A stretch of DNA of 33,057 nt from an uncultured Oscillospiraceae bacterium (GTDB taxonomy: Bacteria > Bacillota > Clostridia > Oscillospirales > Oscillospiraceae): assembly GCA_944387635.1 (NCBI GenBank), contig CALXFT010000023.1:1-33057 (forward strand), written 5' to 3'. The translations under genes were made by a program, and so were the position numbers. Within the stretch, counting starts at the first letter, position 1. Each line of letters begins with the position of its first letter. Under the pieces are notes generated by a model, which did no database searches, was not told the DNA's origin, and was given only the letters and a program-made list of their open reading frames with translations. Below are positions 1 to 33,057 of the stretch, piece after piece.

Positions 1-103
1 GTGTTTTGTAGCGATTACATTATACCATACATTGGGTCTGTACTGCTTTTTTATTTCGCAAAATCGGCTAAAAAGTTTGGTTTTTTAGGGGTGCGAAGTT
101 TGA

Positions 104-131
104 GTTAAGATTTTAAAAGAGAATCGTTATG
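104..131 (-). repeat. Solitary end of repeat family A
   Basis: Read on the minus strand, this stretch matches the left end of the A element at 24158 almost base for base (shared core GATTCTCTTTTAAAATCTT, with the preceding ATA also kept). No other part of the element is present, so this is a lone end or relic. It overlaps the 3' end of the LysR gene and supplies that gene's last codons and its TAA stop. Confidence 0.6.
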
Positions 132-1037
132 AGGAAGCTCTGAATCAATTGTCCGGGCGGAATTCCGGATCTCCTGCCGCAGCTGATGCAAAAATGCCTT
201 CAGAACGTCGTTCTCTCCCGACCCGGTGAGACAGAAGGCGCCGAAGGACAGCTTTGGGGCCTCGGAAATGGGAATCCGGCGCAGTCCCGCGGGGACCTGG
301 AAGGCTGGCAGCATGGCCAGGCCGAAGCCCGCCTGGGCCAGAACGGCGGCGGTCTCCGCGCTGGCGGCGAAATGGACCTGGGACGGGTCCTTCCCCTCGG
401 CCAGCTGCCACTGAAGCCGGGCGGCCTCGGGGATTAGCTGGATGGGGTTGCAGAAGATCAGAGACTGCTGCCGCAGCTGCTCCACGCTCACCGATTCCCG
501 GCAGGCCAGCGGGTGGTCCTCCCGGCAGACGCAGACTATGGGGCTGTCCAGCAGAGGCTTGTAGGTGATCCGGGGCCGGGACTCCTTGCTGTCAAAAATG
601 TCCAGCGCCACATCGGCTACGCCGTTTTCCAGGAACTGAAACAGCTGTTCCCTGGGCGCCACTGCCAGAGTGGGGTGCAGGTTGGGCCAGTTCCGGGCCA
701 GCTCCTCCAGGGGCCGGACCAGAAGGAACAGGGACTGATGGCTTCCGCAGGCAATGGACAGCCGCTCCATGGGCTTGTCCTCGGGGCTGTGAAAGCGAAG
801 CTTGGCCTGGGCCGCTATGGCCACCATACTCTGGGCGTCCGCCAGGAAGGACTTCCCCTCCGCCGTCAGCTCCACCAGGCGGGTGGTCCGGCGGAACAGC
901 TGCACGTTCAGCTCGCTCTCCAGGGACTTGATCTGGTGGGTGATGGCGGGCTGGGAGATGTTCATCTGCTGGGCGGCCCGGGCAAAGTTCAGCGTGTTGG
1001 CCACGGCCAGGAAACAGCTCAGTTGAAAGGTATTCAT
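105..1037 (-). CDS. LysR-family transcriptional regulator
   Basis: A 310-residue protein, the normal length for LysR regulators. Residues 1-60 form the winged helix-turn-helix typical of the family (FLAVANTLNFARAAQQMNIS, then QPAITHQIKSLE and LFRRTTRLVELTAEG). The rest looks like the two-lobed periplasmic-binding-protein-like effector domain. The start follows AGGAGG with 8 bases of spacing. It is transcribed away from the hsp20 gene; no target operon can be seen, because the other side of the gene is the window edge. LysR proteins usually respond to a small ligand and often control a divergent neighbour, but hsp20 already has a CIRCE operator, so I do not infer that link. The last residues (about ELPHNDSLLKS) are encoded by a fragment of repeat A, so the natural C-terminus may have been replaced. 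The ligand is unknown. Confidence 0.93.
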   Translation of the reverse strand: MNTFQLSCFLAVANTLNFARAAQQMNISQPAITHQIKSLESELNVQLFRRTTRLVELTAEGKSFLADAQSMVAIAAQAKLRFHSPEDKPMERLSIACGSHQSLFLLVRPLEELARNWPNLHPTLAVAPREQLFQFLENGVADVALDIFDSKESRPRITYKPLLDSPIVCVCREDHPLACRESVSVEQLRQQSLIFCNPIQLIPEAARLQWQLAEGKDPSQVHFAASAETAAVLAQAGFGLAMLPAFQVPAGLRRIPISEAPKLSFGAFCLTGSGENDVLKAFLHQLRQEIRNSARTIDSELPHNDSLLKS

Positions 1038-1069
1038 AGGCGTCGCCTCCTGTGTCGATTCATATTTCC

Positions 1070-1099
1070 ATTATAGCACAGACGCCGGGGCATAGGCAA
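1070..1099 (-). promoter_or_regulatory. Promoter of the LysR gene
   Basis: On the minus strand, TTGCCT (1094-1099) and a perfect TATAAT (1070-1075) are separated by 18 bp. The -10 lies about 30 bp upstream of the ATG. Confidence 0.5.
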
Positions 1100-1164
1100 T
1101 GGTCGGAACCTCGTCTTTATCAATAAAAGAAATTTATTGAATCCAATAAACATCTATTATTATT

Positions 1165-1191
1165 TTAGCACTCTCACCTTGACAGTGCTAA
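1165..1191 (+). promoter_or_regulatory. CIRCE operator (HrcA site)
   Basis: The inverted repeat TTAGCACTC-N9-CAGTGCTAA matches the CIRCE consensus TTAGCACTC-N9-GAGTGCTAA at 17 of 18 positions. CIRCE is bound by the heat-shock repressor HrcA. The single mismatch (C at 1183) is the base that completes a perfect -35 hexamer TTGACA at 1179-1184, so bound HrcA would sit directly on the promoter of hsp20. Confidence 0.93.
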
Positions 1192-1207
1192 AAACGAAAG
1201 GTATAAT
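1179..1207 (+). promoter_or_regulatory. Promoter of hsp20
   Basis: TTGACA (1179-1184), 17 bp, TATAAT (1202-1207): a perfect vegetative promoter nested in the right half of CIRCE. The expected leader is about 50 nt. Confidence 0.9.
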
Positions 1208-1264
1208 AAGGTCAAACATCAAGCGGAACCACAGGTCCCAACCATTGAAGGGAGAAATGAAGTT

Positions 1265-1678
1265 ATGTTTACAACGTATGCGATTGCGAGAAATTTGTTT
1301 GATGAGCTGGTGGACTCCGCCTTCGGCAACCACAACACCACGGGCCTGATGTACACCGACATCAAGGAGACGGAGCAGGGCTTTGAAATGGCCATGGATC
1401 TTCCCGGTGTGAAGAAAGAGGACCTCACCGCCGAGCTGAAGGACGGCTATCTGTACATCAGCGCCACTATGAACCGCCATGAAGACGGGCAGAACAACGG
1501 CAAGTACCTGCGCCGGGAGCGGTTTGTCGGCACGGTCCGCCGGACCTTCTACGTCGGCAACAAGGTGACTCAGGAGGACATCCGTGCCCGGTTCCAGGAC
1601 GGCACGCTGTACCTGTCCATCCCCAAGAAGCAGAAGCCGGCCCTGGAAGAGAAGAAGCTCATCGCCATCGAGGGATAA
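1265..1678 (+). CDS. Hsp20/alpha-crystallin small heat-shock protein
   Basis: A 137-residue cytoplasmic holdase chaperone. After a short N-terminal arm, the alpha-crystallin domain runs from about residue 28 to 130, with the conserved MDLPGVKKEDLTAELKDG strand and the closing motif ARFQDGTLYLSIPK. Small heat-shock proteins form oligomers that hold unfolding proteins for refolding by DnaK or GroEL. The ATG follows a GGGAG ribosome binding site. The gene stands alone: its own promoter lies in a CIRCE element and a strong hairpin follows the stop. HrcA control of an hsp20 gene, rather than of groESL or dnaK, is known in some Clostridia and is directly suggested here by the operator position. Confidence 0.96.
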   Translation: MFTTYAIARNLFDELVDSAFGNHNTTGLMYTDIKETEQGFEMAMDLPGVKKEDLTAELKDGYLYISATMNRHEDGQNNGKYLRRERFVGTVRRTFYVGNKVTQEDIRARFQDGTLYLSIPKKQKPALEEKKLIAIEG

Positions 1679-1710
1679 TCCGCCAACCACGACGAAATAC
1701 CTCCTGCGCG

Positions 1711-1738
1711 GCCGCCCGGGGCTTCCGCCCCGGGCGGC
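1711..1738 (+). terminator. Terminator of hsp20
   Basis: A perfect 12-bp GC-rich stem (GCCGCCCGGGGC) with a TTCC loop, followed by TTATTATAT. It lies 32 bp after the hsp20 stop. Confidence 0.8.
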
Positions 1739-1783
1739 TTATTATATCGGAAAGCCCGCGACAGCGAATCAGGGAACTTCCGA

Positions 1784-1810
1784 AAAGTTTTTAAAGAGAA
1801 TCCGTATAAC
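1784..1810 (-). repeat. Degenerate solitary end of repeat family A
   Basis: On the minus strand this reads TTATACGGATTCTCTTTAAA and continues with AACTTT. It is clearly related to the A-element end (TGATACTGATTCTCTTTTAA then AATCTTT) but has several substitutions. No other part of the element is visible. Confidence 0.4.
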
Positions 1811-1824
1811 CCCCGGCAATTGGC

Positions 1825-1859
1825 AAAGGCAGACAGCGGCGAAACCGCTGTCTGCCTTT
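1825..1859 (-). terminator. Terminator of the sensor kinase gene
   Basis: A perfect 15-bp stem (1825-1839 with 1845-1859, outermost pairs AAA/TTT) and a 5-base loop, lying 8 bp beyond the kinase stop codon on the minus strand. The T-run is short, so efficiency is uncertain. It may work in both directions. Confidence 0.6.
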
Positions 1860-1866
1860 GTTCGTG

Positions 1867-3537
1867 TCAGGAGTCCGCCGGTTTCGGGAAGGTCACGGTG
1901 ATGGCCGTTCCCTTGCCGGGGACACTGGTCAGATCCAGCCGGGCCTGGTGGATCAGAGCCGCGTGCTTGACGATGCTCAGGCCCAGGCCCGTGCCGCCTA
2001 CCTCCTGGGAGTGGCTCTTGTCCACCCGGTAGAACCGTTCGAAGACCCGGTCCTGGTGCTCCGGCGGGATGCCGATGCCGGTGTCGGAAACCGTGACCCG
2101 GGCCTCCCGGTCCAGGTCCTCCACCCGGATGGTGAGACTGCCGCCGGGGCGGTTGTACTTGATGGCGTTGTCCGCCAGGTTGAACAGGATTCCGCAGATC
2201 AGCTGGGGAATGCCGTGGATCACGGCCCGTCCCCCCTCCAGGCGCATGGTCACATGGTGCAGCTCCGCCGGAGAGGCCAGGCTGGACAGGGTGTTGGCGG
2301 CCATTTCGTACAGGTCCAGATCCAGCCACTGCATGTCCGCCGCCCCGTCATCCAGCCGGGACAGGCGCAAGGTGTCCTCCACCAGCTGGATCATCCGCTG
2401 GGCCTGGTTGTAGATCTTCTCAGAAAATACCTGCATGTCGGCCTGGGGGACCAGGCCGCTTTTCATCAGCTCGGCGTAGCCGGAGATGGCATGCAGGGGC
2501 GTTTTCATCTCATGGGAGACGTTGGCGGTGAATTCCCGCCGCAGCTGCTCGGCCTGCTGCTTCTGGGTCACGTCAAACAGCAGCAGAACCACGCCGGAGA
2601 CGGCGCCGCCGGTCTTGACGGGGCTGGCGGCGGCCAGGTAGTTGCCGCCTTCCAGGCAGACCGTGGCTTCGGCCTTGGTCCCGGACAGGGCCTGCTCCAC
2701 CAGCACGGCCACCTCCGGGTCCCGGTTGGCCACGGAAAAATCCGCCCCCAGACAGTTGGGGGTGACGGTGAGCAGCCGGGCGGCGGCAGGATTGATGCTC
2801 AGTATGGTGCCGCCGCTGTTCATCAGCACCAGGCCCTCGTTCAAGGACCGGGTGACGGTTTCGAACTCCTTGCGCTTCTGCCGCAGCTCCAGGTCCTGAG
2901 CCCGAAGCCGGTTCTGCTGGGCCTCCAGCCGCCGCAGCAGAGGCTGGATCTCCTCATACTCCCGGTTGGTCATGGGCTCGTCCAGATTCAGCTCGTTCAG
3001 GGGCTTGACGATGTCCCGGGACAGGCGGCTGGCCAGGATCAGGGACAGGAGCACCGCCACGGCCAGCACCAGGGCGATGAACTGGGACACGTCCAGGGTC
3101 AGGGTCAGAACGGAGCTGTGGGCGCTGGACAGCCGGAGCACCGTGCCGTCGGGAAGCCGCCGGGCCGTGTACAGGCACCGCTCCAGAAGGGTGCTGGAAT
3201 AGCGGGCGCTCTGGCCGTACCCTTCGGCAAGCGCCTGGGAGACTTCCTCGCGCCGCAGGTGGTTTTCCATGGTCTCGTTGTCGGAAGTGCTGTCGTAGAG
3301 CACCGTGCCGTCGGCGTCGATCCAGGTGATCCGGCAGGTGGACTGGAACTGGCCGTCGGTAAAGTAGGACGCGCCCTCCCGGGACAGGCTGTGGGCGATG
3401 AGGTCCAGCTCCTCCCGAAGCCGGTCAAACTGGATATCCGTAAAATAGGTGTACAGGACCCCCATGCACAGGGCCATGGACGCCAGCAGCACCGCCAGGG
3501 CCACCAGAATGATCGAGCGGAAGATCCGCCTTGTCAT
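1867..3537 (-). CDS. PhoR-like membrane sensor histidine kinase
   Basis: A 556-residue sensor kinase. Domains in order: transmembrane helix 1 (about 8-32), an extracytoplasmic sensor region (about 33-150), transmembrane helix 2 (about 150-172), a HAMP-like linker, a PAS domain (about 220-330), a HisKA dimerisation domain with the H-box FTANVSHEMKTPLH (phosphoacceptor His342), then HATPase_c with N-box NLADNAIKYN, G1 box DTGIGIPPEH, F-box FERFYRVD and G2 box GGTGLGLSIVKH. All catalytic motifs are intact. The ATG overlaps the stop of the response-regulator gene by 4 bases (ATGA), so the two are translationally coupled partners. The TM-sensor-TM-HAMP-PAS order is that of PhoR/PnpS phosphate sensors, but the same order is found in other kinases, so the signal is inferred. 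Confidence 0.95.
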   Translation of the reverse strand: MTRRIFRSIILVALAVLLASMALCMGVLYTYFTDIQFDRLREELDLIAHSLSREGASYFTDGQFQSTCRITWIDADGTVLYDSTSDNETMENHLRREEVSQALAEGYGQSARYSSTLLERCLYTARRLPDGTVLRLSSAHSSVLTLTLDVSQFIALVLAVAVLLSLILASRLSRDIVKPLNELNLDEPMTNREYEEIQPLLRRLEAQQNRLRAQDLELRQKRKEFETVTRSLNEGLVLMNSGGTILSINPAAARLLTVTPNCLGADFSVANRDPEVAVLVEQALSGTKAEATVCLEGGNYLAAASPVKTGGAVSGVVLLLFDVTQKQQAEQLRREFTANVSHEMKTPLHAISGYAELMKSGLVPQADMQVFSEKIYNQAQRMIQLVEDTLRLSRLDDGAADMQWLDLDLYEMAANTLSSLASPAELHHVTMRLEGGRAVIHGIPQLICGILFNLADNAIKYNRPGGSLTIRVEDLDREARVTVSDTGIGIPPEHQDRVFERFYRVDKSHSQEVGGTGLGLSIVKHAALIHQARLDLTSVPGKGTAITVTFPKPADS

Positions 3538-4208
3538 GCCTGCTCCTCCAGCCGGTAGCCCACGCCCCGGACCGTGCGGATGTACTCGCCGCAGCCGCCC
3601 AGCTTGGTCCGCAGGGTGCCGATGTGGACGTCTACGGTCCGGGTCTCGCCCAGGTAGTCAGCGCTCCAGATCCGCTCCAGCAGCTGGTCCCGGGTGAAGA
3701 CCCGGCGGGGGTTCTCCATGAACAGGCGCAGCAGCTCAAATTCCTTCAGGGTCAGCTCCACCCGCTGGCCTCCGGCGTAGACCGTGTGGGCCTGGGTGTC
3801 CATTTGCAGGTTCCCCAGCTGCAGGCGCCCGGTGTCGGCCTGAGGCGCGCACCGGCGCAGCACCGCCCGGATGCGGGAGATCATCTCCGTCATGCCGAAG
3901 GGCTTGGCCAGGTAGTCGTCGGCGCCCAGGTCCAGGCCCACCACCTTGTCGTACTCCGTGCCTTTGGCCGAGGCCACGATCACGGGGATTCGGACCGTGG
4001 CGGAGTTTGCCCGGATTTTCTTCAGGATCTCAATGCCGTCCATGCCGGGCAGCATGATATCGAGCATGATCAGCTGGGGCATGGTGTGGTTCATGGCCTG
4101 GAACAGAGACGCTCCGTCGCAGAACCCCTCCGCTTCAAAGCCGGAAGCCCGCAGCGCGTAAAGCATCAGTTCCCGGATGCTGGTATCGTCTTCAACGCAG
4201 TAGATCAT
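3534..4208 (-). CDS. OmpR/PhoB-family response regulator
   Basis: A 224-residue regulator. The receiver domain (1-120) has the acidic pair VEDD (Asp7, Asp8), phosphoacceptor Asp50 in MLDIMLPGMDG, and the conserved Lys in YLAKPFG. The C-terminal winged helix (about 130-222) has the OmpR-family signature LTLKEFELLRLFMENPRRVF and ends in TVRGVGYRLEEQA. I placed the start at 4208 because AAGGAG lies 7 bases upstream; a longer frame to 4316 adds 36 unrelated residues without such a site. First gene of a two-gene operon with the kinase. TTTACA direct repeats upstream suggest autoregulation. Best guess is a PhoP/PhoB-type regulator. Confidence 0.94.
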   Translation of the reverse strand: MIYCVEDDTSIRELMLYALRASGFEAEGFCDGASLFQAMNHTMPQLIMLDIMLPGMDGIEILKKIRANSATVRIPVIVASAKGTEYDKVVGLDLGADDYLAKPFGMTEMISRIRAVLRRCAPQADTGRLQLGNLQMDTQAHTVYAGGQRVELTLKEFELLRLFMENPRRVFTRDQLLERIWSADYLGETRTVDVHIGTLRTKLGGCGEYIRTVRGVGYRLEEQA

Positions 4209-4225
4209 GATGTCTCTCCTTAAAC

Positions 4226-4300
4226 TATATAACATTCCATGATCCATGCTACGACAAACTTGTAAGAAATGCAAGGGGTGTTTTGTAAAATCCTTGTAAA
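4226..4300 (-). promoter_or_regulatory. Extended -10 promoter with Pho-box-like direct repeats
   Basis: On the minus strand an extended -10, TGTTATATA (4226-4234), lies 17 bp before the regulator ATG. Further upstream are three same-direction hexamers: TTTACA at 4295-4300, TTTACA at 4284-4289 (11 bp apart) and CTTACA at 4261-4266 (23 bp further). Direct repeats with 11-bp phasing are how PhoP/PhoB-type regulators bind. The -35 region itself is poor, as expected for an activated promoter. Confidence 0.45.
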
Positions 4301-4345
4301 TCACGGCGGAAGCCAACGCCGCGCCGTAAGCATTTACGCATATAT

Positions 4346-4475
4346 GCTAGTCGCCTTTATACAGCAGAAATTGGAGGGGAATCGTACCGGCTCAGAAACC
4401 TGCGCGCCCCTTGGCTCTCCCTTTCGGGCAAGCCAAGGGCGGCCCGCAAGGCCGCAGGCTGGGCCAAGTCGATAA
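4346..4475. repeat. Short, internally deleted copy of repeat family B
   Basis: The left part (from 4346, TGCTAGTCGCCTTTATACAG) resembles the B-element start TGCTTATCGACTTTGCGCAG. The right part ends with AAGTCGATAAGCA, the exact inverse of that start. Between them is the CTTGGCTCTCCCTTT segment also present in the copy at 15925. The GC-rich body of the full element is missing. Together with the promoter region just upstream, this accounts for most of the gene-free stretch 4209-4552. Confidence 0.5.
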
Positions 4476-4513
4476 GCACCTGCGCATATTCAGAGCTTCC
4501 CCAGTTTCGCGTG

Positions 4514-4547
4514 AAAAAGCCCGGACAGGAAAGCGGCCTGTCCGGGC
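4514..4547 (-). terminator. Terminator of degV
   Basis: An 11-bp perfect stem (GCCCGGACAGG, 4519-4529 with 4537-4547) and, in the minus-strand transcript, a run of five U (4514-4518). It starts 5 bp after the degV stop. Confidence 0.85.
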
Positions 4548-4552
4548 GGGGG

Positions 4553-5413
4553 TCAGAAAACGGTATTGTCGTTCTTGGAGTTGAAGCCGCCTTCGAAGGC
4601 GATCATCAGTCCGCCTTCCTCGGCGTAGAAGCTGCACAGGCCGCCGGTGGCGCCCATGCGGAAAACGGTGTTGGGATAGGTCTGCAGAACGATGTCCCGC
4701 AGGGCCAGGGCGGCCGCCTCGCCGTTGCAGTGATCGATGGCCAGCACATTGCCGTCCCGGAAGCCCCGCTCCACCATCATGTCGAACAGGACCTGGGTGC
4801 TCTTCCTGGGTCCCCGGGGCTTGTGGGCGGGGGCCAACTGTCCGCCATTGGCGGTGCCGCAGACCCGGATGTTCAGAACGCTGGCGATCTTGGCCACGGC
4901 GGGGCTGACCCGGCCGTTCCGTGCCAGATTGTTCAGAGATTCCAGGCAGAAAGCGGTATGCAGATGGTTCTGGTATTCCAGAACCTTGTCCCGGGTGGTC
5001 TCGAAGCTGTCGCCGGCTTCGTCACAGGCGCGGATCTTCTCGGCCATGAGCATGAGCTGCGGGCCGGCGGACAGGGAGTCAAGGATGCACACCTTCCGGT
5101 CCGGATGCTCCTGGGTGTAGATCTCGGCGGCCTGACAGGCGGCGTTGTAAGAGCCGGACAAGTACTTGGTGATGGTGATGCCGAAGACGTACTTGGCGTC
5201 GCCGAAGGCCTCCAGCCACTCCCCCACGTTGGGGCAGGAGGAGCCGGACTTGCTCTTGTAACGCTTCAGCTCCTCCACCATGCCGGGAACGTCCAGGGCG
5301 GGGGTGTCCACATATTCCCGGCCCGCGGTAACCTTCATGGGAACCCAGGCGAAATCCGCCCCCTCCAGGGAGAAACGGTTGCAGGATGAGTCGCTGACGA
5401 TTCTAAAATTCAT
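4553..5413 (-). CDS. degV: DegV-family fatty-acid-binding protein
   Basis: A 286-residue protein, the usual DegV length. It opens with the family N-terminus FRIVSDSSCN and has the two-domain DegV layout, with ITKYLSGSYNAA (the T-x-x-L-S-G-x-Y-N motif) near residue 90 and LDSLSAGPQLMLMAEKI following. DegV proteins hold a single fatty acid; several are FakB partners that present the fatty acid to the kinase FakA for phosphorylation and phospholipid synthesis. No FakA gene is in the window. I chose ATG 5413 because GGAGG lies upstream and the family begins at this Met; a longer frame to 5482 adds 23 residues and runs through the promoter. Single-gene unit with its own promoter and terminator. 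Confidence 0.93.
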   Translation of the reverse strand: MNFRIVSDSSCNRFSLEGADFAWVPMKVTAGREYVDTPALDVPGMVEELKRYKSKSGSSCPNVGEWLEAFGDAKYVFGITITKYLSGSYNAACQAAEIYTQEHPDRKVCILDSLSAGPQLMLMAEKIRACDEAGDSFETTRDKVLEYQNHLHTAFCLESLNNLARNGRVSPAVAKIASVLNIRVCGTANGGQLAPAHKPRGPRKSTQVLFDMMVERGFRDGNVLAIDHCNGEAAALALRDIVLQTYPNTVFRMGATGGLCSFYAEEGGLMIAFEGGFNSKNDNTVF

Positions 5414-5426
5414 GATTGCCCTCCAT

Positions 5427-5491
5427 CGATATCCGAATATCGGTTTTTCAATAACTGATGATATTGTATCAGCAGCCCGCATCTATGTCAA
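5427..5491 (-). promoter_or_regulatory. degV promoter with two inverted repeats
   Basis: On the minus strand TTGACA (5486-5491), 17 bp, TACAAT (5463-5468). An inverted repeat TGATA-TTG-TATCA (5459-5471) covers the -10, and a second, CGATAT-CCGA-ATATCG (5427-5442), lies in the leader just before the ribosome binding site. Either could be an operator; no regulator is identified. Confidence 0.6.
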
Positions 5492-5517
5492 GAAAAACTT
5501 AAGATAAGGTTTTAGTG

Positions 5518-5546
5518 TTGACACTTTTGCTTTTTTTCAGTATAAT
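5518..5546 (+). promoter_or_regulatory. Promoter of the DUF1836 gene
   Basis: TTGACA (5518-5523), 17 bp, TATAAT (5541-5546), a perfect consensus promoter. Transcription should start near 5552-5554, leaving only about 10 nt before ATG 5564. Confidence 0.88.
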
Positions 5547-5563
5547 AGCGCAAGGTGATGATT

Positions 5564-6094
5564 ATGCAAACGGAAAACCAACGGCAGATCGCGGCGGCCA
5601 TCCGGGACTTCCGGCTGCCCCGGTATCAGGAGATTCCCAATGTGGGGCTGTACCTGGAGCAGGCCACCAAGTATATCTGCGAATATTTAGCGCCGCTGGA
5701 GGAGTTTACCCTGACCAGCTCCATGATCAGCAACTATGTGAAAAAGGGTCTCATCGGCAACCCGGTGAAGAAGCAGTACAGCCGGGATCAGATCGCCTAC
5801 CTGTTTTTCATTGCCGTGGGAAAAAGCGTTCTGTCCCTGGACGCCCTGGCCAATTTCCTGGAGCTGCAGCGGCGGACATACCCCATCCAAAAGGCCTACG
5901 ACTATTTCTGTGACGAGTTCGAGAACGTGCTGCAGTTTACCTTCGAGGTCCGGGACCTGCTGGAGAGCACCGGTGAGGAGAGCTCCGTGGAAAAGCGGCT
6001 GCTGTACACCTGCGTAGTGGCGGCGGTGCAGAAGATCTATCTGGAAAAAAACCTGGAGTGGATCAGCCGGGAAAACCGGGAACGTCCGGCCTGA
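5564..6094 (+). CDS. DUF1836 helix-turn-helix protein
   Basis: A 176-residue cytoplasmic protein that I recognise as DUF1836, a Firmicutes family with a MerR-like DNA-binding fold. The family hallmarks are LPRYQEIPNVGLYLEQATKY near the N-terminus and LTSSMISNYVKKGLI followed by NPVKKQYSRDQIAYL, where the helix-turn-helix lies. The C-terminal half is helical. Targets are unknown. In-frame alternatives GTG 5555 and ATG 5558 exist; I prefer ATG 5564 because AAGG (5552-5555) is correctly spaced and because 5555-5558 would make the mRNA essentially leaderless. Monocistronic: its own promoter and a terminator at 6123. Confidence 0.88.
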   Translation: MQTENQRQIAAAIRDFRLPRYQEIPNVGLYLEQATKYICEYLAPLEEFTLTSSMISNYVKKGLIGNPVKKQYSRDQIAYLFFIAVGKSVLSLDALANFLELQRRTYPIQKAYDYFCDEFENVLQFTFEVRDLLESTGEESSVEKRLLYTCVVAAVQKIYLEKNLEWISRENRERPA

Positions 6095-6122
6095 GATCAT
6101 GGCCCGTCTCCGGAAAAAGCGT

Positions 6123-6162
6123 AGAACTGTCCTAAAAAGCTTCAGGGCAGTTCTCTGTTTTT
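6123..6162 (+). terminator. Terminator of the DUF1836 gene
   Basis: An 11-bp stem (6123-6133 with 6144-6154, one G-U pair) followed by CTG and five T. Confidence 0.8.
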
Positions 6163-6219
6163 GTCGCATATCCACAAAAAATAAACCGCCGACTTTGCTG
6201 ATTCTTAGGGAGAAATCAG

Positions 6220-6248
6220 TTGACAAGAATCGCCGTTCGTGGTTAAAT
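6220..6248 (+). promoter_or_regulatory. Likely promoter of the Ca2+-ATPase gene
   Basis: Perfect TTGACA (6220-6225), 17 bp, then TTAAAT (6243-6248) in a very AT-rich tract that offers other -10 choices up to 6256. It gives a leader of about 300 nt before the GTG start at 6553. Confidence 0.55.
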
Positions 6249-6269
6249 ATATATTATATTAGGGAAGTT

Positions 6270-6552
6270 ATGAATAAATCGCCTGTGGCTTCGCACAGAA
6301 TTTTTTGACCCATCCGTGCAGTTTGAAAAGCGAGGGATCCCTCCGCTTTCCGGACTTTCGTCTGGGTCATTCTTTCTCTGTGCCGGCGCCTGCCGGTTTG
6401 TTCGGCGCTTCCCTAGGAGACCTGCCCAAATCCCGGCGGGATATCCACCAGTGCAGCGGCCCGCTCCCGCGGCGGCGTGCCATAGCCAAAGGGGACGAGC
6501 TGCTGTGCCGCGCGCAAACCCAAAAATAAGCAACAGGGAAGGAAGGATTTTT
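6270..6552 (+). promoter_or_regulatory. Long structured leader of the Ca2+-ATPase gene
   Basis: This gene-free stretch begins with a possible 12-codon leader peptide, MNKSPVASHRIF (6270-6308), preceded by AGGGAAG. Its end coincides with a small hairpin (CTGTG/CACAG) and six T, a weak terminator shape. Further on, TGACCCA (6306-6312) can pair with TGGGTCA around 6363-6369, enclosing AAAGCG...CGCTTT and the palindrome AGGGATCCCT. GC-rich hairpins follow (for example ATCCC-GGC-GGGAT). I do not recognise a known riboswitch class; the yybP-ykoY (Mn2+) motif common before such pumps is not evident. Confidence 0.4.
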
Positions 6553-9231
6553 GTGGAACACTATTTGAAGGAAGTTTCCGAGGTCTTCCAAGACGTCGGA
6601 AGCACACAAACCGGCTTGACCTCCGCCGAGGCCGCGAAGCGCCTGGAGAAAAACGGCAAGAACAAGCTGAAAGAGGCGAAAAAGCAGTCTCTGCTGACCC
6701 GGTTCCTGAACCAGCTGAAGGACCCCATGATCATCATCCTGATCGTGGCCGCTGTCATCTCCGCCTTTACGGAGTACTACGAGGCCGCCCAGGCCGGCAC
6801 CGCCTATTTCCCCACGGACACCGTCATCATCATGGCAGTGGTCCTGATCAACGCCATCCTGGGCGTGTTCCAGGAGAGCAAGGCTGAGAAGGCCATCGAG
6901 GCCCTGCAGGAAATGTCCGCCGCCACATCCAAAGTCCTGCGTGACGGGAAACAGATCACCGTCCGCAGCGAAGACCTGGTGGTCGGCGACGTGGTAATCC
7001 TGGAAGCCGGCGACGCCATTCCCGCCGACTGCCGGATCTTCGAGTGCGCCAGCATGAAGATCGAGGAAGCCGCCCTGACCGGTGAATCCGTCCCTGTTGA
7101 CAAGCTCATCAAGGCACTCACCGGCAACAAAGAGAACGCCGTGCCTCTGGGCGACCGGAAGAACATGGCCTACATGGGTACGACCCTGGTCTACGGCCGC
7201 GGCAAGGCCGTGATCACCGCCACCGGCATGGACACGGAGATGGGCAAGATCGCCGACGCCATTGCCAGCGCCGAAGAGGGCCAGACTCCCCTGCAGATCA
7301 AGATGTCTCAGCTGTCCAAGATCCTGACCAAGCTGGTTCTGGGCATCTGCGTGTTCATCTTCGCCTTCCAGTTGCTGATGCATCGCAACGACCTGGGCCT
7401 GCATGTGGCCCTGGAGAGCTTCATGGTCGCCGTGTCCCTGGCCGTGGCCGCCATTCCCGAAGGCCTGACCGCCGTGGTCACCGTGGTGCTGTCCATCGGC
7501 GTAACCAACATGTCCAAGCGCAACGCCATCATCCGCAAGCTCTCCGCCGTGGAGACCCTGGGCTGCACCCAGATCATCTGCTCCGATAAGACCGGCACCC
7601 TGACCCAGAACGTCATGACCGTGGTGGATACTTACGGCTCTGACCAGAAGGAACTGGCCGTGGCCATGGCTCTGTGCTCCGACGCCGAGATCGACGAGGC
7701 CGGCAAAGTCACCGGCGAGCCCACCGAGGCCGCTCTGGTGGCCTATGCCAGCAAGCAGGGCTATCACAAGCTGCAGCTGTCCGCCGCCGCTCCCCGGATC
7801 GGCGAGGCTCCCTTCGACTCCGGCCGTAAGATGATGTCCACCGTCCACAAGACCGAAAAGGGCATCGTTCAGTACACCAAGGGCGCTCCCGACGAACTGC
7901 TGAAAAAGTGCAAGTACGCTGTGGTGGACGGAAAGACCGTCCCCATGACCCAGGAGATTCTGAAAGCGATCCTGGCCGACAACAAGCGCATGGCCGACAA
8001 GGCTCTGCGTGTCCTGGCCGCCGCCACCCGGCTGTGGGATCAGGCGCCGGAGAGCTATGACCCCAGCTTCCTGGAGCAGGACCTGACCTTCCTGGGCCTG
8101 GAAGGCATGATCGACCCGGTGCGTCCCGAAGTGACCGCCGCCATCAAGGAGTGCCGCAGCGCCGGCATCGTCCCCATCATGATCACCGGCGACCACAAGG
8201 ACACCGCCGTGGCCATCGCCATGGAACTGGGCATCCTGAAGGACGTCAGCGAAGCCATCACCGGCGCGGACCTGGAGAAGATGTCCGACGAGGAATTCAA
8301 CCAGAAGGTGGAGTCCATCCACGTCTACGCCCGTGTGCAGCCTGAGCACAAGACCCGCATCGTCACCGCTTGGAAGAGCAAGGGCTACGTGGTTGCCATG
8401 ACCGGCGACGGCGTCAACGACGCCCCCTCCATCAAGAGCGCCGACATCGGCGTGGGCATGGGCATCACCGGCACCGACGTGACCAAGAACGTGGCCGACA
8501 TGGTCCTGGCCGACGACAACTTCTCCACCATCGTCGGCGCCGTCTCCGAAGGCCGCCGGATCTACGACAACATCCGTAAGGCCATTCAGTTCCTGCTGGG
8601 CTCCAACCTCTCCGAGGTTCTGTCCATCTTCTTCGCCACGCTGCTGAACTTCACCATTCTGAAGCCCGTGCACCTGCTGTTCATCAACCTGGTCACCGAC
8701 TGCTTCCCCGCTCTGGCTCTGGGCATGGAAAAGCCCGAGGCCGACATCATGCAGCGTAAGCCCAGAGATCCCAAGGAAGGCATCTTCAGCCGGGGCCTGG
8801 GTACCGACTGCGGCTACCAGGGCATGATGGTCACCGTTCTGACCATGATCGCCTTCTTCATCGGCGAGTACCTGGAGACCGGCCACTGGCAGTTCATGAA
8901 CATCGCCAACTGTGAAGAGGGCATGACCATGGCCTTCCTGACCATGTCCATGAGCGAAATTTTCCACTCCCTGAACATGCGCTCCCAGAGAGGCTCCGTC
9001 ATCGCCATGATGGCAAAGGGCAGCCAGAACTGGTACCTGCTGGGCGCCGCCGGCGTCTCCTTCCTTCTGACCACCGCGATCATCGAGGTCCCGTTCCTGG
9101 CCAACGCCTTCGGCTTCACCCCCATCAGCCTGACCGAGTACGGCATCTCCATGGCTCTGGCCATCAGCGTCATTCCCATTGTGGAAATCGTCAAGTTCTT
9201 CCAGCGCAAGGCCACGGGCTCCCGTCAGTAA
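6553..9231 (+). CDS. P2-type Ca2+-transporting ATPase
   Basis: An 892-residue membrane pump that uses ATP to export cations. Domains in order: N-terminal cation-ATPase domain (about 1-60), helices M1-M2, actuator domain with LTGESVP, M3-M4, phosphorylation domain with CSDKTGTLTQN (phosphorylated Asp345), nucleotide-binding domain, hinge TGDGVNDAPS, and M5-M10. Calcium-type ligands are present: PEGL in M4, SNLSEVL in M5 and NLVTDCFPALALG in M6, as in SERCA and bacterial LMCA1, so Ca2+ export is the likely role. The start is GTG 6553, 5 bases after GGAAGGA; the reading frame stays open upstream to 6316, but that part is the leader and has no family similarity. Monocistronic, with a strong terminator. 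Confidence 0.95.
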   Translation: MEHYLKEVSEVFQDVGSTQTGLTSAEAAKRLEKNGKNKLKEAKKQSLLTRFLNQLKDPMIIILIVAAVISAFTEYYEAAQAGTAYFPTDTVIIMAVVLINAILGVFQESKAEKAIEALQEMSAATSKVLRDGKQITVRSEDLVVGDVVILEAGDAIPADCRIFECASMKIEEAALTGESVPVDKLIKALTGNKENAVPLGDRKNMAYMGTTLVYGRGKAVITATGMDTEMGKIADAIASAEEGQTPLQIKMSQLSKILTKLVLGICVFIFAFQLLMHRNDLGLHVALESFMVAVSLAVAAIPEGLTAVVTVVLSIGVTNMSKRNAIIRKLSAVETLGCTQIICSDKTGTLTQNVMTVVDTYGSDQKELAVAMALCSDAEIDEAGKVTGEPTEAALVAYASKQGYHKLQLSAAAPRIGEAPFDSGRKMMSTVHKTEKGIVQYTKGAPDELLKKCKYAVVDGKTVPMTQEILKAILADNKRMADKALRVLAAATRLWDQAPESYDPSFLEQDLTFLGLEGMIDPVRPEVTAAIKECRSAGIVPIMITGDHKDTAVAIAMELGILKDVSEAITGADLEKMSDEEFNQKVESIHVYARVQPEHKTRIVTAWKSKGYVVAMTGDGVNDAPSIKSADIGVGMGITGTDVTKNVADMVLADDNFSTIVGAVSEGRRIYDNIRKAIQFLLGSNLSEVLSIFFATLLNFTILKPVHLLFINLVTDCFPALALGMEKPEADIMQRKPRDPKEGIFSRGLGTDCGYQGMMVTVLTMIAFFIGEYLETGHWQFMNIANCEEGMTMAFLTMSMSEIFHSLNMRSQRGSVIAMMAKGSQNWYLLGAAGVSFLLTTAIIEVPFLANAFGFTPISLTEYGISMALAISVIPIVEIVKFFQRKATGSRQ

Positions 9232-9251
9232 TTCCATACCGTATCCCCTTC

Positions 9252-9288
9252 GCGGACAGACCGGGAAACCGGTCTGTCCGCTTTTTTT
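9252..9288 (+). terminator. Strong terminator of the Ca2+-ATPase gene
   Basis: A perfect 13-bp stem (9252-9264 with 9269-9281), a GAAA tetraloop and seven T. Confidence 0.95.
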
Positions 9289-9431
9289 GTATGCCGGGGA
9301 TGGTTTCCAATGCGGAAAGTTGCGCCCCAGACGCACATTTTTCCACATAAGAAGGAATGTTTTGTGTAATTTAAACAAGGATTCGTGCAATAAAAACCGG
9401 TGTTTCTATATTATTCCCATATCCGCCCGCC

Positions 9432-9460
9432 TTTACTTCATCGGTGGAATGTGTTAAAAT
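9432..9460 (+). promoter_or_regulatory. Probable promoter of the peptide transporter operon
   Basis: TTTACT (9432-9437), 17 bp, TAAAAT (9455-9460) with an upstream TG that makes an extended -10. The leader to the first gene is about 140 nt and contains a hairpin at about 9527-9553 (CTATAAAGCCGGC paired with GCCGGTTCTATAG, imperfect). I see no gene in the remainder of 9289-9602. Confidence 0.45.
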
Positions 9461-9602
9461 ATACACATTGTATATTCTTTTCCCCGGTCGGGCGGGTTTT
9501 GCCCGGCGGCGGGATCTCGTCGCAACTATAAAGCCGGCCGCGCCGGTTCTATAGCCAGGCAGCCTCGGCGGCCTGCTTACCCCAAGCAAAAAATGAGAAA
9601 GG

Positions 9603-11603
9603 ATGATGAAGATCATGAAAGCAACGAAACGACTCCTTGCCCTGCTGCTTGCCGCGGCCATGACCCTGGCTATGGCGGCCTGCGGAGGCTCCGAGACTCC
9701 GGACCAGACCGAAGCCTCCACCGCCGCCGCACCGACGGAAACCGCGGCCCCCGTGACAGAAAACGCAGTCTTCCGGACTCTGTACGCCTCCGAGGTCACG
9801 ACCTTGAACTACCTGACCACCGGCAACGCCAATGAGTTCGGCATCGCCGCCAACCTGGTGGACTGCCTGGTGGAGTACGACTCCTACGGCAACGTGGAGC
9901 CCGCCCTGGCCGAGAGCTGGGAGCAGAACGAGGACGCCACGGTCTGGACCTTTAAGATTCGCCAGGGTGTGAACTGGGTGGACAAGGACGGCAACGTCGT
10001 CGCCCCCGTCACCGCCCATGACTGGGTCTCCGCCGCCCACTACGCCTGCGACGCCAACAACGACTCCGGCGTGTTCTACACCATGAGCGGCGTCATCGCC
10101 GGCGCCGACGCCTACTACGATTGGACCGCCTACCAGCTGGCTCTGCCCACCGCCAAGGACGGCACCGATGAGGACGGCAACCCCGTGAAGCTCATCACCG
10201 GCGAGGACGGCGAGGAGCAGGTCCTGGAGGAAGTACCCGAGGCCTCTGTGGAGGACATCGGCGTGAAGGCCCTGGACGACTACACCCTGGAGTTCACTCT
10301 GGAGTCCTCCCGTCCCTACTTCATTTCCATGGTCTCCTTCGGTCCCTATATGCCCGTCTACGGCCCCTTCCTGGAGGAGTGCGGCGACAAGTTTGGCACC
10401 AGCAATGAGTACCTGCTGTACTGCGGCGCCTTCGTCCTGTCCACCTTCGAGCCTCAGCAGCGCCGGGTCATGACCAAGAACCAGTCCTACTGGGAAAAGG
10501 AACAGGTGTTCCTGGACGCCATTGAGTCCACCTACAACGCCGAGGCCTCCTCCATCTCCGTGACCATGTACCAGTCCGGCGAGGTGGATTACGCCGACGT
10601 GTCTTCCGACCTGCTCAGCGCCATGATGGAAGATCCCGCTACCAAGGACCTGATCCATCCCACCCGTTCCGACACCTCCTACGCCTACTGGTATCTGTTC
10701 AACTTCGACGCCAACTTCGACGAAGAGTATGAGCCGGAGAACTGGGAGCTGGCCGTGAACAACGAGAACTTCCGCAAGTCCATTGTCCACGCCTTCAACC
10801 GGATGCCCGCTCTGGCCGCCAACGACCGGATTGATCCCGAGTCCATGAAGAACAACACCATCACCCCCGCCGCCTTCGCCTCCGCCTCCAAGGACTACGC
10901 CTACTACGACGGCCTGGCCGCCTACACCGACGGCGACAACTTCGACCAGGAGCTGGCCCTGGAGTACAAGGCTAAGGCTATGGAAGAGCTGACCGCCGAA
11001 GGCGCCACCTTCCCGGTGAAGATGCTCATGTGCTACAACCCCACCACCTCCAACTGGGCCAACGAGTGCCAGGTGGTCGAACAGACCATTGAGGGCATCC
11101 TGGGCGCCGACTATGTGGATATCATCATCCAGGCCGGTCCCGAGACCGGATTCCTCTCCGCCGTCCGCCGTACCGGCAACTACGCCTTCATGAAGTGCAA
11201 CTGGGGCGCCGACTACGCCGACCCGGAGACCTGGGCCGAGCCCTTCTCCGCCGACTCCAGCTACAGCTTCATCTTCGCCAGCGAAGATCCTGAGACCCAG
11301 GCCCTGTACGCCGAGTACCTGCAGCTGGTGGCGGACGCCAAGGCCATTACCAACGATATGGACGCCCGGTACGAGGCCTTCGCCACAGCGGAAGCCTTCC
11401 TGCTGGACCACGCCTTCGCCATCCCCTTCTCCATCAGCAACCGGAGCTATCAGATGTCCGATCTGAACGTGTTTGAGGGCCAGTACGCCTCCTTCGGCGT
11501 GGCCAGCTTCCGCTACAAGGATCAGCACCTGTACGACACCTCTATGAGCCTGGAGCAGTACCAGGCCGCCTACGCCGATTGGCTCGCCAACCTGGCCGGC
11601 TGA
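9603..11603 (+). CDS. Oligopeptide ABC transporter substrate-binding lipoprotein
   Basis: A 666-residue extracellular lipoprotein of the OppA/DppA class (SBP family 5). The N-terminus has Lys/Arg residues, a hydrophobic stretch and a lipobox ending AMAAC-GGS, so the protein is anchored by a lipidated Cys and followed by an Ala/Thr/Glu linker. The mature part contains the family pattern in which ligand is clamped between two lobes (for example LAESWEQNEDATVWTFKIRQ near residue 100). It is longer than typical OppA (about 540), partly through an acidic insertion near residue 180-210. First gene of the transporter operon. Possible starts are ATG 9603, 9606 or 9615; AAAGGA at 9598-9603 best fits 9615, but the signal peptide works with any. 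Murein-peptide substrate is inferred from the genes downstream. Confidence 0.92.
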   Translation: MMKIMKATKRLLALLLAAAMTLAMAACGGSETPDQTEASTAAAPTETAAPVTENAVFRTLYASEVTTLNYLTTGNANEFGIAANLVDCLVEYDSYGNVEPALAESWEQNEDATVWTFKIRQGVNWVDKDGNVVAPVTAHDWVSAAHYACDANNDSGVFYTMSGVIAGADAYYDWTAYQLALPTAKDGTDEDGNPVKLITGEDGEEQVLEEVPEASVEDIGVKALDDYTLEFTLESSRPYFISMVSFGPYMPVYGPFLEECGDKFGTSNEYLLYCGAFVLSTFEPQQRRVMTKNQSYWEKEQVFLDAIESTYNAEASSISVTMYQSGEVDYADVSSDLLSAMMEDPATKDLIHPTRSDTSYAYWYLFNFDANFDEEYEPENWELAVNNENFRKSIVHAFNRMPALAANDRIDPESMKNNTITPAAFASASKDYAYYDGLAAYTDGDNFDQELALEYKAKAMEELTAEGATFPVKMLMCYNPTTSNWANECQVVEQTIEGILGADYVDIIIQAGPETGFLSAVRRTGNYAFMKCNWGADYADPETWAEPFSADSSYSFIFASEDPETQALYAEYLQLVADAKAITNDMDARYEAFATAEAFLLDHAFAIPFSISNRSYQMSDLNVFEGQYASFGVASFRYKDQHLYDTSMSLEQYQAAYADWLANLAG

Positions 11604-11620
11604 TTGAACGCGCCATAAGC

Positions 11621-11724
11621 CAACTGTTTCAACGAGGGGCTGTGCAAACAGCCCCTCACAGTTGAGGCGGGCCAAGCCGCCTTCGCTTCGGAGCCTGTAT
11701 CCTCGTCCCTTCCCGGAAGGGACG
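11621..11724 (+). promoter_or_regulatory. Two intercistronic stem-loops between binding protein and permease
   Basis: The first is a perfect 10-bp stem with GCAA loop (11634-11657), extended by CAACTGT (11621-11627) with ACAGTTG (11658-11664). The second is CGTCCCTT with AAGGGACG (11704-11724). Neither has a T-run. Such hairpins after binding-protein genes commonly stabilise the upstream mRNA or lower downstream expression, giving more binding protein than membrane subunits; that role is inferred here. Confidence 0.65.
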
Positions 11725-11769
11725 GTGATATGTGCTCCGTAGACCATCCCATCCCCAGGAGGATCAACC

Positions 11770-12738
11770 ATGGCAAAGTACATCGTTAAGCGGGTCCTGC
11801 GGTCCCTGATCACCATGTTCATCATCATCACCATTCTCTTCGCCCTGCTGCGGCTCATGCCCATTGAAGGCTACTTTGAGAATTTCGATAAGATGAGTGA
11901 AACCCAAATCCAAGTAAAGCTCACCTCTCTGGGCCTCATGGACCCCCTGCCCAAGCAGCTGCTGCGCTTTTACAACCAGCTCCTCCACGGGGACCTGGGC
12001 GTATCCAATGTCTACCGCAGAGGCGTGGCCATTACGGAGATCATCGGGGAGAAGATCCCGGTCTCCATCAAGCTGGGCCTTATGTCCCTGTGCATCTCCC
12101 TAGCTGTGGGCCTGCCCCTGGGCATCCTCATGGCACGGTCCACCCGGACCAAGTACAAGATCGGGGACCGGCTGGGTACGGTGTTCATCGTCATCATCCA
12201 GGCGGTACCCTCAGCGGTGTACCACATTCTGATCCAGTTCGCCGGTTCCCAGACCTATGTGGGCAAGGAGATTTTCGGGCTTCCCATGCTGTTTGACGAG
12301 TCCAATCCCAAGAGCTACATTCTGCCGGTGCTTTCTCTGTCCATCGGCTCCATCGCCTACTACGCCATGTGGCTGCGCCGGTATATGGTGGACGAGTCCA
12401 ACAAGGACTACATCCGTCTGGCCCGGGCCAAGGGCGTCCCCGGCGGCGCCATTTCCCGCCGCCATGTGTTCCGCAACGCCTTCGTACCCATGGTCCAGTA
12501 CATTCCCAATTCCATCCTGTTCACCCTGATGGGTTCGCTGTACGTCGAGTCTCTGTACTCCATTCCCGGCATGGGCGGTCTGCTGGTGACTGCCATTAAG
12601 CGGCAGGACAACACCCTGGTCCAGGCCCTGGTGCTCATCTACGCCGTGATCTCCATTCTTGGACTGCTCTTCGGCGACATTCTCATGGGGATCGTGGATC
12701 CCCGGATCAGTTTTGCCAAGAAGGAGGGTTCCCGCTGA
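11770..12738 (+). CDS. Peptide ABC transporter permease, DppB/OppB type
   Basis: A 322-residue inner-membrane subunit with about six transmembrane helices, the first near residues 10-30. It carries the BPD_transp_1 coupling (EAA) motif at about 215-245 (YIRLARAKGVPGGAISRRHV followed by FRNAFVPM), through which it contacts the ATPases. ATG 11770 follows AGGAGG. It overlaps the next permease gene by one base (TGATG), so the two are translationally coupled, as expected for the heterodimeric channel of an Opp/Dpp importer. Confidence 0.95.
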   Translation: MAKYIVKRVLRSLITMFIIITILFALLRLMPIEGYFENFDKMSETQIQVKLTSLGLMDPLPKQLLRFYNQLLHGDLGVSNVYRRGVAITEIIGEKIPVSIKLGLMSLCISLAVGLPLGILMARSTRTKYKIGDRLGTVFIVIIQAVPSAVYHILIQFAGSQTYVGKEIFGLPMLFDESNPKSYILPVLSLSIGSIAYYAMWLRRYMVDESNKDYIRLARAKGVPGGAISRRHVFRNAFVPMVQYIPNSILFTLMGSLYVESLYSIPGMGGLLVTAIKRQDNTLVQALVLIYAVISILGLLFGDILMGIVDPRISFAKKEGSR

Positions 12739-13766
12739 TGAAACGACTGCGCTTTCGCTCTATGCGCAATGAAATGACCGACCAGCTGGGCGACAAGCTC
12801 AACGCCCAACTGGCGGACCAAATGGACGCCATGTCCGACGAGGAGAAGTTCTCCTTCGCCGAATTCAACGCCGCGGAGGCGGAACGGGGCGGCTACTCCG
12901 GCTACTCCTACTGGGGCTCCACCTTCCGGGCCTTCCGGCAGAACAAGGTGGCCATGTTCTTCCTGGTGGTCATGGTGGTCCTGCTGGCCTTTACCTTCAT
13001 TCAGCCGTACCTGCCCAATCAGAAGGACCCTCTGCTGATCCACAACGACGAGTGGGGCCTGCCTCTGAACAACGTACCCCCCTGTGAGGAATTCTGGTTC
13101 GGCACCAATGCCATCGGCCAGGACCTGTGGGCCAGAATCTGGTCCGGTACCCGAACCAGTCTGTTCATCGGCTTCGCCGTGGCCCTGGTGGAGGCGGTGG
13201 TAGGCATCCTGGTGGGCGTGCTGTGGGGCTATGTGCGTAAGCTGGACTTCTTCTTCACCGAGCTGTACAACGTCCTGGACAACATCCCCCAGACCCTGCT
13301 GCTGATCCTGATCTCCTACGTCATGAAACCCGGCGTGGACACCATCATCTTCGCCCTGTCCCTGACGGGGTGGCTGGGCATGGCCCGGTTCATCCGCAAC
13401 CAGATCATCATCATCCGGGACCGGGACTACAACCTGGCCTCCCGCTGCCTGGGCGTCTCTACGGGCCGGATCATTGTCAAGAACCTGCTGCCCTACCTGG
13501 TGTCCGTAATCACCATGCGCATGGCCCTGGCCATCCCCTCCGCCATCGGCAACGAGGTCTTCGTCACCTATATCGGCATCGGCCTGCCCCTGGATACCCC
13601 GTCCCTGGGCAATCTGATCCAGACCGGCCGGTCTCTGATGACCGTGGCCTCCCTGCGCTACCAGCTGTTCTTCCCGGTGGTGGTTCTGGCGCTGATTACC
13701 ATTTCCTTCTATATCATCGGCAACGCCTTCGCCGACGCCGCCGACCCCAAAAACCATGTCCGCTAA
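12738..13766 (+). CDS. Peptide ABC transporter permease, DppC/OppC type
   Basis: The 342-residue partner permease. It has a charged cytoplasmic N-terminus of about 65 residues, a first helix at about 70-92 (VAMFFLVVMVVLLAFTFI), the OppC-typical loop with FWFGTNAIGQDLWARIWSGT (FGTDxxGRDxxSR-like), then five helices and the EAA coupling motif DYNLASRCLGVSTGRIIVKN near residue 230. OppC-type proteins have this extended N-terminal part whereas OppB types do not. The stop TAA lies directly before the AAGGAGG of the next gene. Confidence 0.95.
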   Translation: MKRLRFRSMRNEMTDQLGDKLNAQLADQMDAMSDEEKFSFAEFNAAEAERGGYSGYSYWGSTFRAFRQNKVAMFFLVVMVVLLAFTFIQPYLPNQKDPLLIHNDEWGLPLNNVPPCEEFWFGTNAIGQDLWARIWSGTRTSLFIGFAVALVEAVVGILVGVLWGYVRKLDFFFTELYNVLDNIPQTLLLILISYVMKPGVDTIIFALSLTGWLGMARFIRNQIIIIRDRDYNLASRCLGVSTGRIIVKNLLPYLVSVITMRMALAIPSAIGNEVFVTYIGIGLPLDTPSLGNLIQTGRSLMTVASLRYQLFFPVVVLALITISFYIIGNAFADAADPKNHVR

Positions 13767-13778
13767 GGAGGGATCACC

Positions 13779-14831
13779 GTGCAATCCAGTGAGAATAATG
13801 TGATCCTCTCCTTTCAGGATCTGAATGTGAAGTTTACCCTCCGGGGCCAGACCCTCCACGCCATCCGGGGCGTCAGCCTGGATGTACTCCAGGGTGAGAG
13901 CATTGCCATCGTGGGAGAATCCGGCTCCGGCAAGTCCGTATTTGTCAAATGCACCATGGGCCTGCTGGACGCCAACGGATACATCAGCGGCGGGTCCATT
14001 CTCTACAACGGCCAGGACCTGACCACCTTCCGCACCGACGACGACTGGCTGAAGATCCGGGGCAAGGAGATCGCCATGGTCTTCCAGGACCCCATGACCT
14101 CCCTGAACCCCCTGAAGACCATCGGCAAGCAGATTCAGGAGGCGGTGGAGCTGCATCAGGGACTCAAAGGCCCCAGGGCAAAGCAGGCGGTCATGGAGAT
14201 CCTGTCTGACGTGGGCATCGACGATCCGGTCCGCCGGTACAAACAGTACCCCCACGAGTTCTCCGGCGGCATGCGTCAGCGGGTGGTCATCGCCATCGCC
14301 GTGGCCTGCCGTCCCAGGATCCTCATCTGCGACGAGCCCACCACGGCTCTGGACGTGACCATTCAGGCCCAGATCCTGGAGCTGATTAAGGCCATGCAGA
14401 AAAAGTACAACCTGACCACCATCTACATCACCCACGACCTGGGCGTGGTCGCCAATGTGGCCGACCGGATCGCCGTGATGTACGCCGGGGATATTGTGGA
14501 AGTGGGTTCCTGCGACGAGGTGTTCTACGATCCCAAGCATCCCTACACCTGGGCCCTGCTGTCCAGCCTTCCCCAACTGGGCGTGAAGAATGAGCCTCTG
14601 TACGCCATCCAGGGTACGCCGCCCAACCTGTTCCACGAGGTCCGGGGCGACGCCTTCGCCCCCCGGAATCCCAGAGCCCTGAAGATCGATTTCCTGGAAC
14701 GTCCACCCATGTTTGACGTTTCTCCCACCCACAAGGCCCGCACCTGGCTCCTGGACCCCAGGGCCCCCAAGGTGGAGCCTCCGGAGCATAGCCGCAGCCT
14801 GCGGGAGAAGGGAGTGAGCCGCCGTGTCTGA
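13779..14831 (+). CDS. Peptide ABC transporter ATPase, DppD/OppD type
   Basis: A 350-residue ATP-binding subunit. Walker A is GESGSGKS (about 47-54), the Q-loop is [12 protein letters not shown], the ABC signature FSGGMRQR, Walker [15 protein letters not shown] and the switch His is in YITHDLGVV. The C-terminal oligopeptide-transporter extension ([14 protein letters not shown], then a short Pro-rich tail) is present, but the Fe-S-type cysteine cluster seen in many OppD proteins is not. GTG start at 13779, 7 bases after AAGGAGGGA-type ribosome binding sequence. It overlaps the next ATPase gene by 8 bases. OppD and OppF subunits form a heterodimeric motor. Confidence 0.95.
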
Positions 14832-15759
14832 ACAGAGAAAGAAATTGGTGGAGGTCCAGGACCTCACCGTGAAATTCGGCTCCAAGCGGCATCCCTTCAC
14901 CGCCGTGGACCGCGTGTCCTTCCACATCTTCCAGGGCGAGACCTTCGGCCTGGTTGGGGAGTCCGGCTCCGGCAAGACCACCATCGGCCGGTCCATCATC
15001 CGCATCCACCCCACGGCCGGAGGCAAGATCCTCTACGGCGGCCGGCAGATCAACGGCCGGATCTCCCGGCAGCTGGATCAGGAGGTCACCCAGAAGATCC
15101 AGATGATCTTCCAGGACCCCATGTCCTCCCTGAACGAGCGGGCTAAGGTGGACTACATCGTCAGTGAGGGCCTGTATTCCCGGGGCCATCACCTGCCCGA
15201 AAAGGAGCGGCAGGAGAAAGTGGCAAAGGCCCTGTCCGATGTGGGCCTGCTTCCGGAGTTTGCCAGCCGGTTCCCCCACGAGTTCTCCGGGGGCCAGCGG
15301 CAGCGCATTGGCATTGCCCGGGCTCTGATTATGGAGCCGGACTTCATCATCGCCGACGAGCCTATCTCCGCCCTGGACGTGTCCATCCGGGCCCAGGTCC
15401 TGAATCTGCTCAGCCAGCTCCAGAAGGAGCGGGGCCTGACCTATCTGTTCATTGCCCACGACCTGTCCGTGGTCCGATTCATCTGCGACCGGATCGCCGT
15501 GATCCAAAAGGGCAAAATCGTGGAGCTGGCGGAGAGCGAGGAGCTGTTCGCGCACCCCTTCCACCCCTACACCCAGGCTCTGCTTTCCGCCATTCCCCAG
15601 CCGGACCCCATTGGGGAGCGGAACAAGAAGCTGCTGGTCTACGATCCGGACTGTCACCATTACGGACCGGAGAACCAGCCGTCCTGGCAGGAGGTCTGTC
15701 CCGGCCACTTCGTCCTGGCAAGCCAGGAGGAGCTGGAGCGGTATCGCGGCCAGCTGTAA
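14824..15759 (+). CDS. Peptide ABC transporter ATPase, DppF/OppF type
   Basis: A 311-residue ATP-binding subunit. Walker [10 protein letters not shown]-loop [12 protein letters not shown], signature FSGGQRQR, Walker [15 protein letters not shown] and switch His in FIAHDLSVV are all intact. The C-terminus has the oligopeptide-family tail ([19 protein letters not shown], and a later CPGHFVL). GTG start inside the previous gene (8-base overlap). Last gene of the transporter operon; a GC-rich hairpin follows 15 bases after the stop. Confidence 0.95.
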
Positions 15760-15774
15760 CCACCCCATCTACCA

Positions 15775-15801
15775 CCGCCCCGGCAGGCCCTGCCGGGGCG
15801 G
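15775..15801 (+). terminator. Terminator-like hairpin after the transporter operon
   Basis: A perfect 12-bp stem (CCGCCCCGGCAG, 15775-15786 with 15790-15801) and a 3-base loop. The T-run is missing (AAGCAGAATTT follows), so termination may be partial and some read-through into the degradation genes is possible. Confidence 0.6.
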
Positions 15802-15924
15802 AAGCAGAATTTCGGAAGCTTTGATGTAATCCCCATGCTGAGTACAGCGCCACCAAAAATGAAAGTCATCAAAAATGTTTGAATTTTACCGTTGTTTTAG
15901 AGACTTTTATAGTAAACTTTAATG

Positions 15925-16246
15925 TATTTGTCGACTTAACACGGCAAAGCGTTTCAGAAAACGTCAGCCTTATGCATAGTGTTTCGATCACAGCCAGGCC
16001 CTTGGCTCTCCCTTTGGGGTAAGCGAAGCGCAGTCGCAGGAGTGAATGACAGCGTAAGTGGGCAGTCAGAGCCGCCCTCCCCCGGACCCCTCCCGGCGCG
16101 CTCTTCGTTTCGTGCAGGTATTGCCTTAAGCGCCAAATCGGTGCGGTCTCCGTGTCAATCGCAAGCATCCTGGCAACTGCCCAGACGGAAGCCTGCATAG
16201 GAGGAACGGTTATCTGAATTTTCTGTTGCGCAAAGTCGATAAGCAT
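15925..16246 (-). repeat. Repeat family B, long copy
   Basis: Read on the minus strand from 16246, the first 177 bases match 32855 onward at about 88% without gaps. The copy continues through a GC-rich body and a segment found also at 4414 (CTTGGCTCTCCCTTT in plus orientation). The outer end near 15930 (GTCGACTT) is a degraded inverse of the AAGTCGATAAGCA end at 16234-16246, so the unit has imperfect terminal inverted repeats. An open frame (15869-16246, minus) runs through it but is not convincing as a gene. This repeat and the next fill most of the gene-free stretch 15802-16367. Confidence 0.65.
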
Positions 16247-16290
16247 AATCCTTAAAATTAATCAAAAAGGCATCGCCTTGCGGCGCTGCC
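16247..16290 (-). repeat. Fragment of repeat family A joined to B
   Basis: On the minus strand this reads GGCAGCGCCGCAAGGCGATG then CCTTTTTGATTAATTTTAAG, matching the central hairpin and inner right arm of the A elements (24267-24302). The hairpin GGCATCGCC-TTGC-GGCGCTGCC lies at 16269-16290. It directly abuts the B copy. After it, up to the next gene, there is only a TGTGCCGC-AGCC-GCGGCACA hairpin at 16330-16349, just before the ribosome binding site. Confidence 0.6.
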
Positions 16291-16367
16291 GATGACGGAT
16301 TCGTCAGATCTTCCTTTGCGGAAAATTCCTGTGCCGCAGCCGCGGCACAGGCTGTGAGGTGTTTTCT

Positions 16368-17279
16368 ATGCGGATTCCAAAACCGCTGTTTCCCGGCGCC
16401 CGGGTGGCCCTGGTCGCCCCTTCCTCCCCGGTCCGGGAAGACAGACTTCCGAAGGCCCTGGAGCTGGTCCGAAGCCTGGGCCTGGAGCCGGTGGTCTTCC
16501 CTTCCTGCTATTTTGATAACCGGCACGGCTACTTCTCCGCCCGGGACGATTCCCGGGCCGCGGACGTGAACCGGGCCTTTGCCGACCCGGACATTGACGG
16601 CGTATGGTGCGTCCGGGGCGGCTGCGGCGGACACCGGATTCTGCCCCTGCTGGACGGGGAGACCATCCGCCGCAATCCAAAGTGGTTCGGCGGGTACTCC
16701 GACGTCACCGCCCTGCACCTGTATCTGAATCAGGACCTGGGAATGGAGACCTACCACTGTCCCATGCCCGCGTCCAACTTACAGCCCGACGCCTATACCC
16801 GCACCTGGCTGGAAAAGGCCCTCTTCGGCGGCCTGACTGGGCCTGTGGCGGTTCCGCCGGACCGGCCGCTGAAACCCCTTGCCCCAGGCAGGGCGGAAGG
16901 CCGCCTTTGCGGCGGCAACCTGTCCCTGCTGGCCGCTTCCATGGGGACTCCCTGGGAGGTGGACACCCGTGGGAAGATCCTGTTCCTGGAGGACATCGGC
17001 GAGAAGCCCTACCGCATCGACGGCATGCTGACCCAGCTGCGCAACGGCGGCAAGCTTCGGGACTGCGCCGGGGTCCTTCTGGGTGACTGGACCGACTGCG
17101 ACGCCCCCGAGGACTCCCTGACCCTGGAGCAGATCTTTGAAGAGCTCCTTGTCCCTGCGGGCAAGCCCGTGCTCATGGGACTGGCCTGCGGCCACGGCTC
17201 CGTCACCGGCTCTCTGCCCCTGGGCAGAAAGTGCCGGATGGACGCCGGGAACGGGACCATCATTTTGCTGGAGGACTGA
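16368..17279 (+). CDS. S66 muramoyltetrapeptide LD-carboxypeptidase (LdcA/YkfA/MccF family)
   Basis: A 303-residue cytoplasmic serine peptidase. S66 enzymes remove the terminal D-Ala from murein tetrapeptides by cutting an L-D bond; relatives (MccF) cleave microcin C. The Ser-Glu-His triad is readable: Ser111 in GGYSDVTAL, Glu208 in LFLEDIGEKPYRIDG and His276 in ACGHGSVTGSLPLG. The N-terminal start PLFPGARVALVAPSSPV and the oxyanion-side VRGGCGG are typical. No signal peptide, as in LdcA. I chose ATG 16368 over GTG 16359 because GAGGTG is correctly spaced for it. First of four closely packed genes (3 bp to the next). Function in murein-peptide recycling is supported by the neighbours. Confidence 0.92.
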   Translation: MRIPKPLFPGARVALVAPSSPVREDRLPKALELVRSLGLEPVVFPSCYFDNRHGYFSARDDSRAADVNRAFADPDIDGVWCVRGGCGGHRILPLLDGETIRRNPKWFGGYSDVTALHLYLNQDLGMETYHCPMPASNLQPDAYTRTWLEKALFGGLTGPVAVPPDRPLKPLAPGRAEGRLCGGNLSLLAASMGTPWEVDTRGKILFLEDIGEKPYRIDGMLTQLRNGGKLRDCAGVLLGDWTDCDAPEDSLTLEQIFEELLVPAGKPVLMGLACGHGSVTGSLPLGRKCRMDAGNGTIILLED

Positions 17280-17282
17280 GCT

Positions 17283-18089
17283 ATGGACGAATATTTGCAG
17301 CGAGCCCTGGAGAGGGCTCTGGCGGACTTTCCGGGAAAGTATTCCCTTTACTGCGTGGAGCTGGATACCATGACCCCGGCGGCGGCCATTGCCCCCCAAA
17401 CCCGGGTGGTGTCCGCCTCCACCATCAAGGTCGCCATTATGCTCTGCGCCCTGGAGGAGGTCAATCAGGGAAGGCTGACCCTAGACCGTCCGGTGCCATT
17501 GACACAGGAGGACTTCTGCGGTGACACCCGGGTCTTTGAGCCGGGATACCGGAAGGACAGCCACAGCTTGTGGGAGCTTCTGTACTGGATGATCGCGGTC
17601 AGCGACAACTCCGCCACCAACGCCCTGATCACCCTGCTGGGCTATGACCGGGTCAACGGCTGGTGCGAAGGACTGGGCCTGGAGCACACCAGCCTGGGGC
17701 GGAAGATGCTGGACTTCGAAGCCGTGGCGCGGGGCCGCAACAACTACACCTCGGCCCTGGACCAGTTCCGGATGTACCAGGCGTTGTATGAGGGCCGTAT
17801 CCTGAACGAATCCCTGCGGAAGGTTGCCTGGGACCTGCTGGGCCGCAGCCGCAGCTTCGGGAGTCTGCTTCGGTATATCCCGGACCCGGTGACGGTCTGC
17901 CACAAGCCCGGCGGTCTGGACCATCTGAGCCACGACGCGGGGGTTTTCCTGCTGCCGGGGAAGCCCTACTACCTGGGAATCTTCACCTGGGACGGTCCCT
18001 CCCTGGACGGGGAGCAGGAGCAGGCGCGGTGCATCGGCCGGCTGTCCCGGCTGGTATATGACCATATGAAGGAGAAATGCAAGCCATGA
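17283..18089 (+). CDS. Class A beta-lactamase-fold serine hydrolase without signal peptide
   Basis: A 268-residue protein of the Beta-lactamase2 type. The active-site motifs have class-A spacing: Ser46-x-x-Lys49 (STIK), Ser107-Asp108-Asn109 (SDN) and Lys208-Pro-Gly in HKPGG where class A enzymes have K-T/S-G. The Glu166-x-x-x-Asn170 omega-loop pattern is not recognisable; the region reads DFEAVARGRNNYTSALD. There is no signal peptide or membrane anchor, unlike true beta-lactamases, which act outside the membrane. It lies between an LD-carboxypeptidase gene and an NlpC/P60 gene with which it shares an ATGA overlap, so an intracellular peptidase or esterase acting on D-amino-acid-containing peptides is more likely than antibiotic resistance. 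The substrate is not known. Confidence 0.82.
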   Translation: MDEYLQRALERALADFPGKYSLYCVELDTMTPAAAIAPQTRVVSASTIKVAIMLCALEEVNQGRLTLDRPVPLTQEDFCGDTRVFEPGYRKDSHSLWELLYWMIAVSDNSATNALITLLGYDRVNGWCEGLGLEHTSLGRKMLDFEAVARGRNNYTSALDQFRMYQALYEGRILNESLRKVAWDLLGRSRSFGSLLRYIPDPVTVCHKPGGLDHLSHDAGVFLLPGKPYYLGIFTWDGPSLDGEQEQARCIGRLSRLVYDHMKEKCKP

Positions 18090-18904
18090 AAGCCATTGTC
18101 AATACCACAGTCTGCCCGCTGTACGGCAAGCCCGGCCGGGAAAACAGCCTGGTCGATGAGGTCCTGTACGGCATGACCGTGGAGATTCTGGACCAGCCGG
18201 AAGCGGGGTGGCTCCGGGTCCGGACCCACTACCGTTATGAGGGCATCGTGCCCGAAGGGGATCTGATCTGTGACAGGGAGCGGGTGAAGGCCTGGGAGGC
18301 GCTACCCAAGAAGCAGGTCCGGCACAAGAATTTCTGCGACGTGCTCTCCCAGCCCAAGGTTCAGGGCTGGATTATGAAAACCGTGCCCAAGGGCGGTTTG
18401 GCGGCCCCGGTGGGCCGGCCGGAGAACGGCTGGCAGCAGGTGGTCCTGGCCGACGGCCGGACCGGCTATGTCCCGGCCGGGATTCTGGAGGATCTGCCGG
18501 AGGACCCGGAGCGGCGGCGTGAGGAGGAACTGCGGGGGGCTCTGGTGGAAGCGGCCATGAGCTACCGGGGAACCCACTACCGCTGGGGCGGAAAATCCCC
18601 CATGGGCATCGACTGCTCGGGGCTTGTGAGCATGGCATACATGCTCTGCGGGATTCTGATCTACCGGGACGCGGACATCCGGGAGGGCTTCCCCATTCAC
18701 CGGATTGCCCTGGAAGACGTAAAGCCCGGTGATCTGCTGTTCTTCCCCGGCCATGTGGCCATGTACATAGGCCAGGGCCGCTACTGCCACAGCACCGCCC
18801 GGGCAGGAGCCGACGGCTTCACCGTCAACAGCCTGCGCCCGGAGGACCCGGAGTACCGGGCGGATCTGGCGGAGCAAATCACCCAGGTTGGTTCCTGGTT
18901 TTGA
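18086..18904 (+). CDS. SH3-NlpC/P60 murein-peptide endopeptidase (YkfC-like)
   Basis: A 272-residue protein with two bacterial SH3 domains (about 1-75 and 80-150) followed by an NlpC/P60 cysteine peptidase domain (about 155-270). The catalytic residues are visible: Cys177 in IDCSGLVSMAY, His223 in PGHVAMYIG and His235 in YCHST. The size, order and lack of a signal peptide match YkfC, which cuts the gamma-D-Glu to diamino acid bond of murein peptides that already have a free N-terminal L-Ala, in the cytoplasm. ATG 18086 overlaps the previous stop (ATGA) and has AAGGAG 11 bases upstream; ATG 18077 is too close to that site. Third gene of the degradation operon. Confidence 0.93.
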   Translation: MKAIVNTTVCPLYGKPGRENSLVDEVLYGMTVEILDQPEAGWLRVRTHYRYEGIVPEGDLICDRERVKAWEALPKKQVRHKNFCDVLSQPKVQGWIMKTVPKGGLAAPVGRPENGWQQVVLADGRTGYVPAGILEDLPEDPERRREEELRGALVEAAMSYRGTHYRWGGKSPMGIDCSGLVSMAYMLCGILIYRDADIREGFPIHRIALEDVKPGDLLFFPGHVAMYIGQGRYCHSTARAGADGFTVNSLRPEDPEYRADLAEQITQVGSWF

Positions 18905-18938
18905 TTTCAGTCAACCGAGACAGAAAGGAGATCCAAAT

Positions 18939-19745
18939 ATGAAGGTATTTATCAGTGCGGATATAGAAGGAACCTGCGGCGTGGTCTGCTGGCCGGAGAC
19001 CGAGCGGTCCAAGCCCATGGACTACACCCCCATACAGAAGCAGATGACCAGAGAAGTGGCCGCCGCCTGCCGGGGCGCACTGGCGGCCGGCGCCGAGGCG
19101 ATCCTGGTCAAGGACGCCCACGACTCCGCCCGGAACATCGACCCCATGGAGCTGCCCAGGGGCGTCGGTATGAACCGGGGCTGGTCCGGGGACCTGCTGA
19201 GCATGATGGGCGGTCTGGATCGGGACGCCTTCGGCGCGGTATTCTTCACCGGCTATCACGCCTGGGCGGGCTGCCCCGGCAACCCTCTGAGCCACACCAT
19301 GAACGGCCGGAACAACCGGGTGACCCTCAACGGCATGCCTTGCAGTGAATTCCTGATCAATTCCTACACCGCCGGTTACTACGGCGTTCCCGTGGCCCTG
19401 ATCACCGGCGACGAGGCCCTGTGCGGCTTTGCCAAGGAGCTGATCCCCGACATCACCACAGTGCCGGTGAACCGGGGCATCGGCGGCAGCGTCACCGCCA
19501 TCCACCCCATGGAGGCAGTGGAGCGGATCGAGGAGGCGGCGAAAGAGGCCCTGGGGAAGGCCGCGTCCTGCCGGGTCCCCATGCCCAGCCACTTCCACAT
19601 GGAGATCGAATTTATCAAGCACTCCGCGGCCTACTCCGGAAGCTTCTATCCCGGCGCCACCCTGAAGGACGGAAAGACGATCTGCTTCGACCACGACGAC
19701 TGGTACGAAATGCTCCGGTTCTGCCACTTTGTCCTCAGCGGCTGA
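18939..19745 (+). CDS. dppA: M55 D-aminopeptidase DppA
   Basis: A 269-residue zinc D-aminopeptidase. DppA from Bacillus subtilis is a cytoplasmic decamer that removes N-terminal D-amino acids, for example from D-Ala-D-Ala. Metal ligands are in the expected places: Asp8 and Glu10 in MKVFISADIEG, His61 in KDAHDS and His107 in TGYHAWAG, with a further conserved region NSYTAGYYGVPV. ATG 18939 follows AAAGGAG by 8 bases; upstream codons in frame are not part of the family. Last gene of the degradation operon, 34 bp after the NlpC/P60 gene. In Bacillus, dppA heads the dpp-ykf operon together with the same transporter and peptidase types. Confidence 0.95.
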   Translation: MKVFISADIEGTCGVVCWPETERSKPMDYTPIQKQMTREVAAACRGALAAGAEAILVKDAHDSARNIDPMELPRGVGMNRGWSGDLLSMMGGLDRDAFGAVFFTGYHAWAGCPGNPLSHTMNGRNNRVTLNGMPCSEFLINSYTAGYYGVPVALITGDEALCGFAKELIPDITTVPVNRGIGGSVTAIHPMEAVERIEEAAKEALGKAASCRVPMPSHFHMEIEFIKHSAAYSGSFYPGATLKDGKTICFDHDDWYEMLRFCHFVLSG

Positions 19746-19763
19746 TCCCGCTTCCAAAAAAGT

Positions 19764-19887
19764 CTTACTGATTCTCTTTTAAAATCTTTATGTGATTTTC
19801 CATTCCGAAAATCACATATTCGGCAGCGCCGTAAGGCGATGCCTTCTTGATTAAAATTAAATATTTAATCAAGAAATAGTATCAGAG
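19764..19887 (+). repeat. Repeat family A, standard copy
   Basis: About 124 bp with imperfect terminal inverted repeats (TACTGATTCTCTTTTAAAAT at the left; CTGATACTATTTCTTGATTA reading in from the right). It folds as three hairpins in series: TATGTGATTTT with AAAATCACATA (19789-19818), GGCAGCGCC with GGCGATGCC, and CTTGATTAAA with TTTAATCAAG. It has no coding capacity. It sits between the ends of convergent genes. Confidence 0.75.
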
Positions 19888-19893
19888 CTTGCC

Positions 19894-19932
19894 AAAAACC
19901 CGGCACGGCCTTTTGGCCGTGCCGGGTTTTTT
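19894..19932. terminator. Bidirectional terminator between dppA and dapH
   Basis: A perfect 12-bp stem (CCCGGCACGGCC, 19899-19910 with 19915-19926) and TTTT loop, with five A before and six T after, so it works on both strands. Confidence 0.9.
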
Positions 19933-19944
19933 AGAGAAAGGGAA

Positions 19945-20637
19945 TCACAGAGTCCGCAGGGCGTCTACCAGGGCGGTTTTTCCGGCGGTCTTTTCGTCTT
20001 TGACCTTGATGACCCGGGCGGGACAGCCGGCAACCACGGTATCCGGGGCTACGTCGCTGACCACCACGGCGCCGGCGGCCACCACCGCGCCCCGGCCAAC
20101 CCGGCAGCCCTCAATGACCACGGCGTTGGCGCCAATGAGGACCTCGTCCTCAATGACCACAGGCGTGGCGGAGGCGGGTTCTACCACCCCGGCCAGAACC
20201 GCCCCCGCGCCTACATGACAGTTCTTGCCCACAATGGCCCGGCCGCCCAGCACCGCGCCCATGTCGATCATGGTCCCCTCGCCGATCACCGCGCCGATAT
20301 TCACAATGGCTCCCATCATGATCACCGCGTTTTTTCCGATTTCCACCTGCTCCCGGATGATGGCGCCGGGCTCAATCCGGGCAGGCAGGTCCTTCAAATC
20401 CAGAAGCGGAATGGCGGAGTTGCGGCAGTTGTTCTCGATCTCCAGATGGGCGAAGGTGTTGGCCTCCAGCACCGGAGCGATGTCCTTCCACTGGCCGAAG
20501 ACGATCTTGCAGCCGGGGCCGGCGGGAAATTCCCAGCAGTTTGGGAAGGAAACGGGGGCGGTCTCCCAGACGTAGAGCTTCACCGGCGTCTTCTTCTCGG
20601 AGGTGCGGATGTATTCAATGATCTCCTGGGCGTTCAT
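19945..20637 (-). CDS. dapH: Tetrahydrodipicolinate N-acetyltransferase
   Basis: A 230-residue acetyl-CoA-dependent enzyme that acetylates tetrahydrodipicolinate in the acetylase branch of DAP and lysine synthesis. The N-terminal helical domain ([20 protein letters not shown]) is the DapH signature; from about residue 85 a left-handed beta-helix of hexapeptide repeats follows (for example [20 protein letters not shown] and [17 protein letters not shown]), giving a trimeric transferase. I placed the start at 20637, with GAGGAG upstream; the reading frame continues to 20850 but that part crosses the promoter. Divergent to the deacetylase and aminotransferase genes that complete the pathway. Confidence 0.96.
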
Positions 20638-20661
20638 AATGTAGCTCCTCTCTTTTTGTTC

Positions 20662-20700
20662 ATGATAGATAATCCTATCATTTTTTACGCCGGAATACAA
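20662..20700 (-). promoter_or_regulatory. dapH promoter overlapped by a palindrome
   Basis: On the minus strand TTGTAT (20695-20700), 17 bp, TAGGAT (20672-20677). The inverted repeat ATGATAG-N6-CTATCAT (20662-20681) covers the -10 completely and is a good operator candidate. No lysine riboswitch is visible in the 35-nt leader. Confidence 0.55.
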
Positions 20701-20708
20701 GGAGGAAA

Positions 20709-20737
20709 TTGACTTCCCAGACCGTTTTGCGTATAAT
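20709..20737 (+). promoter_or_regulatory. Promoter of the deacetylase-aminotransferase operon
   Basis: TTGACT (20709-20714), 17 bp, TATAAT (20732-20737). The -35 lies only 8 bp from the -35 of the divergent dapH promoter, so the two promoters probably cannot be occupied together. Confidence 0.85.
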
Positions 20738-20766
20738 GAATAAAACTTATGACGGGAGGCGCGTGT

Positions 20767-21855
20767 ATGCGGATCATCGAAGACCGCCGGGCTCTGCATC
20801 GGATTCCGGAGCTGGACCGGAACCTGCCTAAGACGATGGCTTATCTGCAAGAAGCCCTGTCAGGGCTGAACTGCCAGGTCTTTTCCCCAATGGAGGGGGC
20901 GCTGTGCGCCTGGTTCGACTTCGGACAGGAACAGGCCATTGCCTTCCGGGCCGACGCCGACGCTCTGCCCATTGCCGAGACCACCGGGGCGGCGTATGCC
21001 TCCTGCCATCCGGGGGCCATGCACGCCTGCGGCCACGACGGCCACATGGCTATCCTGCTGGAGCTGGCCCGGCGGCTCAGTAAAAAGCGGGAGCTGGCGA
21101 ACAATGTGCTGCTGGTGTTCCAGCCCGCGGAGGAGACCACCGGCGGGGCCAGGGACCTGTGTCAGACGGGCATCTTTTCACGCCGCGGCGTCCGGGCAAT
21201 CTTCGGCCTGCACCTGTGGCCCGGTCTGGAGGCCGGGGTGATCCACAGCCGGAAGGGGGCCATGATGGCCCGCTCCAGCGAGGTAACTGTGGATATCTAC
21301 GGCAAGTCCGCCCACATTGCCAGAGCCGGCCAGGGAATCGACGCCCTGGCCGCAGGGGCCGAGCTGTACCGCCGGGCGGCGGAGCTGGAGAAAAACTACC
21401 CGGGGCAGGACTTCAGGCTCCTGAAATTCGGGCTGTTCCAAAGCGGCACGGTCCGCAACGCCCTGTCCGCCCATACCCATCTGGAAGGCACCCTCCGGGC
21501 CTTCCGGGACCCGGTCTTCGAGGGCCTGCGGGAGGGCCTGCTGGAGATCGGCCGGGAGGTGGAGAAAAGCCGGGGGACCCGGGTGGAGATCACCTTCAGC
21601 GACGGCTATGGCGCCGTGTGGAACCCGGAGGACCTGTATGATCAGGTGGCGGCTATGGTACCCATTGCTCCCCTGGCGGCCCCCGCGCTGACCGCGGAGG
21701 ACTTTTCCTGGTATCAGCGGTATCTGCCGGGACTATTCTTTTTTCTGGGCCTGGGGGACACACCGGCCCTACATGCGAGCAACTTCTCCTTTGACGAGAC
21801 CATTCTGACGAAAGGCGCCGATTTCCTGGAAGCCCTGGCGGTGAAATTCCCATGA
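20767..21855 (+). CDS. M20-family amidohydrolase, likely N-acetyl-diaminopimelate deacetylase
   Basis: A 362-residue metal-dependent hydrolase of the M20D group. It opens with the family motif [17 protein letters not shown], carries metal-site residues in [13 protein letters not shown] (His90) and the catalytic FQPAEE (Glu122, Glu123), then a dimerisation lid domain at about 180-290. M20D enzymes include hippurate hydrolases, IAA-amino-acid hydrolases and N-acetyl-L,L-DAP deacetylase (B. subtilis YkuR). Location beside dapH and a 4-base ATGA overlap with an aminotransferase gene favour the DAP pathway. ATG 20767 follows GGGAGG; a longer frame from 20749 includes the ribosome binding site. Confidence 0.88.
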
Positions 21856-22991
21856 TCCCACTGAATCAAAATCTGACCTCCCTGCGCCGCAGCGACATTC
21901 GGGTGTACACCAATCTGGCCAGGCAGATCCCCGGCTGCGTCATGCTGACCATCGGCGAGCCGGACTTCGACACGCCCCAGGCCATTAAGGAGGCGGCCCA
22001 GGCGGCCCTGGACGGCGGCCAGACCCATTACGCCCCCAATCAGGGAACCGCGGAACTGCGCAATGCCGTGGCGGCCTTCGAGACCCGCCGGGGCCATGAG
22101 ACGGCTCCGGAAGAGGTGCTGATCACCATCGGGGCATGCCAGGCTCTGTTCACCGCCCTGCTGGGAATCCTGAACCCCGGCGAGGAGATCATCGTCCCAA
22201 CCCCAGGCTTCGGCCTGTACAAGACCATCGCCACCATTGCCGGGGCGAAAACCGTGGAGCTGGACGTGTCCGAAACCGGATTCCAGATTCGCCGTGAGGC
22301 CCTGGAGGCGGCGATCACCCCCAGGACCAAGGCCATAGTCATCAACTCCCCCTGCAACCCTACGGGGGTGGTCCTGGACCGGCAGAGCCTGGAGAACGTG
22401 AAGGCAGCCGTTCTGGACAGGCCCATTTTCCTGGTCTGCGACAACGTCTACAACCGTCTGTGCTATGGGGAAGACTGTCCGGACCTGAGCCTGGACCCGG
22501 AGCTGCGGGACCGGCTGATTCTGTGCCAGAGTTTTTCCAAGCCCTACGCCATGACCGGCTGGCGGGTGGGCTATCTGACCTGCCCGGCTTACGTCATGGA
22601 CCGGCTGCTCCTGCTCAGCGCGGCCCAGATCACGGCGGTGCCCACCTTCGTCCAGCAGGCGGCGGTGAAGGCCCTTTCCGTAGATCCGGAGCCCATGCGC
22701 CGGATCTACCGGCAGCGGCGGGACTATGTGTGCCAGCGGCTTCGGGATATGGGTCTCCCCTTCCCGGAGCCGGAAGGGGCCTTCTATGTGTTCCCCAATA
22801 TTGAACGCTTCGGCATGGATTCGGCGGAATTCTGTACCCGGATGATCCGCCAGGGGAAGGTCGCGGCGGTCCCCGGCAGCTGCTTCGGCGCGGAGGGGTA
22901 TATCCGCCTGTCCTACTGCTGCTCCGGCGAGGACCTGAAAACCGGCCTGGACCGGATGGAGCGCTTTATCCGGATGTTGGAGAAAACTTGA
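21852..22991 (+). CDS. Class I PLP aminotransferase, likely N-acetyl-diaminopimelate aminotransferase (PatA-like)
   Basis: A 379-residue fold-type I aminotransferase. Visible features are the substrate-arm TIGEPDFDTP, the NPTG loop (NSPCNPTGVVLD), the cofactor Asp/Tyr in CDNVYNRLCY, and the PLP-binding Lys230 in SFSKPYAMTGWRVGYL. In Firmicutes using the acetylase route, a class I enzyme of this type (PatA) transfers an amino group from glutamate to N-acetyl-2-amino-6-oxopimelate. Overlap with the deacetylase gene and nearness of dapH support this, but the family also includes aspartate and aromatic aminotransferases. No terminator directly follows the stop. Confidence 0.87.
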   Translation: MIPLNQNLTSLRRSDIRVYTNLARQIPGCVMLTIGEPDFDTPQAIKEAAQAALDGGQTHYAPNQGTAELRNAVAAFETRRGHETAPEEVLITIGACQALFTALLGILNPGEEIIVPTPGFGLYKTIATIAGAKTVELDVSETGFQIRREALEAAITPRTKAIVINSPCNPTGVVLDRQSLENVKAAVLDRPIFLVCDNVYNRLCYGEDCPDLSLDPELRDRLILCQSFSKPYAMTGWRVGYLTCPAYVMDRLLLLSAAQITAVPTFVQQAAVKALSVDPEPMRRIYRQRRDYVCQRLRDMGLPFPEPEGAFYVFPNIERFGMDSAEFCTRMIRQGKVAAVPGSCFGAEGYIRLSYCCSGEDLKTGLDRMERFIRMLEKT

Positions 22992-23074
22992 TTTGTTGGA
23001 TGCAAATTACGGCATTTTTACATTATTTTCATTTTATTCAAAACAATTTGGAGAAATTTTGTTCAAAAAAGCCT

Positions 23075-23103
23075 TTGCGAAAAACAGAAAAAAATCGTAT
23101 AAT
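23075..23103 (+). promoter_or_regulatory. Promoter before the leader hairpin of the 79-aa gene
   Basis: TTGCGA (23075-23080), 17 bp, TATAAT (23098-23103). The expected transcript start, about 23110, lies just before the hairpin at 23115. I see no gene in 22992-23180. Confidence 0.75.
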
Positions 23104-23114
23104 AATCCTACAAC

Positions 23115-23163
23115 GTGTAGCTTTCATGCGTAAGGCCAGTTGCGTGAAAGCTGCACGATTTTT
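23115..23163 (+). terminator. Terminator-like hairpin in the leader (attenuator or end of a small RNA)
   Basis: A continuous 15-bp stem (23115-23129 with 23142-23156, two G-U pairs), a 12-base loop GTAAGGCCAGTT, and five T at 23159-23163. It stands between a good promoter and the ribosome binding site GGAGG of the 79-aa gene. It could end a roughly 55-nt RNA, control read-through into the gene, or stop transcription from the aminotransferase operon. Confidence 0.7.
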
Positions 23164-23180
23164 AATTTGGAGGTTATGAC

Positions 23181-23420
23181 ATGAAACGGATCAAAGCTGC
23201 CTGCATCTGCCAGACCCTGCACTTTTCCCTGAAAGAGGACGTGGCCCACGATTACGCCGTGATGCTGGTCAGGCAGGAGCTGGAGAACTATAAGAATGGC
23301 CTGGAGCGCAACCGCACCCGCTACAAGATCGTAGACGAGCAGGAGCAGAGCGACGGCTCCATCATCATCAAGGTGATCAAGCAGTACAATACCAGCCCCG
23401 TGGGGGACTATGTGGATTAA
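23181..23420 (+). CDS. Conserved-looking small protein of unknown function (79 aa)
   Basis: I do not recognise this protein. It is soluble, 79 residues, with no signal peptide or membrane segment. It begins MKRIKAACICQTLHFSLKED, continues with a helical stretch (DYAVMLVRQELENYKNGLER) and ends in a predicted strand (SDGSIIIKVIKQYN). The real-gene evidence is a GGAGG ribosome binding site 8 bases before ATG, codon usage like its neighbours, and a promoter with leader hairpin upstream. It is 75 bp upstream of the shortened MATE gene, in the same direction, and may be cotranscribed with it. Confidence 0.72.
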   Translation: MKRIKAACICQTLHFSLKEDVAHDYAVMLVRQELENYKNGLERNRTRYKIVDEQEQSDGSIIIKVIKQYNTSPVGDYVD

Positions 23421-23428
23421 TCAGGACA

Positions 23429-23471
23429 GCGCGCAGCCTGTGGTATGGAGCAACGACTCCGGGCTGCGTGC
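23429..23471 (+). promoter_or_regulatory. Stem-loop before the MATE ribosome binding site
   Basis: GCGCGCAGCC (23429-23438) pairs with GGCTGCGTGC (23462-23471), and inside it GGAG (23447-23450) pairs with CTCC (23457-23460). There is no T-run. It is followed by GCTTTCATG, a 9-mer also present in the 5' arm of the leader hairpin at 23120-23128, then AAGGAGG. Confidence 0.5.
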
Positions 23472-23494
23472 TTTCATGTGCCAAGGAGGAATTT

Positions 23495-24160
23495 ATGGAA
23501 ACATCCAACGCGTTTTTGGGTACGGAGCGAGTGGGGACTCTGATGCGGCGCTACGCCGTTCCGTGCATCATTTCTTTGCTGGTGGGCGCCCTTTACAACA
23601 TCGTCGATCAGATCTTCATTGCCAACGCCAGCTATCTGGGCTCTTACGGCAACGCCGCCAACACGGTGGTCTTCCCTCTGACCGTGGTGGCGCTGGCCAT
23701 AGCGGTCATGATCGGCGACGGCTGCTGCGCCTTCGTCAGCATCTGCCTGGGAAAGGGCGACACGGACTCGACCAAGCGCAGCGTGGGCAATGCCGTGGTG
23801 GTCTGCGTGGCAGTGAGCCTGGTCCTGACGGTGGTATACCTGGTCTTCCAGGACCCCATCATCGCCATGTTCGGCGGCACGGTGAATGAGCAGACCTATC
23901 TGTGCATGATGGTCCTGGCCTGTGTGAACAAGGCTTGCTTCATCTTCCTGCAGGCCATGGGTAAGGCCCTAGCGTCCACGATCCTGTCCATGATCCGGGA
24001 GGTGGTCTTCGGCGTAGGCTTCGCTCTGCTGCTGCCCCGGCTGTACGGCCTGGACGGGGTGCTGTACTCCATGCCTGTGTCCGATGTGCTGATCTTTCTG
24101 GTGGCCATCTTCCTGATCGCGGGCACCTATCGGGAACTGAACCGCGCCATCGCGTCCTGA
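23495..24160 (+). CDS. MATE-family transporter with a large in-frame internal deletion
   Basis: A 221-residue membrane protein; MATE exporters are normally about 450 residues with 12 helices. Residues 1-135 match the N-terminal part (AFLGTERVGTLMRRYAVPCI, then SLLVGALYNIVDQIFIANAS and a region ending MFGGTVNEQTY). The next residues, LCMMVLACVNKACFIFLQAM to the end (FLIAGTYRELN), are the family's C-terminal part. The middle, roughly 220-230 residues including the second half of lobe 1 and most of lobe 2, is absent, and the join near position 23900 stays in frame. The start follows AAGGAGGA, and codons are normal. A functional monomeric pump is unlikely; it may be a recent remnant or possibly a half-size protein that dimerises. 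Confidence 0.85.
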   Translation: METSNAFLGTERVGTLMRRYAVPCIISLLVGALYNIVDQIFIANASYLGSYGNAANTVVFPLTVVALAIAVMIGDGCCAFVSICLGKGDTDSTKRSVGNAVVVCVAVSLVLTVVYLVFQDPIIAMFGGTVNEQTYLCMMVLACVNKACFIFLQAMGKALASTILSMIREVVFGVGFALLLPRLYGLDGVLYSMPVSDVLIFLVAIFLIAGTYRELNRAIAS

Positions 24161-24330
24161 TACTGATTCTCTTTTAAAATCTTTAATCAATTCAGATTAA
24201 AGATTTTAATTAGAGAATCATATGAGACAGGAATATGTGATTTTCTATTCCGAAAATCACATATTTGGCAGCGCCGCAAGGCGATGCCTTCTTGATTAAA
24301 ATTAAAGATTTTAATCAAGAAATAGTATGA
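24158..24330 (+). repeat. Repeat family A, long copy
   Basis: 173 bp with terminal inverted repeats of about 30 bp (left TGATACTGATTCTCTTTTAA, right end reading in TCATACTATTTCTTGATTAA, both continuing AATCTTTAAT). It starts at the TGA stop codon of the MATE gene. Hairpins in order: a near-perfect 25-bp one from 24164 to about 24214, ATATGTGATTTT with AAAATCACATAT (24233-24264), GGCAGCGCC-GCAA-GGCGATGCC (24267-24288), and CTTGATTAAAAT with ATTTTAATCAAG (24291-24319). The first hairpin is an extra module compared with the copy at 19764. Confidence 0.8.
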
Positions 24331-24346
24331 GATCCTTGAAAGACAG

Positions 24347-24386
24347 ATCCGGCGGTCCTGCCGAAGCGGGACCGCCGGATTTTTTT
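24347..24386 (+). terminator. Terminator downstream of the MATE gene
   Basis: A 12-bp perfect stem (ATCCGGCGGTCC, 24347-24358 with 24369-24380), a 10-base loop and six further T. It also lies 20 bp beyond the stop of the large minus-strand gene and may serve it weakly. Confidence 0.8.
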
Positions 24387-24404
24387 GGTTTGTCAGGGTT
24401 TGGT

Positions 24405-27400
24405 TCAGTTGATCTTCAGGCCGTACCAGGCCGCACCTTCTTTGTGCCAGCCCTGGGTACCCAGGTAGGTGTACTCCAGCAGGGAGTTGGTGTAGTGGTG
24501 GTGGTGCATGGTGGCGTTGGGATTGTAGACGCGGTAGATGGTCACGCCGTCATCCTTGGGCGCGCTCTTGCACACTTCGCCCTCCAGAATCCAGCCGCCG
24601 TCTACCAGGTTGTCCCGCTCTGCGGTGTCCATGGTGTACAGGTGGCTGTCGTTGCCCGGGTTGTAGAGCCGGAAGATGGGGTCGCCCTCCTTGGGAGCGT
24701 ACCAGGCGATGCCCTCATAGATCCAGCCGCCGTCTTCCAGGGTGTCCCGCTCCACGGTGCTGTCGGTATAGTGGTGTTTGCCGTTGCCGGGGTTGAAGAC
24801 ACGGTAGATGGTCACATAGTCCTCGGTCGCAGGAGCTTCGCCGCAGACCACGTCGGCACGGTCACGGACACGAATCCGGGGGAAGGGGCCCTCGGGGGCG
24901 TTGAAGGTGTCGTCGTAGGAGGCCAGGCCGGTGACGGTGATGGAAACGCCCTGGGCCAGATTCTTCACATCCTCGTCGGTGGTGATGTAGCCGTCGATGA
25001 AGACCCGGGCCACATTGCCCTCGGCGTCCTTGACCAGAATGGTCTGGACCAGATCGTTGGCCAGTTCAAAGCTCTCCACAGTGCCCTTCAGGGTAATCAG
25101 CTGGCCTTCCACAGAGCGGTCGTTGATCTGGGCGGCAGTGACTTCCACGGGGGTCACTTCGTTGTCGCGGCTCAGGACGGTGATGGAGCTGACCTGCAGT
25201 TCCGGCTCACCCTGGTAGAACTCAGTAGTGCCGGTGATGCGGACTTTGTCGCCGACCTTGTAATTGCCGGCCACGGGGAAGCAGCAGATGCCGCCGGTGG
25301 CGTCCTGAACGTAGATGCAGTCGAAGAAGGCGGTGTCCTTGTCATAGCCGGAGGCGTTGGAGGTGACAATGCCTTCAATGGTATACTTGTAGCCGGTCTC
25401 GGTCTGTGCACGGACCACGGCGATGTCGGTGGCGGTGACGGGATTGGTCTCGCCCAGCAGGTTCTGGCAGATCTTGTAGTTGGAATAGTTCTTCTCGGAA
25501 CCGCTGTCCTCAATGGTGGCCTGAACCTCGAAGTTGCTCATGAAGGCCGCGCCGGAAACCACGATCAGGCCCTTGCCGGACAGCTGCTCGGTGGCCATAA
25601 TCAGCAGGCGGTCATCGCCCTCCGCATAGGTGTATTTCGGGGTGCTGTCGCCACCCAGGCCGTCGGAGTCGCTGTCCCTGCTGTAGGTGGAGCTGTGGGC
25701 AAAGACCACGGGGGTCACGGTTTCGGGCAGGGAGCCGGACGCACCTTCCACGTAGATGGAAGCGCCGCCGTAGTGGCTGAAGACCTCGGTGTAGAGCCGG
25801 TCATTGGGGTGCTCCGGATCCACTTCCACGCCCTCGGTCAGGAAGCTGTCGCCATAGGTGTTGAAGTACAGCCGCTGGGTCTGGCCGCCGTTGAGGGTGT
25901 CGTCGTTGGTGCCGTCGTCGGAGATCCGCAGGCTGGAGCCCAGAGCGGTCAGAATCTTGTTCTGCTGGGCTGCCATGTGGTCCTCGGCGGGGAAGTCGGC
26001 GTAGTGCTCGTAGTAGTCGGACCAGCCGGCCAGAACGACCGTGCCGCCGTTGCTGTTGAACTCGACGATGGCGGCGATCTCCTCATCGGAGTAGGTGGCG
26101 TAGGGATCCCGCAGCGCGCTGCCGTTGCGGCGGGAGGGAGCGGTCAGGATCAGCATCTTGTACTTCTCGTTGGAGCAGGCGGCGATCAGCTCTTCGCTGG
26201 TGTCCAGCTCCACGGTGCGGCAGGCGTACTCAGCGGCCAGGGCGCCGAAGTTGCCCATGGAGTCCTGGTAGTTGCCGGCCACATACTCGTTGTAGTGGGA
26301 AGCGTCGATGCCGATGTAGGCCAGGCTGTCGGCGTCGCTGACGTCCAGGGTCACATCCTTGGTGAAGGTGTATTCAATGCCTTCCTGCTCCACCACGGCG
26401 GTGACGGTGATGGTCATGAGCTTGGCCGTGTCGGGGGTGTAGGCAAAGTCCACGGACAGGGTGCCGGAGGCGGGAATGGTGTAGCCAGTGGTGTCCGTAC
26501 CCAAAACCACGGAGCCGTTGGTGGTGTAGGTGATGGACTTGACGGCGGCGTCGGAGGCTTCGCTGTTGAAGAAGGTGGTCTTCAGAGTCAGCGCCTCACC
26601 GGTAACGGGGTAGGCGGTATCGCTCTCCGCGGAGGAGATGCCCAGCTTCAGGCTCTCGCCTACCCACACAGGGGCGGTGACGGCCAGGTCGCCGTCGCCC
26701 TGGGTGACCTTGACGTAGTAGTAGCTGTAGTCGGGGTCCAGAGTCGCGGTGAGCACGCCGGCGGCCAGCTCGCTGGGATCGGACCAGCTGTAGGCGGTCT
26801 TACCGGAGTTGACGATCAGCTCCACCTTGCTGATGGAGTCGGAGCCGTCGGGATCGTAGACGGTGACGTGGAAGTTCAGGGGGCTGGAGGTGTCGGAAAT
26901 GCTGGAGCCCATGACAGAATCGTTGACGGCGTAGGTGATCTCCAGGTTCTTATCCTCGGTGGCGTACATCCGGCGGGCCCGGATGGCCTCGTAGATACCT
27001 TCCTCGCTCCAGTTGTCGGTGAGGATGACGTCACGGGCGTCGTTGGCGTTGCCCCACTTGCCCTTGTGGTTGTCCTGGTTGTTGGTGGGAGCCACGTGCC
27101 AGCCCTTGTCCAGGGCCATGATGTAGTACTCATAGCTGGGGTAGTAGCCGCCGGCGCCGATCTGGCCTTCTCCGTTGCCGACCTCCACCAGCTGGATACG
27201 GGTGTCGATGACGCCGTCCCAGTAGGCAAAGTCGGTGAAGGTGCCGAAGGTGGAGCCGGGATGGTTGAACTGGCTGATGCTGTCGGCGCCCTCGGGCTGA
27301 GACAGCAGGTTGTAGTAGGCCTTCAGGCCCGCGTCGGAGGTCTTGTTATTCAGGGTGGTGGTGTTCCGGGACACAATGCCTTCGGTGTTGAAGGTGTTGA

Positions 27401-30400
27401 TGTGGCCGGGACCGCCGGACCAGGTCATTTCAAAGCCCGCGATGGCGATGACGTCGGACTGGCTGGCGTTGAAATCGGCGATGGCGCCCTTATACGCGTT
27501 CCACTTGGCGGCGCTGGAGCCTGTGGCCTTGCTCAGGTCATACAGAGCGCCCTCGGGGTTGGCCGCGCCGGACTCATCGAAGTAGTTGGAGTGGTCGGTG
27601 AAGGCCACGAAGTCCACGTTGGCGGATTCGGGCAGACTGGACACGTAGGAAAGGGCGGACTCCAGGCTGCCGGAGCCGTCGGAGTAGGTGGTGTGGGAGT
27701 GGAGCTGGCCGAAGTAGAAGTCATAGGTGGTCTCGCCTACGGTGAAGAACCAGGATACGGTGCCGCTGACGCCGTCGGCCCGGGTGGCGGTAATGGTCAC
27801 CGTGGTACGGCCCTCTTCCATGGCCTCGGGGGACCGATAGCTCAGAACGCCCTCTTCGTAGGTGGGAGTCACTTCCACGTCGTTGACGGTCATGACGAAG
27901 GTGGGATTCTCACCGGCGTTGATGACCTTGGCGCTGATCAGGGGATGGCGCTCCTCCATGGTCTCGGAGCCTTCCGCAGGGGTCAGGTCCGTGAACACGG
28001 GCTCGTCCTTGACGGTGATCTCGGCAGTGCCGGTGAAGGCGGTGCCCAGGGTGTCCACAGCGGAGACGGTGACGGTGAGGGTTTCGCCGGTGATCTGGTC
28101 CGCCGGGATCATCACGGTGTAGACGCCGTTTTCCGCAGTGACGGTCAGGTCCGTCTGGCCGAGCTTGGCGATGGGAAGCTCGGTGACGCCGAAGACCGCG
28201 TCAAGGGTAAAGGTCAGCGTATAGTCCACACCCACATAGGCGTCGGCCAGAGAGCCGAAGACCACGGCGGGCTGGTTGACAATGCCGCCGGACACATTCA
28301 CATCCTCCGCCACAGGGTAGAACTGGAAGGTGTAGATGGTATAGTCGGTGACGTCGTACATGCTCCAGGTCTTGTAGGTGCCGCCGTAGTACTCCAGGTA
28401 CTGGCTGTACTGGCCGTTAAACTTGGCGGTGCGGCTCTCCAGGGTGTAGCCGGTACCCTGGACAGCCAGGGTCCAGTCGGCGTCCTCGGAGGCTTCGGCG
28501 GTGTAGAAGGCGTTGCTGCCGGTGCCGTTGGAGCACAGGTAGCCGTCACGCTCGTTGTAGAAGCGGTAGTAATCCCCGTTCTTTTCGACCTTGAAGACCC
28601 GGGCGCCGTTGGCGGGACGGGCCGCGCCGTCCTCAATGGCGGCAGGGGCGTTGGTAATGGAGGGGCTCTCCACGTTGTCATCCTGACCGGCCAGAACGCC
28701 CTGGGCGCTCAGGTTGTAGATGACCACCATATCGCCCTCTTCCGGCAGGCCGCCGGTAACGGGGGGCTCTTCTTCCTCAACCACCAGGTACAGCTGCTGG
28801 GCGAAGAGAGCTTCGTCGTTGATGGTTCTGTAGGAGCTCCAGTTGCCCTTGGAAGCGTACCACTCCAGGTAGTAGCCCCGGACTTTGTTCTGGATGTAGT
28901 AGCAGCCCTCGGTGGCGGCTTCGGTGATGTTCCAAGCGGTGTTCACGTCGTCCAGGGGGGTGGAGCTGAAGCTTTCGCCCATGGACAGCTTCTTGCCGTC
29001 GGCAGTGGAGAAGGTGTATGTGCCGTCTTCGTTGATGCCCACAGTCCAAAGCTCCGTGGAGCCGTAGCCGGAAACAACGCCGTCGGTGACGGTGATGTCA
29101 ACGCCGGTGTTGTAGAAGCCGGAGTAGACCGAGGACAGGGCCTTGCCGTTGGCGGGGTTGAAGACCACCACAGTGTCGCCGTCCAGCAGCTGGGTCAGAT
29201 CGGTAATCAGACCGTTTTCACGCTGAGGCGGAACCACATAGAAGGCCTGGGCGAAAAGGGCTTCGTCGTTGATGGTTCTGTAGGAGCTCCAGTTGCCCTT
29301 GGAAGCGTACCACTCCAGGTAGTTGCCCCGGACGTTGTTCTGGATGTAGTAGCAGCCCTCGGTGGCGGCTTCGGTGATGTTCCAGGCGGTGTTCACGTCG
29401 TCCAGGGGGGTGGAGCTGTAGCTTGCGCCCATGGACAGCTTCTTGCCGTCGGCGGTGGAGAAGGTGTAGGTGCCGTCCTCGTTGACGCCTACGGTCCAGA
29501 TCTCGGTGTCGCCATAGCCGGAGGCAACGCCGTCGGTGACGGTGACGTCAACGCCGGTGTTATAGAAGCCGGAGTAAACGGAGGACAGGGCCTTGCCGTT
29601 GGCGGGGTTGTAGATAACCACCTGGTCGCCGTCGTTCAGAATCGGCGCCGCGGGGGCCGAAATGATGTAGGCGAATGTGACTTCTTCACTGTCGGTCATG
29701 CCGTCCTTGGTGGCCTTGACGGTGAAGGTGGTGTCTTCGGTAATGGCGATGGGGTCGGCATATTGCGTGTACTCGGCCTCGGCGGAGGTCTTGTACCAGA
29801 TGACAGCGCCCTCGGTGGCGCAGGAGAAGGACACCTCCGTGCCGGAGGCTACTTCACCGGCCTCGGGAGAGGCGGTGGGAGCGGCTACGGTGGTGGGTTC
29901 CTCAGCCTTGATGGTATAGGCGAAGGCAGCCGCTTCACTGGCGATCATGCCGGCCTTCTGAGCCTTGACGGTGAAGGTGGTGTCTTCGGTGACGGCGATG
30001 GGAGCGGTGTACAGGGTCCAGCTGCCGTCGCCGGTCTTGACGTAGATCTCAGCGCCCTCCGTGCCGCAGGCGAAGCTGACCGTGGTTCCGGATTCCACTT
30101 CACCGGCGGCAGGGTCAGCAGTGGGAGTGGAAACAGTCTGCTCGTCCACCACCAGGTACAGCTGCTGGGCGAAGAGGGCCTCGTCGTTAATGGTGTCGTA
30201 GGAGCTCCAGTTGCCCTTGGAAGCGTACCACTCCAGGTAGTAGCCCCGGACGTTGTTCTGGATGTAGAAGCAGCCCTCGGTGGCGGCTTCGGTGATCTTC
30301 CAGGCAGTGTTCACGTCGTCCAGGGGGGTGGAGCTGAAGCTTTCGCCCATGGACAGCTTCTCGCCGTCGGCGGTGGAGAAGGTGTAGGTGCCGTCTTCAT

Positions 30401-31412
30401 TAACGCCTACGGTCCAGATCTCCGCGCCGCTGTAGCCGCACAGAACGTCCTCGGTCAGGGCGACGTCAACGCCGGTATTGTAGTAGCCGGAGTAGACGGA
30501 GGACAGAGCCTTGCCGTTGTCGGGGTTGAAGATAACAACCTGGGCCCCTTCGGTCAGCTCGGCCAGATCGGTGACCAGGCGGCTGACGGGATCTTCACCC
30601 TGGGTGGGGCCGGGGTCCTCAGTGTCCACGGTGTAGGCGAAGGTGACTTCCGCACTGTCGGTCATGCCGTCCTTGGTGGCCTTGACGGTGAAGGTGGTGT
30701 CTTCGGTGACGGCGATGGGGGCGGTATACTGCGTGTACTCAGCCTCAGCGGAGGTCTTGTACCAGATGGAAGCGCCCTCGGTGGCGCAGGAGAAGGTCAC
30801 CTCCGTGCCGGAGGCTACTTCACCGGCCTCGGGAGAGGCGGTGGGAGCTTCCACGGTTTCGGGCTGGGGTTCGGTATCGCCGGTCACCTGATACAGAGTG
30901 AACACATTGGGATACCCATTGGGATTCTCGGAGATAGTGGTGCTTTTATATGCCCGGAACTTGTTACCGGCGCTTTTGTTGCTGGCCAACATCACGGTGT
31001 CCTCACCGGTGCCGCTGAAGGTAAAGCCAGTGTCAGAGACGGCGACTGCCCAGTTGTAGGAGCCGGAAGAAATGCCGTTTTTGTTGCCGCCAGTGGGAGC
31101 AACGCTGACGCCGTTGGCGTCGGTGAGGACAACAGTACTGTCGTCGTTGACAGTGATGGTCCATACCGGACTGCTCTCGTCAGGCTCTGTCACAGCCGCG
31201 GCTGTGATCCAAGTGCCGTCCAGAACGCCGGGGGCATAGCCCGTAGACGTTACCATAACATACTGTCCGGTAACCAGTTCTTCCAGAGTTGTGATCTGGG
31301 TATAGGCTGCCGTGCCCTCTGCCAGAACGCTTACCGGGAGCATGGTCAGGACCATGGCAGCCAGCAGCACAATGGACAGCAGGCGTTTCAATTGTGGGTT
31401 GTCGATTTTCAT
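24405..31412 (-). CDS. Giant secreted multidomain protein with PHP (CehA/McbA-type) metallohydrolase domain
   Basis: A 2335-residue exported protein. Order: signal peptide (1-31, ending SVLA); a beta-rich module (about 32-170); CHB_HEX_C-type Ig-like repeats (about 177-260, 427-500, 504-584); three near-identical modules of about 140 residues (about 280-420, 590-726, 737-877) with FNPANGKALSSVYSG and YYLEWYASKGNWSSY; a divergent fourth; Ig-like regions; a PHP domain (about 1230-1500) with all metal motifs (GQLHSHTTYSDGSG, FTDHSNYF, GFEMTW, GGPGHINTF, FNHPG, NNQDNHKGKW); an Ig-like part; a glutamine-amidotransferase-like alpha/beta region (about 1690-1895); an OB-fold domain (about 1990-2080, IEGIV...YVQDATGG); and DUF5648 repeats at the C-terminus (YRVFNPGNGKHHYT, EGIAWY). 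No LPXTG or SLH anchor. AAAGGAGG precedes the ATG. The hydrolase target, perhaps a phosphoester, is unknown. Confidence 0.93.
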   Translation of the reverse strand: MKIDNPQLKRLLSIVLLAAMVLTMLPVSVLAEGTAAYTQITTLEELVTGQYVMVTSTGYAPGVLDGTWITAAAVTEPDESSPVWTITVNDDSTVVLTDANGVSVAPTGGNKNGISSGSYNWAVAVSDTGFTFSGTGEDTVMLASNKSAGNKFRAYKSTTISENPNGYPNVFTLYQVTGDTEPQPETVEAPTASPEAGEVASGTEVTFSCATEGASIWYKTSAEAEYTQYTAPIAVTEDTTFTVKATKDGMTDSAEVTFAYTVDTEDPGPTQGEDPVSRLVTDLAELTEGAQVVIFNPDNGKALSSVYSGYYNTGVDVALTEDVLCGYSGAEIWTVGVNEDGTYTFSTADGEKLSMGESFSSTPLDDVNTAWKITEAATEGCFYIQNNVRGYYLEWYASKGNWSSYDTINDEALFAQQLYLVVDEQTVSTPTADPAAGEVESGTTVSFACGTEGAEIYVKTGDGSWTLYTAPIAVTEDTTFTVKAQKAGMIASEAAAFAYTIKAEEPTTVAAPTASPEAGEVASGTEVSFSCATEGAVIWYKTSAEAEYTQYADPIAITEDTTFTVKATKDGMTDSEEVTFAYIISAPAAPILNDGDQVVIYNPANGKALSSVYSGFYNTGVDVTVTDGVASGYGDTEIWTVGVNEDGTYTFSTADGKKLSMGASYSSTPLDDVNTAWNITEAATEGCYYIQNNVRGNYLEWYASKGNWSSYRTINDEALFAQAFYVVPPQRENGLITDLTQLLDGDTVVVFNPANGKALSSVYSGFYNTGVDITVTDGVVSGYGSTELWTVGINEDGTYTFSTADGKKLSMGESFSSTPLDDVNTAWNITEAATEGCYYIQNKVRGYYLEWYASKGNWSSYRTINDEALFAQQLYLVVEEEEPPVTGGLPEEGDMVVIYNLSAQGVLAGQDDNVESPSITNAPAAIEDGAARPANGARVFKVEKNGDYYRFYNERDGYLCSNGTGSNAFYTAEASEDADWTLAVQGTGYTLESRTAKFNGQYSQYLEYYGGTYKTWSMYDVTDYTIYTFQFYPVAEDVNVSGGIVNQPAVVFGSLADAYVGVDYTLTFTLDAVFGVTELPIAKLGQTDLTVTAENGVYTVMIPADQITGETLTVTVSAVDTLGTAFTGTAEITVKDEPVFTDLTPAEGSETMEERHPLISAKVINAGENPTFVMTVNDVEVTPTYEEGVLSYRSPEAMEEGRTTVTITATRADGVSGTVSWFFTVGETTYDFYFGQLHSHTTYSDGSGSLESALSYVSSLPESANVDFVAFTDHSNYFDESGAANPEGALYDLSKATGSSAAKWNAYKGAIADFNASQSDVIAIAGFEMTWSGGPGHINTFNTEGIVSRNTTTLNNKTSDAGLKAYYNLLSQPEGADSISQFNHPGSTFGTFTDFAYWDGVIDTRIQLVEVGNGEGQIGAGGYYPSYEYYIMALDKGWHVAPTNNQDNHKGKWGNANDARDVILTDNWSEEGIYEAIRARRMYATEDKNLEITYAVNDSVMGSSISDTSSPLNFHVTVYDPDGSDSISKVELIVNSGKTAYSWSDPSELAAGVLTATLDPDYSYYYVKVTQGDGDLAVTAPVWVGESLKLGISSAESDTAYPVTGEALTLKTTFFNSEASDAAVKSITYTTNGSVVLGTDTTGYTIPASGTLSVDFAYTPDTAKLMTITVTAVVEQEGIEYTFTKDVTLDVSDADSLAYIGIDASHYNEYVAGNYQDSMGNFGALAAEYACRTVELDTSEELIAACSNEKYKMLILTAPSRRNGSALRDPYATYSDEEIAAIVEFNSNGGTVVLAGWSDYYEHYADFPAEDHMAAQQNKILTALGSSLRISDDGTNDDTLNGGQTQRLYFNTYGDSFLTEGVEVDPEHPNDRLYTEVFSHYGGASIYVEGASGSLPETVTPVVFAHSSTYSRDSDSDGLGGDSTPKYTYAEGDDRLLIMATEQLSGKGLIVVSGAAFMSNFEVQATIEDSGSEKNYSNYKICQNLLGETNPVTATDIAVVRAQTETGYKYTIEGIVTSNASGYDKDTAFFDCIYVQDATGGICCFPVAGNYKVGDKVRITGTTEFYQGEPELQVSSITVLSRDNEVTPVEVTAAQINDRSVEGQLITLKGTVESFELANDLVQTILVKDAEGNVARVFIDGYITTDEDVKNLAQGVSITVTGLASYDDTFNAPEGPFPRIRVRDRADVVCGEAPATEDYVTIYRVFNPGNGKHHYTDSTVERDTLEDGGWIYEGIAWYAPKEGDPIFRLYNPGNDSHLYTMDTAERDNLVDGGWILEGEVCKSAPKDDGVTIYRVYNPNATMHHHHYTNSLLEYTYLGTQGWHKEGAAWYGLKIN
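28780..30880 (-). repeat. Intragenic repeat modules in the giant secreted protein
   Basis: Three DNA-level copies of an approximately 410-bp unit lie at about 30151-30570, 29233-29640 and 28780-29200; long stretches are identical (for example around GGAGCTCCAGTTGCCCTTGG). Copies of an approximately 240-bp Ig-like unit lie at 30630-30880, 29910-30130 and 29660-29900. Their near-identity suggests recent duplication or gene conversion and makes the locus prone to length change. Confidence 0.85.
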
Positions 31413-31469
31413 GAATTGTAGAAACCTCCTTTGCCTGTTGCAGGCGTTTTCTTGCTGAAAACCAGTTTC

Positions 31470-31498
31470 AGTATATCACATAGATCCATTATTTTCCA
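31470..31498 (-). promoter_or_regulatory. Possible promoter of the giant gene
   Basis: On the minus strand an extended -10, TGATATACT (31470-31478), with a weak TGGAAA at the -35 position (31493-31498). It lies about 58 bp before the ATG. Confidence 0.45.
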
Positions 31499-31582
31499 GC
31501 AATTTTGTAAAAATTTTTTAAGTTTCTCATGTAATATTTTTAAAAATTTGACGCAGGCGTCAATTCCGGGAGGCGGGAATTC

Positions 31583-31611
31583 TTGACAGCGGCGGACAAA
31601 GTTGGTATGAT
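31583..31611 (+). promoter_or_regulatory. Promoter of the YibE/F gene
   Basis: TTGACA (31583-31588), 17 bp, TATGAT (31606-31611), about 40 bp before the ATG. Confidence 0.85.
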
Positions 31612-31652
31612 GGCCCTGATAAAATTCTGCGCACGGGAAAGGGAACGCCATC

Positions 31653-32837
31653 ATGAAGCTAAAAGACAAGTCCGCCGCCCAGCTTTGGCTGGGAAAGAAC
31701 GGCCCCACGGCCATAGTTCTCGCCTGTGGGATCCTGATCTTTCTGCTGCTGCGCCTGTGGGCGGCTCCGGCGGAGACGGAAGGCACGGGGGCCGTGGAAT
31801 TTGCCGAATACGACCGGGGCATGGTCCTGCAGGTCCTGGCCGACAGCACCGAGGCGGACCCGGCCTCCGACGGGGCCTACCGGGGAGAACAGCTGCTGCT
31901 GGTGGAGGTCCGCTCCGGCCGGTACCAGGGCGAGGCCTTGCAGGTGTCCAACTTTGTGGGGCCCCTTTACGGCGTTCCGGTGTACCAGGGGGACCCGGTG
32001 ATGCTCACCATCTCCACCTATGCCGACGGCAGCCACACTGCGGTGGTGTTTGAATACGACCGGACCTGGGTCCTGGCGGCGGCGGCGGCCCTGTTCCTCC
32101 TGGCCGCGGCTCTGGTGGGAGGAAAGACTGGCTGCAAGTCCCTGGCGGGCCTGGCCATTACCCTGGCCACCCTCTTCGGGGTCCTGCTGCCCATGCTGCT
32201 TCGGGGCGCGCCGACCCTGCCCGCGGTCTTCCTTGTCTGCGTGTATGTGGCGGTTATGAGTCTGACCATACTGGGCGGGATCCGGCGCAAGACGGTCTGC
32301 GCCATGCTGGGCACCGTGGCCGGAACGGCCCTGGCCATGATCTTCGCCATGGCGGTACAGCATTTCGCCCGGATCGACGGCCTGCGGCTGGACGACGTGG
32401 AGCCCATGCTTCAGCTGCGCCAGCAGGGGGCGAACATCGGCCTGCGGGGGCTGCTCACCGGCGGCATCGTCATCAGCGCCCTGGGCGCGGTGATGGACGT
32501 GACCATGGGCATCGCCTCCGCCGTCTGTGAGATTCACGACGCCAACCCGGACCTGGACCGGAGGTCCCTGTTCCGCTCCGGCATGAACGTAGGCCGGGAC
32601 ATGGTGGGCACCATGACCAACACCCTGGTCCTGGCCTTCCTGGGCAGCAGCTTCACCCTGATCCTGTACCTGTATTCCATGGACCTGTCCGCCAACCAGC
32701 TGATCAGCTCCGCCTACTTCAGCGTGGAACTGATCAGCAGCCTGTCCTCCAGCATCGGCGTGATTTTGTCCATTCCCATTACCGCCCTGATCTCAGCCGG
32801 AGCCTTTGCCGCCGGCGCCGGAAAGAAAAGGGACTGA
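31653..32837 (+). CDS. YibE/F-family membrane protein
   Basis: A 394-residue membrane protein of the YibE/F family. Helix 1 (about 18-36) is followed by an extracytoplasmic domain of about 100 residues containing VLQVLADSTE and NFVGPLYGVPVYQGDPVMLT, and then about seven helices. The family core motif GAVMDVTMGIASAVCEIHDANP (shown here in part as ALGAVMDVTMGIASAV) lies near residue 275, followed by SGMNVGRDMVGTMTNTLVLA. The biochemical role is unknown; some members are implicated in transport. ATG 31653 follows GGGAA. It stands alone with its own promoter, and its TGA stop is the first bases of a repeat A end. Confidence 0.9.
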   Translation: MKLKDKSAAQLWLGKNGPTAIVLACGILIFLLLRLWAAPAETEGTGAVEFAEYDRGMVLQVLADSTEADPASDGAYRGEQLLLVEVRSGRYQGEALQVSNFVGPLYGVPVYQGDPVMLTISTYADGSHTAVVFEYDRTWVLAAAAALFLLAAALVGGKTGCKSLAGLAITLATLFGVLLPMLLRGAPTLPAVFLVCVYVAVMSLTILGGIRRKTVCAMLGTVAGTALAMIFAMAVQHFARIDGLRLDDVEPMLQLRQQGANIGLRGLLTGGIVISALGAVMDVTMGIASAVCEIHDANPDLDRRSLFRSGMNVGRDMVGTMTNTLVLAFLGSSFTLILYLYSMDLSANQLISSAYFSVELISSLSSSIGVILSIPITALISAGAFAAGAGKKRD

Positions 32838-32854
32838 TACTGATTCTGTTTTAA
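32835..32854 (+). repeat. Solitary left end of repeat family A, fused to B
   Basis: TGATACTGATTCTGTTTTAA is the A-element left end with one change. It begins exactly at the stop codon of the YibE/F gene, as at the MATE gene (24158), and is directly followed by a B element. Confidence 0.7.
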
Positions 32855-33057
32855 TGCTTATCGACTTTGCGCAGCAGAAAATGCGGATATCCGTTCCTTC
32901 CATGCAGACTTCCGTCTGGGCACCTGCCAGGATGCTTGCGCTTCACACGAGCACCCCGCCGATTTGGCGCTTAAGACAACACCGGCACGAAACGAAGGGC
33001 GCGCCGGGAGGGGTCCAGGGGAGGGCGGCTTTGAGAGCGGGAGCCAAGGGGATGCTT
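32855..33057 (+). repeat. Repeat family B, copy cut by the window end
   Basis: Starts TGCTTATCGACTTTGCGCAG and matches the minus strand of the copy ending at 16246 without gaps for 177 bases at about 88% identity. After GGGCGGCT the two copies differ by a deletion here and rejoin at GAGCCAAGGG. The rest lies outside the window. No gene is apparent after 32837. Confidence 0.75.

Follow-up and report, generated by a model that had tools for sequence, protein, structure and literature searches.

Element A, a MITE-like repeat with four covarying hairpins and 3-bp target duplications in an uncultured Oscillospiraceae genus

In the window, i.e. the whole stretch of 33,057 nucleotides that was analyzed, positions 24158-24330 represent a single copy of a dispersed 173-nt element, here named element A, which is built as TGA, 167 nt and TGA. 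The four hairpins of element A are conserved across species by compensatory change, and its copies are flanked by direct duplications of 3 bp. With a probability of about 0.7, element A is a MITE-like non-autonomous DNA transposon that depends on an enzyme supplied in trans and whose mobility selects for hairpin-forming DNA. Covariation is usually taken to prove that an RNA is functional; in element A it occurs in what appears to be mobile DNA with clean target duplications and few signs of a preferred RNA strand, which should caution searches that infer RNA families from covariation alone. If the reading is true, element A would be a rare natural case in which selection for the folding of DNA is recorded, and a test system for structure-specific recognition as a driver of DNA-transposon mobility.

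Copies of element A in the window, the genome and the genus

The canonical copy of element A lies at 24161-24327 (plus strand; 124.9 bits). The TGA on its left side (24158-24160, plus strand) belongs to the 3-bp target duplication and doubles as the stop codon of ORF 23468-24160; the second TGA of the duplication lies at 24328-24330 (plus strand). Between them follow, all on the plus strand, hairpin 1 including the left terminal repeat (24164-24220), the unpaired linker TATGAGACAG (24221-24230), hairpin 2 (24231-24266), the GC-rich hairpin 3 (GGCAGCGCC...GGCGATGCC; 24267-24288) and hairpin 4 (24289-24321). The terminal inverted repeats, TACTGAT..., are imperfect, and the arms 24157-24187 and 24301-24331 are 81% complementary across 31 nt. 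The predicted folding energy of this copy is -77.9 kcal/mol (z -12.6), and none of 200 shuffles was as stable.

A second copy, which lacks most of hairpin 1, was located at 19763-19884 (plus strand; 94.0 bits). Its exact ends are 19766 and 19881, with TCT on the left and TCA on the right, i.e. with one mismatch in the duplication, and it folds with -43.9 kcal/mol (z -7.6), again with 0 of 200 shuffles as stable. A sequence-only reading of this DNA had correctly located both copies and the hairpins common to both; its boundaries are corrected here to the exact elements between the TGA/TGA and TCT/TCA flanks. The 25-bp hairpin module that it regarded as an addition to the long copy is in fact the canonical hairpin 1, mostly missing from the short copy. 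The long copy is the canonical form, and the copy at 19763-19884 thus looks like a deletion derivative.

Further traces of element A were identified in the window. A left end (TGATACTGATTCTGTTTTAA) at 32835-32854 (plus strand) begins on the stop codon of ORF 31653-32837 and is broken by a repeat of a different family, family B. On the minus strand, a remnant of hairpins 3 and 4 (16247-16292; 21.6 bits) abuts another family-B repeat, and degenerate left ends were found at 110-132 (2 mismatches) and 1787-1809 (3 mismatches). The family-B repeats themselves are located at 32855-33057 (plus strand; terminal inverted repeat TGCTTATCGACTT, reaching past the contig end), at 15925-16245 (right end AAGTCGATAAGCA at 16233-16245, left end with 3 mismatches) and at 4345-4478 (one exact terminal inverted repeat at 4466-4478).

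Several genes and one hairpin of the window were noted in passing. A GC-rich hairpin with a T run adjoins element A at 24347-24386 and, read by eye, is terminator-like; directly past it lies the 3' end of ORF 24405-31412 (minus strand, 2335 aa), which contains internal direct repeats of ∼95-300 nt that are 72-93% identical. ORF 23468-24160 (plus strand, 230 aa) matches MATE efflux models over part of their length, far under the cut-offs. The protein encoded at 17283-18089 (plus strand) matched class A beta-lactamase models with 88.8 bits, under the cut-off of 200, and the stretch around it also contains an OppC-like permease and a DppA-like D-aminopeptidase match.

In the genome from which the window derives, BLAST with the element A unit gave 93 places (E ≤ 1; overlapping, partial and reverse hits counted). 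With at most 3 mismatches, 44 left ends (0 for a control pattern) and 33 right ends (control 2) were detected, and 22 places matched a covariance model of element A. Family-B ends numbered 88 with at most 1 mismatch (control 3). The covariance model R1 was built from 34 of the 36 rows of an alignment described below (L003 and L008 were dropped), and, when no more than 28 candidates were scored in each genome, it identified element A in 37 of the 136 genomes searched, all of which belong to a single uncultured Oscillospiraceae genus. By BLAST, element A was found in 10 of 60 genomes, all from its own genus (10 of 37, the own genome included), and in 0 of 23 genomes from other families. An exact 23-mer search hit one named record, which is a MAG assigned to an uncultured Oscillospiraceae bacterium; no match was obtained in plasmids and phages, nor in viral contigs scanned with one exact pattern. 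The lack of further copies, of shared boundaries or of compensatory changes had been named beforehand as findings that would speak against such an element, and none of them occurred.

The sequence-only reading had recognized no named family, and the Rfam search agrees with it, as no match reached the gathering score in the window. Below this threshold, element A gave 61 hits, the best with 32.2 bits where 90 are needed; these low hits look like AT-rich hairpin noise, and an Rfam identity was rejected. No description of element A was found in the open-access PMC literature.

The length of 30 elements with paired ends ranged from 61 to 592 nt. The shortest forms (L127, which is the same as L250, together with L135 and L256, from genome G036; L052 from the own genome) are near-perfect palindromes of 61-62 bp, formed from the outer arms of hairpins 1 and 4. 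These are flanked by duplications as well, exact for L127 and L135 and for the middle base only in L052. They are possibly the minimal mobile form; mobility may not require hairpins 2 and 3, or the short forms may have shrunk in place. Other loci carry element A ends that enclose foreign modules, chiefly family B, and many family-B copies are nested in element A. Two elements of 207 nt, L039 in the own genome (C26:3252-3464) and L128 (G013:C25), have differing 3-bp duplications, and the interior of L039 is foreign (TTTACTATGAAAG... and GGGGCAACC hairpins); composites of this kind may have transposed as single units. In three species-level genomes (G143, G066 and G141), L279, L280 and L281 have nearly the same flanks and are apparently the same insertion, which looks like an old shared one and would be useful for dating.

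Target duplication, neighboring genes and the search for the moving enzyme

In the first aligned copies, the base between T and A was equal on both flanks. Among the 30 paired-end elements, taken from the own genome and from related ones, the 3-bp flanks were identical in 24 (7.9 expected from shuffled pairs) and the middle base was equal in 26 (9.15 expected from shuffled pairs). A second set of 70 loci was retrieved following the covariance search, and their ends were placed by motif, irrespective of the duplication; from these loci, 19 without two findable ends and 6 repeat sites were removed. The TNA duplication was exact in 42 of the resulting 45 elements (12.5 expected) and the middle base equal in 44 (13.7 expected), which extends an earlier run on 66 of the 70 loci with 39 of 42 exact. 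The ends of the 36 aligned copies were picked with a bonus for matching duplications, and their 32 of 36 exact duplications are not used as evidence. Since the middle base is equal on the same strand, the duplication is direct; a longer inverted repeat would give the complementary base. The element L320 repeats a triplet other than TNA (TCG/TCG).

The target is a palindrome, TYTNARA, centered on the duplicated triplet, as determined for 83 elements selected for exact duplications: T at -2 in 46, a pyrimidine at -1 in 54, a purine at +1 in 65 and A at +2 in 63 of the 83. Near-identical copies, up to 99.4%, occupy different sites of one genome (L298/L299 in G150), and these sequences point to recent mobility. 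Cross-comparison of the fetched loci gave a single, diverged empty site, L284 for the element L235, in which the junction aligned gap-free with 75% identity over 97 columns. For the copy at 19763, both flanks were matched in G007 and G013 alone (elsewhere one flank), where they are separated by 16 kb or sit on different contigs, and no orthologous empty site was obtained. Duplication, target, dispersal and empty site are marks of a DDE-type transposon and suggest this class for the enzyme.

The gene context was determined for 48 of the 83 elements, after exclusion of 17 with less than 500 nt of flank, 16 without a predicted neighbor gene and 2 inside a predicted gene; L314, with two alternative right ends, is counted twice among the 48, and genes were called by codon usage, with a custom finder whose training set was 11 ORFs of the window. 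The elements lie in 21 convergent, 16 + 9 co-directional and 2 divergent gaps, and at least one neighbor gene ends toward the element in 46 of 48. In 23 of 48 cases the duplicated triplet is the stop codon of a neighbor (12.9 expected for a random TNA of the same gap; P ∼5e-5), 18 times of the right-hand gene (minus strand) and 5 times of the left-hand gene. Every TNA triplet reads TAA or TGA on one strand. The bias toward stop codons may reflect an insertion preference or the survival of harmless insertions, and it suggests a simple way, open to testing, in which the intergenic space of a compact genome can become filled by a mini-transposon.

Transposase searches revealed no autonomous partner with element A termini. 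Matches to DDE_Tnp_1 (PF01609) were obtained in 3 of 8 genomes (G013, G002 and G029), to DDE_Tnp_1_2 (PF13586) in 4 of 41 and, weakly, to DDE_Tnp_4 (PF13359) in 6 of 136, in each case with none in the own genome, a 90% complete draft. IS4/IS5-type transposases were rejected as partners, as they showed only isolated terminus matches with 3 mismatches and none was present in the own genome. No recurring transposase-like ORF was detected behind any of 109 distinct left ends in the fetched loci, and an autonomous copy behind unpaired left ends was discarded, as none of the 114 ORFs behind these ends matched IS1595. Only two pairs of ORFs from different left ends resembled each other: L023/L051, which are neighbors of one place, and L003/L030, presumably ABC-transporter ATPases as judged by an LSGGEQQ motif. 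Draft genomes often lose multi-copy IS, so the absence of the enzyme is weak evidence.

The four-hairpin fold and its explanation

The fold was analyzed in an alignment (A1) of 36 copies from seven genomes, from which L244 and L106, with missing 3' ends, had been dropped; the copies were gathered by similarity and motif, which favors intact ones. A structure of 58 pairs, comprising the closing pairs and the four hairpins, was paired in 94.4% of the cells, compared with 36.5-46.8% in slid controls. Changes on both sides were observed in 31 of the 58 pairs, among them 9 of 15 pairs in hairpin 2 and 8 of 10 in hairpin 4, and the total of 247 double-changed cells compares with 79.8 after shuffling and at most 49 for slid structures. 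The number of further standard pair types was no higher than in shuffles (56 vs. 55.3). RNAalifold, unaided, recovered 44 of the 58 pairs, 23 of them with double changes. The linker TGAGAC beside hairpin 2 is nearly invariant, TGAG and C being identical in all 36 copies and A78 in 34. By eye, copies from one genome tend to have similar hairpin 4 stems and copies from different genomes dissimilar ones, although G018 and G148 each have more than one stem type. That the arms keep pairing while bases change, in a MITE-like element without a transposase, had been proposed by the sequence-only reading and is borne out by the double changes together with the 42 of 45 exact duplications.

Whether DNA or RNA is folded was addressed by comparing GU and AC mispairs in 65 elements (L097, L139 and one duplicate, L301, were dropped). 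Outside the tip of hairpin 1, 23 GU and 26 AC were counted in 2855 cells. In the tip, the count was 54 GU vs. 18 AC, or 44 vs. 7 when the G018-type rows, which sit one column off there, were omitted; 35 of these 44 fall in column 28:48, and without this column the tip contains 9 GU vs. 7 AC. Everywhere except column 28:48, 32 GU thus stand against 33 AC. In column 28:48 itself, U-G is present in 35 of 59 rows, so one U-G pair in hairpin 1 is widely tolerated, and this column lowers the confidence in the best explanation. In co-directional gaps, 9 copies are in sense and 16 in antisense orientation, i.e. no bias toward the sense strand was observed. As GU is about as frequent as AC and a sense bias is lacking, we infer that selection acts on DNA folding and not on RNA folding, probably for mobility. 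The proposal of a folded single-stranded or RNA intermediate therefore holds for the conserved fold, while its RNA variant is disfavored.

Close relatives were compared in the 34 of 52 nearest pairs that differ by at most 8%. Stem sites differed in 54 of 2984 cases (0.018) and unpaired sites in 151 of 1932 (0.078), which means that stems differ 4.3 times less often. Most changed stem pairs in these relatives (38 of 46) were single-sided, with 14 GU, 12 AC and 12 other. Fresh copies would thus decay freely, and the copies still transposing would be those with foldable DNA.

These data bear on what keeps the fold. A host structured RNA, such as a 3'-UTR regulator or a processing or stability element, could have been spread by transposition and kept for its function in transcripts, which would fit the compensatory changes, the nearly invariant linker, the U-G column and the position of element A at gene 3' ends. 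A transcribed structure should, however, favor GU, which is no more frequent than AC elsewhere in the fold, and the 9 sense against 16 antisense copies and the absence of an Rfam family at the gathering score also argue against it, so that this explanation is decidedly unlikely. The suggestion of a domesticated mRNA 3'-end element is correct as to position, but the target duplications show that this position arises from insertion. A plain MITE in which template-switch correction of quasi-palindromes neutrally maintains the long palindromes, with no selection for folding, accounts for the small number of unpaired intermediates and for double changes that are common between species. Under such correction stems should change at about the rate of unpaired sites, yet they do so far less often, and the predominance of single-sided changes shows that correction is not fast; this account is considered unlikely.

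The two remaining alternatives concern the enzyme. Element A is hairpin-rich, gene-less, intergenic and forms variable composites, as would be expected of a palindrome of the REP/BIME or IS200/IS605 type, which a Y1 (HUH) transposase would mobilize through its hairpins in single-stranded form; a 3-bp duplication is not known from such systems, and the 42 of 45 exact duplications contradict this origin, which is extremely improbable. The nesting of A and B repeats and the presence in the genus of IS1595 elements with family-B termini raise the question whether an IS1595-family enzyme moves both. The autonomous partner of family B is an IS of ∼985 bp with an IS1595-family transposase (PF12762, PF12760, NF033547) in G013 and G018, found with TGCTTATCGACTT termini at L215 (G013:C1:800-2100) and L216 (G018:C24:3050-4400). 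Its termini differ from the TACTGAT.. of element A, and of four family-B copies inspected by eye, L215 and L220 showed a legible 10-bp duplication and L216 and L219 lacked one, compared with 3 bp for element A. A 3-bp TNA duplication for family B, hinted at by the nested L057, was exact in 1 of 20 cases and was dismissed. The differing termini and duplication lengths indicate that element A is not simply a derivative of family B, and the IS1595 enzyme, rejected as its partner, is a very improbable source of its mobility.

The MITE-like DNA transposon hence remains the preferred explanation. In the mechanism proposed for it, a transposase supplied in trans would cut TNA with a 3-bp stagger, like IS5/PIF-Harbinger-type DDE enzymes. 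Copies would act as sources only while their DNA folds into hairpins, as a cruciform or single-stranded, and selection for mobility would keep the arms complementary. Landing on a stop codon would recreate it, since TNA corresponds to TAA or TGA on one strand, and insertions at gene ends would be cheap for the host and would persist. Tentatively, the enzyme may even recognize the four-hairpin DNA, probably cruciform or single-stranded, by its shape, so that the arms drift into lineage-specific versions and a stop-favoring 3-bp cut is almost free of cost. No IS family is known to need internal covarying hairpins plus a 3-bp duplication.

Comparison with known systems

Element A is short, gene-less and multi-copy and has terminal inverted repeats and a target site duplication, and it is filed as a MITE and not as an IS5-type, IS1595-type or REP element. 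Its 3-bp TNA (TWA) duplication corresponds to that of IS5/PIF-Harbinger-type MITEs, while an IS5-type transposase was not found in the own genome; TNA is also the duplication rule of IS1031/ISL2. The local IS1595 element has other termini, and the two family-B copies with a legible duplication show 10 bp instead of 3 bp. Assignment to a structured RNA acting in transcripts is opposed by the even GU and AC counts outside column 28:48 and the lack of sense bias. REP/BIME and REPIN palindromes resemble element A in being intergenic, palindromic, mosaic and mobilized in trans; no target duplication is known from them or from IS200/IS605-type palindromes, whereas element A has one. Compared with IS5-family/PIF-Harbinger (PHIS) MITEs, element A has constrained internal hairpins, and no IS5-type partner with its termini was found. 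The canonical Harbinger target site duplication is 3 bp, and PHIS MITEs share with element A this duplication, the shortness, the absence of a gene and the terminal inverted repeats (PMC12730594, in the available text).

Stable folds are described as typical of MITEs in a review on prokaryotic MITEs, in whose available text the term "stop codon" has 0 occurrences (PMC10969869). Intergenic stem-loops of Borrelia plasmids show, like element A, compensatory changes near or overlapping gene ends; they sit on plasmids, and "target site" is absent from the available text (PMC2674063). Closest in its working is BOX of Streptococcus pneumoniae, a non-coding, modular element of 67-637 bp with terminal inverted repeats, target duplications and stable folds, in which 36 annotated genes end with a stop codon supplied by BOX (PMC3049150, in the available text). 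BOX and element A are alike in modularity, terminal inverted repeats, target site duplications, gene ends and stop codons, and differ in host and sequence, the likeness being one of description (PMC3049150, available text). The main text on BOX, as far as available, does not contain "covari" or "compensatory", although in its Figure 2, according to the legend, pairs are colored by how many compatible pair types they show (PMC3049150). Set against BOX, the TNA duplication and the palindromic target are features of element A that were measured here.
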